Positions 1 through 64,000 of a stretch of 64,000 nt of DNA are shown in pieces. The notes beneath the pieces are model-generated. The model was not told the DNA's origin, made no database searches, and saw nothing but the letters and a program-made list of their open reading frames with translations. The DNA is from Microbacterium sp. BH-3-3-3 (GTDB lineage: Bacteria; Actinomycetota; Actinomycetes; Actinomycetales; Microbacteriaceae): NCBI RefSeq assembly GCF_001792815.1, contig NZ_CP017674.1, forward strand, positions 558,001-622,000, in the 5' to 3' direction. Position numbers and translations under genes: made by a program. How positions within the stretch are numbered: position 1 is the stretch's first letter; every line of letters begins with the position of its first letter.

Positions 1-254
1 GCGATGACCACCGCGACCACGGCCAGAGCGATGGTGAACACCCAGGTCACGCTCTCGCCGAGCGAGAAGGCGGCTCCGGGGTTTCGGACGAGGTAGAACT
101 GCAGGGCTTCACCGATCACCGGGACGACGCGCTCCGGGGGGAGGTTGTCGATGGCGACGGTCTTCGCCAACTGGTCGGCGGCCAGCACCACCACCGCGAG
201 AATCGCGATGACGATGCCGGCCGCCACCGGACGCAGAGGAGATCGACTGCGCAA
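1..254 (-). CDS. lspA: Lipoprotein signal peptidase (signal peptidase II), N-terminal part
   Basis: Membrane aspartyl protease that removes signal peptides from diacylglyceryl-modified prolipoproteins. Only about 84 N-terminal residues lie in the window; the gene runs off the left edge. Translation gives a first hydrophobic segment, then AADQLAKT with the conserved Asp-Gln, and further on the family signature VRNPGAAFSLG, followed by the second membrane segment. It lies directly after divIVA in the same reading frame. The first in-frame start after the divIVA stop is a TTG whose leader contains AGGA about eight bases upstream; CTG or GTG starts a few codons later are possible. The catalytic Asp pair would be beyond the window. 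Confidence 0.86.
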   Translation of the reverse strand, partial: MRSRSPLRPVAAGIVIAILAVVVLAADQLAKTVAIDNLPPERVVPVIGEALQFYLVRNPGAAFSLGESVTWVFTIALAVVAVVI

Positions 255-263
255 AGAGTGGTC

Positions 264-896
264 CTACAGACCGATCGCCGACACCGGCGTCGAGCCCGAG
301 GACGATGCCGTGGTGTCGAGGTCGCGGAGCTGACCCTCGATGTAGGAACGCAGCTGCGAGCGGTAGTCGCGCTCGAAGTTGCGGAGCTCGGTGATGCGTC
401 CCTCGAGCGTGGTGCGCTCCTTCTCGAGACGGGCGCGCTCCTCGCGGCCCTTCTGCTCGGCCTCGGCGACGATGGACGCCGCCTGTGCCTGCGCCTCGCC
501 GATGAGCTGGTCGCGCTGGGCCTTGCCCTCGGCGACGTGCTCGTCGTGCAGACGCTGAGCGAGCTCGATGATGCCGGCGCTCTGGGCCACGGGGGCCGCG
601 TCGTCGGCGGTGGACGCTGCGGGCGCGGCGGCGACGGGAGCCGGAGCCGGCACCTCGGAGACGACGGGCTCCTCGACCTGGGCGGTCTCGGCCACCGGAG
701 CGGCAGCGGCGGGCGCGGCCTCACCGGACTCGAGAGCGGCGAGCTTCGTCTTCAGCTCTTCGTTCTCAGCGATCGTCTTGCGCCACTCGACGACGATCTC
801 GTCGAGGAAGTCGTCGACCTCGTCGGGGTCGAAGCCCTCCTTGAAGCGGACGTGCTGGAACTGCTTGGTGACGACGTCATCGGGGGTCAGTGCCAT
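264..896 (-). CDS. divIVA: DivIVA / Wag31 polar growth and septum-site protein
   Basis: Coiled-coil scaffold that binds negatively curved membrane at poles and septa and recruits the apical cell-wall machinery in actinobacteria. The 210-residue product opens with MALTPDDVVTKQFQ and FDPDEVDDFLDEI, the conserved DivIVA membrane-binding domain (about residues 1-60). An Ala/Pro/Val-rich spacer (about 70-125) and a long charged coiled coil (about 130-195) follow. Mycobacterial Wag31 is longer, mainly in the spacer. The start is preceded by an AGAGGAAA ribosome site. It sits at the distal end of the dcw cluster; a hairpin upstream suggests that it also has its own promoter. Confidence 0.93.
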   Translation of the reverse strand: MALTPDDVVTKQFQHVRFKEGFDPDEVDDFLDEIVVEWRKTIAENEELKTKLAALESGEAAPAAAAPVAETAQVEEPVVSEVPAPAPVAAAPAASTADDAAPVAQSAGIIELAQRLHDEHVAEGKAQRDQLIGEAQAQAASIVAEAEQKGREERARLEKERTTLEGRITELRNFERDYRSQLRSYIEGQLRDLDTTASSSGSTPVSAIGL

Positions 897-974
897 GGTG
901 TTTCCTCTTTCGAGAGCTCTGAGTCGGAACTGTTAAGGGTGTCGCACCGGGGCGTACCGCTTCGGAACAGCATA

Positions 975-1009
975 GCCGTCGCCCTTCGTCGGTGTCGAAG
1001 GGCGACGGC
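975..1009 (-). terminator. Hairpin between yggT and divIVA
   Basis: A perfect 14-bp inverted repeat (975-988 with 996-1009) and a 7-nt loop, placed 9 bases after the yggT stop. There is no clear T-run behind it, so it may only partly terminate and leave divIVA-lspA to a separate promoter. TATGCT at 969-974 on the minus strand is a possible -10 element for divIVA. Confidence 0.55.
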
Positions 1010-1017
1010 CATGGATG

Positions 1018-1320
1018 TCAGGCGGCCGCGAGCGACCGGGTGACGCTGAGAAGCATGAAGCAGACGAACAGGGTGATCGCGAAACCGAAATCGAACGCGA
1101 TACCCCCGATGCGCAGGGGGGGAATGATGCGGCGGATCAGCTTGATCGGCGGATCCGTCACGGTGTAGACGATCTCTGCGGCCACCAGGGTGGCGCCACG
1201 CGGACGCCATTCCCGGTTGAACATCGGGATGTACTCGAGCACGAGGCGCGCGAGAAGCAGGACGATGTAGATGAACAGGATCGCGCTGAGGATCGAGCCG
1301 ACCAGGCTCAGTACGGCCAC
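1018..1320 (-). CDS. YggT family membrane protein
   Basis: Small membrane protein of 100 residues with two hydrophobic segments (about 3-27 and 75-95) separated by the family's conserved loop, including YIPMFNREWRP and TDPPIKLIRRIIPP. YggT proteins are regular members of actinobacterial and cyanobacterial division clusters, between sepF and divIVA, and are linked to septum or nucleoid organisation without a known activity. The start is GTG, 6 bases after the sepF stop, implying translational coupling. Confidence 0.9.
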   Translation of the reverse strand: MAVLSLVGSILSAILFIYIVLLLARLVLEYIPMFNREWRPRGATLVAAEIVYTVTDPPIKLIRRIIPPLRIGGIAFDFGFAITLFVCFMLLSVTRSLAAA

Positions 1321-1326
1321 GAGGGG

Positions 1327-1797
1327 TTACTGGGGCGCGAAGGGCGCACCCTCGGGGTCGGCCTGCGCGATCGCTCCATCGCCGGAGACGGCGATGTTCT
1401 CGGGCGAGAGCAGGAAGACCTTGCTCGTCACCCGCTCGATACGGCCGTACAGCCCGAGCGACAGGCCGCTCGCGAAGTCGATCAGGCGACGCGCGTCGGC
1501 GTCGCTCATCTGCGACAGGTTGATGATGACCGGGATTCCCTCGCGGAAATTCTCGGCGATCGTCTGCGCATCCCGGTACTGCTTGGGGTGCACGGTGAGG
1601 ATCTCGCTGACGGGGCCCACCGAGGGCTGACGCACCACGGCGGGACGGTGCAGCGGGGTCACCGGAGCAGCCTTCTCGACCGGGGCCGTCTGCTGAGGCT
1701 GCTTCCGCGCAATGGGCTGCGGCGCAGTCTCCTCATAGGTCTCTTCCTCGTCGGCGAGGCCCAGGTACACCATCGTCTTCTTGAGGGGGTTCGACAT
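1327..1797 (-). CDS. sepF: SepF, FtsZ membrane anchor
   Basis: Cell division protein that bundles FtsZ filaments and tethers them to the membrane. The 156-residue product has an N-terminal amphipathic segment ([14 protein letters not shown]), an acidic and Pro/Gln-rich linker (about 15-65), and the compact C-terminal SepF domain (about 68-145) with [20 protein letters not shown] and a conserved G-L-x-G turn ([13 protein letters not shown]). The ribosome site GGAGG lies five bases before ATG. It is located between yggS and yggT, the normal actinobacterial order. Confidence 0.93.
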
Positions 1798-1828
1798 CGC
1801 ATCCTCCGTTCGCTCGTCTGATCCGAGG

Positions 1829-2512
1829 CTAGTCGCGCGGGGGCCTCGGGCCCGTGATTGCGGAACCGATCCTCAGGTGTGTCGCGCCCATTGCCACGGC
1901 TTCCGGGAAGTCACCGGTCATTCCGGCCGAGATCCAGTGCGCGTCGTCGACCACCCGACGCACGGCGTCGGACGAGCGGCGCAGACGCTCGAAGGCGTGA
2001 GCGGCCTCTTCGTCGAGCGGCGCGACGGCCATGACACCCCGCAGGCGCACCGTCTCGAGCCCCGCGACATGGGCGGCGAGCTTCTCGACCCCGTCGGGCT
2101 CCACCCCTCCGCGACCGACGTCGTCGGTGAGGTTGACCTGCAACAGGACGTCCAGGATGCCGTCGCCCTCGGCCGCGTCGAGGGCGTCGGCGATCCGCGT
2201 CCGGTCGACGGAGTGCACGGCGTGCGACGCCGCCCGCACCGCGCGGGCCTTGTTCGTCTGCGCCTGCCCGATGAAGTGCCAGACGAGCCCGTCGAGCCCG
2301 CCGGTCTCGGCGCGCTTGGCGGTGAGCTCCTGCTGGCGGTTCTCCCCCACGTCGCGTACCCCGAGGGCGTACAGGTCGGCGACGAGCGACACGGGGTGGA
2401 ACTTCGTCACGACGATCCGCGTGATGTCGTGCGGGTCGCGATGCGCCGCGCGGGCGGCATCCGCGATGCGGGCGTCGACGGCGGCGAGGCGATCGGACAG
2501 GGCGGCATCCAT
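1829..2512 (-). CDS. PLP-binding protein of the YggS/PROSC family
   Basis: Pyridoxal-5'-phosphate homeostasis protein with an alanine-racemase-like TIM barrel and no known catalytic role. In 227 residues the PLP lysine occurs in [10 protein letters not shown] (about residue 36), and [22 protein letters not shown] and the C-terminal phosphate-binding [14 protein letters not shown] match the family. The usual length is 225-240. GAAGGAG precedes the ATG. The yfiH/pgeF gene often found between ftsZ and yggS is absent here. Confidence 0.92.
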
Positions 2513-2525
2513 GGTGCTCCTTCGA

Positions 2526-2565
2526 CGACGCAGCGGGCCCGGTGATCACCGGACCCGCTGCATCG
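2526..2565 (-). terminator. Strong hairpin between ftsZ and yggS
   Basis: A 40-base near-perfect palindrome: arms of 20 bases pair completely in RNA if two G-U pairs are allowed, centred on GGTGATCACC. It begins about 11 bases after the ftsZ stop and ends just before the yggS ribosome site. No T-run follows, so it may reduce read-through or stabilise the 3' end of ftsZ mRNA rather than stop transcription completely. Confidence 0.6.
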
Positions 2566-2576
2566 AACGCTCGTGC

Positions 2577-3776
2577 TTACTTGAGGAAGTCCGGCACGTC
2601 GAGGTCGTCGTCGGCGTAACCGCTGTCGTACGACGTCTCGGGAACGCGGGCGGCGACCGGGGCCGGCTCCGGGCGACGCTCGGGGGCGCGCTCGGCGGGG
2701 CGATCGGTCGAGGCCTTCTGCTCCTCGGCGGCGTCGAGGTCGCGCGCGACGTCGTCGCTCGGGATCACGGGCACCACGGGGGCGGCGACCGAACGCTGCG
2801 CTCCGACGGCGTCGATGCGCAGCGAGGGCTCTCCCCCGTCGAATCCGGCGGCGATGACCGTGACACGCACCTCGTCGCCGAGGGTGTCGTCGATGACCGT
2901 TCCGAAGATGATGTTGGCCTCGGGGTGCGCGGCCTCCTTCACCAGCTGGGCGGCGTCGTTGATCTCGAAGATGCCGAGGTTCGATCCGCCCTGGATCGAC
3001 AGCAGCACACCGTGCGCACCCTCGATCGAGGCCTCGAGCAGGGGCGATTCGACGGCGAGCTCGGCGGCCTTGATGGCACGATCCGCTCCTCGCGCCGAGC
3101 CGATGCCCATGAGGGCCGATCCCGCGCCCTGCATGACCGACTTCACGTCGGCGAAGTCGAGGTTGATAAGACCGGGGGTCGTGATGAGGTCGGTGATGCC
3201 CTGCACACCGGCGAGCAGAACCTGGTCGGCGGTCGCGAAGGCCTCGATCATCGAGATGCCGCGGTCGCTGATCTCGAGCAGACGGTCGTTGGGGACGACG
3301 ATGAGGGTGTCGACCTCTTCCTTCAGGCGTCCGACGCCGGCCTCGGCCTGGCTCTGTCGGCGACGCCCCTCGAAGGAGAACGGCTTGGTGACCACACCGA
3401 TGGTGAGGGCGCCGATCGACTTGGCGATCTTGGCGACCACCGGCGCACCGCCGGTGCCCGTGCCGCCGCCCTCGCCCGCGGTGACGAAGACCATGTCGGC
3501 GCCGCGCAGCGCCTCTTCGATCTCTTCCGCGTGATCCTCGGCGGCACGACGGCCGACCTCGGGGTCGGCGCCGGCACCGAGGCCGCGCGTGAGCTCGCGT
3601 CCGACGTCGAGCTTGACGTCGGCGTCGCTCATCAGCAGCGCCTGTGCGTCGGTGTTGATCGCGATGAACTCCACGCCGCGCAGGCCGAGCTCGATCATGC
3701 GGTTGACGGCGTTGACGCCGCCACCGCCGACGCCGACGACCTTGATCACAGCGAGGTAGTTCTGGTTGTGGCTCAT
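2577..3776 (-). CDS. ftsZ: Cell division GTPase FtsZ
   Basis: Tubulin-like GTPase that polymerises into the Z-ring and directs septal wall synthesis. The product has 399 residues. The glycine-rich nucleotide site [14 protein letters not shown] is near residue 14-27, the tubulin signature [10 protein letters not shown] spans about 103-112, and the T7 loop [11 protein letters not shown] lies near 205. A variable acidic/Pro-rich linker (about 320-385) leads to the C-terminal partner-binding peptide ending [10 protein letters not shown], which binds SepF and FtsW. GGAGG lies five bases before ATG. The 206-base leader between ftsQ and ftsZ is AT-richer than its surroundings and holds two inverted repeats. 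Confidence 0.98.
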
Positions 3777-3806
3777 GCCGGCCTCCGTTTGTCCCCGAAC
3801 CCGAAA

Positions 3807-3853
3807 CTTTAAACCTCATGTTGAGGGTTAAAGAATTGCCCGGTATGCAATTC
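3807..3853 (-). promoter_or_regulatory. Double palindrome upstream of ftsZ (candidate operator/promoter)
   Basis: Two adjacent inverted repeats lie 31-77 bases upstream of the ftsZ start. The first (3807-3833) has 12-bp arms, 11 matching, around a 3-nt centre. The second (3833-3853) has perfect 7-bp arms GAATTGC/GCAATTC around a 7-nt centre. A possible -10 TAAAGT (3806-3811, minus strand) overlaps the first. FtsR, a MerR regulator encoded at 36.2-36.9 kb here, activates ftsZ in Corynebacterium glutamicum, so it is the natural candidate ligand; this is inference. Confidence 0.55.
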
Positions 3854-3982
3854 CTTAGCTCGAAGGTATGCGGCCAGCCCGATGCCACCGGGGCGACACG
3901 CGGGACGCCCGACGATCATCGGGAAAATCCCTTCGGCGCGCGCGGCGGTCGCGCGCAGACGGTCGCGGAGACCGAGGCGGAA

Positions 3983-4960
3983 TCAGCGGACGACGCCCGC
4001 CTCGGGCGAGGTCACGTCGTACTCCTTCGTGCGGTCGGGCGGGCTCTTCGCCATCAGTCGGTCGAGCACGACGGCTTTCTCGGCCGAGCGGTCGGAACTG
4101 CCCCACGCCACACGCGATCCGGTCGCGCCGAGCGTCAGCGTGACGTCGTCGGGGGTCGAGGCCGACACCCCGGTCACCTGCGCGCGCACGGCATCGGGCA
4201 ACGCCCGCATGACGCGCCCCGCCGCGCGGAACGCGTCGGAATCGGTGCCGCCGGCGATCTCGAGCAACGGCTGGCCCGCGGGCGCGTCGGGCGTGGTCGA
4301 CAGGGCGACGCCCGCGGCATCCACCACCGTGAAGCCGGCGGTGCTCTGCAGCACGCCGATGGGAGTGCGTTCCACCACCCGCACGACGAGGTCGTGCGGG
4401 GGCCGCGCCTCGAGCGTGTACGACTCCACGAGCGGGAAGCGCACCAGCGCCGCCTTCACGGCGCTGTCGTCGACCAGCGCCAGGGGCGTACCGACCTGCC
4501 CGTCGAGGGCGTCGGTGACCGCGGCGACGTCGAGCTGCGACGCGCCCACGACCTCGATGCGCTCGACCGCGAACAGGGGGCTGTACGCCGCGCCCGCCGT
4601 GCCGAGCACCATGACGAGGAACGCCGCCGCCACCCCGATCCACACGCGCCGGCGCCGACGCTGACGCACCGTGAAGCGCCGCACCTCGGCGGAGAGCGCA
4701 CGACGACGGGCGCGCGAGGCACGCCAGACGTCGCGCAGGCTCGCGCCCTCGGCATCCGGAGTCGCCACGAACGACGCGGAGCCGGTCGGCTCGGAACCGT
4801 TCGCATCCGAGACGCTCGGCCGCACGAGCGGCACCACGGGCGCGGTCTCGTCGGCGGGATCGGGATGCCGCGTCGGCGGTGCGGGGACGGGCTCGTCGAC
4901 CCGCCGGCGGGAGGGCTGCTCCGACGCCGGGGGCGGGGGCAGGGGCGACGGCCGGCGCAC
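3983..4960 (-). CDS. ftsQ: Cell division protein FtsQ/DivIB
   Basis: Bitopic division protein that links early and late divisome proteins through FtsB/FtsL. The product has 325 residues: a long Pro/charged cytoplasmic region (about 1-105), one membrane segment (about 107-128, WIGVAAAFLVMVLGTAGA), a POTRA domain starting FAVERIEVVGAS, and a beta domain with VVERTPIGV and FTVVDAAGVAL. The GTG start at 4960 lies two bases after the murC stop, favouring translational coupling; an in-frame upstream ATG would overlap murC by 70 bases and adds unconserved sequence. Confidence 0.9.
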   Translation of the reverse strand: MRRPSPLPPPPASEQPSRRRVDEPVPAPPTRHPDPADETAPVVPLVRPSVSDANGSEPTGSASFVATPDAEGASLRDVWRASRARRRALSAEVRRFTVRQRRRRRVWIGVAAAFLVMVLGTAGAAYSPLFAVERIEVVGASQLDVAAVTDALDGQVGTPLALVDDSAVKAALVRFPLVESYTLEARPPHDLVVRVVERTPIGVLQSTAGFTVVDAAGVALSTTPDAPAGQPLLEIAGGTDSDAFRAAGRVMRALPDAVRAQVTGVSASTPDDVTLTLGATGSRVAWGSSDRSAEKAVVLDRLMAKSPPDRTKEYDVTSPEAGVVR

Positions 4961-4962
4961 GC

Positions 4963-6369
4963 TCAGACCGCCGCGGCCTCGGTGCGGGAGAGCGCCTCGA
5001 GCACCTGCGGGATGATCTGGTAGACGTTGCCGCACCCGAGGGTGATGACGTAGTCGCCGGGGCGGGCGATGTCGGCCGTGTAGTCGGCGGCCGCCTGCCA
5101 GTCGGGCACGTAGTGCACGTGCGCCGGATCGGCGAACGCGCCGCTGACGAGCTCGCCCGTCACTCCCGGCACCGGGTCTTCCCGGGCGCCGTAGACGTCG
5201 AGCATGACGGTGTGGTCGGCGTGCGTCTCGAGCACCTCGGCGAACTCGCGGTACATCTCCTGCGTGCGCGAGTACGTGTGCGGCTGCTGGATCGCGATGA
5301 TGCGCCCCTCGCCCACGACCGTGCGCGCGGCGGAGAGGGCCGCGGCGACCTCGGTGGGGTGGTGCGCGTAGTCGTCGTAGACGCTGACGCCCTGCGACAC
5401 CCCGTGCAACTCGAAGCGACGCACCGTGCCGCCGAAGCCCTGGACGGCACGGGCGGCGGCGGCGAGCGGGTGGCCGAGCACGCGCAGCACCGCGACGGCA
5501 CCCGCGGCGTTGACCGCGTTGTGCGCGCCGGGGACGCGCAGCTGCACCTCGACGCTCTCGCCGTCGGCGGTGAGCGTGAAGGCGACGGGGCCGTCGGTGC
5601 GGATGCCGGTCAGCCGGACGTCGGCGGAGGGATCCTCGCCGAAGGTGACGACGTGGGCGTGCGTGATGCGCTCGCGCACCGCGCGGGCGCCGGCGTCGTC
5701 GGACGAGATGACCACGGCCTCGCGCGCGGCATCGGCGAAGCGGGCGAAGGCGGCGTCGAACGCATCGCGCGAGCCGTAATGGTCGAGGTGGTCGGGGTCC
5801 ACGTTGGTGATGAGCGCCACAGAGGTGTCGTACAGCTCGAAGGTGCCGTCGGACTCGTCGGCCTCGATCACGAACAGCTCGTCGCCCCCCGTGCCGCTGG
5901 AGGCGCCGAGGTCGGCGATCACTCCGCCGTTGACGAATGTCGGGTCCTCGTCGAGGGCACGCAGCGCCGTGACGATCATGCCGGTCGAGGTGGTCTTGCC
6001 GTGCGCGCCGGCGACCGATACGAGACGGCGACCGCCGATGAGCCAGTGCAGCGCCTGCGAGCGGTGGATGACGTGCAGCCCCCGCTGCTTCGCCGTGACG
6101 AACTCGGGGTTCTCGGGCCAGATCGCCCCCGTGTGCACGACCGTGTCGGCGTCGCCGAGGTGAGCCGCGTCGTGGCCGACGTGCACCGTGGCTCCGCGCG
6201 CGGCGAGGTCGCGCAGCGCGGCGCTGTCGGAGCGATCGGACCCGGAGACCCGGATGCCGCGGTCGAGGAACATGCGCGCGAGTCCGGACATGCCCGAGCC
6301 GCCGACACCGATGAAGTGCGCGGAGGAGATGGACTCGGGGAGGGGGAGACTCAGGTCGGGTCTGATCAT
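4963..6369 (-). CDS. murC: UDP-N-acetylmuramate--L-alanine ligase
   Basis: Cytoplasmic Mur ligase adding the first amino acid of the peptidoglycan stem peptide to UDP-MurNAc using ATP. In 468 residues: N-terminal UDP-binding Rossmann motif [13 protein letters not shown], the ATP P-loop [12 protein letters not shown], the central EADESDGTF and [12 protein letters not shown], and a C-terminal domain with [11 protein letters not shown]. The ATG at 6369 ([12 protein letters not shown]) was chosen because sequence upstream of it is out of family. TAAACT at 6380-6385 on the minus strand could be a -10 element giving a leader of a few bases. In organisms with B-type peptidoglycan the first residue can be glycine rather than alanine; the sequence does not settle that. 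Confidence 0.95.
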
Positions 6370-6490
6370 GGCGAATGCGAGTTTACGTCGCCCACCCGGG
6401 GCCCAGGCCTCGGCGCGCCCGGGAGCGTGCGGCATCGGCGATCGGTCGACGTGCGGCCCCTCAGCGGTCGGTCGCGGCCGCTGGGCGGGC

Positions 6491-6511
6491 GCCGCGCGCC
6501 GCGCGCCGCGC
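6491..6511. repeat. Three tandem copies of a 7-bp GC repeat
   Basis: GCCGCGC occurs three times in a row within the 164-base gap between murG and murC. It contains only G and C. Likely slippage-prone intergenic sequence; no other feature was seen in this gap. Confidence 0.7.
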
Positions 6512-6533
6512 GCGGGAGCACCCGCACCCGGTG

Positions 6534-7607
6534 TCAGCGGGCGAGCGCCTCGTCGACGAGGGCGATGACGTTCTCGGTCCCGGCCCGGATGCCGGTGCGC
6601 GCGGCCGCGGAGCGCATGGTGTTGCGGCGCTCGTCGTCGCGCAGCAGCGGCACCACCTCGCTCCGCACGCGCTCGGGGGTGAGGTCCGCGTCGTCGACGA
6701 GCAGGGCGGCGCCCGCGCGGACCGCCGCCGCGGCGTTCAGCCGCTGCTCGCCGTTGCCGACGGCGTAGGGCACGTACACGGCGGGGATGCCGAGAGCACT
6801 GATCTCGCTCACGGTGGCCGCACCCGAGCGAGAGACGATGAAGTCGGCGAAGGCGAACGCGAGGTCCATGCGGTCGACGTACCGCACGACGGCGTACCCG
6901 TCGACGCCGGGGTCGGGCAGGTCGGAGTTCTGCCCGGTGACGTGCAGCAGCTGCCAACCGGCGTCGAGCACGTCTCGCCATGCCTCGCCGAACGCCGCGT
7001 TCAGTCGCAACGCCCCGAGCGAGCCGCCGAAGACGAGGAGCGTGGGGCGGGCGGCATCCAACCCGAAATGGGTGGCGGCCTCGTCGCGGAGGGCCGCGGG
7101 GTCGAGCTCGACGATCTCGCGCCGCAGCGGCATGCCCACCACACGCGCGCCGCGCAGCGGTGTGCCCTCGAAGGCCACACCCACCCCCGCCGCCCCCCGC
7201 GCTCCGAGCACGTTCGCCAGCCCCGGCTTGGCGTTGGCCTCGTGCACCACGAAGGGCACCCGCTCGCGGCGCGCCGCGACGTACGCGGGGGCTGCGGCAT
7301 AGCCGCCGAAGCCCACCACGACGTCGACACCACGCTCGCGGATCAGGCGGCGCACCACCGCGACCGCCCGCAGGAACTGGGCCGGGAACACGGCCGCTGC
7401 CCGGTTGGGTCGACGCGGGAACGGCACCTTCGCCACCGTGAGCAGCTCGTAGCCCCGCAGCGGCACGAGGCGGGCCTCAAGACCCTCGCGGGTGCCCAGC
7501 ACCAGCACGTCGGCCGACGCGTCGCGCGCGCGCAGACCGTCGGCGACGGCGAGGAGGGGGTTCACGTGCCCGGCGGTACCGCCGCCGGCGAGGAGGTAAG
7601 TCGTCAC
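6534..7607 (-). CDS. murG: Undecaprenyl-PP-MurNAc-pentapeptide GlcNAc transferase MurG
   Basis: Membrane-associated GT28 glycosyltransferase converting lipid I to lipid II on the cytoplasmic face. The product has 357 residues: N-terminal [16 protein letters not shown], the second glycine loop [15 protein letters not shown], and C-terminal donor-site motifs [12 protein letters not shown] and [23 protein letters not shown]. The start is GTG at 7607. A TAGGGT box ends exactly six bases upstream, so transcription from it would give a leaderless mRNA, suggesting an internal promoter within the dcw cluster in addition to read-through from ftsW. Confidence 0.96.
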
Positions 7608-7613
7608 CGTACG

Positions 7614-7619
7614 ACCCTA
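7614..7619 (-). promoter_or_regulatory. Candidate leaderless -10 box of murG
   Basis: TAGGGT followed by six bases and then GTG; the same geometry is seen before several other genes of the window. Confidence 0.45.
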
Positions 7620-7648
7620 GCCAGAACCGCGGAGCGTTCCGCGCGGGT

Positions 7649-7766
7649 GGACGCCGGGTGCGCTGGTTCGCCGACTCAGCGACGCGGGAGCGCGTTCCGG
7701 GCGGCGCGGGGCGGACGCCGGGTGCGCTGTTCGCCTACTCAGCGACGCGGGAGCGCGTTTCGGGCG
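7649..7766. repeat. Direct repeat of about 54 bp between murG and ftsW
   Basis: Copy 1 is 7649-7703 and copy 2 is 7713-7766, 64 bases apart from start to start. They differ by one missing base and two substitutions. Shared core pieces include GGACGCCGGGTGCGCTG and GCGACGCGGGAGCGCGTT. The repeat fills most of the 192-base gap and has no coding appearance. Confidence 0.85.
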
Positions 7767-7799
7767 ACCCGGTGCAGCCCGGCGCCGGCTCCCCGCGTC

Positions 7800-9062
7800 T
7801 CAGCGCGTGCGGGTCTTCGTCGCCGGGGCGGTCGCCGCACGGCGCCGCGGGGCGCGCGCGGGAAGCTCGGCGACGGCGCGCCGGTCGGGCAGCGTGCGCG
7901 CGCACGACAGCAGCACGCCGCAGGCGATCAGCACCGACAGCAGCGAGGTTCCGCCCTGCGACATGAACGGCAACGGCACACCCAGCACGGGGAACACGCG
8001 CAGCACGACCGCGACGTTGATCAGGGCCTGGCCGATGATCCAGATGGTGATCGCGCCGCACACGATGCGCACGAACGGGTCGTCGGTGCGGCGGATGATG
8101 TGGAACGCCCCCACGGCGAAGAGGGCGAACAGCGCGAGCACGACGATGCAGCCGATCAGACCGAGCTCCTCGCCGACGATGGCGAAGATGTAGTCGTTGG
8201 CCGCGGCCGGGAGCCAGTCGTACTTCTCGGCCGAGTTGCCCAGGCCCACCCCGAACACTCCCCCGGCGGCCAGACCCCAGATGCCGTGCAGCGGCTGGTA
8301 GCAGTCGCCGAGGTAGTTCGCGATGCAATCCTGGTCGAGGAAGCTCATGATGCGCCGCATGCGGTCGGCGCTGGTGATGGCGAGCAGCGCCACCGCCCCG
8401 ATCGCACCGATCGCCGGCAGCAGGAAGATGCGCAGCCGCACCCCCGAGAAGAACAGCGCCCCCAGCAGCACGAGCACGAGGATCATCGCGGTGCCGAGGT
8501 CTTTGCCCCCCATGACGGTGGCGATGACCAGCGCCGCCACCGGCACGATCGGGATGAACACGTGGCGCCAGTTGCCGAGCAGCGTCTGCTTGCGGAAGAG
8601 CACGTAGCCCAGCCACAACGCCAGCGCGAGCTTGAGGAACTCGGCGGGCTGCGCCTGGATACCCGCGAGGTTGATCCAGTTGCGGTTTCCGTTGGCCGAG
8701 ATACCCAGCGGAGTGAAGACCAGCAGCTGGAACATCGTGGCCAGGATCAACGCCGGCCACGCCATGCGCTTCCAGAACTTGAGCGGGGCGCGGCTGAGCA
8801 CGAACATCAGGGGGATGCCGATGACGGCGAACACGCCCTGCTTGAGCACGTGCTCGAACGGGCTCTGCGCACCGTCGAGAGCCGAGGTGGCCGACAGCAC
8901 CATCACCAGGCCGAAGCCGGTGAGCAGGAGCGCCGCCGACGTGATGAGCAGGAACTCGCTCGGCACCGGCCGGAAGGCCCGACCGAGCGACACCCGCGCC
9001 GCGAGACCCGCGCGGGCGGGCTCGTCGGGGGTCTGCCGGGAACGAGGCGCCGTCGTGGTCAC
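7800..9062 (-). CDS. ftsW: Septal peptidoglycan glycosyltransferase FtsW
   Basis: SEDS-family polytopic enzyme that polymerises lipid II at the septum with its partner transpeptidase FtsI. The product has 420 residues and about ten membrane segments, starting FLLITSAALLLTGFGLVMVL. SEDS hallmarks present include the N-terminal region with PFEHVLKQGV, GNRNWINLAGIQAQPAEFLKLAL, and the C-terminal FPVLGVPLPFMSQGGTSLL. The C-terminal tail is basic. The start is GTG with a GAGGGGA ribosome site; the murD stop lies 10 bases upstream. Confidence 0.96.
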   Translation of the reverse strand: MTTTAPRSRQTPDEPARAGLAARVSLGRAFRPVPSEFLLITSAALLLTGFGLVMVLSATSALDGAQSPFEHVLKQGVFAVIGIPLMFVLSRAPLKFWKRMAWPALILATMFQLLVFTPLGISANGNRNWINLAGIQAQPAEFLKLALALWLGYVLFRKQTLLGNWRHVFIPIVPVAALVIATVMGGKDLGTAMILVLVLLGALFFSGVRLRIFLLPAIGAIGAVALLAITSADRMRRIMSFLDQDCIANYLGDCYQPLHGIWGLAAGGVFGVGLGNSAEKYDWLPAAANDYIFAIVGEELGLIGCIVVLALFALFAVGAFHIIRRTDDPFVRIVCGAITIWIIGQALINVAVVLRVFPVLGVPLPFMSQGGTSLLSVLIACGVLLSCARTLPDRRAVAELPARAPRRRAATAPATKTRTR

Positions 9063-9072
9063 GCGTGTCCCC

Positions 9073-10593
9073 TCAGTCCTGCGATCGAGATGCTCCGTCG
9101 TCGTGCCGCGAGATCCACGTCCGCACCGCGTCGGCGAAGCGTTCGCCGCGGTCGGAGTAGGACGAGAACTGATCGAACGACGCCGCTGCCGGGGCGAGGA
9201 GAACCGTGTCTCCGTCCCGGGCGACGGCCGCCGCCAGTTCCACGACCTGCGCCATGACGTCTTCAGTCTCGGCGTGGTCGACCTCGAACAGCGGCACCGC
9301 GGGGGCGTGTCGCGCGAACGCCGCGACGATATCGTCCCGCACCGTGCCGATCACGATCGCGGCGCGCACCGCACCACCGCGGGCGCGGACGAGTTCGCCG
9401 AGGTCGACGCCCTTCAGCAGACCCCCGACGATCCAGACCGAGCCCGGGTACGCGGCGAGCGACGAAGCCGCCGCGTGCGGGTTGGTCGCCTTCGAGTCGT
9501 CGACCCAGGTGACGCCCGCGTGGGCGCCGACGACCTGGATGCGGTGCGGATCGAGACGGAACCGCTCGAGCGCGTCGTGGATCTGCGCCGGCGTCGCGCC
9601 GAGCGAGCGCGCGAGGGCGCTCGCGGCGAGGATGTTGGAGACGACGTGGGGGGCGGCGAGGCCGCGGGCGGCCAGGTCGGCGACGGTCGTCAGTTCGAGG
9701 GCCGAGGTGGCGCGCTCCTCGAGGAAGGCGCGATCGACCAGGATGCCGTTGACCACACCGACGTCGCTCGGCCCCGGAACGCCCAGGTCGAAGCCGACGG
9801 CGCGGGCGCCCTCGACGACCTCGGCGTCTTCGACCATCTCGCGGGTGGCGTCGTCGGCCTTGTTGTAGACGCACGCCACACGCGTGCGGGCGTAGACACC
9901 GGCCTTGGCGTCGCGGTAGGCGTCGGCCCCGCCGTGCCACTCGAGGTGGTCGTCGGCGAGGTTGAGGCACACCGCCGCGTGCGGCGACAGCGCGTCGTCG
10001 CCGGTCTGCAGGTTGAGGTACCAGAGCTGGTGGCTCGACAACTCGACGACGAGCACGTCGAACCCGTTCGGATCGCGCACGGCATCGAGCACCGGGGTGC
10101 CGATGTTGCCCACGGGAGCGGCACGCAGGCCCGCCGCCACGAGCATCTCGGCGGTGAGCCGGGTCGTGGTGGTCTTGCCGTTGGTGCCGGTGATGAGCAC
10201 CCAGTCGGCGGGGCGGCCGTCGGGACGCACCACCTTGTCGCGCACGCGCCACGCGAGCTCGACGTCGCCCCAGAGCGCGATGCCCTGCTCCTGCGTCCAC
10301 CGGATGACGGGGTGGTGGGGCGCGAATCCGGGCGAGGCCACGACCACGTCGGGCGCGAACGCGGTGAGCTCGTGCGGGACGGTGTCGAGCGGGCCCTCGT
10401 GCAGCCGCACGCCGAGCACGGGCAGCAACCGCGAGTACTCGGCATCCGCCCGCTCGGTCACCACGAGCACGTCGGCGCCGAGCTCGCTGAGCGTGTCGGC
10501 GGCCGAGAACCCGGTGACCGACAGGCCGAGGACGACGACGCGCAGACCCTTCCAGTCGGCGTGCCAGCTGGTGAGGGAGGCGAGAGAGGTCAT
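9073..10593 (-). CDS. murD: UDP-N-acetylmuramoyl-L-alanine--D-glutamate ligase
   Basis: Mur ligase adding D-glutamate as the second residue of the stem peptide. The product has 506 residues, a little longer than typical. Motifs: N-terminal VVVLGLSVTGFSAADTL, P-loop ITGTNGKTTTTRL, VELSSHQLWYL, NLADDHLEWHGG, and the C-terminal WVDDSKATNPHAAASSL that identifies MurD. The ATG at 10593 overlaps the mraY stop as ATGA; an in-frame ATG five codons upstream lies inside mraY and is less likely. The product is the substrate for the step that would need MurE, which is not in this cluster. Confidence 0.96.
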   Translation of the reverse strand: MTSLASLTSWHADWKGLRVVVLGLSVTGFSAADTLSELGADVLVVTERADAEYSRLLPVLGVRLHEGPLDTVPHELTAFAPDVVVASPGFAPHHPVIRWTQEQGIALWGDVELAWRVRDKVVRPDGRPADWVLITGTNGKTTTTRLTAEMLVAAGLRAAPVGNIGTPVLDAVRDPNGFDVLVVELSSHQLWYLNLQTGDDALSPHAAVCLNLADDHLEWHGGADAYRDAKAGVYARTRVACVYNKADDATREMVEDAEVVEGARAVGFDLGVPGPSDVGVVNGILVDRAFLEERATSALELTTVADLAARGLAAPHVVSNILAASALARSLGATPAQIHDALERFRLDPHRIQVVGAHAGVTWVDDSKATNPHAAASSLAAYPGSVWIVGGLLKGVDLGELVRARGGAVRAAIVIGTVRDDIVAAFARHAPAVPLFEVDHAETEDVMAQVVELAAAVARDGDTVLLAPAAASFDQFSSYSDRGERFADAVRTWISRHDDGASRSQD

Positions 10594-11696
10594 ACGCGTG
10601 CGAGCCATTCGACGTAGAAGAAACCGATGCCGGAGACGGCGAGGAGCCCCGCGATGATCCACATGCGCACCACGATGGTGACCTCGGGCCACCCCCTCAT
10701 CTCGAGGTGGTGGTGCAGCGGACTCATGAGGAACAGGCGCTTGCCGCGGGTGATCTTGAAGTACGCGCGCTGAAGGATGACCGACCCCGACGCGATGACG
10801 TAGACGCCGGCGATGAGCACGAGCAGCAGTTCGGTGCGGGTGAAGATCGCCATCGCGGCGATGACGCCGCCGATGGCCATCGACCCGCAGTCCCCCATGA
10901 AGACCTTGGCCTTGGGGGCGTTCCACCAGAGGAATCCGACCAGGGCGCCCACGAACGATGCCGAGACGATGGCGAGGTCGAACGGGTCGCGGACGGCATA
11001 GCATCCGGCCTGCACCGACGCGTCGAGCACGTCGGCGCACATCTGCTTGTTCTGCCAGAAGGCCATCAGGCTGTACGCGCCGACGACGAAGATGCCCGAT
11101 CCCGCGGCCAACCCGTCCAGGCCGTCGGCCACGTTGACCGAGTTCGACGCCGCCGTGCCGATGAGCGAGATCCACGCGAGGTAGAGCAGCCACCCGAGGA
11201 TCGGGCCGAGGGCGAACAGCGACAGCACCTGGATATCACGGAAGACCGAGATGTACTCGGACGCGGGGGCCTGGCCGAAGGCGTTCCGGGCGTTCAGCGC
11301 CACGATCGCGAAGGGGACGACGACGATGACCTGGCCGGCGATCTTGCGCCAGCCCGAGAGGCCGAGACTGCGCTGCTGGCGGATCTTCATGTAGTCGTCG
11401 ATGAAGCCGACCACGCCGAAACCGAGCATGAGCCACAGCACGAGCAGGCCCGAGATCGTGGGCGGGTTGTTGCCCGCGTACGAGCCGATGAAGTAGCCGA
11501 TCATCGTGCCGAGGATGAAGATCGTGCCGCCCATGGTAGGCGTGCCGCGCTTGGCCCCGTGCGAGGGGTTGTGCACGTTCTCGGGCGTGCGGATGACCTG
11601 ACCCCAGCCCCACTTCCGGAACCACCGGAGGAACACCGGGGTGAGGAAGAGGGTGAAGGCCAGCGAGATCGCCGCCGACGTCAGAAGTGATCTCAC
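10590..11696 (-). CDS. mraY: Phospho-N-acetylmuramoyl-pentapeptide-transferase
   Basis: Polytopic membrane enzyme that transfers phospho-MurNAc-pentapeptide to undecaprenyl phosphate, making lipid I. The 368-residue product carries GTPTMGGTIFILG, the Asp-rich FIDDYMKIRQQRSLGLSGWRKI, NSVNVADGLDGLAAGSGI, MGDCGSMAIGG and the C-terminal SPLHHHLEMRGWPE loop, all MraY signatures. The GTG start overlaps the murF stop (GTGA), and its own stop overlaps murD, so murF-mraY-murD form a tightly coupled translation unit. Confidence 0.97.
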   Translation of the reverse strand: MRSLLTSAAISLAFTLFLTPVFLRWFRKWGWGQVIRTPENVHNPSHGAKRGTPTMGGTIFILGTMIGYFIGSYAGNNPPTISGLLVLWLMLGFGVVGFIDDYMKIRQQRSLGLSGWRKIAGQVIVVVPFAIVALNARNAFGQAPASEYISVFRDIQVLSLFALGPILGWLLYLAWISLIGTAASNSVNVADGLDGLAAGSGIFVVGAYSLMAFWQNKQMCADVLDASVQAGCYAVRDPFDLAIVSASFVGALVGFLWWNAPKAKVFMGDCGSMAIGGVIAAMAIFTRTELLLVLIAGVYVIASGSVILQRAYFKITRGKRLFLMSPLHHHLEMRGWPEVTIVVRMWIIAGLLAVSGIGFFYVEWLARV

Positions 11697-13105
11697 GCGA
11701 ACAAGTCTCCCAGACGGTCGCCGAGATGCCGGAGCCCCGCCGAGTTCGACGACTTCACCAGCACGCGGTCACCGTCGCGCAGTTCGGTCGAGAGGTAGTC
11801 GTAGGCGGCGTCGGCGTCGGCGAAGAAGACCGCCTCGCCGTCCCAGGACCCCTGGGCGATGGCCTCGAGGAACATGCGCCGCGCCTCGGGCCCCACGATG
11901 ACGATGCGCTGGATGCGCAGGCGCACCGCGAGCAGGCCCACGCGATCGTGCTCCTCGTCGGCGTACTCGCCGAGCTCGCTCATCGCGCCGAGGACCGCGA
12001 CCGTGCGCTCGTCGGGCCCGGTGATCTGCGCGAGGGTGCGAAGAGCTGCGGCCATGGAATCGGGGCTGGCGTTGTATGCGTCGTTGATGATGCGCACCCG
12101 GTCGGAGCCGAGCGGCTGCATGCGCCACCGCTCGGCGATCTCGACGGTCTCGAGTCGCGCGATCGCGTCGGCCGCCGACACGCCCAGGGCGATGGCCGCC
12201 GTGAGGGCCGCGAGGGCGTTCATGACGTGGTGCTCGCCGAGCACGTGCAGGGTGAGGGTGTGGGGCTCGCCGTCGACCAGCAGATCGGCGCGGGTGCCGG
12301 ATGCCGAGACCTCGACGTCGACGGCCCGCACCTGCGCGCGCTCGCCCCGGCCGAACCACCGCACCTCGAGGTCGCGCTCGCGCGCGATCGGCTCCATCGC
12401 GGCGACCCGGGGGTCGTCGGCGTTGAGCACGGCGAGGCCGCCGGGACGCGTCGCCCGCACGAGCTCGCTCTTGGCGTGGAAGGTCGACTCGATGCCGCCG
12501 AAGCCCCCGGCGTGCGCCATGCCGACCATCAGCACGACGCCGATGTCGGGGGTGACGAGGCCGGCGAGGTGGGCGATGGCCCCGGGGCCGCTCGCGCCGA
12601 ACTCGCTCACGAGGTAGCGGGTGTCGTCGGTGACGCGGAGCATCGTGAGAGGAGCGCCGACCTCGTTGTTGAACGAGGCGCGGGGCGAGACGGTGTCGCC
12701 CTCGTCGGAGAGGATGCGGGCCAGCAGGTTCTTGGTCGTCGTCTTGCCGTTGGAGCCGGTGATGCCGACGATCCGCAGGTCTCCCCCGGCGCGCACGCGA
12801 CCCACGACGTCGCGGGCGAGGTCGCTGAGCGCGGCCACGGCGTCGGCGACGACGATCTGGCTCACCGCGTCGTCGAGCTCGCGTTCCACGATCGCCAGCG
12901 CCGCCCCGCGCTCGACCGCGGCGGCGACGAACAGGTGGCCGTCGGTGGCCTCGCCGGGCTTGGCGACGAAGATGCCGCCGGGCTCGATCAGGCGCGAGTC
13001 GGTGTCGACGTCGCCCGAGACGGTGGTGTCGGGGGTGTCGGTGCCGCGGACGACGAGGCGCCCGCCGAGCACGTCGGCGAGGTGGGAGAGGCTGGTGGAG
13101 ATCAT
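11693..13105 (-). CDS. murF: UDP-MurNAc-tripeptide--D-Ala-D-Ala ligase
   Basis: Mur ligase adding D-Ala-D-Ala to the UDP-MurNAc-tripeptide. The product has 470 residues. The substrate domain shows SRLIEPGGIFVAKPGEATDG, the P-loop is ITGSNGKTTTKNLLA, and NNEVGAPLTML, GMAHAGGFGG and the C-terminal DAYNASPDSMAAAL identify MurF rather than MurE. The ATG at 13105 (MISTSLSHLADVLGG) was preferred on family alignment; an ATG ten codons upstream is possible, and GGAAAGGG lies 13 bases before the chosen start. It follows ftsI directly, without murE between them. Confidence 0.93.
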   Translation of the reverse strand: MISTSLSHLADVLGGRLVVRGTDTPDTTVSGDVDTDSRLIEPGGIFVAKPGEATDGHLFVAAAVERGAALAIVERELDDAVSQIVVADAVAALSDLARDVVGRVRAGGDLRIVGITGSNGKTTTKNLLARILSDEGDTVSPRASFNNEVGAPLTMLRVTDDTRYLVSEFGASGPGAIAHLAGLVTPDIGVVLMVGMAHAGGFGGIESTFHAKSELVRATRPGGLAVLNADDPRVAAMEPIARERDLEVRWFGRGERAQVRAVDVEVSASGTRADLLVDGEPHTLTLHVLGEHHVMNALAALTAAIALGVSAADAIARLETVEIAERWRMQPLGSDRVRIINDAYNASPDSMAAALRTLAQITGPDERTVAVLGAMSELGEYADEEHDRVGLLAVRLRIQRIVIVGPEARRMFLEAIAQGSWDGEAVFFADADAAYDYLSTELRDGDRVLVKSSNSAGLRHLGDRLGDLFA

Positions 13106-13169
13106 TGCTGTGCGGACGCCCTTTCCGTGTCGCATTCGTTACCGAGACGAGACCGGCGTCGGCGGTGTC

Positions 13170-14972
13170 TCAGCCGAACTTGGGCAGTTCGGGGGTCGTG
13201 GTTCCGGACGGGATCACGCGGTAGGTCTTGAGAACCTGCGTGAGGGCCTTCTGGAACGCGGGGGCGGTGGCCGCCGACGATTTTACCGTCCGCGGTTCGT
13301 CGAGGTTGACCGCGACGACGTACTGCGGGTCGTCGGCGGGGGCGAAGCCGATCATGGTCGTGAAATACGCGTCGGGCTTGTACGCCCCGGTGTTCTCGTC
13401 GACCTTCTCGCCGGTTCCGGTCTTGATCGCGATGCGGTAGCCGGGGATGGCGATCTTCGAGGCCAGCTCGCCCTGGGTGGCGACGTTCTCGAGCATGAGC
13501 GACACCGCCCGCGCGGTGTCGGTGGAGACCACCTGCGTGCCCTCGGTCGACGGGACGTCGGTGACGGTGCCGTCGGCGGCGGTGCACCCCTCGACCAACG
13601 ACAGCGGCATCTTGAGCCCGCCGTTGGCGATGGTCTGGTACGCGCCCACGAGCTGCGGCACGGTGACCGACAGGCCCTGACCGAAGGTCGTGTTGTAGAA
13701 GGTCTGCGTGTCCCAGTCCTGGGCCGGGTGCAGGATGCCGCCGGATTCGCCCGGGAAGTCGATCGCGCTGAGCGAGCCCATGCCGAACTTCTGCAGGTAG
13801 TCGTAGCGCGTCTCTTTGGGGATCATCTCGCCGAACTTCGAGATGCCGACGTTCGAGGAGTCGATGAGCACGCCCGCGGGCGTGTAGACGTTGGGGCCGT
13901 GCGAGAACGCGTCGGAGACGCGGGCGTCGCCGCCGAGCACCTCGCGCGACGACGCGGTGACGGTTGTCTCGGGCGTGTACGAGCCGCTGTCCAGACCGAT
14001 CGCGGTGGTGAGCGCCTTGAACGTGGAGCCCGGCTCGAAGGGGCTCGAGAACGCCCGGCTCCCCCGGTCTTCCGACGGGGTCGCGGTGGGGTTGTTCGGG
14101 TCGACGGTGGGGTACTCCGCCAGCGCGCGGATCTTGCCCGTCTTGGCCTCGACGACGGTGATCGTGCCGCGCAGCGATCCCGTGTTCTGCACCTGCTCGG
14201 CGATGAGCTGGCCCATGTACCACTGCAGGTCGCGATCGACGGTGAGCTTGAGCGTGCCGCCGTCGACCGCGGGCTCGGCCACGGTCTCGGTGCCCGGCAG
14301 CACCACGCCGTCACGGCTCTGCTGGAAGACGACCTTGCCGTTGGTGGAGGCGAGGCAGTCGTTGTCGGCCGCCTCCAGCCCGGCGAGGGGCTGACCGTCG
14401 CTGCCGACGAAGCCGATGAGGTTTCCGCCGACGGCGCCGTCGGGGTACACGCGGCCGGCCTGGGGCGGGAAGCTCAGGAACGGCAGACCGAGGGCGACCA
14501 GCGCGCGGTACTGCTCGGTCGAGACGTTCTTGGTGATCATCGCGTAGCGCGAGTCGGGGTTCTCGGCGACGGCGTCGGTGACGCTCGCCTCGACGTCGGC
14601 GGCATCCTGCCCCGTGACGGCCGCGATCTTCGCGGCGATCTCGGGCCATCCCGTCGTGGTCTCGTTCTCGTCGTCGTCGCGGGTGGTCACGCCCTTGATC
14701 GCGAGCATGGGGTCGACCTGCACGTCGTAGCGGTTCACGCTCGACGCCAGGATCACGCCGTTCTCGTCGACGATCGAGCCGCGCGAGGCGTACTCGACGC
14801 GGGAGTTCTGGAGCCCCATGGCGAGCGAGTCGTCGACGTGCTCCTTCGCGTTGACGACCTGGATGTCGACGAGGCGCACCACGAAGGCGAGCAGGACGGT
14901 GAGGACGATCGCGAGAGCGACGACGGTGCGACGCCGAGGGGACCGGTGGGTAGTCGTCGTCATGGGTCTCAT
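13170..14972 (-). CDS. ftsI: Septal penicillin-binding protein FtsI / PBP3 (transpeptidase)
   Basis: Class B penicillin-binding protein cross-linking septal peptidoglycan together with FtsW. The product has 600 residues: a short basic cytoplasmic tail, one membrane segment (about 16-36), a pedestal domain with SRGSIVDENGVILASS, and the transpeptidase domain with catalytic SxxK in PFEPGSTFKALT, SxN in IDSSNVGISKFG and KTG in AIKTGTGEK. No PASTA domains follow. The ATG overlaps the ftsL-like stop as ATGA; a second ATG three codons later is possible. Bacteria with B-type walls cross-link through the D-Glu residue, which this enzyme would have to accommodate if the host has that wall type. Confidence 0.95.
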   Translation of the reverse strand: MRPMTTTTHRSPRRRTVVALAIVLTVLLAFVVRLVDIQVVNAKEHVDDSLAMGLQNSRVEYASRGSIVDENGVILASSVNRYDVQVDPMLAIKGVTTRDDDENETTTGWPEIAAKIAAVTGQDAADVEASVTDAVAENPDSRYAMITKNVSTEQYRALVALGLPFLSFPPQAGRVYPDGAVGGNLIGFVGSDGQPLAGLEAADNDCLASTNGKVVFQQSRDGVVLPGTETVAEPAVDGGTLKLTVDRDLQWYMGQLIAEQVQNTGSLRGTITVVEAKTGKIRALAEYPTVDPNNPTATPSEDRGSRAFSSPFEPGSTFKALTTAIGLDSGSYTPETTVTASSREVLGGDARVSDAFSHGPNVYTPAGVLIDSSNVGISKFGEMIPKETRYDYLQKFGMGSLSAIDFPGESGGILHPAQDWDTQTFYNTTFGQGLSVTVPQLVGAYQTIANGGLKMPLSLVEGCTAADGTVTDVPSTEGTQVVSTDTARAVSLMLENVATQGELASKIAIPGYRIAIKTGTGEKVDENTGAYKPDAYFTTMIGFAPADDPQYVVAVNLDEPRTVKSSAATAPAFQKALTQVLKTYRVIPSGTTTPELPKFG

Positions 14973-15598
14973 CGTGTCGCGGGAGTCGGCAGACCGTCGC
15001 TGATCGACGGGGGTGTCGCCGATTCGGCGGGGGGCGTGGCGTCGGTGGGGGCCGCCGGGTCCGTCGGCGCCGCCGCCGCGGGGTCCGTCGGCGCCGCGGC
15101 CGCGGGGGTGACGGGCGCCTGCGGGTTGGTCACGAGCGGCTTGTCGGCGATCAGGGCGTTGCGCACCGAGCCTCGGCCCATGGCATCCACCGACGAGACG
15201 GCGTCGGCGGGCTTGTCGCTACCGATGACGGCGCCGTCGCTCAGGCGCAGGTAGGTCGGCGACTCGTCGATGACCATGCCGAGGGCGGCGGCGTTGGCCG
15301 CGAGGTACTGGGGCGAGCTGAGCCCGGCGTTGTCGTCGGCGAGGATCTGCTTCTGGTACGTCAGGTCGCGCTGCTGCTGGGTGAGCGACGCGATCTCGAA
15401 CGAGCTCTGAGTGGTCAGGATGCCGAGCCCCATCTGCACGAGCACGATGGCCAGCGCACCGGTGACGGCGATCACGCCGAACAGGCGGCGCGGAGCGCGG
15501 CGACGCGCGGGGGCGACGACGTGGAGTCGGCGCGGTTCGCGCACCGGCGCCGGGAAATCCGGGAGGAAGTCCGCATCGACGGTCTGGGTGGCACTCAT
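14969..15598 (-). CDS. FtsL-like bitopic division protein with Ala/Pro-rich tail
   Basis: The 209-residue product occupies the ftsL position between rsmH and ftsI. It has a basic cytoplasmic region, one membrane segment (about 40-60, [21 protein letters not shown]), then a short coiled coil ([19 protein letters not shown]) and a conserved-looking stretch with [15 protein letters not shown]. The C-terminal 70 residues are low complexity, with repeats of AAPTDPA and a Pro/Thr/Ala tail. FtsL links FtsQ and FtsB to FtsWI; assignment rests on position and topology because FtsL sequences diverge strongly. The start overlaps the rsmH stop. Confidence 0.8.
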
Positions 15599-16548
15599 GC
15601 GTCCTCCTGGATTCGCTCGGCCGCGCGCAGACGCACGGGGGTGGCACGGGGGTTGACGGCCCGCTCGTCGTCTCCGGCGAGCTCGGCTCCACGGACGAGC
15701 AGGCGGAACTTCGGCGCGTGCTCGGGCAGCTCGACGGGAAGCCCCCGGGGGGCGGTCGAGGTCGAGGCGTCGGCGAACACGCGCTTGACGAGGCGATCCT
15801 CGAGCGACTGGTACGACAGCACGACGATGCGCCCGCCGACCGAGAGGGTGCCGAGGGCCGCGGGAATCGTGCGTTCGAGGACCGACAGCTCGGCGTTGAC
15901 CTCGATGCGCAGCGCCTGGAAGACGCGCTTGGCGGGGTGGCGCTCACGCAGCACGGCGGCGGGGGTCGCGGCCTGCAGCACGTCGACCAGCTGACCCGAG
16001 CGCTCCAGGGGCGCGACGGCGCGAGCGGCGATGATCGCCCGGGCGTAGCGGCCGGCGAGCTTCTCTTCGCCGTACCGCTCGAAGATGCGACGCAGATCGC
16101 CCTCGCCGTAGGTGGCCACCACGTGCGCGGCGGTGATGCCGCTGGTCTGGTCCATGCGCATGTCGAGCGGGGCGTCCTGCGCATAGGCGAAGCCGCGGGA
16201 GGCCTCGTCGAGCTGCAGCGACGAGACTCCGAGATCGAAGAGGATGCCGTCGACCTTCTTCACCCCCGCGGATGCCACGGCCTCGGCGATGCCGTCGTAG
16301 ACGGTGTGCACGAGGGTGACGCGGTCGCCGAAACGGGCCAGCCGCTCCCCCGCGATGCGCAGGGCGTCGGTGTCGCGATCGAGGCCGATCAGGCGGGTCG
16401 TCGGGAAGCGCTCGAGGAAGGCCTCGGAGTGCCCGCCCATGCCCAGCGTGCCGTCGACGAAGACGGAGCCGGGGCGCTGGAGTGCGGGCGCCAGCAACTC
16501 GGCGCAGCGTTCGAGAAGGACGGGGGTGTGGATGTCGCGGATGTCCAT
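15595..16548 (-). CDS. rsmH: 16S rRNA (cytosine-1402 N4)-methyltransferase RsmH (MraW)
   Basis: SAM-dependent methyltransferase that modifies C1402 in the decoding centre of 16S rRNA. The 317-residue product begins [14 protein letters not shown], then [16 protein letters not shown] (SAM site), [43 protein letters not shown], and the C-terminal [16 protein letters not shown] and [17 protein letters not shown]. Length and motif order are typical. It is the second gene of the dcw cluster, 99 bases after mraZ; no strong terminator was seen in that gap. Confidence 0.97.
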
Positions 16549-16647
16549 GATGTCGGGCTCCGAATCCTCGGGCTCTGATGCCCATCCGCAGGACCTGGCG
16601 CCGGGGAAGTGCGTCAGGGCGTGCGGCTGGACATCACAGCCGGAGGG

Positions 16648-17079
16648 TCAGAACAGTCCCGGGATCACCTCCTGCTCCATCTCGGCGTACGTGTCTTCGT
16701 TGCTCTCGGCGTAGGCGTTCCAGGCCTCGGCATCCCAGATCTCGGCGTGGGCGCCGACACCCGTGACGACCAGCTCGCGACCGAGCCCGGCGTAGGCGCG
16801 CAGCGCCGGGGGAACGGTGATGCGGTTCTGGCTGTCGGGCTTCTCGGCGCTGGCCCCCGAGAGGAACATGCGCAGGAAGTCGCGGGCCTGCTTGTTGCTG
16901 AGCGGGGCCTCGCGGATCCGCTCGTGCACGCGCTCGAACTCCTCGGTGCTGAACACGTAGAGGCAGCGGTCCTGCCCCCGGGTGATCACCACTCCGGCTC
17001 CGAGATCGTCACGGAACTTCGCGGGCAGGATGACGCGCCCTTTGTCGTCGAGCTTGGGGCTGTGCGTTCCGAGCAGCAT
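16648..17079 (-). CDS. mraZ: Transcriptional regulator MraZ
   Basis: DNA-binding protein of the AbrB/SpoVT-like double-barrel fold that controls its own dcw operon. The 143-residue product starts [23 protein letters not shown], and the second repeat contains [19 protein letters not shown], giving the two half-domains expected. The start at 17079 follows the family's usual first residues; an in-frame GTG four codons upstream directly abuts a GGGGG ribosome site and is an alternative. Upstream lie three phased boxes typical of MraZ operators. The C-terminal tail is acidic. Confidence 0.94.
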
Positions 17080-17118
17080 TCGAGCGTCCACCCCCTTCGT
17101 CCGGCCAGCGAAGTTTCC

Positions 17119-17146
17119 CCCACTTTACTCCACTGCCCTCCACTTA
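17119..17146 (-). promoter_or_regulatory. MraZ operator: three GTGG boxes at exact 10-bp spacing
   Basis: On the minus strand the boxes read TAAGTGGA, CAGTGGA and AAAGTGGG. The shared AGTG begins at exact 10-base intervals (plus-strand CACT at 17121, 17131 and 17141). MraZ operators described in Escherichia coli and Mycoplasma are likewise arrays of TGGG or AAAGTGG boxes at about one helical turn. The last box lies 40 bases before the mraZ start and overlaps a possible -10, consistent with autorepression. Confidence 0.75.
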
Positions 17147-17366
17147 GCTATCGAATCCTGCGATCTTCCGCGAAGGAATGCCGCCGTGTACTGTTGCTGG
17201 CCCTCCCTCGACGGCGCGACGAGATCCGCGTGTTTCCGCGGCTCGAGAACGGTCGAACACCGTGGGAAGACGGCCGGTGGAGCAAAAGGGAGGGGGCACG
17301 GCGAAAAAGGGGCACTCCCCCACTCGCCCCATTCCGTCGCAACCCGCTCCCCGGGCGCACGAAAAA

Positions 17367-17390
17367 GCACCGGCTCCGAAGAGCCGGTGC
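17367..17390 (-). terminator. Rho-independent terminator of the DUF3040 gene
   Basis: Perfect 10-bp stem GCACCGGCTC/GAGCCGGTGC with a four-base loop, followed on the minus strand by TTTTTC. It lies 20 bases beyond the DUF3040 stop and separates it from the dcw promoter. Confidence 0.88.
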
Positions 17391-17410
17391 TGATTCAGGA
17401 TGCGGGAGGG

Positions 17411-17797
17411 TCAGTGCCCTTCGCGGCGGCGGTCCCACCGATCGTTCATGCGGTCCATGAACGACGTGCTCGCCGCGCGAGGGGCGCGTGCACCCGAGGC
17501 GGAGGCGACGGGCGCCGTGGGAGCCGAACCGCGCATCGGCGTGACCGCGAAGACCACGCCTCCCACCATGAGGAGGAACCCGACGACGCCGATGGCGATG
17601 CCGAGGAACCCGGTGTTGAAGCCGATCGACACACCGACCACCAGCGCTCCGAGCCCCGCGAGAACGAGGATCGAGCCGAGGACGATGTTGCGATAGCTCA
17701 GGGCGCGACTGGGGGCGGTGACGACATCGGTGTCGTTGCTCATGAGATGGCGCTCCATCTCATCCAGCAGACGCTGCTCCTGTTCGGAGAGTGGCAT
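17411..17797 (-). CDS. DUF3040 family small membrane protein
   Basis: The 128-residue product starts MPLSEQEQRLLDEMERHL, the conserved cytoplasmic motif of DUF3040, followed by two adjacent membrane segments (about 38-60 and 63-85) and a charged Ala/Arg-rich C-terminal tail ending NDRWDRRREGH. The family is actinobacterial and is regularly found next to mraZ; its function is unknown. It is monocistronic, closed by its own terminator and facing away from the polyprenyl synthase gene. Confidence 0.88.
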   Translation of the reverse strand: MPLSEQEQRLLDEMERHLMSNDTDVVTAPSRALSYRNIVLGSILVLAGLGALVVGVSIGFNTGFLGIAIGVVGFLLMVGGVVFAVTPMRGSAPTAPVASASGARAPRAASTSFMDRMNDRWDRRREGH

Positions 17798-17849
17798 GCA
17801 TCCCCCTCTGTTGTTCGGTGCGGACGATTCTACGCGCGGCGTGGATCAC

Positions 17850-17855
17850 TAGGCT
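17850..17855 (+). promoter_or_regulatory. Candidate leaderless -10 box of the polyprenyl synthase gene
   Basis: TAGGCT, six bases, then the GTG start at 17862. Confidence 0.5.
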
Positions 17856-17861
17856 AGGCCC

Positions 17862-18953
17862 GTGCCAGCCTCCCCGGAACCGATCGAAGCTGTTTCCCAG
17901 CGACTCGACAAGTTCCTCTCTGATCAGCTATCGTACGCGGCCATGCTCGGCCCCGAGGCCGAGGCGCTCACCCGCTCCGGTGCAGCCGCTCTCCGCGGCG
18001 GAAAGCGCCTGCGCGCGCGCTTCTGCCTCACCGGCTGGCGCGCGGTCGACGAGCTCGACCACCCCGACGCGCACGGCCTCGACGACGCCGCCCTCGCGGT
18101 GGCGTCATCGCTCGAGGTGTTCCACGCCGCGGCCCTCGTGCACGACGACCTCGTCGACAACTCCGACACGCGACGGGGTCAGCCCGCCGCGCACCGCGCC
18201 CTGCAGAACGCGCACGGCGAAGCCGGGTGGACCGGCGACCCCGAGACCTTCGGACGCTCGGGCGCCATCCTGTTGGGCGACCTCCTCGTCGCCTGGAGCG
18301 ACGACCTGCTCGAAGAAGGACTCGACGGAGCCGCGACCGCCGGCGCCACCCGGCGGGCTTACGCGCGGATGCGCCGCGACGTCACGATCGGGCAATTCCT
18401 CGACGTCGCCGAAGAGTCGGCCCACGTCGTCTACCCCGACGACACCCACGCCGAGCGGGCACTGCGCATCGCGTCGTACAAGTCGGCGCGCTACAGCATC
18501 CAGCAGCCGCTGCTCATCGGCGCGGAACTCGCCGGGGCCGACGACGCGCAGCTCGAGGCCCTCGGGCATTTCGGGCACGACGTGGGAATGGCATTCCAGC
18601 TGCGCGACGACGTGCTGGGCGTGTTCGGCGACAGCGCCGTCACCGGCAAGCCCGTCGGCGACGACCTGCGCGAGGGCAAGCGCACCGTGCTCGTCGCCTA
18701 CGCCCGGGAATCGCTGCCCGAGGCCGAACGCCGCGAGATCGACGCGTTGCTCGGCGACGCCACCCTCGACGCCGACCGGATCGCGGGCCTGCAGCGCACG
18801 ATCGTCGACACCGGCGCGTTGGCTCGCACCGAGGAGCTCATCGCGGACTACGCCCGTCGGGCCGACGCCGCCCTGACCGACACGCGCCTGGGCGCCTCGG
18901 CCGTCGGCGAACTGCGTGCGTTGGCGCGGGCGGCCACCGAACGCTCCGCCTGA
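17862..18953 (+). CDS. Polyprenyl diphosphate synthase (IdsA-type)
   Basis: Trans-prenyltransferase condensing isopentenyl diphosphate onto allylic diphosphates to give geranylgeranyl or longer diphosphates for quinones, carotenoids or lipid carriers. The 363-residue product has the first Asp-rich motif in LVHDDLVDNSDTRRG, GGKRLRARF near the N-terminus, and the second Asp-rich motif in QLRDDVLGVFGD followed by GKPVGDDLREGKRT. The residues before the first Asp motif (FHAAAL) are small, hinting at a chain longer than C15, but product length cannot be read with certainty. It is divergent from DUF3040. Confidence 0.92.
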   Translation: MPASPEPIEAVSQRLDKFLSDQLSYAAMLGPEAEALTRSGAAALRGGKRLRARFCLTGWRAVDELDHPDAHGLDDAALAVASSLEVFHAAALVHDDLVDNSDTRRGQPAAHRALQNAHGEAGWTGDPETFGRSGAILLGDLLVAWSDDLLEEGLDGAATAGATRRAYARMRRDVTIGQFLDVAEESAHVVYPDDTHAERALRIASYKSARYSIQQPLLIGAELAGADDAQLEALGHFGHDVGMAFQLRDDVLGVFGDSAVTGKPVGDDLREGKRTVLVAYARESLPEAERREIDALLGDATLDADRIAGLQRTIVDTGALARTEELIADYARRADAALTDTRLGASAVGELRALARAATERSA

Positions 18954-18988
18954 CGCGGCGACATCCGGCGCCCGAGCGGGCGGTGGGC

Positions 18989-19333
18989 TCAGGCGAGCGA
19001 CGCCGCGACGCGGCGCACTTCGCTCTTGCGACCGGCGCGCAGCGCCTCGATGGGGGCGACGCCGATGCTGTCCTCGGGCGTCAGCAGCCAGTCGATCGTC
19101 TCGTCCTCGTCGTACCCGGCGTCGTGCAGCACGATGATCGTGCCGCGCAGCGACGCGAGGGGACGACCGTCGACCAGGAAGACCTCGGGAACACGCAGCG
19201 CACCGTGCCGACGCGAGCCGACCAGGTAGTTCTCGTCGAGCAGACGACGCACCCGGCCGAGGGGCTCGTCCAGGATCTCCACCAGATCGGGGAGGGTCAG
19301 CCAGGCGGTCTCATAGGGGGAAGTGTCGGTCAC
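18989..19333 (-). CDS. Rv2175c-family DNA-binding protein
   Basis: Small protein of 114 residues with an N-terminal winged-helix-like region (LTLPDLVEILDEPLGRVRRLL, then ENYLVGSRRHGALRVP) and a C-terminal domain with RGTIIVLHDAGYDEDETIDWLLTPED. In M. tuberculosis the homologue Rv2175c binds DNA and is a substrate of the kinase PknL; here a kinase gene lies 1.2 kb away. A threonine-rich N-terminus (MTDTSPYETAW) could carry the phosphosite. The GTG start has a GATAGT box six bases upstream, so it may be leaderless. It faces the polyprenyl synthase gene, 35 bases from its end. Confidence 0.85.
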   Translation of the reverse strand: MTDTSPYETAWLTLPDLVEILDEPLGRVRRLLDENYLVGSRRHGALRVPEVFLVDGRPLASLRGTIIVLHDAGYDEDETIDWLLTPEDSIGVAPIEALRAGRKSEVRRVAASLA

Positions 19334-19339
19334 GATGCC

Positions 19340-19345
19340 ACTATC
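19340..19345 (-). promoter_or_regulatory. Candidate leaderless -10 box of the Rv2175c-like gene
   Basis: GATAGT, six bases, then GTG. Confidence 0.35.
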
Positions 19346-19482
19346 TCACCCTCCGCGCGGGCAGTGGTGCCGGCGCCGCCAGGCCCGGGCGGGTTACACG
19401 CGTCACACGAGCCCCACGCGTTGCCATCTCTCACAGCCCGTGCGAGCGTCGAAGGAAGTCGGAAGAACGGACATCCCCCACC

Positions 19483-20505
19483 ATGCAACGACTCCCCTCT
19501 CTCGCCGCGCCGGCCCCGGCCGCATCGACGCCGCCCACCGCGAAGATCTCCACGGCAAAGCGGGTCGCCGCGATCTGGCCGGCCGCGGTGGCCGGTTCCA
19601 TCGCCCTGGCCCTCACGGGCGAGCACGCCGCGCACGCGGCACCACCCGCCCCGCCCCTCGCGGCGCTGCCGCCGGCGCCCCGCGCGCTCGACGTTCCCGC
19701 CACGGCCGCGCTCGCGGCATCCGCCACCTACACCGTGCAGCCGGGCGACACCGTCTGGGGCATCGCCCGTGCCCACGGCCTCGACACCGCGGCGGTGCTC
19801 GCGGCCAACGGGCTCGACGCCTCCGCCGTCATCCGCCCCGGGCAGGTCCTCGCCCTCGTCGCCGCGGCCGCGCCGCCGGCGGCTCCCGCTGACGCCCCGA
19901 CGCCCACCTACGAGGTGCGACCGGGCGACACCGTCTCGGCGATCGCCGCCACCCATGGCGTCTCGATCGACGCCGTCCTCGCCGCCAACGACCTCACGCG
20001 TTCGTCGATCATCTACCCCGGCGAGGTGCTGCGGATCCCCTCCGGCTCCGCTCCGTCGGCTCCCGCCCCGGCGGCGCTCCCCCCGGCGACCGCTCCCGGA
20101 CTCGACGCCGAGCAGTCCGAGAACGCGCGCCTCATCATCCGGATCGGGCGGGAGCTCGGCGTGTCGGATCACGGCATCCGGATCGCCCTCGGCACCGCGA
20201 TGCAGGAGTCGTGGCTGCGCAACCTCGACGGGGGCGACCGCGACTCGCGCGGTCTCTTCCAGCAGCAGCCCAGCACGGGGTGGGGCTCGCCCGAGCAGAT
20301 CCTCAACCCCGACCGGTCGACCCGGGCCTTCTTCGGCGGATCCGCCGACCCCAACGGCTCCGACACGCGCGGACTGCTCGACATCGAGGGCTGGGAGCAG
20401 CTGTCGTACGCCGACGCGGCTCAGGCCGTGCAGATCTCGGCCTACCCCGATCGCTACGCGCAATGGGAGCAGCCCGCGACCACCTGGCTCGCCGTTCTCG
20501 GCTGA
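19483..20505 (+). CDS. Secreted LysM protein with lysozyme-like C-terminal domain
   Basis: Exported wall protein of 340 residues. A hydrophobic segment (about 28-50, ending EHAAHAAPP) acts as signal peptide or anchor. Two LysM peptidoglycan-binding domains follow (about 83-127, YTVQPGDTVWGIARAHGL, and about 142-187, YEVRPGDTVSAIAATHGV). After a Pro/Ala linker the C-terminal domain (about 205-340) contains IALGTAMQESWLRNLDGGD and SRGLFQQQPSTGWGS, typical of lytic-transglycosylase-like domains of actinobacteria with a likely catalytic Glu in MQES. It probably remodels or binds peptidoglycan. The 149-base region upstream shows no recognised element. Confidence 0.82.
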   Translation: MQRLPSLAAPAPAASTPPTAKISTAKRVAAIWPAAVAGSIALALTGEHAAHAAPPAPPLAALPPAPRALDVPATAALAASATYTVQPGDTVWGIARAHGLDTAAVLAANGLDASAVIRPGQVLALVAAAAPPAAPADAPTPTYEVRPGDTVSAIAATHGVSIDAVLAANDLTRSSIIYPGEVLRIPSGSAPSAPAPAALPPATAPGLDAEQSENARLIIRIGRELGVSDHGIRIALGTAMQESWLRNLDGGDRDSRGLFQQQPSTGWGSPEQILNPDRSTRAFFGGSADPNGSDTRGLLDIEGWEQLSYADAAQAVQISAYPDRYAQWEQPATTWLAVLG

Positions 20506-20547
20506 GGTGGCGGTGAGCCGTTGCCCGGGCTCCCAGGGGGCGCTCCG

Positions 20548-20553
20548 TAGACT
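20548..20553 (+). promoter_or_regulatory. Candidate leaderless -10 box of the PASTA kinase gene
   Basis: TAGACT, six bases, then the GTG start at 20560. Confidence 0.5.
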
Positions 20554-20559
20554 CGACCC

Positions 20560-22491
20560 GTGAGCACGAGTCAGCAGGCCGACCCGCTGATCGGCCGTCT
20601 CGTCGACGGCCGGTACCGGGTCCGCGCGCGCATTGCGCGCGGCGGCATGGCGACCGTGTACGTCGCGACCGATCTGCGCCTCGAGCGCCGCGTCGCGCTG
20701 AAGGTCATGCACGGGCACCTCAGCGACGACACCGTGTTCCAGAGCCGGTTCATCCAGGAGGCCCGCTCGGCGGCGCGCCTGAGCGACCCGCACGTGGTGA
20801 ACGTCTTCGACCAGGGCCAGGACGGCGAGATGGCCTACCTGGTCATGGAGTACCTGCCCGGCATCACGCTGCGCGAGCTTCTGCGCGAGCACAAGCGCCT
20901 CACGGTCGATCAGACCCTGACGATCATGGATGCCATCCTCTCGGGGCTGGCCGCCGCGCACCGCGCCGGCATCGTGCACCGCGACGTGAAGCCCGAGAAC
21001 GTGCTGCTGGCCGAGGACGGCCGCATCAAGATCGGCGACTTCGGTCTCGCCCGAGCCACCACGGCGAACACCGCCAGCGGCGCCCAGCTGATGGGGACGA
21101 TCGCCTACCTGGCTCCCGAGCTCGTCACGCGCGGCACCGCCGACGCCCGCAGCGACATCTACTCGCTCGGCATCATGCTGTACGAAATGCTCACCGGCGA
21201 GCAGCCCTACAAGGGCGAGCAGCCGATGCAGATCGCCTACCAGCACGCCACCGACTCCGTGCCCCGCCCGAGCGCGAAGAACCCCTCCGTCCCCGAGCAG
21301 CTCGACGAGCTCGTGCTGTGGTCGACCGAGCGCGAACCCGACGACCGGCCGCTCGACGCCGCGGTGATGCTCGAGCGCCTGCGCGCCGTCGAGAAGGAAC
21401 TGGGCCTCGCCCCGCAGGTGGCCCGCGCCGTCTCGGTCGGCACGACGAGCCCAGCGACCGCGGCGGAGTCTCGAGAGCTCACCAAGGTGCTGCCCCAGAC
21501 CGCGTCCCTGCCGTCGGCGCCCGCCGACGAGCCCGACAACGCCGCCCGGCTCCGCACGAAGACCCGCCGCCGCACCGCCCGCGGCATCTGGATGCTCATG
21601 CTCGTGCTGCTGCTCGCCACGGGCGCCGCCGGCACGGGCTGGTACTTCGGTTCCGGCCCCGGATCGCTCGTCGCCGTGCCCGACGTCTCGGGGCGCAGCT
21701 TCGCCGACGCCGAGGCGCTGCTCGCCCAGCAGCAGTTGCGTGCCCAGGCGCAAGAGGTCACCGACTTCGACATCGCCGCCGGCACCACGATCTCCTCGGA
21801 TCCTCCCTCGAATACGCGGGTCGATAAGGACACCGTTGTGACGGTCACCGTGTCGCTCGGTCCCGCCACCCATCAGATCGAACCACTCGCCGGCCGCTCG
21901 CAGACAGAGGCACGCGCCGCACTCGAGGCGGCGCGCGTCAGCGTGGGAGACGACGGTTTCGAGTTCACTGATTCCGATCAGGGAACCGTCTTGTCAGCGA
22001 CCGTGACTCCGCGGTCCGGTGCCGAAGCGATTGACTGCACGGATGGTTGCACCGTCTACGAGGGCGATGCCGCCTCGATGCTGATCTCTAGCGGTCCAGT
22101 CCCCGACGTCACCGGACTCGGGGTCGACCGTGCCATTCGCGAGCTCGAGGCCGCCGGGCTGCAAGTCTCCGGAGACCGTCCCACCGACTTCAGCGACTCG
22201 ATCGATGATGGGGCCGTCCTTGGCATCCTGGATCGCGCGGAGGACGGTAACTGGCGTCCGGGTGAAACAGTTACCCTGCTCGTCTCTAAGGGGCCGCGTC
22301 CGATCATCGTGCCCGATGTCGCCGGGCAGTCCGTCGCCGATGCGATCTCGACGCTCCGCGAAGCGGGCTTCGAACCCGGCACAGCGCTTCCCGAGTTGGT
22401 GTGGGGAATCTTCACTGTGAGTCGCACGGATCCGGCCCCAGGCACCAGCCACCGGCCGGGGACCCCCGTGCGCGTCTTCAGCACCGGCTGA
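20560..22491 (+). CDS. PASTA-domain Ser/Thr protein kinase (PknB/Stk family, PknL position)
   Basis: Membrane Hanks-type kinase that senses wall fragments or lipid II through extracellular PASTA repeats. In 643 residues: kinase domain (about 15-275) with glycine loop IARGGMATVY, VALKVM lysine, HRDVKPEN catalytic loop, DFGLARA and LAPEL; a basic juxtamembrane stretch; one membrane segment (about 345-365); then four PASTA-like repeats (about 372-643). The second repeat is divergent and contains an inserted DCTDGC cysteine pair. Codon use and GC fall within the PASTA region. The mycobacterial gene at this place, PknL, lacks PASTA repeats, so this protein combines PknL context with PknB architecture. 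Likely targets include the adjacent Rv2175c-like and the GarA-like proteins. Confidence 0.93.
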   Translation: MSTSQQADPLIGRLVDGRYRVRARIARGGMATVYVATDLRLERRVALKVMHGHLSDDTVFQSRFIQEARSAARLSDPHVVNVFDQGQDGEMAYLVMEYLPGITLRELLREHKRLTVDQTLTIMDAILSGLAAAHRAGIVHRDVKPENVLLAEDGRIKIGDFGLARATTANTASGAQLMGTIAYLAPELVTRGTADARSDIYSLGIMLYEMLTGEQPYKGEQPMQIAYQHATDSVPRPSAKNPSVPEQLDELVLWSTEREPDDRPLDAAVMLERLRAVEKELGLAPQVARAVSVGTTSPATAAESRELTKVLPQTASLPSAPADEPDNAARLRTKTRRRTARGIWMLMLVLLLATGAAGTGWYFGSGPGSLVAVPDVSGRSFADAEALLAQQQLRAQAQEVTDFDIAAGTTISSDPPSNTRVDKDTVVTVTVSLGPATHQIEPLAGRSQTEARAALEAARVSVGDDGFEFTDSDQGTVLSATVTPRSGAEAIDCTDGCTVYEGDAASMLISSGPVPDVTGLGVDRAIRELEAAGLQVSGDRPTDFSDSIDDGAVLGILDRAEDGNWRPGETVTLLVSKGPRPIIVPDVAGQSVADAISTLREAGFEPGTALPELVWGIFTVSRTDPAPGTSHRPGTPVRVFSTG

Positions 22492-22580
22492 GCTCGACCG
22501 CGCGGCACGGCAGCACGATCACGCCGACATTCCACCGAGGCATCCACCGACGGCCCGGCCGACCTTTCCCCTCACACGCA

Positions 22581-22614
22581 CGACGCCCCCGACCACAGCG
22601 GATCGGGGGCGTCG
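22581..22614. terminator. Bidirectional hairpin between kinase and aroG
   Basis: A perfect 12-bp inverted repeat, CGACGCCCCCGA with its complement, around a 10-nt loop. It lies between two convergent genes. There is no T-run. Confidence 0.6.
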
Positions 22615-22632
22615 AGGCGACGGAGACGCGGC

Positions 22633-23970
22633 TCAGCGCTTCTCGAGCTCCTCGGCGACGAGGAACGCCAGCTCGAGGCTCTGCCGGTGGTTCAGACGCG
22701 GGTCGCACAGGCTCTCGTAGCGGGTCGCGAGGGTGGCCTCGTCGATCATCTCGGAGCCGCCCAGGCACTCGGTGACGTCGTCGCCGGTCAACTCGACGTG
22801 GATGCCACCCGGGTGCGTGCCCACGGAGCGGTGCGCCTCGAAGAACCCGCGCACCTCGTCGACGACGTCGTCGAAGCGACGCGTCTTGTAGCCGGTGGGC
22901 GTGGTGATGCCGTTGCCGTGCATCGGGTCGGTCACCCAGAGCGGCGTGGCGCCCGAATCGCGGACGGCCTCGAGCAGCGGCGGCAGGGCGTCGCGGATCT
23001 TGCCGGCGCCCATGCGCGTGATGAACGTCAGGCGGCCGGGCTCGCGCTCGGGGTCGAGCTTGTCGATGAGGGCGAGCGCCGTCTCGGCCGTCGTGGTGGG
23101 GCCGAGCTTGACGCCGATGGGGTTGCGGATCTTCGAGAAGTAGTCGACGTGCGCGCCGTCGAGCTCGCGCGTGCGCTCACCGATCCACTGGAAGTGCGAC
23201 GAGGTGTTGTACGGCATGCCCGTGCGCGAGTCGATGCGCGTCATGGGGCGCTCGTAGTCCATGAGCAGACCCTCGTGGCCGGTGTAGAACTCGACGCGCG
23301 TGAGCTCGTCGAAGTTGGCGCCGGCGGCCTCCATGAACTTGATCGCACGGTCGATCTCGGTCGCCATGCTCTCGTAGGCCTGGTTGGCCGGGGTGCTGGC
23401 GAAGCCCTTGTTCCAGCTGTGCACCTCGCGCAGGTCGGCGAAGCCGCCCTGCGTGAACGCGCGGATCAGGTTCAGCGTCGAGGCGGCCGTGTGGTAGCCC
23501 TTGAGCAGCCGCGCCGGGTCGGCCTTGCGGGACTCCTCGGTGAAGTCGTACCCGTTGACGATGTCGCCGCGGTAGGCGGGCAGCGTCACGTCACCGCGCG
23601 TCTCGACGTCGCTCGAACGGGGCTTGGCGAACTGGCCCGCCATGCGGCCCATCTTCACCACCGGCATCGACGCCCCGTAGGTGAGCACGACGGCCATCTG
23701 CAGGACCGTCTTGATGCGGTTGCGGATCTGCTCGGCGGTCGCGCCGGCGAAGGTCTCGGCGCAGTCACCGCCCTGCAGGAGGAACGCTTGACCGGCGGCG
23801 GCGCGCGCGAGGCGATCGCGCAGATTGTCGACCTCGCCGGCGAAGACCAGCGGCGGGAGGGTCGCCAGCTCTGCGGATGCCGCGTCGACCGCGGCCTCGT
23901 CATACCACTGGGGCTGCTGCTTGATGGGCAGGGTTCGCCAGTGGTCGAGGTCGTGGAGCTGCTGATTCAC
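22633..23970 (-). CDS. aroG: Class II 3-deoxy-D-arabino-heptulosonate 7-phosphate synthase
   Basis: First enzyme of the shikimate pathway: phosphoenolpyruvate plus erythrose 4-phosphate give DAHP. The 445-residue product is the plant/mycobacterial (class II) type: AFLLQGGDCAETF, MPVVKMGRMAGQFAKPRS, LPAYRGDIVNGYDF, HTAASTLNLIRAFTQGG, FYTGHEGLLMDYE, SSHFQWIGERTR, FISKIRNPIGVKLGP-like DYFSKIRNPIGVKLGP, and VTDPMHGNG with metal-binding residues. No chorismate mutase domain is fused. It is last in a probable glucokinase-plsC-aroG operon, 9 bases after plsC. Confidence 0.96.
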   Translation of the reverse strand: MNQQLHDLDHWRTLPIKQQPQWYDEAAVDAASAELATLPPLVFAGEVDNLRDRLARAAAGQAFLLQGGDCAETFAGATAEQIRNRIKTVLQMAVVLTYGASMPVVKMGRMAGQFAKPRSSDVETRGDVTLPAYRGDIVNGYDFTEESRKADPARLLKGYHTAASTLNLIRAFTQGGFADLREVHSWNKGFASTPANQAYESMATEIDRAIKFMEAAGANFDELTRVEFYTGHEGLLMDYERPMTRIDSRTGMPYNTSSHFQWIGERTRELDGAHVDYFSKIRNPIGVKLGPTTTAETALALIDKLDPEREPGRLTFITRMGAGKIRDALPPLLEAVRDSGATPLWVTDPMHGNGITTPTGYKTRRFDDVVDEVRGFFEAHRSVGTHPGGIHVELTGDDVTECLGGSEMIDEATLATRYESLCDPRLNHRQSLELAFLVAEELEKR

Positions 23971-23979
23971 CCCTGAAGT

Positions 23980-24693
23980 CTAGTGGCGCGCCGCGGGCGC
24001 CTTCGCCGCCTGCGCGGTGGCCAGGCGGTCCTTCACGGTCGACGCGTACACGTCTTCGTACCGCTGTTCGCCGAGGCGCTGCAGCGCCACCATGATCTCG
24101 TCGGTGACCGACCGCAGCACGTAGCGATCGCCCTCCATGCCCTCGAAACGCGAGAAGTCGAGCGGCTCGCCGATGACGATGCCGACGCGTCCCACCCGCG
24201 GCAGGCGCTGACCGATGGGCATGACGGCGCCGGTGTCGACCATGACGACCGGGACGACGGGGACGCGCGCCTCGAGCGCCATGCGCGCGATGCCCGTGCG
24301 ACCGCGGTACAGGGTGCCGTCGGGGCTGCGGGTGCCCTCGGGGTAGATGCCGAGCAGCTCGCCCCGGCCGAGCACGCCGAGACCGGTGTTGAGCGATGCC
24401 TCCGACGCCTTGCCGCCGGAGCGGTCGATGGGCAGCTGGCCCGTGGCGGTGAAGAACAGACGGGTGGCCCAGCCCTTCAGACCGCGCCCGGTGAAGTAGT
24501 CGCTCTTGGCGAGGAAGGCCATGCGCCGGTCGATCATCAGGGGCAGGAAGATCGAGTCCGAGAACGACAGGTGGTTGCTGGCGAGGATCGCCGCGCCCTC
24601 GACGGGGATGTTTCGCCGGCCCACCATCCACGGGCGGAAGATCGCCTTGATGATCGGTCCGATCACCACGTACTTCATGAGCCAGTAGAACAT
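23980..24693 (-). CDS. 1-acyl-sn-glycerol-3-phosphate acyltransferase (PlsC-like)
   Basis: Membrane-associated acyltransferase that esterifies lysophosphatidate or a related acceptor in phospholipid or glycolipid synthesis. The 237-residue product has the HX4D motif in ASNHLSFSDSIFL (about residue 40), the FLAKSDYF region, the glycerol-binding GIYPEGTRSPDGTLYRGRTG and VVPVVMVDTG. It lacks extra domains. The gene starts two bases after the glucokinase stop. The precise acceptor is unknown; the M. tuberculosis neighbour Rv2182c is of the same family. Confidence 0.9.
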   Translation of the reverse strand: MFYWLMKYVVIGPIIKAIFRPWMVGRRNIPVEGAAILASNHLSFSDSIFLPLMIDRRMAFLAKSDYFTGRGLKGWATRLFFTATGQLPIDRSGGKASEASLNTGLGVLGRGELLGIYPEGTRSPDGTLYRGRTGIARMALEARVPVVPVVMVDTGAVMPIGQRLPRVGRVGIVIGEPLDFSRFEGMEGDRYVLRSVTDEIMVALQRLGEQRYEDVYASTVKDRLATAQAAKAPAARH

Positions 24694-24695
24694 CG

Positions 24696-25631
24696 TCAGC
24701 GTTCCTTCCCGGCGAGGTCGGCGACCCCGATGAGACCGGCGTCGTTGCCCAAGCGTGCGATCGCGAACTCCGCGACCGGACGTTCACCGTATCCCGGCAG
24801 CGACGTCTCGTACGCGAGTTTCACCGGTTCCAGCAGGTCGGCACCGAGCTGCGCGACTCCCCCGCCGATGACGAACACCTCGGGGTCGAGCACCGCCTGG
24901 AAGCCTCCGCAGGCCTCGCCGAGGGCCGTGGCCACCCGACGCAGCGCCTCGACCGCACCCGGGTCGCCCGCGAGCACGAGTCGCGAGACGGCGGGACCGG
25001 GGATGGCCCCCTTCTCGTCGCGGACCGCCGCGAGAGCCGCGCCGATCCCGCCCTCGTCGGCGATGGCGTTCGCCTCGCGCTGCAGTGCGCGGCCCGAGGC
25101 GTACTGCTCGAGGCATCCGTTCTGCCCGCAGCCGCAGGGGTGTCCCCCGCGCACGAAACGCAGGTGCCCGAGCTCGGCTCCGATGCCGTGTCCGCCGCGG
25201 AAGAGCTCGCCGTCGGTGACGACGGCGCCGCCCACTCCCGTGCCCATCGTGAGCATGACCATGTCGCGCACGCCCTGGCCCGCGCCGAAGCGGTACTCGC
25301 CCCAGCCGGCGGCGTTGGCGTCGTTCTCGATGGTGACGGGGGCATCGAGGCGCTGCTCGAGGCGCGCGCGCAGCGGCTCGTCGCGCCAGTCGATGTTGGG
25401 CGCGTAGATCACGGTGCTGCGGTCGCGGCTGATGAAGCCCGCCGCCGCGACGCCGATGGCGTGCACCTCGTGGGCGCGACGCAGGTGGTCGGCCATGTCG
25501 ACCACGGCATCCACGAGGGCCGACGGGTCGATGGGGGTGTCGACGCGGAGCTTCTCGATGATCGTCCCGTCGGCGTCGACGACGCCGCCCGCGATCTTCG
25601 TGCCCCCGATGTCGATGCCGACGTTCTGCAC
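24696..25631 (-). CDS. glk: ROK-family glucokinase
   Basis: ATP-dependent hexose kinase giving glucose 6-phosphate. The product has 311 residues. The N-terminal phosphate loop is VGIDIGGTKIAGGV, the catalytic Asp is in ENDANAAGWGE, the substrate signature is GAELGHLRF, and the zinc-binding ROK motif is HPCGCGQNGCLEQYASG. The GTG at 25631 was chosen because GGAAGGGA lies five bases before it; longer translations upstream add unconserved sequence. Polyphosphate-specific sequence features were not examined in detail, so donor specificity remains open. Confidence 0.92.
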   Translation of the reverse strand: MQNVGIDIGGTKIAGGVVDADGTIIEKLRVDTPIDPSALVDAVVDMADHLRRAHEVHAIGVAAAGFISRDRSTVIYAPNIDWRDEPLRARLEQRLDAPVTIENDANAAGWGEYRFGAGQGVRDMVMLTMGTGVGGAVVTDGELFRGGHGIGAELGHLRFVRGGHPCGCGQNGCLEQYASGRALQREANAIADEGGIGAALAAVRDEKGAIPGPAVSRLVLAGDPGAVEALRRVATALGEACGGFQAVLDPEVFVIGGGVAQLGADLLEPVKLAYETSLPGYGERPVAEFAIARLGNDAGLIGVADLAGKER

Positions 25632-25737
25632 CGCGTTCCCTTCCGGGCCCACCGCTCGGCCGGCCCGGAGCAGTCTAGCCACCCGGGACACCCGCGCGAG
25701 GAACGCACTTCACCCGGGGCAGGGAAAGACGTGCGGA

Positions 25738-25743
25738 TAGACT
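25738..25743 (+). promoter_or_regulatory. Candidate -10 box of the acyl-CoA synthetase gene
   Basis: TAGACT, 42 bases upstream of the GTG start; unlike the leaderless set, this mRNA would carry a leader with an AAGGAG ribosome site. Confidence 0.4.
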
Positions 25744-25785
25744 CGACGAACCGCTCGACGTTCTTCCGGTGCCAAAGGAGTTACC

Positions 25786-27612
25786 GTGATCCAGTTCGAC
25801 CTCTCCCCCCTCGTCGCCGCCGACCCGGACGCCAACACGTCCGACCTGCTGGCCGACCGTGTGCGGGCGACCCCCGACCGCGCGTTGTTCGCGGTGCCCG
25901 ATGCCGACGGATGGCGCGACGTCACCGCCGCCGAGTTCGAACGGCAGGTGATCGCGCTCGCGAAGGGATTCGTCGCCGCGGGCATCCAGCCCGGCGAGAA
26001 GGTGGCGTTCATCGCGCGCACGACCTACGACTGGACGCTCGTCGATTTCGCACTGTTCTACGCCGGCGCGGTGATGGTGCCGGTGTACGAGACGAGCTCC
26101 CCCGCGCAGATCTCGTGGATCCTCTCGGATTCCGGCGCCATCGCCGTCGTCCTGGAGTCGGCGGAGCACGCCGGACGCCTCGACGAGGTGCGCAGCGACG
26201 TACCGCTCGTCCGCGACGTGTGGCAGATGCACACGGGCGCGCTCGACACGCTCTTGGCCGGGGGCGGTCACATCACCGACGAAGAGATCGAGCGCCGCCG
26301 CCACCTGGCCAAGGCGTCGGATGTCGCGACCCTCATCTACACCTCGGGGTCGACGGGGCGCCCGAAGGGCTGCGTGCTCGTGCACAGCAACTTCGTCGAG
26401 CTCGCCCGCAACTCCGCCAAGGCGCTGCACGAGGTCGTCGAGACGCCCGGCGCCTCGACGCTGCTGTTCATCACGACGGCGCACGTCTTCGCCCGCTTCA
26501 TCTCGCTGCTGAACGTGCACGCCGGTGTCAAGACCGGCCACCAGCCCGACACGAAGCAGCTGCTGCCCGCGCTCGGCTCGTTCCGGCCCTCGTTCCTGCT
26601 GGCCGTGCCGCGCGTGTTCGAGAAGGTCTACAACTCGGCCGAGCAGAAGGCCGAGGCCGGCGGTAAGGGCAAGATCTTCCGCGCGGCCGCCGCCGCGGCC
26701 ATCGAGCACTCCGAGCGTCTGCAGGACGGCCGGTCCATCCCGCTGGGCCTCAGAATCAAGTTCGCACTGTTCGACAAGCTCGTGTACGCGAAGCTGCGGG
26801 ATGCCATGGGCGGGCGGATCGTGTACGCGGTGTCGGGGTCGGCTCCGCTCGGCCCCCGGCTCGGTCACTTCTTCCGCAGCCTCGGCGTGGTCATCCTCGA
26901 GGGCTACGGCCTCACCGAGACCACGGCGCCGGCGACGGTCAACCTCGCCACGAAGTCGAAGATCGGCTCGGTCGGTCCGGTGCTGCCCGGCGTGGGCGTG
27001 CGTCTGGCCGAGGACGGTGAGATCCAGGTGCGGGGCATCAACGTCTTCCGCGAGTACTGGCAGAACCCCGAGGCCACCGCCGAGGCGTTCGACGGCGAGT
27101 GGTTCAAGACGGGTGACATCGGCGCCTTCGACAGCGACGGCTTCCTCTCGATCACCGGTCGCAAGAAAGAGATCATCGTCACCGCCGGCGGCAAGAACGT
27201 CGCCCCCGCCGCTCTCGAAGACCCCATCCGCGCGAACCCGATCGTCGGCCAGGTCGTCGTCGTCGGCGACCACAAGCCGTTCATCTCGGCCCTCGTGACC
27301 CTGGACTCCGAGATGCTCCCCACGTGGCTCGCCAACAACGGCCTGCCCTCCGACATGACGCTCACCGCCGCCGCGGCGAACGAGAAGGTGCGCGCCGAGG
27401 TGCAGGGCGCCATCGACCGGGCCAACGCGCGGGTGTCCCGCGCGGAGTCGATCCGCAAGTTCACCATCCTGCCCACGGAGTGGACCGAGGCCAGCGGGCA
27501 CCTCACGCCGAAGATGAGCATCAAGCGCAACGTCATCGTGGCCGACTTCGCCGACGACATCGAGGACATCTACGCGGTGCCGGTCAACACCACCAACGTC
27601 TCGCTGCCCTGA
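25786..27612 (+). CDS. Long-chain fatty acid--CoA ligase (FadD15-like)
   Basis: Adenylate-forming enzyme that activates long-chain fatty acids to acyl-CoA via acyl-AMP. The 608-residue product has the P-loop YTSGSTGRPKG (about 185-195), LFITTAHVFARF, the adenine-binding GYGLTETTAPATVN, the hinge region WFKTGDIGAFDSDGFLSITGRKKEIIV and the C-terminal domain with AGGKNVAPAALE. Start: GTG with AAGGAG seven bases before it. It is monocistronic with a strong terminator. Position relative to plsC, aroG and the kinase matches fadD15 of M. tuberculosis. Confidence 0.93.
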   Translation: MIQFDLSPLVAADPDANTSDLLADRVRATPDRALFAVPDADGWRDVTAAEFERQVIALAKGFVAAGIQPGEKVAFIARTTYDWTLVDFALFYAGAVMVPVYETSSPAQISWILSDSGAIAVVLESAEHAGRLDEVRSDVPLVRDVWQMHTGALDTLLAGGGHITDEEIERRRHLAKASDVATLIYTSGSTGRPKGCVLVHSNFVELARNSAKALHEVVETPGASTLLFITTAHVFARFISLLNVHAGVKTGHQPDTKQLLPALGSFRPSFLLAVPRVFEKVYNSAEQKAEAGGKGKIFRAAAAAAIEHSERLQDGRSIPLGLRIKFALFDKLVYAKLRDAMGGRIVYAVSGSAPLGPRLGHFFRSLGVVILEGYGLTETTAPATVNLATKSKIGSVGPVLPGVGVRLAEDGEIQVRGINVFREYWQNPEATAEAFDGEWFKTGDIGAFDSDGFLSITGRKKEIIVTAGGKNVAPAALEDPIRANPIVGQVVVVGDHKPFISALVTLDSEMLPTWLANNGLPSDMTLTAAAANEKVRAEVQGAIDRANARVSRAESIRKFTILPTEWTEASGHLTPKMSIKRNVIVADFADDIEDIYAVPVNTTNVSLP

Positions 27613-27625
27613 CGGGCGCGACGCG

Positions 27626-27660
27626 AACGGCCCGGTCCCCCGCGTGGGGGCCGGGCCGTT
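27626..27660 (+). terminator. Rho-independent terminator of the acyl-CoA synthetase gene
   Basis: Long GC-rich hairpin with one bulged T, arms beginning AACGGCCCGG and ending CCGGGCCGTT, followed by CTCTTT. It begins 13 bases after the stop codon. Confidence 0.85.
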
Positions 27661-27783
27661 CTCTTTCGCGGCGACGGAGCATGAGCTCCGCGATGCGCGC
27701 GACCTCGGTCCCTCCGCAGCGGATCGGACTCACCCCGCGCGCAGCGCAGACGATGCGCCCGACCGGATGCGACGGCGTGCGGG

Positions 27784-28275
27784 TCAGAACCAGTCGCTCT
27801 CGCGCACCTGGCGCATGGCCTCGCGGCGCGTGTCGGCGGGAAGACGCGACAGGTACAGCATGCCGTCGAGGTGGTCGGTCTCGTGCTGCAGCGCCTGGGC
27901 GAGCAAGCCCTCCCCCTCGAGCACCACCGGGTCGCCGTCGAGGTCGATGCCCTCGACCCGCGCCCAGGGGAAGCGCTGCGCGTCGTGCCAGAGGCCCGGA
28001 ACCGAGAGACAGCCCTCTCCCACCGGCTGCGGCTCGCCACGGGTCTCGACCAGCACGGGGTTCAGCACGTAGCCGATGTCACCGTCGATGTTGTAGCTGA
28101 AGGCGCGCAGGTTCACCCCGATCTGGGGGGCCGCGACTCCAGCCCGGCCGGGGAGCGCGACCGTGTCGAGCAGATCCCGCACGAGCGAGCGGATGCCGTC
28201 GTCGATCGTCTCGATGGGCGCGCTGACGGCGCGGAGCACGGGGTCGCCGAACAGCCGGATCGCACGGACGGTCAT
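27784..28275 (-). CDS. def: Peptide deformylase
   Basis: Metalloenzyme that removes the formyl group from the N-terminal methionine of nascent proteins. The 163-residue product has all three motifs: [17 protein letters not shown] and QHETDHLDG with the metal-binding His pair and catalytic Glu. The ATG overlaps the stop codon of the upstream MinD-like ATPase gene as ATGA, so the two are translationally coupled, an unusual partnership. A 171-base gap before the acyl-CoA synthetase terminator shows nothing else recognisable. Confidence 0.95.
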
Positions 28276-31016
28276 GCCGCGGCCACCGGAGCACGAAGCC
28301 CTTCGACCACGGCCGCCGCCAGCTCACGGGCCGCCTGGCGGGTGGCAGGCTGCAGCTCGCGGAACGTGATCGCGCTGCCCGCGGCGATGCGCGCGTCGTA
28401 CGGCATACGGATGACGGTGCGCACGCGCGAACGGAAGTGCGCCTCGAGCTCGCTCTCGCGCACGAGCGGTGCACCGGGCCGCGAGTTGTTGAGCACGACG
28501 ACGGCATCGCGCACCTGCGTCGTGTACCCGTTCGTCTCGAGCCACGTCAGCGTCTCCGACGCCAGGCGGGCCTCGTCGACCGAGAGGCCGGCGACGATGA
28601 CGAGCGTGTCGGCGAGCTCGAGGGTGGCCCCCATCACCGAGTGGACGATGCCCGTGCCGGTGTCGGTCAGCACGATCGAGTAGTAGTGCGCGGCGACGTC
28701 GGCGACCTGACGGTAGTCGTCGTCACTGAAGGCCTCCGACACCCGCGGGTCGGTATCGGATGCCAGCACGTCCAGGCGCGTGGCATCCCGGGCCACGATC
28801 GAGGAGACGTCGTTGTATCCCGACATCTCGTCGTGCGCGCGGACGAGGTCGCGCACGGTTCGGCCGTTGGCGCTCCCGACACGATCGGCGAGGGTTCCGC
28901 GGTCGGGGTTGGCGTCGACCGCGATGATGCGGTCTTCGCGGGCGTCGGCCAGGGCCATACCCAGCAGCGACGTCACGGTCGTCTTGCCGACGCCGCCCTT
29001 GCGCGAGAGCACCGGCACGAATCGCGCACCGCCGACGAGCGGGGCCGAGATGCGGCGGTCGAGCTCTTTGCGCTGGCGCGCACGACGGCCGTCGCCGAGG
29101 TTGATGCGGTGACCCGACACCGAGTACACCAGCTGACGCCACAGGCCCTCGGGCTCGGGGCGGGCGATCTGCCGCGGATCGAGCAGCCGGTCGGCGGTGA
29201 GTAGGTCGGCGCTCTCACGCGTGTCCCCCACCTGACCGAGACGCTTGCTCGTGAGCGACACCTCGGGCTCGGGCGTCTTGACGCGTTCGAGCGCGTGGGC
29301 GCGCCCGACGCGCGCGGCCTCGTCGGCCTGCTGGGCGCTGCGGCGGGTGAGCGGCACCGTTCCGATCACGCCGGTCGCCGCGCGCTCGGCGCGGGTGGTC
29401 GGGACCGTCCCGGTGGCCGGGGCGGTGGCCTTCCGGGGTGCGACCTCGGCCTGTGCGACCTCGTCCGCGGGGGACGCGGGCTCGGGGGTCACTGTGGTCG
29501 ACGCGGTGGTCGGAGCCTTCGGCTCGATCGGGGTGGCGCCGGTGGCGGACGGGGCACCGGTGGATGCCGCGGCCGCCGCGACGTCATCGGTGGGGGTCGC
29601 CATCACGATCGACGTCGAGGACGTTTCGAACTCGCGGACGACCGGGCGCGCGTCGAGCTGCTCGGCGCCGGGCACATCGGCCTCTTCCGCGGGCGTGCTG
29701 GCGGAAGCCTCTGCGGCGGTGTCGCCTGCCTCGACGGGAACGTCGGTGTCGACGGCCGCGGCGATGTCCGCGTGCGCGTCGGTGTCGGCGTCGGTGTCGG
29801 TGTGCGCGTCGTCTTCGCCGGGCGCCTCGGCCTCGGCACGGGGTCCGCCCGCCGCGGGGGCGGGAACCCACGGAGCACGCGTGAGCGACGTCGAGGCGTC
29901 GACGTCGGAAACGACGGCGGCCTCACGCGCGCTCTCGTCGTCGGCGCGCAGTCCGGCGGTCTCGGCCGCGGTGTCGGAACCTGCGGGCTCGGCGACGTCG
30001 TCATCGATCTCGGTGCGCGCGACGTCGGTCGACTCGGCCTCCCGCTGCGCACCGCCCTGGGGATCGGCGGGCTCGGCCAGCGCCGGATCGGCGGCCAGCT
30101 CGGTCTGCTCGACGTCTCCGTCCGCGGCATCCGCGGCGAACAGTTCGGGGTCGTCGACGATCTCGACGTCGTGGAGGTCTTCGAGGGCGGCGGAGCTCTC
30201 GTTCACGCCGCTCTCCTCGTCGTCGGCCGGCGACGTCACTCCGTCGAACGCGCGAGCTTCCGCGTCGTGCGTGTCCGGGGCGTGAGCGTCGTCGTCGTGG
30301 TCCGCAGCGTCGTCCTGCGGGTCGACGGCGGGCGCATCGCCGCTGTGCGCGCCGGCGCCGTCGCTCTTGACGACGTCGCCCTCCGAGTCCTGGCCGCCCA
30401 CGTCGTGGCCGGGCTCCGCCTCGCCGCGGTCCACGTCCGTGCTCTCGGGCTCCGAGGTCTCGTCGACCTCCGACTCGGCGGCAGGAGACTCGTGCGCGTG
30501 CGACGGCGCGGAATCCTCCCGCGCGTCGATGTCTCCGGCATCCCCCTCGTCGTCCGCCGTCGCGTGAGCGACGGCCACGTCGACCCACGCATCGCCCGCC
30601 GACGCATGACCGGCCTGGTCGTCGTCGTGCACGATCTCGGCGTCGTGGATGTCGTGATCGCCGTCTTCGGCGTCGCCGACAGAGGCCTCGTCATGGTGCG
30701 GTTCGAGGATGATGTCGCCGGTCGGCAGCTGCTCGACGTGCGGCTCGTGCACGATCTCGGTGGAAGGCTCGAGGGGGGAATCGCGGAACTCGGGCGCCTC
30801 GAGGGGGCGCAGGTCGGCGTCGTCGATCACGACCTCGTCCTCGATGACGTCGTCGTCGAGGTCGTCGTCGTCGGACACGGTCGGCAGGTCGACGTTGACC
30901 TGGGCGATGTGTCCTCCGAGGATCGTGATGCTGGCGGTGTCGAGGTTCCCGCTCTCGTCGAGGACGCCGTGTTCTGCGTTCTCGTCGGGGTTCGCGTCGG
31001 TGCGGTCGGGGGTCAC
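28272..31016 (-). CDS. MinD/ParA-like ATPase with very long acidic N-terminal region
   Basis: The 914-residue product has two parts. Residues 1 to about 560 are strongly acidic and low complexity (Asp/Glu/Ala/Thr, few aromatic residues), predicted disordered. A basic stretch with several [15 protein letters not shown] segments follows, then a MinD-type ATPase domain (about 655-914) with the deviant Walker [30 protein letters not shown] and [15 protein letters not shown]. Actinobacterial ATPases of this kind (for example EspI-like proteins) couple to membrane or secretion machinery; the specific role here is unknown. Start: GTG at 31016 preceded by GGAGA six bases upstream; a TTG four codons earlier is less likely. 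Confidence 0.82.
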
Positions 31017-31062
31017 TGCAGTCTCCAAACGGGAAGAGGGCGCGAAAGCGCCCCCTCCCAGG

Positions 31063-34000
31063 CTACTGCGCGTGGCGGATTACCAGCAAAAGGTCTCCCG
31101 CTTCCACCTGCTGTGTGGTAGCGATGGCGACACGTTCGACGACGCCGTCGACGGATGCCGCGATCGCGGCCTCCATCTTCATCGCCTCGATCGACGCGAC
31201 GGCCTGACCCGCGCTGACGTGGTCGCCGACCGCGGCCTTGATGGTGACCACACCCGAGAAGGGAGCCGCGACCTGCCCCGGCGTGGACGTGTCGGCCTTC
31301 TCGGCCTGACGCGCCTCGACATTGACGGAGCGGTCCCGCACGAACACCGGGCGCAGCTGCCCGTTGAGCGTGGTCATGACGGTGCGCATGCCCTTGTCGT
31401 CGGCGTCGCCCACGGCCTCGAGACCCACGAACAGCTGCACGCCGCGCTCGATCTCGACGGTGTGCTCCCCGCCCGCGCGGAGTCCGTACAGGTAGTCGGC
31501 CGTGTCGAGCACGCTGAGATCGCCGTACGACGCGCGCATCTCCTCGAAGATGCGCGTCGGCCCGGGGAACAGCAGATGGTTCAGGCGCGCACGGCGCTCG
31601 GCCGAGGTTCCCGCGAGGGCGGCCGTGTCGTCGTCGGAGAGGGGCGTGACGCCGATCTTCACGTCGCGGCCGGCGAGCACCTTCGACCGGAACGGCTCCG
31701 GCCACCCACCGGGCAGATCGCCGAGCTCGCCCGCCATGAACGACACGACCGAGTCGGGGACGTCGTACTTGTCGGGGTTCTGCTCGAAGTCGGCGGGGTC
31801 CGCCTTGACCGCGGCGAGGTGCAGGGCGAGGTCGCCCACCACCTTCGACGACGGCGTCACCTTGGGAACGCGCCCCAGGATGCGATCGGCGGCGGCGTAC
31901 ATGTCCTCGATGAGTTCGAAGTCGTCGGACAGTCCCAGCGCGATGGCCTGCTGACGCAGGTTCGACAGCTGGCCACCCGGGATCTCGTGACGGTACACGC
32001 GTCCGGTGGGGCCCGAGAGGCCCGACTCGAACGGACGGTACAGGTGGCGCACGGCCTCCCAGTACGGCTCCAGGTCGCTCACGGCCTCGAGATCCAGCCC
32101 GGTGTCGCGCTCGGTGTGCGCGAGGGCGGCGACGAGGGCCGACAACGACGGCTGGCTCGTGGTGCCCGCCATGGGAGCGGCGGCCGCGTCCACGGCATCC
32201 GCCCCCGCCGCCGACGCGGCCAGGAGGGTGGCGAGCTGTCCCCCGGCGGTGTCGTGGGTGTGCACGTGCACGGGCAGGTCGAACCTCTCGCGCAGCGCCG
32301 TGACCAGGCGCGATGCCGCGGCCGGGCGCAGCAGACCCGCCATGTCCTTGATGGCGAGGATGTGCGCGCCCGCGTCGACGATCTGTTCGGCGAGCCCCAG
32401 GTAGTAGTCGAGCGTGTACAGGGTCTCGGCCGGGTCGAGAAGGTCGCCGGTGTAGCAGATGGCCACCTCGGCCACCGCGGTTCCGGTCGCCAGCACCGCG
32501 TCGATCGCCGGGCGCATCTGCGAGACGTCGTTGAGGGCGTCGAAGATGCGGAAGATGTCGACACCGGATGCCGCTGCCTCGGCGACGAATGCGTGCGTGA
32601 CCTCGGTGGGGTACGGGGTGTACCCCACGGTGTTCCGCCCGCGCAGAAGCATCTGGATCGCGACGTTCGGGAGCGCGGCGCGGAGGGCGTCGAGGCGCTC
32701 CCACGGGTCTTCGCCGAGGAAGCGCAGGGCGACGTCGTACGTCGCCCCGCCCCAGGCCTCGACGGACAGCAGGCCGGGCGTCATGCGCGCGACGTACGGC
32801 GCGACGCGGGCGAGGTCGCGGGTGCGCACGCGGGTGGCGAGCAGAGACTGGTGGGCGTCGCGGAACGTCGTCTCGGTGACCGCGAGAGCCGTCTGCTCCC
32901 GCAGTGCTCGGGCGAAGCCGGCGGGCCCGAGCTCCTGCAGGCGCTGGCGCGAGCCCGCGGGCGCGGGCTCCACGAGGTCGAGCGCGGGGAGCTTGGCACC
33001 CGGGTCGATCGACAGCGGGTTCTCGCCGTTCGGTCGGTTCACCGTGGTGTCGACGAGCCACGACAGCACCTTGGTGCCGCGGTCCTTCGACTCGCGGCCC
33101 GCCAGCAGCTCGGGGCGCTCATCGATGAACGAGGTGCTGAGGTCGCCCGCCACGAAGGCGGGATCGTCGAGCACCGCCCGCAGGAACGAGATGTTCGTCG
33201 ACACCCCGCGGATGCGGAACTCCGCCAGGGCACGGCGGGCGCGGGCGACGGCCGCCGGGAAGTCGCGGCCGCGGCAGCTGAGCTTCGACAGCATCGAGTC
33301 GAAGTGCGGGCTCACCTGCGAGCCCGCGGCGGTCGTGCCGCCGTCGAGACGGATGCCGGCGCCGCCCGGCGAACGGTACGTGGTGATCTTGCCGGTGTCG
33401 GGGCGGAAGCCCTGCGTGGGGTCCTCGGTGGTGATGCGGCACTGCAGGGCGGCACCGCGCAGGTGCACCTCGTCCTGCGTGAGGTGCAGGTCGGCGAGGG
33501 TCTCGCCGGCGGCGATGCGCATCTGCGACTGCACGAGGTCGACGTCGGTGACCTCCTCGGTCACGGTGTGCTCGACCTGGATGCGGGGGTTCATCTCGAT
33601 GAAGACGACCTCGCCGGTGCGCGGCCCCGCGGTCTCGAGCAGGAACTCGACGGTTCCGGCGTTCTGGTAGCCGATCGACCGGGCGAACGCGACCCCGTAG
33701 CGGTGCAGGTCCTGTCGCACCGTCTCGTCGAGGTTGGGCGCGGGGGCGATCTCGATGACCTTCTGGTGCCGGCGCTGCACCGAGCAGTCGCGCTCGAACA
33801 GGTGGATGGTCTCGCCCGTGGCATCCGCGAGGATCTGCACCTCGATATGGCGGGGACGCTGCACGGCCTGTTCGAGGAACATGCGCGCGTCGCCGAAGGC
33901 GCTCTGCGCTTCGCGCATCGCCTCGGCCAGCGCCGGGGCGAGTTCGCCGAGTGCCTCGACGCGACGCATGCCGCGCCCGCCGCCGCCGGCCACGGCCTTG

Positions 34001-34470
34001 GCGAAGAGCGGGAAGCCGATGTCGTCGGCCTGCGCGACCAGGGCGTCGATGTCGTCGGAGGCCGGGGTGGAGCGCAGCACCGGAACGCCGGCGGCGACCG
34101 CGTGCTCTTTGGCGGTGACCTTGTTGCCCGCCATCGACAGCACCTCGGCGGGCGGGCCGATGAAGGTGATGCCGTGGGCGGCGGCCTTCTCGGCGAGCTC
34201 CGGGTTCTCGGAGAGGAACCCGTAGCCCGGGTAGATGGCATCCGCCCCGCATTTGCGTGCGACGCGGATGATCTCGTCGACGTCGAGGTAGGCGCGCACC
34301 GGGTGGCCGCGCTCGCCGATCTGGTAGGCCTCGTCGGCCTTCAGGCGGTGCAGCGACGCACGGTCCTCGTAGGGGTAGACCGCGACCGTGCGCGCGCCGA
34401 CCTCGTAGGCGGCTCGGAACGCGCGGATGGCGATCTCTCCCCGATTGGCGACCAGAATCTTCGAGAACAT
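31063..34470 (-). CDS. pyc: Pyruvate carboxylase
   Basis: Biotin enzyme carboxylating pyruvate to oxaloacetate to refill the TCA cycle. The 1135-residue product contains, in order, the biotin carboxylase domain (about 1-450; KILVANRGEIAIRAFRAA, AVAGGGGRGMRRV, FIEMNPRIQVEHTVTEE), the carboxyltransferase domain (about 520-800; EAWGGATYDVALRFL, RGRNTVGYTPYP, IKDMAGLLRP, HVHTHDTAGGQ), the PYC/OADA domain, and the biotinyl domain with SIEAMKMEAA near the end. Full length for the family. ATG at 34470 was chosen because GAGG lies six bases before it; a GTG two codons earlier is possible. It is divergent from parA. Confidence 0.97.
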   Translation of the reverse strand: MFSKILVANRGEIAIRAFRAAYEVGARTVAVYPYEDRASLHRLKADEAYQIGERGHPVRAYLDVDEIIRVARKCGADAIYPGYGFLSENPELAEKAAAHGITFIGPPAEVLSMAGNKVTAKEHAVAAGVPVLRSTPASDDIDALVAQADDIGFPLFAKAVAGGGGRGMRRVEALGELAPALAEAMREAQSAFGDARMFLEQAVQRPRHIEVQILADATGETIHLFERDCSVQRRHQKVIEIAPAPNLDETVRQDLHRYGVAFARSIGYQNAGTVEFLLETAGPRTGEVVFIEMNPRIQVEHTVTEEVTDVDLVQSQMRIAAGETLADLHLTQDEVHLRGAALQCRITTEDPTQGFRPDTGKITTYRSPGGAGIRLDGGTTAAGSQVSPHFDSMLSKLSCRGRDFPAAVARARRALAEFRIRGVSTNISFLRAVLDDPAFVAGDLSTSFIDERPELLAGRESKDRGTKVLSWLVDTTVNRPNGENPLSIDPGAKLPALDLVEPAPAGSRQRLQELGPAGFARALREQTALAVTETTFRDAHQSLLATRVRTRDLARVAPYVARMTPGLLSVEAWGGATYDVALRFLGEDPWERLDALRAALPNVAIQMLLRGRNTVGYTPYPTEVTHAFVAEAAASGVDIFRIFDALNDVSQMRPAIDAVLATGTAVAEVAICYTGDLLDPAETLYTLDYYLGLAEQIVDAGAHILAIKDMAGLLRPAAASRLVTALRERFDLPVHVHTHDTAGGQLATLLAASAAGADAVDAAAAPMAGTTSQPSLSALVAALAHTERDTGLDLEAVSDLEPYWEAVRHLYRPFESGLSGPTGRVYRHEIPGGQLSNLRQQAIALGLSDDFELIEDMYAAADRILGRVPKVTPSSKVVGDLALHLAAVKADPADFEQNPDKYDVPDSVVSFMAGELGDLPGGWPEPFRSKVLAGRDVKIGVTPLSDDDTAALAGTSAERRARLNHLLFPGPTRIFEEMRASYGDLSVLDTADYLYGLRAGGEHTVEIERGVQLFVGLEAVGDADDKGMRTVMTTLNGQLRPVFVRDRSVNVEARQAEKADTSTPGQVAAPFSGVVTIKAAVGDHVSAGQAVASIEAMKMEAAIAASVDGVVERVAIATTQQVEAGDLLLVIRHAQ

Positions 34471-34524
34471 GCGCACCTCACGTCAAGCTGGCGGAGCTGA
34501 ATGTGCTCACAGCCTAGGGGACGG

Positions 34525-34530
34525 TAACGT
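34525..34530 (+). promoter_or_regulatory. Candidate leaderless -10 box of parA-like gene
   Basis: TAACGT, eight bases, then the GTG start at 34539. Confidence 0.45.
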
Positions 34531-34538
34531 GGACTCTC

Positions 34539-35351
34539 GTGCACGTACTCTCCGTCAGCTCTTTGAAAGGCGGGGTCGGCAAGACGACCGTGACGCTCGG
34601 GCTGGCATCCGCTGCCTTCGCACGTGGCGTTCGCACTCTCGTCGTCGACCTCGACCCCCAGTCCGATGTGTCGACCGGTATGGACATCCAGGTCGCCGGC
34701 CGTCTCAACATCGCCGATGTCCTCGCGAACCCGAAAGAGAAGGTCGTCCGTCAGGCGATCACCTCGAGCGGCTGGGCGAAGGTCCACCCCGGCACGATCG
34801 ATGTGCTCATCGGCAGCCCCTCGGCCATCAACTTCGACGGTCCACACCCGAGCGTCCGCGATGTGTGGAAGCTCGAAGAGGCGCTCGCGACGATCGAGGC
34901 CGACTACGACCTCGTGCTCATCGACTGCGCCCCGTCGCTGAACGCCCTCACGCGCACCGCGTGGGCGGCGAGCGACCGCGTCGTCGTGGTGACCGAGCCG
35001 GGTCTGTTCTCGGTGGCCGCCGCCGACCGCGCGCTCCGCGCGATCGAGGAGATCCGCCGCGGTCTCTCGCCGCGGCTGCAGCCCCTCGGCGTCGTGGTGA
35101 ACCGCGTGCGCCCGCAGTCGATCGAGCACCAGTTCCGCATCAAGGAGCTCCGCGACATGTTCGGCCCCCTCGTGCTCAACCCGCAGCTGCCCGAGCGCAC
35201 GTCGCTGCAGCAGGCGCAGGGTGCGGCCAAGCCGCTGCACGTCTGGCCCGGCGACAGCGCGCAGGAACTCGCCGCCGACTTCGACGCCCTGCTCGACCGG
35301 ATCGTGCGCACCGGCCGCATCCCCGTCGAGAACGAGGCCCCGCAGGCCTGA
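34539..35351 (+). CDS. Orphan ParA-family ATPase (PldP-like)
   Basis: The 270-residue product has the deviant Walker [16 protein letters not shown], the switch region VVDLDPQSDVSTGM and LVLIDCAPSLNALTRTA. There is no ParB gene beside it and no parS-like sequence was noticed, so it is unlikely to be the chromosome-segregation ParA, which sits near the origin with parB. Corynebacteria have an orphan ParA-like protein (PldP) involved in division-site placement; the nearby FtsR, GarA and MinD-like genes make a division or polarity role reasonable. That assignment is inference. Confidence 0.85.
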   Translation: MHVLSVSSLKGGVGKTTVTLGLASAAFARGVRTLVVDLDPQSDVSTGMDIQVAGRLNIADVLANPKEKVVRQAITSSGWAKVHPGTIDVLIGSPSAINFDGPHPSVRDVWKLEEALATIEADYDLVLIDCAPSLNALTRTAWAASDRVVVVTEPGLFSVAAADRALRAIEEIRRGLSPRLQPLGVVVNRVRPQSIEHQFRIKELRDMFGPLVLNPQLPERTSLQQAQGAAKPLHVWPGDSAQELAADFDALLDRIVRTGRIPVENEAPQA

Positions 35352-35370
35352 CCGACGCCGCTTTTCCGAC

Positions 35371-35409
35371 GAGACGCCGTCCCGCTGCCCCGCAGCCGGG
35401 CGGCGTCTC
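35371..35409 (+). terminator. Hairpin downstream of parA-like gene
   Basis: GAGACGCCG pairs with CGGCGTCTC, with an inner GCTG/CAGC stem, 18 bases after the stop; followed by TCGTCTCGCTCC. Confidence 0.55.
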
Positions 35410-35515
35410 TCGTCTCGCTCCCCCTGGTCACCCCCGCGTGAGTCGCCGAGCATTGTCGCCTCGGGTCGGGGCGAAGCGACAGAACGTGGCCCTCGCGCGC
35501 GGGACAAAGCGAAAC

Positions 35516-35535
35516 CCGGATGCCGTGGCATCCGG
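35516..35535 (-). terminator. Hairpin downstream of the MerR gene
   Basis: Perfect 9-bp stem CCGGATGCC/GGCATCCGG with a two-base loop, followed on the minus strand by the T-rich GTTTCGCTTTG. It lies 25 bases after the MerR stop. Confidence 0.55.
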
Positions 35536-35560
35536 GGGGGCGGAGAGGTGCGGGGTGCGG

Positions 35561-36106
35561 TCAGGCGGTACGGGCGGCACGACGGGCCGCCAGCTCGTCG
35601 ACGGAGTCGGACGTGGCCGACTCGAAGTCGACCAGCGTCGACTCGACCTCGCGCAGCACCTTGCCGACCGCGATGCCGAAGACGCCCTGACCCCGGCTGA
35701 CCAGGTCGATGACCTCGTCGTTCGAGGTGCACAGGTAGACCGAGGCCCCGTCGCTCATCAGCGTGGTGCCTGCGAGGTCGCGAATCCCCGCGGCGCGGAG
35801 CTGATCGACGGCGGTGCGGATCTGCTGCAGCGAGATGCCGGTGTCGAGCAGGCGCTTGACGAGCTTGAGCACGAGGATGTCGCGGAAGCCGTACAGACGC
35901 TGCGAACCCGAGCCGCTCGCCCCGCGCACGGTCGGAACGACGAGTTCGGTGCGGGCCCAGTAGTCGAGCTGTCGGTACGTGATGCCGGCGGCACGGGCGG
36001 CGACAGCGCCGCGATAACCGGTGTCGTCGTCCATCTCGGGCAGACCGTCGGTGAAGAGGAGATCGGAAGCGAACCGGGGTTCACCGAGTGCGTCGCCAGC
36101 GTTCAT
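35561..36106 (-). CDS. MerR-family transcriptional regulator (Rv1830-like)
   Basis: DNA-binding protein of 181 residues with an N-terminal MerR winged helix (about 30-100): YRGAVAARAAGITYRQLDYWARTELVVPTV, RLYGFRDILVLKLVKRLLDTG and SLQQIRTAVDQLR. The C-terminal part has VYLCTSNDEVIDLVSRGQGVFGI, typical of the Rv1830 group, which is linked to growth or oxidative control in mycobacteria. Start: ATG at 36106 with GAGGAGG nine bases upstream; the ATG six codons earlier would place the ribosome site inside the gene. Genomic order garA-ftsR-merR is as in other actinobacteria, without the DUF151 nuclease gene often seen between them. Confidence 0.88.
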   Translation of the reverse strand: MNAGDALGEPRFASDLLFTDGLPEMDDDTGYRGAVAARAAGITYRQLDYWARTELVVPTVRGASGSGSQRLYGFRDILVLKLVKRLLDTGISLQQIRTAVDQLRAAGIRDLAGTTLMSDGASVYLCTSNDEVIDLVSRGQGVFGIAVGKVLREVESTLVDFESATSDSVDELAARRAARTA

Positions 36107-36202
36107 GCTCGCGTTCCTCCTCATCGGTTCGTTCCTTCCACGCTAGATCAGCGAGGGTCCCCCGGCAATGACATCCGCGTCGGGGGCTGCGGCGTGTCGC
36201 AA

Positions 36203-36889
36203 TCAGGACAGGATTCGCTCGAGCGCTTCGCGCACGAACATCCCCCGCACCTCGTCGAGACGGGTGGCGAGCTCGGGCGCGAGCTCGCTCGCACGGGCTC
36301 GGGATGCCGCGTCGGGACGCCGCAGCAGGGCCGACATCGCCGACTCGACGAGAGCAACCTCGCGCTCCGCGCTCTGTCGCAGCGCCCGCACGTGGCGGGG
36401 CTCGATCCCGTGACGGTCGAGGGCGACCAGGGCGCGCAGCAGCGCGACGGTCTGCTCCGGGTAGGTCTCGGCCGCCGTGATCACGCCGGTGCTCACGGCG
36501 TCGTTCAGCAGCTGGGGGCCGGCACCCGCGGTGCTCAGCAGCTCGTCGCGCCGGTAGCGGCGCGGGGCGGCGGTCATCGACGGGATCGACGTCGGCGGGG
36601 CGGGGTTACGGCCCGCGTCGAGCTCGGCGAGGTAGTCGCGGATGACGACGAGCGGCAGGTAGTGGTCGCGCTGGAGCGTGAGCGCCATGCGCAGACGCTC
36701 GAGGTCGGCCGGTGAGAACTTTCGGTAGCCCGACTCGGTGCGCGTGGGCGAGACGATTCCCTGCACCTCGAGGAAGCGCAGCTTGCTGGAGGTGAGGGCC
36801 GGGAAATCGGGGGTCAGACGCGCGAGCACCTGACCGATGCTGAGCAGCCCCGCAGCCGTCTGACGACCACGGGAGGGGGCTGCCGCCAT
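36203..36889 (-). CDS. ftsR: MerR-family regulator FtsR
   Basis: The 228-residue product has an N-terminal MerR domain (about 14-90): LLSIGQVLARLTPDFPALTSSKLRFLEVQG, then SPTRTESGYRKFSPADLERLRMALTLQRDHYLPL, followed by a variable linker and a helical C-terminal region (about 125-228). The TPDFP and SKLRFLE features are those of FtsR, which activates ftsZ in C. glutamicum. The ATG shares one base with the stop of the FHA gene (TGATG), so both are co-translated. The double palindrome before ftsZ (3807-3853) is a candidate target. Confidence 0.87.
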   Translation of the reverse strand: MAAAPSRGRQTAAGLLSIGQVLARLTPDFPALTSSKLRFLEVQGIVSPTRTESGYRKFSPADLERLRMALTLQRDHYLPLVVIRDYLAELDAGRNPAPPTSIPSMTAAPRRYRRDELLSTAGAGPQLLNDAVSTGVITAAETYPEQTVALLRALVALDRHGIEPRHVRALRQSAEREVALVESAMSALLRRPDAASRARASELAPELATRLDEVRGMFVREALERILS

Positions 36890-37383
36890 CAGTGCTCTGC
36901 CGCGGGCAGGTCGACCGGCGACCCGAAGAAGTTCAGCCGGAACTTGCCGATGCGCACCTCGGCGCCGTTGACGAGGGCGGAGCGGTCGACGCGTTCGCCG
37001 TTGACGTAGCTCCCGTTGAGCGAGCGCTGGTCGACGATCTCGAACGCCGTGCCCGTGCGGATGATCTCGGCGTGGCGACGCGAGACGGTCACGTCGTCGA
37101 AGAAGAGGTCGGCCTCGGGGTGGCGTCCGACCGTGGTGACGTCGGTGTCGAGCAGATACCGGGCGCCGGTGGTCGGGCCGGAGCGCACGATCAGAAGGGC
37201 GGCTCCTCCGGGAAGCGCGTCGATGGCTTCGAGCTCGGCCTCGGTGAGGTCGGCGCCGAAGGGGACGAACGACAGGTCGGCGTCGTGGCCGAAGGTCTCG
37301 GTCGTGTCGTGCGAACGCTCGGACGCGACGGCGTCAGCCGCGCGCCGAATGTCGTCGCGATCGAATCGGCGGGTCTCGTCCAC
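36889..37383 (-). CDS. garA: FHA-domain signalling protein (GarA/OdhI-like)
   Basis: Small phosphothreonine-binding regulator of 164 residues. The N-terminus has a threonine pair in DTTETFG (about residue 28), in the place where GarA/OdhI are phosphorylated by PknB/PknG-type kinases. The FHA domain (about 65-155) shows LLDTDVTTVGRHPEADLFF, DDVTVSRRHAEI and SLNGSYVNGERV. Unphosphorylated GarA/OdhI inhibits 2-oxoglutarate dehydrogenase and glutamate dehydrogenase. Start: GTG at 37383 with AAGGAG six bases upstream; longer versions lack conservation. The PASTA kinase of this window and Lpd, a component of 2-oxo-acid dehydrogenases, make functional partners. Confidence 0.9.
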   Translation of the reverse strand: MDETRRFDRDDIRRAADAVASERSHDTTETFGHDADLSFVPFGADLTEAELEAIDALPGGAALLIVRSGPTTGARYLLDTDVTTVGRHPEADLFFDDVTVSRRHAEIIRTGTAFEIVDQRSLNGSYVNGERVDRSALVNGAEVRIGKFRLNFFGSPVDLPAAEH

Positions 37384-37735
37384 GGCTTCTCCTTCTCGTT
37401 CACCATAACCCGACCGGTTCGCCTGGGGAGGGGGAACCGGCCTCGCGCGGGCCGTGATGATGCGTGATGTGTCTTCGTTCGTCGACGCCGGGCAACGCGT
37501 TTCGGGTCGCGGAAGGCCAGGCGGGGACACTCGAACCTACCGACCCGGAGACGGCCCTGTCGAGTCCGCGCCCGCGCGGCGTCATCGTTGTCATGCCGCG
37601 CCCCGCCCGCGACGGGTCTGAGGGACGGACACCGCCCCGCTCCGGGTCACCCGCGCGCACTCCTTCTCTCACCCGACGCGGACGCGTCACGGACGCTCCC
37701 AGGCCCGTGTCGGGAGGCCTCGTTAGGGTCGGAGA
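37384..37735. other. Divergent intergenic region between garA and the CopC-like gene
   Basis: These 352 bases contain no convincing gene. Seen: TATGGT at 37402-37407 (minus strand), a possible garA -10; an inverted repeat CCGGTTC (37414-37420) with GAACCGG (37434-37440) around a 13-base centre that could be an operator; and the leaderless -10 of the CopC-like gene at 37724-37729. Confidence 0.5.
37724..37729 (+). promoter_or_regulatory. Candidate leaderless -10 box of the CopC-like gene
   Basis: TAGGGT, six bases, then the GTG start at 37736. Confidence 0.5.
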
Positions 37736-38398
37736 GTGACTTCCCCCGTGGCGCCGCGTCGGCGCACCCTCCCCGCCCTTCTCGCGACCGCCCTGCTGGC
37801 CGCCGCCGCTCTGCTCGTGCCGGCGCTTCCCGCCGCAGCGCACGACGACCTGGTCTCGACCGACCCGTCGGCCGATGCCGTGCTTGAGGCGTTGCCCGCC
37901 GAGATCACCTTCACCTACAGCGCCGATGTGCTGACCGACCCCGGCGCCACCGTCGTGCAGGTCACCGACGCGTCGGGTGCGTCGCTGACCTCCGGCGCGC
38001 CGGTCGTCGACGGCAGCACCGTCGTGCAGCCGCTGGCCGGACCCGCATCGGGCGCCGTCTCGGTGCTCTGGCGCGTGGTGTCGAGCGACGGTCACCCCAT
38101 CGACGGGTCGTTCTCGTTCACCGTGCCCGCGGCCGCCCCCACCCCGACCGCGACGGCCACGCCCACCTCCTCACCCGCGCCCTCGGCGAGCCAGACCACG
38201 GCCGAGAGCGCCGCTCCCACGTCGACTCCGGATGCCACCGCCGTCCCGGCGGACACCGCGTCAGAGGCCTCTCCCCTGCCGTGGATCCTGCTGGTGGTCG
38301 CGCTCGTGCTGGTCGCCGCGGTGATCATCGTCGTCGTCGTGTCGCGCGGCCGTCGTCGTGCGTCCGGTGGCGGGTCGACCGGCACACCCGCGCGATAG
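37736..38398 (+). CDS. CopC-domain surface protein with C-terminal membrane anchor
   Basis: The 220-residue product has a signal peptide (about 1-35, cleavage after LPAAA), then a CopC/YobA-type Ig-like domain (about 36-130) beginning with AHDDLVSTDPSADAVLEALP and ending SSDGHPIDGSFSFTV. The mature N-terminal His and the His in DGHP are the copper-ligand positions of CopC. A Pro/Thr/Ser-rich linker (about 131-180) leads to a C-terminal membrane segment (about 183-205) and basic tail. No CopD or copper ATPase is adjacent, so copper handling is suggested only by the domain. Confidence 0.85.
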   Translation: MTSPVAPRRRTLPALLATALLAAAALLVPALPAAAHDDLVSTDPSADAVLEALPAEITFTYSADVLTDPGATVVQVTDASGASLTSGAPVVDGSTVVQPLAGPASGAVSVLWRVVSSDGHPIDGSFSFTVPAAAPTPTATATPTSSPAPSASQTTAESAAPTSTPDATAVPADTASEASPLPWILLVVALVLVAAVIIVVVVSRGRRRASGGGSTGTPAR

Positions 38399-38401
38399 GA
38401 T
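38396..38401 (+). promoter_or_regulatory. Candidate leaderless -10 box of lpd
   Basis: TAGGAT, six bases, then the ATG at 38408. It overlaps the end of the preceding gene; AGGA within it could alternatively act as a weak ribosome site. Confidence 0.4.
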
Positions 38402-38407
38402 TTGCGC

Positions 38408-39805
38408 ATGCCTCATTACGATCTGGTCATTCTCGGTGCGGGTCCCGGCGGGTATGTGGCCGCCGTCCGCGGCGCACAGCTCGGACTCTCGGTCGCGATC
38501 GTCGAAGAGAAGTACTGGGGCGGTGTGTGCCTCAACGTCGGGTGCATCCCCTCCAAGGCCCTTCTGCGCAACGCCGACCTCGCTCACACCTTCCACGCGA
38601 AGGCCGACATGTTCGGCATCTCGGGTGACGTGCACTTCGACTTCGGCAAGGCGTTCGACCGTTCGCGGTCGGTGGCCGCCGGCCACGTCAAGGGCATCCA
38701 CTACCTGATGAAGAAGAACAAGGTCACCGAGTACGAGGGTCGCGGGTACTTCGCCGACGACCACACGCTCGACGTGACCAAGACCGACGGCTCGAAGGAG
38801 CAGGTCACCTTCGACAACGTCATCATCGCCACGGGCTCCACCGTGCGTCTGCTCCCGGGCGTCACGCTGAGCGAGAACGTCGTGACCTATGAGGAGCAGA
38901 TCCTCACCCGCGAGCTCCCCGAGTCGATCGTCATCGTCGGCGCCGGTGCCATCGGCATGGAGTTCGCCTACGTCATGACGAACTACGGCGTGAAGGTCAC
39001 CATCATCGAGTTCCTCGATCGCGCCCTGCCCAACGAAGACGCCGAGGTCTCGAAAGAGATCCAGAAGCAGTACAAGGGCTACGGCGTCGACATCCTCACC
39101 TCGACCAAGGTCGACTCGGTCACCGACCACGGCGACAAGGTCACCGTCGCCTACACGGCGAAGGACGGCTCGCAGGGGTCGATCGACGCCGGCCGCGTGC
39201 TCATGTCGATCGGCTTCGCGCCGAAGGTCGACGGCTTCGGTCTCGAGAACACGGGCGTGAAGCTCACCGAGCGCGGTGCCATCGAGATCGACGACCACAT
39301 GCGCACCAACGTGCCGCACATCTACTCCATCGGCGACGTCACCGCGAAGCTGCAGCTCGCGCACGTGGCCGAGGCCCAGGGCGTCGTCGCGGCCGAGACC
39401 ATCGGCAATGCCGAGACGCAGACCCTCGGCGACTACCGCAACATGCCGCGCGCGACGTTCTGCAACCCGCAGGTCGCCTCGTTCGGCCTGACCGAGCAGC
39501 AGGCACGCGACGCGGGCCACGACATCAAGGTGTCGAAGTTCCCGTTCTCGGCCAACGGCAAGGCGAACGGCCTCGGCGAGCCCGTCGGTTTCGTCAAGCT
39601 CGTCGCCGACGCCGAGACCCTCGAGCTCATCGGCGGCCACCTCATCGGCCCCGACGTCTCGGAGCTTCTGCCCGAGCTCACGCTGGCGCAGAAGTGGGAC
39701 CTCACCGCTCTCGAAGCAGCCCGCAACGTGCACACCCACCCGACGCTGTCGGAGGGCCTGCAGGAGGCCTTCCACGGCCTCGCGGGGCACATGATCAACC
39801 TCTGA
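38408..39805 (+). CDS. lpd: Dihydrolipoyl dehydrogenase
   Basis: FAD-dependent disulphide oxidoreductase (E3) that reoxidises the lipoyl groups of pyruvate, 2-oxoglutarate and branched-chain dehydrogenases and the glycine cleavage system. The 465-residue product has the FAD site [14 protein letters not shown], the redox disulphide CLNVGC (residues 41 and 46), the NAD site [16 protein letters not shown], the second FAD motif YSIGDVT and the C-terminal catalytic HTHPTLSE. No E1 or E2 gene is adjacent, so it is probably shared between complexes. Start: ATG at 38408; a TTG two codons earlier is unlikely. Confidence 0.97.
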
Positions 39806-39816
39806 CCCGTCAGAGA

Positions 39817-39852
39817 ACGAAGGCCCGCCCGGTGTTCCGGGCGGGCCTTCGT
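39817..39852 (+). terminator. Terminator of lpd
   Basis: Perfect 16-bp stem with a TGTT loop, 11 bases after the lpd stop; it also faces the end of the convergent CYTH gene and may serve both. The following bases are GTCGTTGGTGTG. Confidence 0.85.
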
Positions 39853-39884
39853 CGTTGGTGTGAGGCCTGTGGAGTCGAGGCGCG

Positions 39885-40535
39885 TCAGTGGCCGAGCGCC
39901 CGAGCGAGCTTCGATCCGGATGCCGCGGGGCGACCGCCCGCGGCGAACACCGCCGCGTCGACGGCGGCGAAGAAGGACGCGCGCCCCTGCTCGTCGGCGG
40001 GACCGGCGGGGCCCAGCTCGACCTCCCACTCGCGCCACGCCGATTCCACGCCGCGGCGCTCATCGTGCGCGCGCACGTGATCGTCGACGAACTCGGCGAC
40101 CTGCTCACCGTCGGCGTCGAGCAGGGCGTACGCGGTGCGGTCGTTCCGCAGCCGCGCGAGCGGGATGAACGGTGGCGCCGCGTGAGCGGCGACGGCATCC
40201 TGAACCGCCGGAGGCACCACCGGGTTCGCACCGGGGGCGGTGGACGGGTCGTCGTCCAGCGGCCAGTGGGTCTCGGTGCGACCCGCGCCGTCGAGCGGGC
40301 CCTTCACGTGCCACCCCGCGTCGGGGCCGCCGGTGCGTCGACGCACGGCGATGCCGGCGCGGGCGAGGTCGGCCGCGGGCGTGTCGATGTAGCGCGCGTC
40401 GAGGTCACGCGGTTCGGCCGCGCCGACCGACACCACACCCGGCAGCGCCGACCAGTCGGGCAGGGGTGTGGTGTCGTCGACGTCGTATTTCGACTCGATC
40501 TCAACGCTGGAAGCGCCGTGCGAGTCTGCGCTCAA
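39885..40535 (-). CDS. CYTH-domain protein (adenylate cyclase/thiamine triphosphatase fold)
   Basis: The 216-residue product begins near SVEIESKYDVDD, the CYTH EXEXK-type motif, and continues with DARYIDTPAADLARAGIAVRRRTGG, WHVKGPLDGAGRTETHWPL, ARLRNDRTAYALLDADG, VAEFVDDHVRAH and a WREWEVELGP acidic strand. These charged beta-strands line the tunnel that binds triphosphates in CYTH proteins; activity (triphosphatase or cyclase) cannot be told. No CHAD domain is fused. The start is TTG at 40535, overlapping the upstream gene's stop as TTGA; no in-frame ATG or GTG gives the EXEXK motif. Confidence 0.82.
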   Translation of the reverse strand: MSADSHGASSVEIESKYDVDDTTPLPDWSALPGVVSVGAAEPRDLDARYIDTPAADLARAGIAVRRRTGGPDAGWHVKGPLDGAGRTETHWPLDDDPSTAPGANPVVPPAVQDAVAAHAAPPFIPLARLRNDRTAYALLDADGEQVAEFVDDHVRAHDERRGVESAWREWEVELGPAGPADEQGRASFFAAVDAAVFAAGGRPAASGSKLARALGH

Positions 40536-40759
40536 TCGTCGCGTCCGTCGGCGTTCGGGTTGATGTCCTCGGTCTCCTCCGAGAAGACGAAGACCGCCTG
40601 CGTGGGGCCGTCGGCGTCTCCGGTGTTCTCGAGACCGCCGTCGCGACGGTAGACGAGCTGTCCCTCGCTGTAGGGCATGATCAGCGTGTCGTCGGTCTCG
40701 TTCTCGAGGGGGAGCACCTGCCCGTCGAGCGGGCCTCCGGTCAGTCGTGCAATAGCCAT
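40532..40759 (-). CDS. Small conserved-looking protein of unknown function
   Basis: A 75-residue acidic protein, MAIARLTGGPLDGQVLPL at the N-terminus, then YSEGQLVYRRDGG and a tail rich in Asp/Glu/Asn (EETEDINPNADGRDD). The TGGPLDGQ element and the YRRDG beta-hairpin recur in small actinobacterial proteins, but I cannot name a family. It is translationally coupled to the CYTH gene (TTGA overlap), so the two probably act or are made together. Its promoter would lie in the 68-base divergent gap shared with the amidotransferase gene. Confidence 0.7.
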   Translation of the reverse strand: MAIARLTGGPLDGQVLPLENETDDTLIMPYSEGQLVYRRDGGLENTGDADGPTQAVFVFSEETEDINPNADGRDD

Positions 40760-40814
40760 GCCGCCAGCGTAGACCGCGGGGCCGACCGCGCCCCGCGCCT
40801 TGACAGGGCGGGCT

Positions 40815-40820
40815 TAGAAT
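40815..40820 (+). promoter_or_regulatory. Candidate leaderless -10 box of the amidotransferase gene
   Basis: TAGAAT, seven bases, then the GTG start at 40828. Confidence 0.5.
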
Positions 40821-40827
40821 CGCTCGG

Positions 40828-41583
40828 GTGACATGGACGGACCTGCCCGGTGATCGCCCGTTCGTCCTTCTCGCCACGCGCGCGCAGGACGGCCCGGCCG
40901 ACGAGGAGTACGCGCTCTTCCTCCGTTTCACGGGTCTGCGTCCCGAGCGCCTGCGACGTGTGCGCCTGGAACGCGAGTCGATGCCCGATCTCGACCTCGA
41001 CGAGATCTCCGGCATCCTGGTCGGGGGAAGTCCGTTCAACGCCTCCGACCCGGTCGAGCGCAAATCCGCGGTGCAGCAGCGGGTCGAGGCCGAGATCGCC
41101 GCACTCGTCGAGGCGGTCGTCGCGCGCGACACCCCGTTCCTCGGCGCCTGTTACGGCGTGGGCACCCTGGGGACGCACCTGGGGGCACCCATCGACGGCA
41201 CGTACGCCGAGCCGATCAGCGTCGTCGACGTGACCCTCACCGCCGAGGGACGCGACGACCCGCTCGCCGCGGGGCTTCCCCAAACCTTCCCCGCCTTCGT
41301 CGGCCACAAAGAAGCGATCAGCGAGCTGCCCTCGAGCGCCGTGCTGCTGGCCTCGTCTTCCACGTGCCCGGTGCAGATGTTCCGGCTGGGGCAGAACGTC
41401 TACGCGACGCAGTTCCACCCGGAGCTCGACCTCGACGGGATCGTCACGCGGATCCACGCCTATGCGGCCTTCGGCTACTTCGCCGCCGACGAGCTCGACC
41501 TCACGCTCGCCGCGGTGCGACGCGCGCCCGTCGAGGCACCCTCGCTCCTGCTGCGGACGTTCGTCGAGCGCTACGCGCGCTGA
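40828..41583 (+). CDS. Class I glutamine amidotransferase-like protein
   Basis: The 251-residue product is a stand-alone GATase1 domain. The nucleophile is the Cys in FLGACYGVGTLGTHLG, the oxyanion glycine region is GILVGGSPFNASD, and the His-Glu pair is in ATQFHPELDLDG. Such proteins are often annotated as GMP synthase-like, but there is no synthetase domain; they may act as gamma-glutamyl hydrolases or supply ammonia to an unknown partner. No partner gene is adjacent. Confidence 0.85.
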   Translation: MTWTDLPGDRPFVLLATRAQDGPADEEYALFLRFTGLRPERLRRVRLERESMPDLDLDEISGILVGGSPFNASDPVERKSAVQQRVEAEIAALVEAVVARDTPFLGACYGVGTLGTHLGAPIDGTYAEPISVVDVTLTAEGRDDPLAAGLPQTFPAFVGHKEAISELPSSAVLLASSSTCPVQMFRLGQNVYATQFHPELDLDGIVTRIHAYAAFGYFAADELDLTLAAVRRAPVEAPSLLLRTFVERYAR

Positions 41584-41727
41584 CGCCGCACGCGCCTTTC
41601 GGGGCGGTGCGCGTCGCGAGCGCTCCCCCGCGGCGTCGCTGCGGAGCCCTCGTGCGAATCGCGAGGGGCTCGGCGTGCCCGGGTACGCGACTGTCGCTCC
41701 GGAGCGAGACCGTGGCGCCGCGACCGC

Positions 41728-42462
41728 TCAGGCGTGCTGCGGCGGCGTGACCCGCACGACGTCGAGCGCCGCGGTGACGGCCGGGTGCGCGCGGCGCAGG
41801 AACGGGTCGAGGCCGAGATCGACGAGGTGCACGCGTCCGGCCAGCTCGGGTCCGCGCCCGCGGACGAGTCCCGCCTTGAGCGCGCCGAAGGTCACAGTGA
41901 GGTCGGCGGGGAGGACGGCGGCATCCGCGGTGCCCTCGTCGGGGTCGAGCCCGCTCGGTACATCGACGGCGATCACCCGCGGTCGACGCGAGGTGAGCGC
42001 GAGGATGCACTCGACGATCGCCCGGGAACCCCCGCGCAACCGCCGGTCGGTCAGGCGCCCGATCCCCAGGATGCCGTCGAGCACCAGCGCGTAGTCGCCG
42101 ACCCGCGCGCAGACCTCCGACGCCGGCAGCACGCGTGCGCCCGCGGCGACGGCCGCGTCGAGGGCGGCACGATGCACGCGGTCGCGCACCAGCACGACGT
42201 CGACGCGCTCGGATCCCCGGGCGAGCTCGGCCGCAGCGTAGAGCGCATCGCCGCCGTTGTCGCCGGCGCCGACGAGCACGAGCACGGGGCCGGGCGCCCG
42301 CGCCGACTCGGCCGCGGCGATCTCGGCGAGGGCCAACGCCGCCCAGCGCATGAGCGGGTGGCCCTCGGCCAGCCGCGGGGCTTCGGCGGCCCGCACCGCG
42401 TCGGCCGTGTAGGCGGCGACGCGTTCACCGGTGGCCAGCACGGCCGATCGCGGGTCAGACAT
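41728..42462 (-). CDS. nnrE: NAD(P)H-hydrate epimerase (YjeF N-terminal domain)
   Basis: Repair enzyme that interconverts R and S forms of hydrated NAD(P)H for the NnrD dehydratase. The 244-residue product shows APRLAEGHPLMRWAALALAEI, the phosphate-binding VLVLVGAGDNGGDALYAA, DGILGIG, AVDVPSGLDPDEG and LTVTFGALKAGLV. Only the epimerase domain is present; no dehydratase (YjeF C-terminal) domain is fused or adjacent. ATG at 42462 overlaps the end of the YihY-like gene by eight bases. Confidence 0.88.
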   Translation of the reverse strand: MSDPRSAVLATGERVAAYTADAVRAAEAPRLAEGHPLMRWAALALAEIAAAESARAPGPVLVLVGAGDNGGDALYAAAELARGSERVDVVLVRDRVHRAALDAAVAAGARVLPASEVCARVGDYALVLDGILGIGRLTDRRLRGGSRAIVECILALTSRRPRVIAVDVPSGLDPDEGTADAAVLPADLTVTFGALKAGLVRGRGPELAGRVHLVDLGLDPFLRRAHPAVTAALDVVRVTPPQHA

Positions 42463-43540
42463 CGGTCCGGGAGCCGGCCTTCGCCCCGGCGTTCGACTCG
42501 GCATCGCTCTCGCGTGCAGCGGCGGTGGGATCGGCGGTGGCGAGCGTCTCGCGTTCCTTCGTTTCGGCCTCGCGCGCGGCAGTCAATTCTCCGGTCGCCG
42601 CCTGGACGGCCTTCTCGGCGCGGCGGACGCGGAACTGGATCATCGTCGACGCGCCGAACTTGGCGCGGACGCGGTCGTGGTCTTCTTCGGTCGCCACGGT
42701 GATGTACGCCCCGGCGATCAGGATCACCTGGCTCGACAGGTTGAGCCAGAGCAGAAGGGCGATCAGCGAGGCGAACGTCGCCAGCAGCGGGTTGTTGCTC
42801 GCGCCGCCGATGAACAGTCCCGACAGCTGCTGGAGCACCACCAGGCCGAAGCCGCCGAGGAGGGCCCCGCGCAGGAGAGTGCTGCGGCGGGTGCGCACCC
42901 CGGACAACGCCGCGAACGCCACCGCGATGGCGGCCGAGTCGAGCGCCAGCACGATGATGGTCGACACGAGCCACGTGAAGAACGCGGTCACCCACGAGTC
43001 AGCGGACACGCCGATGAGCTCGCGCACGAAGGTCAGTCCGGCGGTGGCGACGAACGTCACGAGCGCGGCGGCGACGAGCGCGACGCCGATGCCGAGGGCC
43101 ACGCCGAGGTTGCGCAGCAGCACCCACACGATCAGCGTGTCGTCGGTGGTCACCCCGGCGATCTGACGGAGCGCGGAGCGCAGCGAGCCGATGGCGCCGA
43201 TCGCGGCGCCCAGAAGACCGAGGGTTCCGAGGATGCCGCCCAGCGTGAAGCCCGCCGGGGCATCGATGCTGCTCACGTCGAGCAGCCCCTTGGGGCCGAC
43301 GAGACCGGGGACCACGCTGTTCACCGAGCTCGTGAGGGCGCTCAACCCGGCGGGGTTCCCCGCGAGCCAGAGCGCGGCGAACGAGAAGCCCAGCAGCACC
43401 GCGGCGAACAGGCTGAACAGGGTGCGGTAGGTCACGCTGTCGGCCAGCATGGGGCCACGCGCCCCCGAGTAGACGAGGAAGGCGCGCACGACACGGAGCG
43501 ACAGGGCCCACGCGGTGACACGACGAATGAGGGCGGCCAT
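42455..43540 (-). CDS. YihY/BrkB family membrane protein
   Basis: The 361-residue product has about six membrane segments (between about 35 and 285), with YSGARGPMLADSVTYRTLFSLFAAVLL at the start of the domain and LLLWLNLSSQVILIAGAYI near its end, as in YihY/BrkB proteins once annotated as RNase BN. The cytoplasmic C-terminal tail (about 290-361) is highly charged and Ala/Glu-rich. Function is unknown; the family is widespread. It is co-transcribed with nnrE by overlap. Confidence 0.9.
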   Translation of the reverse strand: MAALIRRVTAWALSLRVVRAFLVYSGARGPMLADSVTYRTLFSLFAAVLLGFSFAALWLAGNPAGLSALTSSVNSVVPGLVGPKGLLDVSSIDAPAGFTLGGILGTLGLLGAAIGAIGSLRSALRQIAGVTTDDTLIVWVLLRNLGVALGIGVALVAAALVTFVATAGLTFVRELIGVSADSWVTAFFTWLVSTIIVLALDSAAIAVAFAALSGVRTRRSTLLRGALLGGFGLVVLQQLSGLFIGGASNNPLLATFASLIALLLWLNLSSQVILIAGAYITVATEEDHDRVRAKFGASTMIQFRVRRAEKAVQAATGELTAAREAETKERETLATADPTAAARESDAESNAGAKAGSRTDV

Positions 43541-43678
43541 GGGGTCAGCGTATCCACGCCGAGACGACCGGCCAGCGGGGTTGACCGATCGGACCGCGCG
43601 CGACAGCCGAACGGGCCGCGCGCCTCTCGACGCTCTCGCACCCGAGGCGTGACGTTCCGGGGGCGCCGGCCGCTGATC

Positions 43679-44140
43679 TCACCACGGGCCGGAGAGCACC
43701 CGCCACCAGGTTCCGGCGAGAAGGAAGGGTCCGAAGGCGAGCGCGGCGCCGCGCTCCCCCGCCGCGATCGTTCCCACCGCCGCGACCCCTCCGGCGACGA
43801 AGCCGGCCGCCAGACCCGACGCCACGGCCTCGACGCCGCACCATCCGAGGACCGCACCGCAGACCGCGGCGAGCTTGACATCGCCCCCGCCGAACGCGGC
43901 GGGGCGGGCGAGATGCACCGCGAGGCAGCCGACGAACGCCAACGCCGCTCCCCCGACGACGCTGCCCACGCGTCCAGGCTCGCCGGTGTTCAGCGCCGAA
44001 CCGACCAACAGCACCAGGATCATCGCCCCGCCCGGCAGCACGAGCGCATCGGGGAGGCGGTGCGTTCGCACGTCGATGACCACCAGCACGAGGCCGAGCA
44101 CCGCGAACACCGCCAGAGCGGGGGCGAGAGCCCACGGCAT
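43679..44140 (-). CDS. Minimal A24-family prepilin peptidase
   Basis: Aspartyl membrane protease of 153 residues with both catalytic Asp motifs, LVVIDVRTHRLPDALVLP and FGGGDVKLAA, among about five membrane segments. The N-terminal cytoplasmic methyltransferase domain of PilD is absent, as in TadV/CpaA-type enzymes. No pilin, tad or com gene is within the window, so its substrate is elsewhere. ATG at 44140 has GAGG six bases upstream. The 138-base gap after it holds no recognised feature. Confidence 0.85.
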   Translation of the reverse strand: MPWALAPALAVFAVLGLVLVVIDVRTHRLPDALVLPGGAMILVLLVGSALNTGEPGRVGSVVGGAALAFVGCLAVHLARPAAFGGGDVKLAAVCGAVLGWCGVEAVASGLAAGFVAGGVAAVGTIAAGERGAALAFGPFLLAGTWWRVLSGPW

Positions 44141-44148
44141 CCGGAACC

Positions 44149-44445
44149 TCAGGCGTCGAGAACGGCGAGGTCGACCAGCACCACCGCATCGGGGGCGATG
44201 CCCTCGGCGTCGCGCACCGCGCGCTTCAGCGGCAGCACGTACACGCCACCGGTCTGCGGGAAGATCGACGTGCGCCAGGTCGACCCGCCGATGGTCGCCT
44301 CGACGCGCACGCCGCCGAACCCGCGACGATACGTCTGCACCTCGCGGATCTCGGTGCTGAGCTCGACCGGGACCGCCACGAAATACCAGTCGCTGTCGCT
44401 GCGGGCCTCCCACCGGAAGACCTCGCCCTCGAACCGTACGAACAT
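44149..44445 (-). CDS. DUF1905 family protein
   Basis: The 98-residue product is one DUF1905 domain: FEGEVFRWEARSDSDWYFVAVP, then IREVQTYRRGFGGVRVEATIGG, WRTSIFPQTGGVYVLPLKRAVR and EGIAPDAVVLVDL. It forms a small beta-barrel of unknown role. The ATG at 44445 follows GGAGG with a good spacing; an ATG five codons earlier would lie upstream of that ribosome site. The prepilin peptidase gene follows within nine bases. Confidence 0.9.
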   Translation of the reverse strand: MFVRFEGEVFRWEARSDSDWYFVAVPVELSTEIREVQTYRRGFGGVRVEATIGGSTWRTSIFPQTGGVYVLPLKRAVRDAEGIAPDAVVLVDLAVLDA

Positions 44446-44470
44446 GGGTCCTCCTGTCATCGCGGTCACC

Positions 44471-44893
44471 CTACTCGGAGGCTCCGACGTCGGTGCGCGC
44501 CCGTCGCCTGGGGAGGAACCGTGCCGACACGACGGCGTCGACGCCGAGGGCGACCGCCACCGCCGACGCGTACACGACGAGGTCACGGGCGTCGAAGCCG
44601 GTGCCGAGCACGAGCGCGAGCGTGGGGAACCCCTCGGCCAGCACCAGCGGGATCCCCGTGAGCTGCAGCAGTTCGACACCCACGCACCACAGCGCGGCGC
44701 CGAGCGCGAGCAGCGCGCGCGACGCGCGCGGGAAGAGCATCACGAGACCGGTGTACGCGGCGACGGCGTACAGCGCGTCGCCCGCGACGTCGGTGGCCTC
44801 CGAGCCGGGCAGCCCGCGGGCGACGACGAGACCGGCCCCCACGACGACGATCAGCGCCCCCAGTGCGGCCACGCGACGACGACCGGCGGTCAC
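44471..44893 (-). CDS. DUF2809 (VanZ-like) small membrane protein
   Basis: The 140-residue product has four membrane segments with the DUF2809 pattern: GDALYAVAAYTGLVMLF, LWCVGVELLQLTGIPL, and LVLGTGFDARDLVVYASAV. Function is unknown. The GTG start overlaps the stop of the DNA glycosylase gene as GTGA. Confidence 0.83.
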   Translation of the reverse strand: MTAGRRRVAALGALIVVVGAGLVVARGLPGSEATDVAGDALYAVAAYTGLVMLFPRASRALLALGAALWCVGVELLQLTGIPLVLAEGFPTLALVLGTGFDARDLVVYASAVAVALGVDAVVSARFLPRRRARTDVGASE

Positions 44894-45456
44894 GCGAGCA
44901 CTCCCGCCGCCCGCGCGGGGTCCGCGTAGGCGCGGGCGAGAGTCGCGACGGTGTCGTGGGCGTTCAGACCGCTGGGGTTGGGGAGCACCCACGTGGGAAC
45001 ACCGGCGATCGCCTCGTCCTGCCGCCCCGCGGCGGCTCTCGGACGCGCGAAGCCCTGGCGGTAGGCGGTGAGCCCCACCACCGCGATCGCGCGGGGCCGC
45101 AGCGCGTCGACGCGCTCGACGAGCGCCGCCGCACCGGCGCGCAGCTCGTCGCGCGAGAGCTCGTCGGCCCGCGCCGTCGCCCGCGCGACGAGGTTGGTGA
45201 CCCCGATCCCCGCGTCGAAGATCATGCGGCGATCCTCGTCGCCGAGGGGCGCCGCATGGGCGGGCAGCCGCGGGAGGATCCCCGCCTGCACGAGCGCGGG
45301 CCAGAAGCGGTTGCCGGGGCGGGCGAAGGGAGTGCCGGTCGCCGCCGTCCACAGCCCCGGGTTGATGCCGACGAAGAGCAATCGCACACCGGTCTCGACG
45401 AGGTCGGGCCGCGTGGCATCCCGGTACGACTCGAGCTCGGCGCGCGTGTATCCCAT
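44890..45456 (-). CDS. mug: G/U mismatch-specific DNA glycosylase (Mug/TDG family)
   Basis: Base-excision repair enzyme removing uracil or thymine opposite guanine. The 188-residue product shows LLFVGINPGLWTAATGTPFARPGNRFW, the family's active-site GINPG and FxxPGNRFW, then GIGVTNLVARAT and the C-terminal VLPNPSGLNAH. The ATG at 45456 (MGYTRAELESY) has a CATAGT box six bases upstream and may be leaderless; ten further in-frame codons upstream are not conserved. Confidence 0.9.
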   Translation of the reverse strand: MGYTRAELESYRDATRPDLVETGVRLLFVGINPGLWTAATGTPFARPGNRFWPALVQAGILPRLPAHAAPLGDEDRRMIFDAGIGVTNLVARATARADELSRDELRAGAAALVERVDALRPRAIAVVGLTAYRQGFARPRAAAGRQDEAIAGVPTWVLPNPSGLNAHDTVATLARAYADPARAAGVLA

Positions 45457-45462
45457 GAGACC

Positions 45463-45468
45463 ACTATG
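45463..45468 (-). promoter_or_regulatory. Candidate leaderless -10 box of the DNA glycosylase gene
   Basis: CATAGT, six bases, then ATG. Confidence 0.35.
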
Positions 45469-45512
45469 ACCACTACCCGGACGCACCCCGCGCGTCTGCC
45501 AGGATCGGAGGA

Positions 45513-46310
45513 ATGGATGCCGTACCCGCGCTCACCGAGATACCCACGCCGCAGTTCGTCATCGTCGGCGACAACGTGCGCCTGGCGACCTACACGTGGG
45601 GCGACCCCGACGCCGATCCGGTGCTGTGCGTGCACGGGTTCGGGTCGAGCACGCGCGACAACTGGGTGAACACCGGGTGGGTGCGCGACCTGCTGCGGGC
45701 GGGCTTCCGCGTCGTGGCCGTCGACCAGCGCGGCCACGGGGCGAGCGACAAGCCGCACGAGGCCTCGGCGTACACGATGCCGACGCTCGTGGGCGACCTC
45801 GTCGCCGTGCTCGACACCTACCTGCTCGACCAGGTGCGCTACCTCGGGTACTCCCTCGGCGGACGCGTGGGATGGCAGCTCGCCGTCGACGCCCCCGAGC
45901 ACGTCGAGCGCGCCGTGCTCGGCGGCATCCCCGACGGGCGCCCCCTCGCGCGACTGCAGGTGGATCAGGCGCGGGCTTTCCTCGATCACGGCACCCCGGT
46001 CGAAGACGCCACCACCCAGCGCTACGTCTCGCTCGCCGAGCGCGTGCCCGGAAACGATCTGCGGGCCCTGGTCGCGATCGCCGAAGGGATGCGCCTGGGC
46101 GAGACCGACCCCGACCCGGCGTCGCCGCCGCAGCAACCCGTGCTCATCGCGACGGGCACCGAGGATCCCATCCACGATCAGTCGCAGCACCTGGCGGGGC
46201 TCCTCCCCCGCGGCGAGTTCGCCGACATCCCCGGGCGCCACCACGTGAACGCCCCCGGCGCGCGGACGTTCCGCGAGGCGGGCCTGGAGTTCCTCTCGCG
46301 CGACGTCTGA
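45513..46310 (+). CDS. Alpha/beta hydrolase
   Basis: The 265-residue product has the oxyanion motif CVHGFGSS, VAVDQRGHGASDKP, the nucleophile elbow LGYSLGGRVGW, an acid in IATGTEDPIHD and the catalytic His in PGRHHVNAPG. It resembles epoxide hydrolase, haloperoxidase and ester hydrolase relatives, but substrate cannot be inferred. Its ATG is only two bases behind GGAGGA, too close for normal use, so it may be leaderless. Confidence 0.87.
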   Translation: MDAVPALTEIPTPQFVIVGDNVRLATYTWGDPDADPVLCVHGFGSSTRDNWVNTGWVRDLLRAGFRVVAVDQRGHGASDKPHEASAYTMPTLVGDLVAVLDTYLLDQVRYLGYSLGGRVGWQLAVDAPEHVERAVLGGIPDGRPLARLQVDQARAFLDHGTPVEDATTQRYVSLAERVPGNDLRALVAIAEGMRLGETDPDPASPPQQPVLIATGTEDPIHDQSQHLAGLLPRGEFADIPGRHHVNAPGARTFREAGLEFLSRDV

Positions 46311-46365
46311 CGCCCCCGCAGTCACCGTCGGGCCGCGGTCGAGCCGAAGTCGAGCCGCAGTCGGC

Positions 46366-48063
46366 TCAGGATGCCGCGACGGTGAGTTTCGGAGATGTCG
46401 GCGCGCGCGTGGCCGCCGCTTGCAGCCCCACGCGTACGGTCTGGCCGGCGCTGAGCACCGCGCCGTACCCGTCGCCGGTACACGTGACTCTCGAGCCCGT
46501 CACGCTGCACGTCATGCCCCAGGCGCTGGTGATGGCGGTGGTTCCGGGGGCGTCGAAGGTCACGGTCCAGGCTTTCACCGACCCGGTGGCGGTCAGCGCC
46601 AGCTCGGCGACGTAGCCCTCGCCCCACGCGCTCTGCGGAATCCACTCCGCGCGGAGCGCCGCCGACGAGGAGGGCTTCGGCGACGACGACGGGCTCGACG
46701 TGGGCTTCGGGCTCGACGTGGGTTTCGGACTCGACGTGGGCTTCGGGCTCGACGTGGGCTTCGGGCTCGACGTCGGCTTCGGGCTCGACGTGGGCTTGGG
46801 GCTCGACGACGGCAACGGAACCGTCGTCGGCTTGACGCTCACCGAGGGCTTCGGCGACGAGGACGGCTTCGGGCTCGTCGTGGGCTTGGGCGTCGCCACC
46901 GGCGTGAGGATGGGCGCGAGGGCCGCGAGCTTCGCCTTCTGCAGGGTCTTCCAGTCGTCGGCGACGAGGCCGCCGGTGTCACCGCTGTTGGGGTTGAACG
47001 ACCAGTAGGCGTAGCTCGTCTTCGTCTTGGCGAGATAGGCGACGAGCGTCTTCAGCCAGGCCCGGTCGCTGTCGGTCTCGAGCTTGGTGCCGAACTCGCC
47101 GAGCAGCACGGGGGCGATGTTCTGGCGCACCAGGTAGCCCCAGTTGGCATCCCAGATCCCCTCGAGGTTCGCCGGATAGTTCGGTGCCGAGAACCACTCC
47201 TGGGCGTGGACGGTCGCGGGGTACTCGTGCGGGGAGTACACGACGCGGTTCTTCACCGAGAGGGTGACGGGCGCCGACCGCACGTCCTTCAAGCCGCCGC
47301 CCCACCACGTGTTCGTGCCGTCGTTCTGACGCTCGACGCCCTCGACCACGATCAGCAGCTTCGGGTTGACCGACAGCACGGCGTTGCCGGCGCGGGTGGC
47401 CGCCGCGCGCCAGTCGCGCGCGGGGTCGCCGCAGTTCCAGCAGGCGGGGCCGTGGGGCTCGTTGTGCAGGTCGACGCCGATGACCGCCGGCTCGTTCTTG
47501 TATCGGGCGGCGAGCATCTTCCAGTCATCGATCCAGCGCTTCTCGCTGTACTGCGCGGTGTACCACAGCTCGCTCTGCGCGCCCGAGTCGGGCCGGTGCC
47601 GGTCGAGGATCACCGAGATGCCGCGGGCCTTCGCGCGGGCGATGACGGTGTCCATCAGCCTCAGCGGCGAGAGGGCGACGAGGTCGGCGTTGACCGAACC
47701 GTTGATCGAGTTGGAGGTCTTGGCCGCGAGGCACTCGTTCGAGAACGGGAGGCGGATGGCGTTGAACCCCATGCCGGCGATGGCGTCGAGTCCCGCATCG
47801 AGCGAGATCGACCACAGGCCGTGCGGGGCGCAGTTCGAGGTCTCCATGCCGAACCAGGCGACCGCCTTGATGGTGAAGGGAGTCCCCGACGCCGTGATGA
47901 TCGTCGAGCCGCGGGTCGACAGCCAGCCCGGCAGCGAGGGCGCCGCAGACGCCGCCGGAGCAGCCACGACACCGGATGCCAGCAGCGTCGCCGCCGCGGC
48001 GATCGCGGCCCCGCGCACGACCGCTCGACGCGTCGACCGCCATCGTTCTCGCCACCCGGACAT
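46366..48063 (-). CDS. Secreted GH5 family glycoside hydrolase (endoglucanase) with CBM2-like module
   Basis: Exported beta-glucanase of 565 residues. Signal peptide (about 1-42, ending PAASA); GH5 catalytic domain (about 43-365) with SNEC..., DLHNEPHGPACW (acid/base Glu), VVYSPHEYP and VLLGEFGTK (nucleophile Glu); a Pro/Ser/Thr/Lys linker (about 375-460) with six SPKPTS repeats; and a C-terminal module (about 470-565) with AEWIPQSAWGEGYVAELALTATG and SAWGMTCSVTGSRVTCTG, like the cellulose-binding CBM2 family. ATG at 48063 gives a proper signal peptide; longer forms add basic sequence. No CebR-type operator was recognised upstream. Confidence 0.9.
   Translation of the reverse strand: MSGWRERWRSTRRAVVRGAAIAAAATLLASGVVAAPAASAAPSLPGWLSTRGSTIITASGTPFTIKAVAWFGMETSNCAPHGLWSISLDAGLDAIAGMGFNAIRLPFSNECLAAKTSNSINGSVNADLVALSPLRLMDTVIARAKARGISVILDRHRPDSGAQSELWYTAQYSEKRWIDDWKMLAARYKNEPAVIGVDLHNEPHGPACWNCGDPARDWRAAATRAGNAVLSVNPKLLIVVEGVERQNDGTNTWWGGGLKDVRSAPVTLSVKNRVVYSPHEYPATVHAQEWFSAPNYPANLEGIWDANWGYLVRQNIAPVLLGEFGTKLETDSDRAWLKTLVAYLAKTKTSYAYWSFNPNSGDTGGLVADDWKTLQKAKLAALAPILTPVATPKPTTSPKPSSSPKPSVSVKPTTVPLPSSSPKPTSSPKPTSSPKPTSSPKPTSSPKPTSSPKPTSSPSSSPKPSSSAALRAEWIPQSAWGEGYVAELALTATGSVKAWTVTFDAPGTTAITSAWGMTCSVTGSRVTCTGDGYGAVLSAGQTVRVGLQAAATRAPTSPKLTVAAS
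46691..46798. repeat. Six tandem 18-bp repeats in the GH5 linker
   Basis: Unit GGGCTCGACGTGGGCTTC on the plus strand, six copies with a few substitutions, encoding SPKPTS on the minus strand. Prone to slippage, giving linker-length variation. Confidence 0.9.
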
Positions 48064-48218
48064 GCGCACCCCCGCGGTCATCGTAACGGGGCGCGACGCG
48101 CCCGGGATACGCGGGCCCCTCCCGAAGACGCCCACCGCGGGGTTCCGCGCTCCGCGTTCGGCGGTTTCCGCGCTGTTACGCCCTGGTAAATGCCGAAAAC
48201 ATCATTGATTAAGGTCGC

Positions 48219-48228
48219 TCAGCGCTGA
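48219..48228. promoter_or_regulatory. Palindrome upstream of the Lrp-type regulator
   Basis: TCAGCGCTGA, a perfect 10-bp palindrome, 14 bases before the regulator start and next to an AT-rich stretch (48186-48213). Lrp/AsnC proteins usually autoregulate through short palindromes; the assignment is inference. Confidence 0.35.
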
Positions 48229-48242
48229 TACCGTCGCCGATC

Positions 48243-48713
48243 ATGGCTCCCCTCACTGATCGCACCGCCGCCCTCGACCGAGTGTCGAAGGCGATCGTCG
48301 AGCAGCTGCAGGAGGACGGGCGGCGCTCCTACTCCGAGATCGGCAAAGCCGTCGGTCTCAGTGAGACCGCCACCCGCCAGCGCGTGCAGAAGCTCCAGGA
48401 TGCCGGCATCCTGCAGATCGTGGCGGTCACCGACCCGCTGCAGCTCGGCTTCGCGCGCCAGGCCATGATCGGCGTGCGCGTCTCGGGCGACACCCGGGTC
48501 GCCGCCGCCGCGATGACCGAGCTGCCCGGCGTGACCTACGTGGTCTCCACGGCCGGGTCGTTCGACCTGCTCGTCGAGGTCGTCTGCGAGAGCGACGACG
48601 ACCTGATCGACCTGCTCAACGACCGCATCCGGTCGCTGCCCGACATCGTCTCGACCGAGACGTTCGTCTATCTGAAGCTCCACCGACAGCTCTACAACTG
48701 GGGAACGCGATGA
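48243..48713 (+). CDS. Lrp/AsnC-family transcriptional regulator
   Basis: The 156-residue product has an N-terminal helix-turn-helix (about 14-60): IVEQLQEDGRRSYSEIGKAVGLSETATRQRVQKLQDAGIL, and a C-terminal RAM ligand-binding domain (about 70-145) with AAAMTELPGVTYVVSTAGSFDLLVEVV. Its stop overlaps the start of the aminotransferase gene as ATGA, so it almost certainly controls that gene and the permease in response to an amino acid or amine. Confidence 0.93.
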   Translation: MAPLTDRTAALDRVSKAIVEQLQEDGRRSYSEIGKAVGLSETATRQRVQKLQDAGILQIVAVTDPLQLGFARQAMIGVRVSGDTRVAAAAMTELPGVTYVVSTAGSFDLLVEVVCESDDDLIDLLNDRIRSLPDIVSTETFVYLKLHRQLYNWGTR

Positions 48714-50104
48714 CCCTTCTCGACACCGATCTGCACACCGACCTCCAGGCCAAGGCCCGCGACCACCTGTGGATGCACTTCTCCCGCCAGTCGACGATGA
48801 CCGACGGCCCGGGTGTTCCCATCATCGTCAAGGGCGAAGGCCACCACATCTTCGACGCCACCGGCAAGAAGTACATCGACGGCCTCGCCGGTCTCTTCGT
48901 CGTCAACGCCGGTCACGGCCGTCGGCGCATCGCCCAGGCAGCGGCGAAGCAGGCCGAGGAACTGGCGTTCTTCCCCCTGTGGTCCTACGCCCACCCCGCC
49001 GCGATCCAGCTCGCCGAACGCCTCGCGCACCTCGCCCCCGGCGACCTGAACCACGTCTTCTTCTCCACCGGCGGCGGTGAGGCGGTCGAAACCGCCTTCA
49101 AGCTCGCCAAGCAGTACTGGAAGACGCAGGGCAAGTCCACCAAGCACAAGGTCATCTCGCGCGCGATCGCCTACCACGGCACGACGCAGGGCGCCCTGGC
49201 GATCACCGGCCTGCCGGTCATGAAGCACATGTTCGAACCCGTCACCCCCGGCGGCTTCCGGGTGCCGAACACCAACTACTACCGCGCCGAGGAGTCGGGC
49301 TTCGGGGGCGGGACGCCCGAGGAGTTCGGCCTGTGGGCCGCCGACCGCATCGAGCAGATGATCCAGTTCGAGGGCCCCGAGACGGTGGCCGCGGTGTTCC
49401 TGGAGCCGGTTCAGAACGCGGGCGGCTGCTTCCCCGCCCCGGCCGGGTACTTCCAGCGCGTGCGGGAGATCTGCGACAAGTACGACGTGCTCCTCGTCTC
49501 CGACGAGGTGATCTGCGCCTTCGGCCGACTCGGCCACTACTTCGGCGCGACCGCCTACGACTACCAGCCCGACATGATCACGTTCGCCAAGGCGGTCACG
49601 AGCGGCTACTCCCCCCTCGGCGGCACGATCATCAGCGACCGCATCTACGAGCCGTTCGCCCACGGCGACGCGACCTTCCCGCACGGCTACACCTTCGGCG
49701 GACACCCCGTCTCGGCGGCGGTCGCACTCGAGAACCTCGACGTGTTCGAAGAGGAGGGCCTGCTCGAGAACGTGCGCACGAACTCGCCGATCTTCCGCTC
49801 GACCCTCGAGCGGCTGAACGACCTGCCGATCGTCGGCGACGTGCGCGGCGACGGGTACTTCTTCGGCATCGAGCTCGTCAAGGACAAGGCGACCAAAGAG
49901 ACCTTCGACGACGACGAGTCCGAGCGCCTGCTGCGCGGCTTCCTGTCGAAGGCCCTCTTCGACGCCGGCCTGTACTGCCGTGCCGACGACCGGGGCGACC
50001 CCGTGATCCAACTCGCGCCGCCCCTCACCATCGGTCCCGCCGAGTTCGACGAGATCGAGCAGATCCTGCGTTCCGTCCTCACCGAGGCCTGGACCCGCCT
50101 CTGA
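48710..50104 (+). CDS. Class III aminotransferase (omega-amine/putrescine or GABA type)
   Basis: PLP-dependent enzyme of 464 residues. Motifs: KYIDGLAGLFVVNAGHGRRR, FFSTGGGEAVETAFKLA, YHGTTQGALAITG, AVFLEPVQNAGGCF, VSDEVICAFGRLG and the PLP lysine in ITFAKAVTSGYSPLGG. The pattern fits transaminases acting on terminal amines (putrescine, GABA or beta-alanine with pyruvate as acceptor). Flanking Lrp regulator and APC permease support an amine or amino-acid catabolic unit; exact substrate is not determined. Confidence 0.9.
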   Translation: MTLLDTDLHTDLQAKARDHLWMHFSRQSTMTDGPGVPIIVKGEGHHIFDATGKKYIDGLAGLFVVNAGHGRRRIAQAAAKQAEELAFFPLWSYAHPAAIQLAERLAHLAPGDLNHVFFSTGGGEAVETAFKLAKQYWKTQGKSTKHKVISRAIAYHGTTQGALAITGLPVMKHMFEPVTPGGFRVPNTNYYRAEESGFGGGTPEEFGLWAADRIEQMIQFEGPETVAAVFLEPVQNAGGCFPAPAGYFQRVREICDKYDVLLVSDEVICAFGRLGHYFGATAYDYQPDMITFAKAVTSGYSPLGGTIISDRIYEPFAHGDATFPHGYTFGGHPVSAAVALENLDVFEEEGLLENVRTNSPIFRSTLERLNDLPIVGDVRGDGYFFGIELVKDKATKETFDDDESERLLRGFLSKALFDAGLYCRADDRGDPVIQLAPPLTIGPAEFDEIEQILRSVLTEAWTRL

Positions 50105-50109
50105 CCCCC

Positions 50110-50140
50110 GGGATGCCGGCCCGACCGATGCCGGCATCCC
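50110..50140 (+). terminator. Hairpin after the aminotransferase gene
   Basis: Perfect 10-bp stem GGGATGCCGG/CCGGCATCCC with an 11-base loop, five bases after the stop, followed by TCTCCCGCTCCC. Confidence 0.6.
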
Positions 50141-50237
50141 TCTCCCGCTCCCACCCCTGAGCGGTGCTCCTGATGCTGTACCCGACACCATCCCGCTTCG
50201 CGCCGAGCGCGCGCGGCCGCACCCTCTTGGAGGAGCC

Positions 50238-51665
50238 ATGAACGACAACACCCGCGCCGCCACGGCCGCGCACACGAACTCGGGCGCGAAACTGGCCCGC
50301 ACCCTGGGACTCTGGTCGATCGTCGGCCTGGGCCTGGGGTACATGACCCCCACCGTCGTCTTCGACACCTTCGGTCTCGTCGCCGAGAAGACCGACAACG
50401 TCGTGCCCGCCGCCTACGCGGTCGCCCTCGTCGTGCTCGTGTTCACCGCCATCAGCTACGGAAAGATGGTCCGCGTCATCCCGAGCGCGGGCTCCGCGTA
50501 CACGTACGCCCGCGAGGCCATCCACCCGGGCGTCGGCTTCGTCGTCGGCTGGACCGCGCTGATCGACTACATGCTGCTGCCGATGGTGAACGCCCTCATC
50601 CTGCGCAGCTACATGGAGGCGCTCTTCCCCGACATCCCCGGCTGGATCTGGGTCGTCGTCTTCACCGCGGGCGTGACCCTCGTGATCTACCTGACCATGC
50701 GGGGCACCTCGAACGTCAACATGATCCTGCTGGTGTTCTCGATCCTCGTCATGACCGTCTTCGTCGTGATGGTCGTCGTGCAGCTCGTGGGTGGTGCGGG
50801 CGCGGGAACCGCCGTGTCGCTCGCCCCCTTCGCCCACAGCGAGGTGCAGTTCGGCGCCGTCTTGGCCGGAGCCACCGTCGTGTGCTTCTCGTTCATCGGC
50901 TTCGACGCGGTGTCGATGTACTCCGAAGAGGCGAAGACCCCCAAGGTCATGCCGCGGGCGATCCTGCTCACCCTCGTCGTCGGAGGCCTGATCTTCCTTG
51001 TCGCCTCGTACGTGACGCAGCTGCGCTTCCCCGACTCGACCGCGTTCCCTCCCGAGGCCATCGAGGACAGCACGCTTCCCGAGATCGGTGTGCAGGTCGG
51101 CGGCCCGGTGCTGCAGGCCGTGCTGACGGCGGCGGGCTTCGCCGCGACCCTCGCGTCGTGGCTCGCCTCGCACGCCTCGGTGTCGCGCATGCTCATGGTG
51201 ATGGGACGCAACAACGTGCTGCCGCGCCGCATCTTCGGTTTCATCAACCCGAAGACGCACACCCCCACGTTCTCGATCGTGATCGTCGGCGTCGTGAGCC
51301 TGCTCGCGATCCAGTTCACCCTCGAGCAGATCGCCGCGTACATCAACTACGGCGCACTCGTGGCGTTCTCGTTCGTCAACATCTCGGTCATCGCCTGGTT
51401 CGCGATCCGCCGGGGACTGCGCAAGACCCCCGGCGACATCGTGCGCTACATCGTGATGCCCACCATCGGCCTGCTGCTGACCGCTCTGCTGTGGGTCAAT
51501 CTCGACGGGCACGCCCTGATCGGCGGTCTCATCTGGACGGCGCTCGGGGTGGTCTACCTCGTGATCCTGACCCGCGGCTTCCGGCGTCCCATCGCCTCGT
51601 TCGACGAGAACCAGCCGGTGACGGGCGTGAACAAGACCGTCTCCGGTCCGCGCTCCGAGATCTGA
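50238..51665 (+). CDS. APC-superfamily amino acid/polyamine permease
   Basis: The 475-residue product has about 12 membrane segments. The first contains GLWSIVGLGLGYMTPTVVFDTFG (APC substrate-binding unwound helix), followed by IPSAGSAYTYAREAIHPGVGFVVGW and VCFSFIGFDAVSMYSEEAKTP, typical of amino-acid/GABA transporters. A GGAGGA ribosome site precedes ATG. It is separated from the aminotransferase by a hairpin and 133 bases but is probably under the same control. Confidence 0.9.
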   Translation: MNDNTRAATAAHTNSGAKLARTLGLWSIVGLGLGYMTPTVVFDTFGLVAEKTDNVVPAAYAVALVVLVFTAISYGKMVRVIPSAGSAYTYAREAIHPGVGFVVGWTALIDYMLLPMVNALILRSYMEALFPDIPGWIWVVVFTAGVTLVIYLTMRGTSNVNMILLVFSILVMTVFVVMVVVQLVGGAGAGTAVSLAPFAHSEVQFGAVLAGATVVCFSFIGFDAVSMYSEEAKTPKVMPRAILLTLVVGGLIFLVASYVTQLRFPDSTAFPPEAIEDSTLPEIGVQVGGPVLQAVLTAAGFAATLASWLASHASVSRMLMVMGRNNVLPRRIFGFINPKTHTPTFSIVIVGVVSLLAIQFTLEQIAAYINYGALVAFSFVNISVIAWFAIRRGLRKTPGDIVRYIVMPTIGLLLTALLWVNLDGHALIGGLIWTALGVVYLVILTRGFRRPIASFDENQPVTGVNKTVSGPRSEI

Positions 51666-51674
51666 GTCCCGACA

Positions 51675-51718
51675 TCACGGCCGCGGCCTCCCTCCGTACC
51701 GGGATGCCGCGGCCGTGA
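51675..51718 (+). terminator. Terminator of the APC permease gene
   Basis: 13-bp perfect stem TCACGGCCGCGGC with its complement around an 18-base loop, nine bases after the stop. Confidence 0.6.
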
Positions 51719-51841
51719 CGGTGCCGCCGCCGACCGGGGAGCGTGCCGAACTCCTGAGTCATCGCGGCCACACGCGGGCCATGAGCGGGAAAGCGGCTCG
51801 AACGGCCGGTTCATCCGGAGTCCGGCACGCTTCGCCGACGG

Positions 51842-51892
51842 CGTCAGCGCTCGAACGGCGTCAGCGCTCGAACGGTGTCAGCGCTCGAACGG
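51842..51892. repeat. Three tandem 17-bp repeats at the end of the XRE-cupin gene
   Basis: Period exactly 17 (TCA at 51844, 51861 and 51878). Each unit includes TCAGCGCTCGAACG, the complement of the last codons and stop of the gene, so the coding end is copied twice downstream. Each copy carries its own stop. Confidence 0.9.
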
Positions 51893-52471
51893 GGTGACCG
51901 CCCCGAGCACGACGGTCTCGCCGTCGTGGCCGTTCGCCCACCAGTGCGGGGCCGAGCAGCCGTAGGTCACGGTGTCGCCGGCGTGCAGCTCGACGCGCCG
52001 GTCGGCCTGGCAGACGACGAGGACGCCCGCCTCGACCGTCACCGTCTCGGTGCCGATGTGGCGGAACGGGCTGGCCTCGTTCGTGAACCCCGCCGGCAGG
52101 GTCGAGCGGATGAGCTGCAGCATCGATTCGCCCCGCGGCGTGAGCAGCTCGCGGACGGCGCGCTGGTGGGCCGGGGCGTCGGCGGCGGTGGGCATGACGT
52201 GACGCTTGGCGCGGGTCACCACGGCCAGCGGCACGGCGGGTTCGTCCAAGAGCTGTCCGACCGGGATGCCGAGCGCCCCGGCCAGACGCTGCAGGGACTG
52301 CAGCGAGGGGTTGCCGAGGCCGCGCTCGAGCTGGCTGACCAGCCCGAAGCTCACCCCGGCCTTCTCGGACAGGGCGTGCACGCTGAGGCCGAGGCGCTTG
52401 CGGGCATCGCGCACCGCGGCCCCGAGGGTCTCGACGGCGCGCTGCTCGTCGGCATCCGTGGCTCGAGTCAT
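51878..52471 (-). CDS. XRE-family regulator with C-terminal cupin domain
   Basis: The 197-residue product has an N-terminal helix-turn-helix (about 12-70: VRDARKRLGLSVHALSEKAGVSFGLVSQLERGLGNPSL) and a cupin domain (about 105-195) with GTETVTVEAGVLVVCQADRRVELHAGD and PHWWANGHDGETVVLG. Such regulators (SutR/PuuR type) sense small ligands and often control neighbouring transport genes. It lies 21 bases beyond the ABC transporter ATPase gene on the same strand, the last gene of that putative operon. Confidence 0.9.
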   Translation of the reverse strand: MTRATDADEQRAVETLGAAVRDARKRLGLSVHALSEKAGVSFGLVSQLERGLGNPSLQSLQRLAGALGIPVGQLLDEPAVPLAVVTRAKRHVMPTAADAPAHQRAVRELLTPRGESMLQLIRSTLPAGFTNEASPFRHIGTETVTVEAGVLVVCQADRRVELHAGDTVTYGCSAPHWWANGHDGETVVLGAVTPFER

Positions 52472-52492
52472 GACCGTGTCAGCGTATCGCCG

Positions 52493-54114
<1,622 letters not shown>

Positions 54115-54118
<4 letters not shown>

Positions 54119-55101
54119 CGTGTGCTCTTTCCGTCACGGTGCGTCGGAGTCGATCGGCGCGAGAGGGCGGCGGCGACGCGTTCTCGCCGGCGCTGGCCCT
54201 GGCGCGCTTCGATGATGGTGCGCTGGCGGGGGTCGAGGCCGTCGCGCAGACCGTCGCCCAGCAGGTTGAATGCGAGGGCGGTGACGAAGATCGCCGCTCC
54301 CGGGAACACGCTCATCCACCACGCCTGGGCGAGGAAGCCCTGCGCGGTGAACAGCATCCCGCCCCACGACGGCGCGGGCGGCTGGATGCCGAGGCCGAGG
54401 AACGACAGCGCCGCCTCGGAGAGGATCGCGAACGCGAGCGAGAGCGAGGTCTGCACCACCACCGGACCGCCGATGTTCGGCAGCACGTGGCGCACGAGGA
54501 TCATCGGGGCGGGCGTGCCCATGCTGCGCGAGACCTGCACGAACGGCGACGTCCGCAGCGACAACGTGCTGGCCCGGGCGACGCGGGCGAAGATCGGCGT
54601 GTAGACGACGCCGATGGCGATGGTCGTGGTGAGCATGCCCGGCTCGAAGATCGCGATGATGGCGAGCGCCAGCAGCAGCACGGGGAAGGCGAACATCACG
54701 TCGACCACGCGCATGAGGGTCGCATCGACCGCGCCGCCCGCGTAGCCGGCGACCACGCCCAGCAGCAGGCCCAGCACCAGCGCGAGGGCGACGGCGATCA
54801 CGGCGATCGTGAGCGACGTGGATGCCGCCCGCAGCACGCGCGAGAACACGTCGCGGCCGAGCTCGTCGGTGCCGAACCAGTGGGCCGGGCTCGGCGCGGC
54901 GAGCGCTCGGGAGACGTCGATCTCGTTCACGCCGTACGGGGCGATCCAGGGGGCGAGCAGCGCGGCGACCACGATGACCGCGAGCACGACGGCGGCGGCC
55001 ACGGTGAGGGGGTTCGCGGCGAGCAGGCGCCACGACGCCACGCGGGCGGGGGTCGCGGGCGCAGCCGCGGCGGGGACGAGGGCGGGGTCGGTGGCGCTCA
55101 T
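54115..55101 (-). CDS. Peptide ABC transporter permease, DppC type
   Basis: Membrane component of 328 residues with about six membrane segments: an N-terminal one (about 28-50), HWFGTDELGRDVFSRVL (OppC signature) and the EAA loop in SRSMGTPAPMILVRHVLPNI, then ALSFLGLGIQPPAPSWGGML. The C-terminal tail is basic. ATG at 55101 overlaps the upstream permease stop. Confidence 0.93.
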
Positions 55102-56063
55102 GCGGCTCGGATCCTCGGGTCGACGACGGCGTACAGCACGTCGACGATCAGGTTGACGACGATGAACATGACGGCCACCAGCAGCACGGCCCCCTGGATG
55201 AGGGGGTAGTCGCGCGCCGCGACCGCGTCGTAGACCAGGCGGCCGAGGCCCGGCCAGGCGAAGACCACCTCGACGACGATCACCCCGCCGAGGATGGTGG
55301 CGAGCTGGATGCCGGCGATCGTCAGCACCGGCACCAGTGCTCCGCGCACGATGTGCCGCGAGACGACGATGCGGCGGGGCAGCCCCTTCGACACCGCGGT
55401 GCGCACGTATCCGGCCGACGCCACGTCGATGACGGCCGCGCGGATGTAGCGCGTCATGATGGCGCCCGCGACGAGGCCCACGGTGAGTCCGGGCAGCGCG
55501 ACCTGTCGCAGCCACCCCGCCGGGTCGTCGGTCAGGGCGACGTACCCGCTGGCGGGGAGCCATCCGAGGGTCACGGAGAAGAGGGAGATCAGCAGCATCC
55601 CGAGCCAGAAGTCGGGGATCGAGACGCCGAACTGGCTGCTCACCCGCACGATGACGTCACTCACGCGTCCCTCGCGGAGGGCGGAGTACACCCCGGCGGG
55701 GAGCGAGATGAGCAGGGCGACGACGAGCCCGACGACGGCGAGGGACACCGTGGCGGGCAGGCGCTGGAGGAGGGTCGTGGTGATCGGCTGACCGTTTCGG
55801 AAGCTGACGCCGAAGTCGCCGGTGACGGCGTGCAGGACGTACGAGACGAACTGCTCGGGCAGGGGGCGGTCGAGACCGGACGCCGTACGCAGCGCCTCGT
55901 ACGCCTCGGGGGTGTACCGGGTGCCCAGGGCCAGCCGCACCGGGTCACCGGGGACGAGGTGCACCAGGGCGAACACGACGATCAGCACACCGAGCAGCAC
56001 CACGGCCGACGACAGCACGCGCGTGCCGATGAATCGGAGCACCTGTGCGGGGGCGATCCTCAT
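55098..56063 (-). CDS. Peptide ABC transporter permease, DppB type
   Basis: Membrane component of 321 residues with about six membrane segments: VLSSAVVLLGVLIVVFALVHLVPGDPVRL at the N-terminus, FGVSFRNGQPI, IPDFWLGMLLISLFS, the EAA loop in AVSKGLPRRIVVSRHIVRGA and FAWPGLGRLVYDAVAARDYPLIQG near the end. AGGAGGGA lies before ATG. A strong hairpin separates it from the binding-protein gene upstream. Confidence 0.94.
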   Translation of the reverse strand: MRIAPAQVLRFIGTRVLSSAVVLLGVLIVVFALVHLVPGDPVRLALGTRYTPEAYEALRTASGLDRPLPEQFVSYVLHAVTGDFGVSFRNGQPITTTLLQRLPATVSLAVVGLVVALLISLPAGVYSALREGRVSDVIVRVSSQFGVSIPDFWLGMLLISLFSVTLGWLPASGYVALTDDPAGWLRQVALPGLTVGLVAGAIMTRYIRAAVIDVASAGYVRTAVSKGLPRRIVVSRHIVRGALVPVLTIAGIQLATILGGVIVVEVVFAWPGLGRLVYDAVAARDYPLIQGAVLLVAVMFIVVNLIVDVLYAVVDPRIRAA

Positions 56064-56082
56064 GGGTCCCTCCTCTGTTCGA

Positions 56083-56115
56083 GCCGTGGGGGCGCCGACC
56101 CGGCGCCCCCACGGC
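56083..56115 (-). terminator. Strong hairpin between binding-protein and permease genes
   Basis: Perfect 15-bp GC-rich stem with a three-base loop, five bases after the binding-protein stop. No T-run. Hairpins in this position commonly keep the binding-protein mRNA more abundant than that of the membrane parts. Confidence 0.7.
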
Positions 56116-56120
56116 GGGGA

Positions 56121-57650
56121 TCACTTGTCGAGGCTGGTGCCGGCGAAGCGGATCGCGCGGTCGGCCCGGGTCTCGTACCCCGTCACGGCCGGCGACCACA
56201 CCTGGGTCACCGAGGGGTTGTAGAGGTAGATGTAGCTGGCCTTGTCGGCGATGATCGTCGCAGCGTCCGCGTACAGCTTCTTGCGGGCGTCGGCGTCGGT
56301 CTCGACCCGACCGGCGTCGAGCAGGCGGTCGACGTCGGGGTCCGAGAACTTCTGCGCGTTGCTCGCACCGTCGGTGTGGTGCTGGGAGTAGTAGAAGTCG
56401 TCGGGGTCGATGTTGCCGAGCCACCCCATCATCAACATGTCGAAGTTGCCGGAGTTCTGCTCGTCGAGCCAGGTGGAGAAGTCGGGCTGACGGATCTGCA
56501 CCTGGATGCCGAGGGGTTCGAGGTTGGCGGCGATGATCTGGGCCGCGGTCACGGTCTCGGGGTAGTCGCTCGTGGCGAGCAGGTCGAGCGTCCCGCCGGT
56601 GTACCCGGCCTCGGCGAGCAGCTGCTTCGCCTTATCGACATCGGTGGAGTACTGGTCGTACTCCGTGTACCAGACGCTCTGCGTCGGGATGGCGAGCTGG
56701 TTCTTCTCGGCGGTGCCGTAGCTGACGGCCTGCACGATGGCATCCCGATCGATGGCGTACGCGATCGCCTGGCGGACGCGCACGTCGCTCCACGGCTGCT
56801 TGGCCTCGTTGAGCGCGAGGTACCAGTAGTCGCTGGAGGGGGTGAGGCCGAGGGTCACCGCACTGTCGCTCCCGAGCTGCTCGACCTGCTGGGCGGGCAC
56901 CACGTCGGTCCAGTCTATGTCGCCGGCCTTGAGCGAGGCGAGGGCGGTCGCCGGTTCCGAGATGAAGCGGTACTCCACGCCGCCCAGCGACGGTGCGCCA
57001 CCCCAGTAGTCGGGGTTGGCGGTGAGGGTGATGTGATCGCCGGCGGTGTAGTCGCTGAGCGAGAAGGGGCCGGTGCCGACGGGCGCGGTGGTGATGTCGC
57101 CCGATTCGACGTTGGCCTTCTCGACGATCGCCATGCCCTTGAAGCCGCCGAGGTTCGACAGCAGGTTCGGGGTGGGCTGGGTGACGGTGATGACGACGGT
57201 GGCGTCGTCGGGGGCGGCGACGTCGGCGACGGTGGCGAACTTCCACGCGTTGGAGAGCTCTTCGTCGATGATGCGGCGGTAGGAGTAGACGACGTCTTCG
57301 CTGGTGAAGGCGGAACCGTCGTGGAACGTGACGCCGTCCCGCAGGTGGAAGGTCCACGTGAGCTGGTCGTCGCTGGTCTCCCAGCTCTCGGCGAGCGCGG
57401 GCTGCATCTCGAGCGCCGCGTCGGGCGCGACGAGGGTGTCGTAGACGTTCTCGAGCACCTCGAACGCGAAGTACGACGTCGTCTTCTGCGGGTCGAGCTG
57501 GTCGGGCTCACCGCCGATCGCGGCGACGAGGGTCTGGCCGGAGGCGGTGCCGGAGTCGCCGAGGTCCACGCCCTGACCGGCCGAGCAGCCGGCGAGGGCG
57601 AGGGTCGCGGCGAGCGCGCCGGCGATGCCGAGTGTGATGCGCGTGTTCAT
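56121..57650 (-). CDS. Oligopeptide-binding lipoprotein of ABC transporter (SBP family 5)
   Basis: Extracytoplasmic receptor of 509 residues. Lipoprotein signal with lipobox LALAGCSAG (Cys about residue 22). The mature domain has GGEPDQLDPQKTTSYF, TWTFHLRDGVTFHDGSAFTSEDVVYSY (family 5 signature), FSLSDYTAGDHITLTANPDYWGG and VRQAIAYAIDRDAIV. Ligands could be di-/oligopeptides or other solutes carried by the Dpp/Opp class. First gene of the transporter operon; no good ribosome site precedes the ATG. Confidence 0.94.
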   Translation of the reverse strand: MNTRITLGIAGALAATLALAGCSAGQGVDLGDSGTASGQTLVAAIGGEPDQLDPQKTTSYFAFEVLENVYDTLVAPDAALEMQPALAESWETSDDQLTWTFHLRDGVTFHDGSAFTSEDVVYSYRRIIDEELSNAWKFATVADVAAPDDATVVITVTQPTPNLLSNLGGFKGMAIVEKANVESGDITTAPVGTGPFSLSDYTAGDHITLTANPDYWGGAPSLGGVEYRFISEPATALASLKAGDIDWTDVVPAQQVEQLGSDSAVTLGLTPSSDYWYLALNEAKQPWSDVRVRQAIAYAIDRDAIVQAVSYGTAEKNQLAIPTQSVWYTEYDQYSTDVDKAKQLLAEAGYTGGTLDLLATSDYPETVTAAQIIAANLEPLGIQVQIRQPDFSTWLDEQNSGNFDMLMMGWLGNIDPDDFYYSQHHTDGASNAQKFSDPDVDRLLDAGRVETDADARKKLYADAATIIADKASYIYLYNPSVTQVWSPAVTGYETRADRAIRFAGTSLDK

Positions 57651-57675
57651 GTGGATGCCAATCGGGTGAGCGAAT

Positions 57676-57691
57676 CATCATTTAGATGATG
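57676..57691. promoter_or_regulatory. Perfect palindrome in the divergent transporter/DUF1028 promoter region
   Basis: CATCAT-ttag-ATGATG, 16 bases, 26 bases upstream of the binding-protein start, in an AT-rich patch of a GC-rich region. It is a likely operator; the XRE-cupin regulator at the end of the operon is the first candidate to bind it. Confidence 0.5.
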
Positions 57692-57810
57692 TTTCGATCA
57701 GTATGTGCAAGCATGGGGACGGACACAAGCCCCGGCCGGCACCGAAACACGATCTTCACAAACCGCCGTCGTCCCCCCGGGCGCCCCTCGCCGACCCCTC
57801 GGGAGCATCC

Positions 57811-58440
57811 ATGACCTTCACCGTCCTCGGCCGCGACCCTCTGCGCGGGCGGATCGGCGCCGCCACCGCGAGCAGATCGCTCGCCGTCGGCGCCTCGGTG
57901 CTCGCGGTCGCCCCGGCGGTGGGCGTCGTGGCGAGTCAGGCGTGGACCAACCGCTCGTTGCGTGCGCTGCTGCTCGACGAGATGCGGGCGGGATCCGACG
58001 CGGCCGCGGCGGTCGCGCGCGTCCCCGACTGGGACGACGGGTCGCGCCTGCGGCAGGTCGCCGTGCTCGGCTGGGCCGGCGACGGTGCGGCGCGCTCCGG
58101 CGCCGACATCACCGCCTGGGCGGGCCACCGGGTGGGGCCGGATGCCGTCTTCGTCGGCAACCTGCTCGTCGGCGGCGAGGTGCTCGAGGCGATGGCCGAG
58201 ACCTGGACGGCGACGGCCGGAATCGATCTGGCGGACCGGCTGCTGGAGACGCTCGCCGCGGGCGACGGGGCCGGGGGCGATGCGCGGGGCCGCCAGAGCG
58301 CCGCACTGCTGGTGGCCTCCCGCACAGACACCCTGCTCGATCTGCGCGTCGACGACCACACCGACCCTGTTCCGGAGCTGGCGCGCCTCCGCCGCCTCGC
58401 GGGGCAGGATGCCGAGGCACCCGCCCGCGCCCGGTGGTGA
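57811..58440 (+). CDS. DUF1028 family protein (Ntn-hydrolase-like)
   Basis: The 209-residue product begins MTFTVLGRDPLRGRIGAATASRSLAVG and continues with VGVVASQAWTNRSLRALLLDEM, FVGNLLVGGEVLEAMAETW and the C-terminal LLVASRTDTLLDLRVDDHTDPVPEL, the DUF1028 pattern. The family has an Ntn-hydrolase-like fold and is often found beside peptide transporters, suggesting amide or peptide breakdown; activity is unproven. ATG at 57811 follows GGGAG with five bases; upstream in-frame codons are not conserved. It ends six bases from the end of the convergent protease gene. Confidence 0.85.
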   Translation: MTFTVLGRDPLRGRIGAATASRSLAVGASVLAVAPAVGVVASQAWTNRSLRALLLDEMRAGSDAAAAVARVPDWDDGSRLRQVAVLGWAGDGAARSGADITAWAGHRVGPDAVFVGNLLVGGEVLEAMAETWTATAGIDLADRLLETLAAGDGAGGDARGRQSAALLVASRTDTLLDLRVDDHTDPVPELARLRRLAGQDAEAPARARW

Positions 58441-58446
58441 GGGGCG

Positions 58447-60009
58447 CTACGGCGCGGTGTACTCGGTGGTGACCGTCTCGGTCGTCGACGCCGTCCCCGC
58501 CGGCATCCGCACCGTGCCCGTGACGCTCACGCTGTAGGTGCGACCGGATGCCACCTCGGTGAAGACGGTCGATCCGTGAAGACCCGCGACGACCACGGGA
58601 TAGGCGCGACCGGTCGAGGTGTCGGTCACCGTCACCGAGAAGGCGGTGGGCGTGCCGATGTCGTTGGTGGTCCAGGCCAAGGCGACACCCGCGGGGTCGG
58701 CGGTGGCCGTCAGCGCGGTGATGCGGGGAACAGCGGGGAGGGCGGCCAGCAGGTTCGGCGTCCCGGCCGGGAGATCGGCCACGTGGCCGGTCGCCGCCGC
58801 CGTCGTCAGCGCGGCCTGCACCTCGGCCGGGCCCCACGCGGGGTGCAGCTGACGCAGACGGGCCGCGAGGCCGGCGACGTGCGGCGTGGCCATCGACGTC
58901 CCGTCGAACACCGCAGTCGAGGAGTCGAGGTAGGTCGAGGTGATCCCCGAGCCGGGGGCGAGGATGTCGACGCACGGACCGTAGTTGCTGTACCACGCGA
59001 GGGTGCGGCTCGAGTCGATCGCCCCGACGGTCAGCAGATCGGGAGCGCCGGCGGGCGAGACGTTGCACGCGTCCTGCGTCTCGTTGCCGGCGGCGACGAC
59101 GATCACGAAGCCGAGCTCGATCCCGTCGTCGATGATGTCGTCGACGAAGGCGTTGCGCGGCAGACCGAGGCTCATGTTGATGACCGCGTTCGCCCCGTCG
59201 TGGTTGTCGTAGATCCAGAACATGGCGTACAGCAGGGCGAGGCCCGAGCCCTCTCGACCACAGCCGAGCACGCGAACGGGCACGATTCGCACGTCTTTGG
59301 CGACGCCGTATGTGGTGCTGCCGACCGTGCCCGCCACGTGGGTTCCGTGACCGTTGCAGTCCTCGGTGCCCCGACCGTCGTCGACCTCGCTGTGACCGTT
59401 GGCGGCGTCGACGCGTCCCCCGAAGTCGGGATGCGAGGACTGCACGCCGCTGTCGACGATGAACGCCGTGACGCCGGCTCCCGTGGAGTCGTACAGGTAG
59501 TGGTCGTCGGTGAGCGCGGCGGTGTTGTCGACGGCGTCCAGACCCCACGAGGGGGTGGGGGTTTGATCCGCGGATGCCGTGACGATCTCGTTGGGCAGGA
59601 AGCGGGCCTCGGGGATCACCGCGAGGATCGCCGGCACCTCGGTGGCGGGCACGGCGACGTAGACCGTGTCGCCGCGCGTGACGGGGCTCACCTCCGAGAC
59701 GTCCGGCAGGGCGCGAAGCTGGTCGTAGCGCGCGGTCGGCACGGCGACGAGGTCGTACGACAGCTCGATCCGCAGCCGCTCCTCTTCGGTGGCGTCCGCG
59801 GGGATGCCGATCGCCTCCGACCACGACGGGGTCGCCGCCGCGACCGCGGGCGCCGGCGGCGGCGAGGCCGCGGCCTCCGGTGTCGGGGGGACGGAGGGCC
59901 ACACACCGACCACGCCGGCGGTGGTCAGCAGGGCCCCGACGATGCCGACCGCCCACCAGCGACGAGCACCGGACGGGCGACGCCCGGGCGGGCGAGGAGT
60001 GGGGGTCAC
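58447..60009 (-). CDS. Secreted subtilisin-like serine protease (S8) with propeptide and C-terminal FN3-like domain
   Basis: Exported protease of 520 residues. A membrane/signal segment (about 17-40) is followed by an I9-like inhibitory propeptide (about 65-145). The S8 domain (about 160-420) has catalytic Asp in FIVDSGVQSSHPDF, His in NGHGTHVAGTV, oxyanion Asn in VAAGNETQD and Ser in DGTSMATPHVAGLAA. The C-terminal domain (about 430-520) has alternating beta pattern with ALAWTTNDIGTP and TYSVSVTGTV, like fibronectin type III. GTG at 60009 has GGAG six bases before it. It follows the repeat-protein gene by 23 bases, same operon. Confidence 0.93.
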   Translation of the reverse strand: MTPTPRPPGRRPSGARRWWAVGIVGALLTTAGVVGVWPSVPPTPEAAASPPPAPAVAAATPSWSEAIGIPADATEEERLRIELSYDLVAVPTARYDQLRALPDVSEVSPVTRGDTVYVAVPATEVPAILAVIPEARFLPNEIVTASADQTPTPSWGLDAVDNTAALTDDHYLYDSTGAGVTAFIVDSGVQSSHPDFGGRVDAANGHSEVDDGRGTEDCNGHGTHVAGTVGSTTYGVAKDVRIVPVRVLGCGREGSGLALLYAMFWIYDNHDGANAVINMSLGLPRNAFVDDIIDDGIELGFVIVVAAGNETQDACNVSPAGAPDLLTVGAIDSSRTLAWYSNYGPCVDILAPGSGITSTYLDSSTAVFDGTSMATPHVAGLAARLRQLHPAWGPAEVQAALTTAAATGHVADLPAGTPNLLAALPAVPRITALTATADPAGVALAWTTNDIGTPTAFSVTVTDTSTGRAYPVVVAGLHGSTVFTEVASGRTYSVSVTGTVRMPAGTASTTETVTTEYTAP

Positions 60010-60032
60010 GGGTTCTCCTTCGTGCGGACGGC

Positions 60033-61397
60033 TCAACATGAGGGCGCCACGGATGCGAGGGGGATGACGATCTGGGACGACCCCGACGCCGCAGGCGCGG
60101 GGTACCCGACCGCGGCCACGCCGGTGGCGACCACGCCGTCGCCGTCGCGGTGGATGCTCTCGCCGAGCAGGAACAGGTCGGCACCGATCGGGGTCGCACC
60201 GTTCGGGACGGCCGTGGCTTCGCGCACGGTGTTGCCCGACACCATGAACAGCGCCGGCGCCCCCGCCGCGGTGACGACGGGCAGCAGGCGCTCGCCGATG
60301 TACGACGGGTTCGGGGTGAGGGTCCCCCACGACGCGATTCCCGTGGCCACGACACCGGCGCCGTAGGGGCAGTCGCCGTCCCAACTCACCCGGTAGATCG
60401 AGCCGTCGGCGGCGAACAGGTCGCCGGCGACCGGCGTCGCGCCCGGCGGTGGTCCCGCGGGACCGCCGAACTCGAAGGCGGCGCGCGTCTCGTCGAGCGG
60501 GGTGCGCAGCAGTCGCGGCGTCCCGTCCAGGGCGCGGTAGGGCAGCTCGAACTGTCCGGTGCCGCCCGCGCCCTGCTCGTGCTCGAGCAGCTGGCCGTAG
60601 GCGGAGACATCGGTGGCGATCGCGACACCGGCGCGGTACACGGTCGTGCCCGCCAGGAACAGATCGGCCGCCACGGGCGTCGCCCCGGAGGGGACGCCGA
60701 CGACGGGGACGACCGTTCCGGCCTGCGTGTCGTAGACCGCGGCGGAGCCGTCTTCGAGGCGCAGGGGCAGCAGGAAGGCCCCGTTCTTCGCGGGCGCCTC
60801 GGCGAGGGCGCCTGCGGCTGCCACCTCGGCGTGCACGACGCCGACACCGGCGCGGTAGAGCGCGGCGTCGTGCAGGAAGAGGTCGTGGGCGAGGGGTACC
60901 GCCCCCGCGGGCACGAGCGAGACCGCCGACAGCGTCCCCGGCGTCGTCAGCAGCCGGCCGCTGAACGCGGTGAGGGTGGCCGAAGCACTCGTCGCGCCAC
61001 TCGCCGAGGCGGCGAGGGTGCCGGTCGCGCCGCTGCCCGGAACGTGGATGGTGCCGCACGGGGCGGTGCCGTCGGCGTCGGTGACGACGGTGGCCGTGAC
61101 GGCGGCCGCATCGAAGGTGTAACCGTCGGAGAGCTGGAGCACCACGCTCACCCCCGCCTGGGGGACGCCGCCCGTGGCCGCGTGGACGACGGCGTCGGTG
61201 ATGTCCTCGCACGGCACTCCCGCGTATGCGCCGGACGAGAACGACAACGTCACCCCCGACACCGCGAAGGCCGGGCTCGTGACCACGAGCGCGATCGCGG
61301 GAACCGCCCACGTGCCCGCCACCACCACGGCGCGCCGACTCGGGACGGCACCGGACAGATCGATCCGAGCCCGGGGGCCGTCGAGGTTGTGACGCAC
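60033..61397 (-). CDS. Secreted four-repeat protein of unknown function
   Basis: The 454-residue product is not recognised. The N-terminus has twin arginines in PSRRAVVVAG followed by a hydrophobic segment ending SPAFA, a possible Tat signal (about 18-45). Residues about 47-145 look like a bacterial Ig-like beta domain with Cys63 and Cys114. Four repeats of about 75 residues follow (about 163, 237, 317 and 398), each starting near PxGAxP then DLF, YR or HR, and GVVATG-like strands; the last is shortened. Cys343 and Cys454 may pair. GTG start with GGAAGGA six bases before it. It probably forms a surface structure, and its operon partner is the S8 protease. Confidence 0.75.
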   Translation of the reverse strand: MRHNLDGPRARIDLSGAVPSRRAVVVAGTWAVPAIALVVTSPAFAVSGVTLSFSSGAYAGVPCEDITDAVVHAATGGVPQAGVSVVLQLSDGYTFDAAAVTATVVTDADGTAPCGTIHVPGSGATGTLAASASGATSASATLTAFSGRLLTTPGTLSAVSLVPAGAVPLAHDLFLHDAALYRAGVGVVHAEVAAAGALAEAPAKNGAFLLPLRLEDGSAAVYDTQAGTVVPVVGVPSGATPVAADLFLAGTTVYRAGVAIATDVSAYGQLLEHEQGAGGTGQFELPYRALDGTPRLLRTPLDETRAAFEFGGPAGPPPGATPVAGDLFAADGSIYRVSWDGDCPYGAGVVATGIASWGTLTPNPSYIGERLLPVVTAAGAPALFMVSGNTVREATAVPNGATPIGADLFLLGESIHRDGDGVVATGVAAVGYPAPAASGSSQIVIPLASVAPSC

Positions 61398-61650
61398 CGG
61401 TCATCCTTCCCGTCGTCGGCCGCGGGGCGACCGGCGCCGTGGCACACGGCGTTCTCGCGACGATGCCCGGGGCGACGGGCGGCTCCCGCGGGCGGCCGGG
61501 AGGGCCGGAGCGGGTGAGCGGCCCCGCGGACGCGGCATCCGGCTGCCGTTCCCGACGCACGGTGCGCGCCCGAGACGGCAGGGCTCACCCGGAACATCAC
61601 CCGTCGTGGCGCGCGACCTCGCCGTTAAGGCGGCGCGGGCGGGGCGCCGG

Positions 61651-61656
61651 TAGACT
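61651..61656 (+). promoter_or_regulatory. Candidate leaderless -10 box of jetA
   Basis: TAGACT, seven bases, then the GTG start at 61664; nearly the same sequence precedes the PASTA kinase gene. Confidence 0.5.
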
Positions 61657-61663
61657 CGAGCCA

Positions 61664-63139
61664 GTGAGCAGCACCCGAACCGAAGCCGCGTACCTGCGCT
61701 CGGTGACGGCGTTCAAGAACCCCACGCTCGACCTGCTGCACGGGCGCTTCGCCCCCTTCGTCGTGGCCGTGCTCTCGGTGGTCTTCACCCCCGACCGCGC
61801 GGCGGTCACCGTCGCCGACGCGCACGTCGAGGTCGCCGAGGCCATCGACGAGCTGCGCGCGGCGGGCTACGACACCGACGACGACCGCCGCATCCCCGCG
61901 GGGTCGGCGCGCGAGATCTGTCGCGGCTGGGTGCGCGTGGGCTGGCTCGGTCTGCAGATCGAGGACGACGTCGAGGTGTACCGCCTCTCGGCGCACGCCG
62001 TGGGCGCTCTCGAGATCGCCGGTCGCGCCGGCGGCGGCCGCGCCCGTGTCTCCCGCTCGCGCGTGCGCACGCTTCTCGACGCGGTCGAGCGCCTCGCCCG
62101 CGACGCCGAGAGCGACCCCGCCCGACGCCGCGAGGCACTTCTCGAGGAGCGGGCGGCCCTCGATGCCGAGATCGCCGCGCTGGAGGAGGGCGTCGTCGAG
62201 CCCCTCGACGACGACCACCTGCTCGAAGAGGCCGAGAACGTCATCCACCTCGCGCGCGAGTTGCCCGCGGACTTCTCGCGCGTGGCGGAGTCGATCGCCG
62301 CGATGCAGCGCGACGTCGTCGCCGAGCTCCGCCGCGACGTGCGTCCCACCGGCGAGGTGCTGCGCGAGTATCTCGAGCGCGGGCGTCAGGTGATGCAGGC
62401 CACCCCCGAGGGTCGAGCCTTCCAGGGCGCGCTGCGTCTGATCGGCGACCCCGAGAACATCGACGACCTCACCGACCAGCTGCACGCCGTGCTCGCCCAG
62501 CCCTTCTCGCGGCTGATGACCCCCGACCAGCGGGCCGAGCTCGACGCCATCGCCCGGCGCGTCGAAGCGGGCGTGCAAGAGGTGCTCACCGCCCAGCGGC
62601 GGGCCTCGCACGTCATCACCGCGCAGGTGCGCACGCACGATCCCATCCGCGATCGCCAGGTCGACGACCTGCTGCGCGGCGTGATGGCGGGGCTCCACCG
62701 CTGGAGCCAGACCAAGACGCCCGGTCGCGTCGAGCCCGTGCGCACGCTCCCGCTCGCCGACATCGGGCACCTGCGCCAGTCGCTCAGCGACGTGCGTCCG
62801 GCCGGGGCGCCGGCGCCGTTGGCATCGGCAGACGTCGAGGCCGAGTTCGTCGACGCCGACACCCGCGCCTGGGGCGGCCCGCACTACGCCGAGCTCGAGG
62901 CGTACGTCGCCACGCTCGGCGACGGCTTCGATCTGGCGACCGCCTTCTCGGGCGGCTCCGCCGACACCCGCCGCCCGGTCGATCTGGTCGGCCTGCTCGA
63001 GATCGTGCATCGCGGGGGGCTCACCGAGACCGACGACGTCTCGATCGTCGAGGCCGTACGCCCCGACGGCACCACCCGGCGCTTCGCCTTCGGGGCGGTC
63101 AGAGCGAACAGCTTGCGAGAAAGGGATGCCGATGACTGA
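61664..63139 (+). CDS. jetA: Wadjet anti-plasmid system protein JetA (DUF3375, MksF/MukF-like)
   Basis: Kleisin-like subunit of the SMC-type complex that recognises small circular DNA. The 491-residue product matches DUF3375: N-terminal winged-helix region with [35 protein letters not shown], then a long helical section (about 130-240) with [40 protein letters not shown], and [21 protein letters not shown]. The C-terminal half contains [22 protein letters not shown] and [18 protein letters not shown] at 61664 was chosen because upstream codons lie in promoter sequence. Its last bases overlap jetB. Confidence 0.88.
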
Positions 63140-63986
63140 CGAGGACGTGTTCGCACCCTCCCGCGCGCGCCACGGCGCCGACGCCCCCGCTTCCTCGACG
63201 ACGGCACCATCGCCGGATGCCGAGGTCTCCCCCGGCGGCACGGAGTCCTCCGCCTTCATCGCCCCGGTCGCGATGGAGAACGACCCCGACGCGCTGTTCC
63301 CGGGAGATCGCGGCATCCTGGACTCCGAGGTGCGGCGCGTGCTCGTGCGCATCCTGCAGCGCCGGTTCCTGAGCGCCGAGAACTCCCCCGCCGAGTGGAA
63401 GCTGCTGCTCGAGCACCAGCAGATGATCGAGTCGCGTCTGAACGATCTATTCGTGCGGCTCGTCGTCGACCACGCGCGGGGCGTCGCGTACAAGGAGCAG
63501 GTGCGCAGCGACGAGATCGACGTGCCCATCCTGCTGAAGGACGAGGCGTACTCGCGCGCCGAGACGCTCGTGCTCGTGTACCTGCGGACGGTGTTCCAGC
63601 GCGAGACGACCGCCGGCACCGCGTCGGCGCGCGTCGACGTCGAAGAGGTCGAGCAGACCGTGCTGACGTATTTCGCCGAGACCGACGGCACGCGCGCCAG
63701 TCAGCAGCGGGCCGTGCGCACCGCGATCGCGCGACTGGACCGCGAGGGCATCATCGAGGAGGAGTCCGAGGGGCGGTACCGCATCGGACCGCTCATCGAG
63801 GTCGTGCTCAGCGCCGAGACGCTTCGCGAACTGCAGCTCTGGTTGGACGAGCAGACCCAGGATGCCGGGAGCCCACGCGAGGGCGGCGTCGTGGCACCCG
63901 CTCTCGACGAGCAGACACAGGATGCCGAGGCTGCCGGTGACCGCGAGGTCGCGGCATCCGGAACGTTCGAGGGAGACCCCCGATGA
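63132..63986 (+). CDS. jetB: Wadjet system protein JetB (DUF4194, MksE/MukE-like)
   Basis: KITE-type subunit binding JetA and the SMC ATPase. The 284-residue product has an unusually long N-terminal extension rich in Ala/Ser/Pro/Asp (about 1-60), then the DUF4194 core (about 62-240): [76 protein letters not shown] and [15 protein letters not shown]. The C-terminal tail carries a duplicated [11 protein letters not shown] at 63132 has AAGGG upstream at good distance and overlaps the end of jetA; an ATG two codons earlier is possible. Confidence 0.87.
63846..63927. repeat. Duplicated segment in the 3' part of jetB
   Basis: 22-base near-identical copies at 63846-63867 and 63906-63927 (one mismatch), exactly 60 bases apart, both in frame and encoding DEQTQDA. 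Confidence 0.8.
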
Positions 63987-64000
63987 CCATGCTCGAGACC
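63983..64000 (+). CDS. jetC: Start of presumed jetC (SMC-like ATPase), cut by the window edge
   Basis: ATG overlaps the jetB stop as ATGA and opens the reading frame MTMLET, which runs off the right edge. Only six codons are visible, so identity rests on the fixed order jetA-jetB-jetC-jetD of Wadjet operons and on translational coupling, not on sequence. Confidence 0.55.

Follow-up and report, generated by a model that had tools for sequence, protein, structure and literature searches.

The closest described relatives of the operon analysed here are the type I Wadjet systems (JetABCD, also named MksFEBG or EptABCD) and the Mks complexes. In Pseudomonas aeruginosa, MksBEF is a three-subunit, MukBEF-like SMC complex without MksG, and according to a review it is the likely product of JetD loss from JetABCD (PMC10586767). 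In Corynebacterium glutamicum, MksG executes plasmid defence (PMC10123090), and the MksBEFG complex has been described as acting only on non-chromosomal DNA (PMC7083940). In the literature we searched, with most subscription papers and preprints lying outside, none of the titles and opening abstract lines listed deals with a JetD-less JetABC in Microbacteriaceae, and only a Paenarthrobacter genome paper brings up Wadjet together with Microbacterium.

The operon lies at the right edge of the window (the 64,000-nucleotide stretch of DNA that was analysed, G000:C1:558001-622000), in a complete genome of 3.51 Mb on a single contig. It resembles type I Wadjet in the order, overlaps, lengths and profile matches of JetA, JetB and JetC, but differs in that the nuclease JetD was found neither in the locus nor in the genome. 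Its three-subunit composition without MksG is like that of P. aeruginosa MksBEF; however, its JetB scores higher against DUF4194 (134.2 bits) than against MksE (34.5 bits), and the losses of JetD seen here fell within actinobacteria. With C. glutamicum MksBEFG it shares actinobacterial kleisin, KITE and SMC subunits, whereas C. glutamicum retains MksG. We consider it probable that the operon encodes a nuclease-free, Wadjet-derived SMC-kleisin-KITE complex that acts on DNA without cleavage by JetD, with its client left unspecified.

The jetABC operon and its neighbours

The initial annotation placed the beginning of a Wadjet operon here, assigning the first two genes to DUF3375 and DUF4194, and both assignments hold. 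The mksF-like jetA (61664..63139, + strand) starts with GTG and encodes a kleisin of 491 aa that matches DUF3375 (Pfam PF11855, 364.8 bits, cut-off 28.6) and PADLOC JetA1 (PDLC00464, 718.9 bits). It overlaps by 8 bp with the mksE-like jetB (63132..63986, + strand), whose 284-aa KITE product matches DUF4194 (PF13835, cut-off 32.7), PADLOC JetB1 (376.2 bits) and, at the lower score given above, MksE (PF21980, cut-off 27). NCBIfam profiles gave no match for JetA or JetB. The third frame, whose start shares an ATGA with the stop codon of jetB, had been proposed as jetC, and an SMC-like ATPase of about 1100 residues was to be sought downstream. Only its start (63983..64000, + strand) lies in the window; the whole frame (L002:3984-7337) extends past the window edge and encodes an mksB-like SMC ATPase of 1117 aa with a score of 1702.4 bits against PADLOC JetC1. 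L002 is the host genome to 15 kb beyond the window, with frames listed throughout and letters read to L002:14000. The nearest JetC relatives in named records are from Microbacterium, M. testaceum included, at 92-93% identity, which makes a Microbacterium host very probable.

The ATPase motifs of JetC are intact (Walker A GGSGSGKS, signature KSGGES, Walker B PVFLDEA). The general patterns for Walker A (G....GK[ST]), the signature and Walker B were present in all 144 near-full JetCs, a few of them JetD-bearing; a strict Walker A pattern missed 24 of the 144, which show T instead of S or A in the loop, or a further variant. Every PDB chain with a sequence match carries the name JetB (3 distinct sequences, E<=0.01) or JetC (4, E<=0.001). 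The JetB alignments to these chains begin past the N-terminus, and the published IFDR motif of JetB is not mappable here. The N-terminal extension of JetB that had been described as disordered is present and is not featureless, because it holds a conserved segment at residues 42-61, FI.PVAME.D followed by F.GD.G; in the tier-1 loci, F.GD.G occurs in 124/125 and FI.PVAME.D in 102/125. The C-terminal duplication noted earlier is also there, as a repeat of LDEQTQDA. Since this element is single in the eight relatives compared, the repeat looks like a local oddity of this JetB.

The leaderless-looking promoter was likewise borne out: a TAGACT -10 box (61651..61656, + strand) is followed by 7 bases and then by the GTG of jetA. 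Across 131 related loci, a set that contains JetD-bearing loci too, a TAnnnT box stands 6-9 bases ahead of the chosen JetA start 116 times, with a spacing of exactly 7 in 90 of those cases, and occurs elsewhere in the 60 bases upstream of that start only 7 times in all. The leaderless promoter is kept across related loci.

Divergent from jetA and adjoining it is a pair of genes on the - strand, encoding a 454-aa protein (60033-61397) with no Pfam match and, presumably, a twin-arginine-like signal, and an S8 subtilase (58447-60063; PF00082, 163.6 bits). These had been taken for Wadjet accessories, and nothing marks either gene as such. In 10 further loci of the comparison a homologue of the 454-aa protein adjoins jetABC, and each of these loci has a JetC scoring >2190 bits to this JetC; S8 fragments lie beyond the homologue in several of the 10; none was seen in the remaining fetched loci, in which about 2 kb was covered on that side. 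The recurrence of these neighbours in close relatives fits a shared chromosomal position. Further out, the window at 48710-58440 holds what we take to be an aminotransferase, a permease, a helix-turn-helix regulator, a peptide-type ABC transporter and, last, a small enzyme-like gene (no NCBIfam match), which together presumably resemble an amine or peptide uptake cluster.

On the other side of the operon, jetC is followed by about 340 bases, which we take to include transposase remnants although no database match supports them, then by a small opposite-strand gene, presumably glyoxalase-like (NCBIfam gave no match), and a DUF222/HNH protein. Neighbour clustering and next-gene tabulation over the fetched loci revealed no fixed fourth gene after jetC: the next gene is on the same strand in 69 loci (within 60 bp in 13) and on the opposite strand in 71, as counted with a crude gene caller (codon-position GC) that missed some genes. 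The largest neighbour cluster covers 23 loci and holds a DUF222-like gene.

JetD in this genome and across relatives

A TOPRIM nuclease gene (DUF3322/DUF2220) had been expected downstream, with its absence named as a refutation, and this is where the locus departs from the annotated system, since no JetD follows jetC. A scan of five proteins beginning with JetC gave no match to a nuclease of the JetD kind, and the complete genome gave 0 matches at E<=10 to PF09983 (JetD_C), PF11795 (DUF3322) and PF09664 (DUF2399). As controls, C. glutamicum scored over the cut-off for JetD_C, and one of four control genomes giving a match did so for DUF3322; the DUF2399 negative is weak, because no control genome exceeded the cut-off. 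With JetD found neither in the locus nor in the genome, a complete four-gene Wadjet was rejected; the jetABC part of the earlier claim stands and the jetD part does not, so that an anti-plasmid system cleaving small circular DNA is unsupported for this operon.

The same absence recurs in the genus. The 366 genomes of the genus set include 170 with DUF3375 (PF11855, all types together) and 47 with JetD_C. Among the matches listed, we took as comparison set the 115 same-genus loci in the JetA score class of this locus, leaving out weaker-scoring ones, and added as references 20 regions with JetD of other types. At least 1.44 kb is present after jetC in 106 of the 115 loci, and these hold a whole JetD in 2 (L081 and L082) and a broken one in 1 (L075). 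In 99 of those 115 genomes there is no JetD_C match at E<=0.001 anywhere. The other 16 do give some JetD_C match, in 14 cases >100 bits, and for 12 of those 14 the match does not come from a fetched locus with a whole JetD, as would be expected if a complete Wadjet had a JetD lying outside the operon or too diverged to be seen. We nevertheless regard such a missed JetD as very improbable, given that three profiles found nothing in the genome itself at E values up to 10, that the scan from jetC onwards yielded no nuclease of this kind, and that JetD_C does detect JetD in all four close family genomes having one.

Wider sampling gives a similar picture. In the family set (398 genomes, including a few of the same genus), JetC was found in 102 and JetD_C in 48. 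Outside the genus, JetD occurs in 4 of the 16 nearest loci (65-72% identity) and in 2 of the 23 loci taken, out of 38, from the next class (37-40% identity). Among 79 named-record loci, many of them from genomes already in the genus and family sets, JetD matches were obtained in three, namely a whole JetD in Schumannella soli (L269), a broken one in M. helvum (L267) and one split over two frames in Agromyces humi (L311); 4 of the 79 end <1 kb past jetC. At the order level, DUF3375 occurs in 93 of 228 genomes and is joined by JetD_C in 45 of the 93 (a hand count from listings). The absence of JetD is, on these sequence counts, a lineage state and not a local accident. Within the order-level sample, 14 of the 16 DUF3375 genomes of family f12 had no JetD_C match (again counted by hand), a hint that another large group without JetD may exist, built on a different JetA type.

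In all, 139 JetD-less loci (this one, 104 from the genus, 33 from the family and 1 more distant) extend at least 1.44 kb past jetC. A remnant search with trimmed JetDs and composition correction found JetD remnants in 3 of them, L075, L098 and L096. In L098, a JetD-like start follows intact jetC (E 2.8e-4, partly overlapping the jetC end) and then breaks off. L096 (G203:C1) has an intact JetABC and, about 3.4-4 kb downstream, short pieces of jetC and of the end of a jetD, which look like traces of another Wadjet. L082 (G181:C22) presents the reverse case, with jetD whole and jetC split over two frames. L137 (G287:C1:3761040-3775040) holds two systems in tandem, first a JetD-less JetABC and then a distantly related four-gene JetABCD. 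Several JetD-bearing genomes seemed to have JetD in two pieces; we judged this an artefact of the JetD profile, because its first ~55 positions derive from frames that were taken stop to stop and so run into the 3' end of jetC.

Loss of JetD and retention of JetABC

In this JetC class the JetDs make up a single clade, whose sister is the clade of JetDs from the next class, and the same split appears in the JetC tree. The main divisions are common to the two trees, which differ in detail within the class: L081 partners with L200 on the JetD tree and with L201 and L202 on the JetC tree, and L082 is placed elsewhere. The JetC tree has 169 tips, 28 of them JetD-bearing, of which 20 are references picked for having JetD. 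On it, JetD must have changed at least 9 times when gains and losses cost the same; with regain forbidden, the number of losses rises to 24. A root with JetD came out less costly under every gain cost tried, by only one step (9 vs 10) when the costs were equal. Sister pairs that differ in JetD are L081/L098, L213/L212 and L082/L120 (the L082 JetC being only a piece), and large JetD-less clades comprise 34, 21 and 19 tips. At the level of gene trees, this history shows JetD to have been lost repeatedly in relatives of the operon.

Within the Microbacteriaceae part of the tree sit the JetCs of seven records named otherwise, four from Corynebacterium (one a MAG), one from Actinomyces bowdenii and two from Tessaracoccus, with 64-69% identity to the query JetC and no JetD match at their loci. 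The simplest reading is that JetABC without JetD would have moved horizontally between genera; record names can be wrong.

Loss of the nuclease could have left a disarmed relic in which JetABC is drifting to decay. Scraps of JetD do adjoin JetABC in L075, L098 and L096, and in L108, L203 and L210 no single frame spans the whole of JetB. However, 137 of the 147 JetD-less loci have an open, nearly full-length frame for each of JetA, JetB and JetC; of the remaining 10, 7 are truncated at contig ends and only those three carry the JetB defect. The median dN/dS over 30 close pairs (Nei-Gojobori; JetC 88-98.5% identical per pair, each locus used once) is 0.097 for JetA, 0.098 for JetB and 0.101 for JetC; four JetD-bearing reference pairs gave 0.074, 0.139 and 0.149, respectively. 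These substitution ratios show JetABC to be kept under purifying selection in JetD-less loci. The relic explanation, already weakened by this selection test and opposed also by the size of the JetD-less clades, is in our view quite unlikely. JetABC is kept intact without JetD and therefore probably works without cutting DNA.

If the nuclease had simply left, its docking surface might have decayed. We saw no relaxation in JetD-less loci at those residues of JetA, JetB and JetC that are invariant in JetD-bearing relatives: among 200 divergence-matched control draws, conservation was equal or lower in 59 for JetA, 149 for JetB and 37 for JetC, and decay of a JetD-binding surface was not seen. This counts against the nuclease-free reading, since an old loss of JetD might have produced some decay. 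It leaves room for another partner, or the sites may serve the motor itself. A different nuclease, encoded elsewhere, would accord with these unrelaxed residues and with the JetB N-terminal segment kept in JetD-less loci, and the complex would then still be a cleaving anti-plasmid system. We hold this to be unlikely: there is no conserved neighbour gene, the genome has no JetD_C, DUF3322 or DUF2399 match, and a partner in trans would be needed in every genome that receives the three-gene unit.

Possible activity and clients of the complex

Our preferred reading remains the nuclease-free complex. A type I Wadjet ancestor would have lost JetD and so become a three-subunit JetABC complex. Judging from homology and the intact motifs, JetC dimers together with JetA and JetB would remain an ATP-hydrolysing complex able to bind DNA and to translocate or extrude loops; without JetD, the bound DNA would presumably be compacted, tethered or silenced instead of cleaved. 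The client may be the chromosome, like that of Pseudomonas MksBEF, or may be small extrachromosomal DNA.

Two further observations also count against the nuclease-free reading. PF11855 is patchy in the genus (all types counted), unlike a housekeeping condensin, and canonical SMC and ScpA are also present in this genome. ScpA scores 157.9 bits; the SMC_N halves sit at opposite ends of the contig, the contig-start half scoring 376.9 bits to SMC_prok_B over the C-terminal half of the profile, and we infer that the canonical SMC gene spans the join of the circular chromosome. The patchy distribution, together with the transfer, suggests an accessory, possibly anti-element role. Because patchiness and transfer pull one way and the unrelaxed sites another, our confidence covers a nuclease-free function and does not fix the client. 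A more specific proposal, which we put forward tentatively and as less than probable, is that the JetD-less JetABC acts on its own, as a horizontally transferred, non-cleaving system against extrachromosomal DNA. The motor would recognise small circles by extruding them completely, after which it would hold, compact or silence them. If this is true, repeated nuclease loss would represent a switch from cutting to silencing.

For annotation, the presence of JetA, JetB and JetC should not be equated with plasmid cleavage. The actinobacterial loci provide natural replicates of JetD loss, with sister pairs with and without JetD and large clades that keep JetABC, and such replicates make the role of the Wadjet motor after nuclease loss directly testable.
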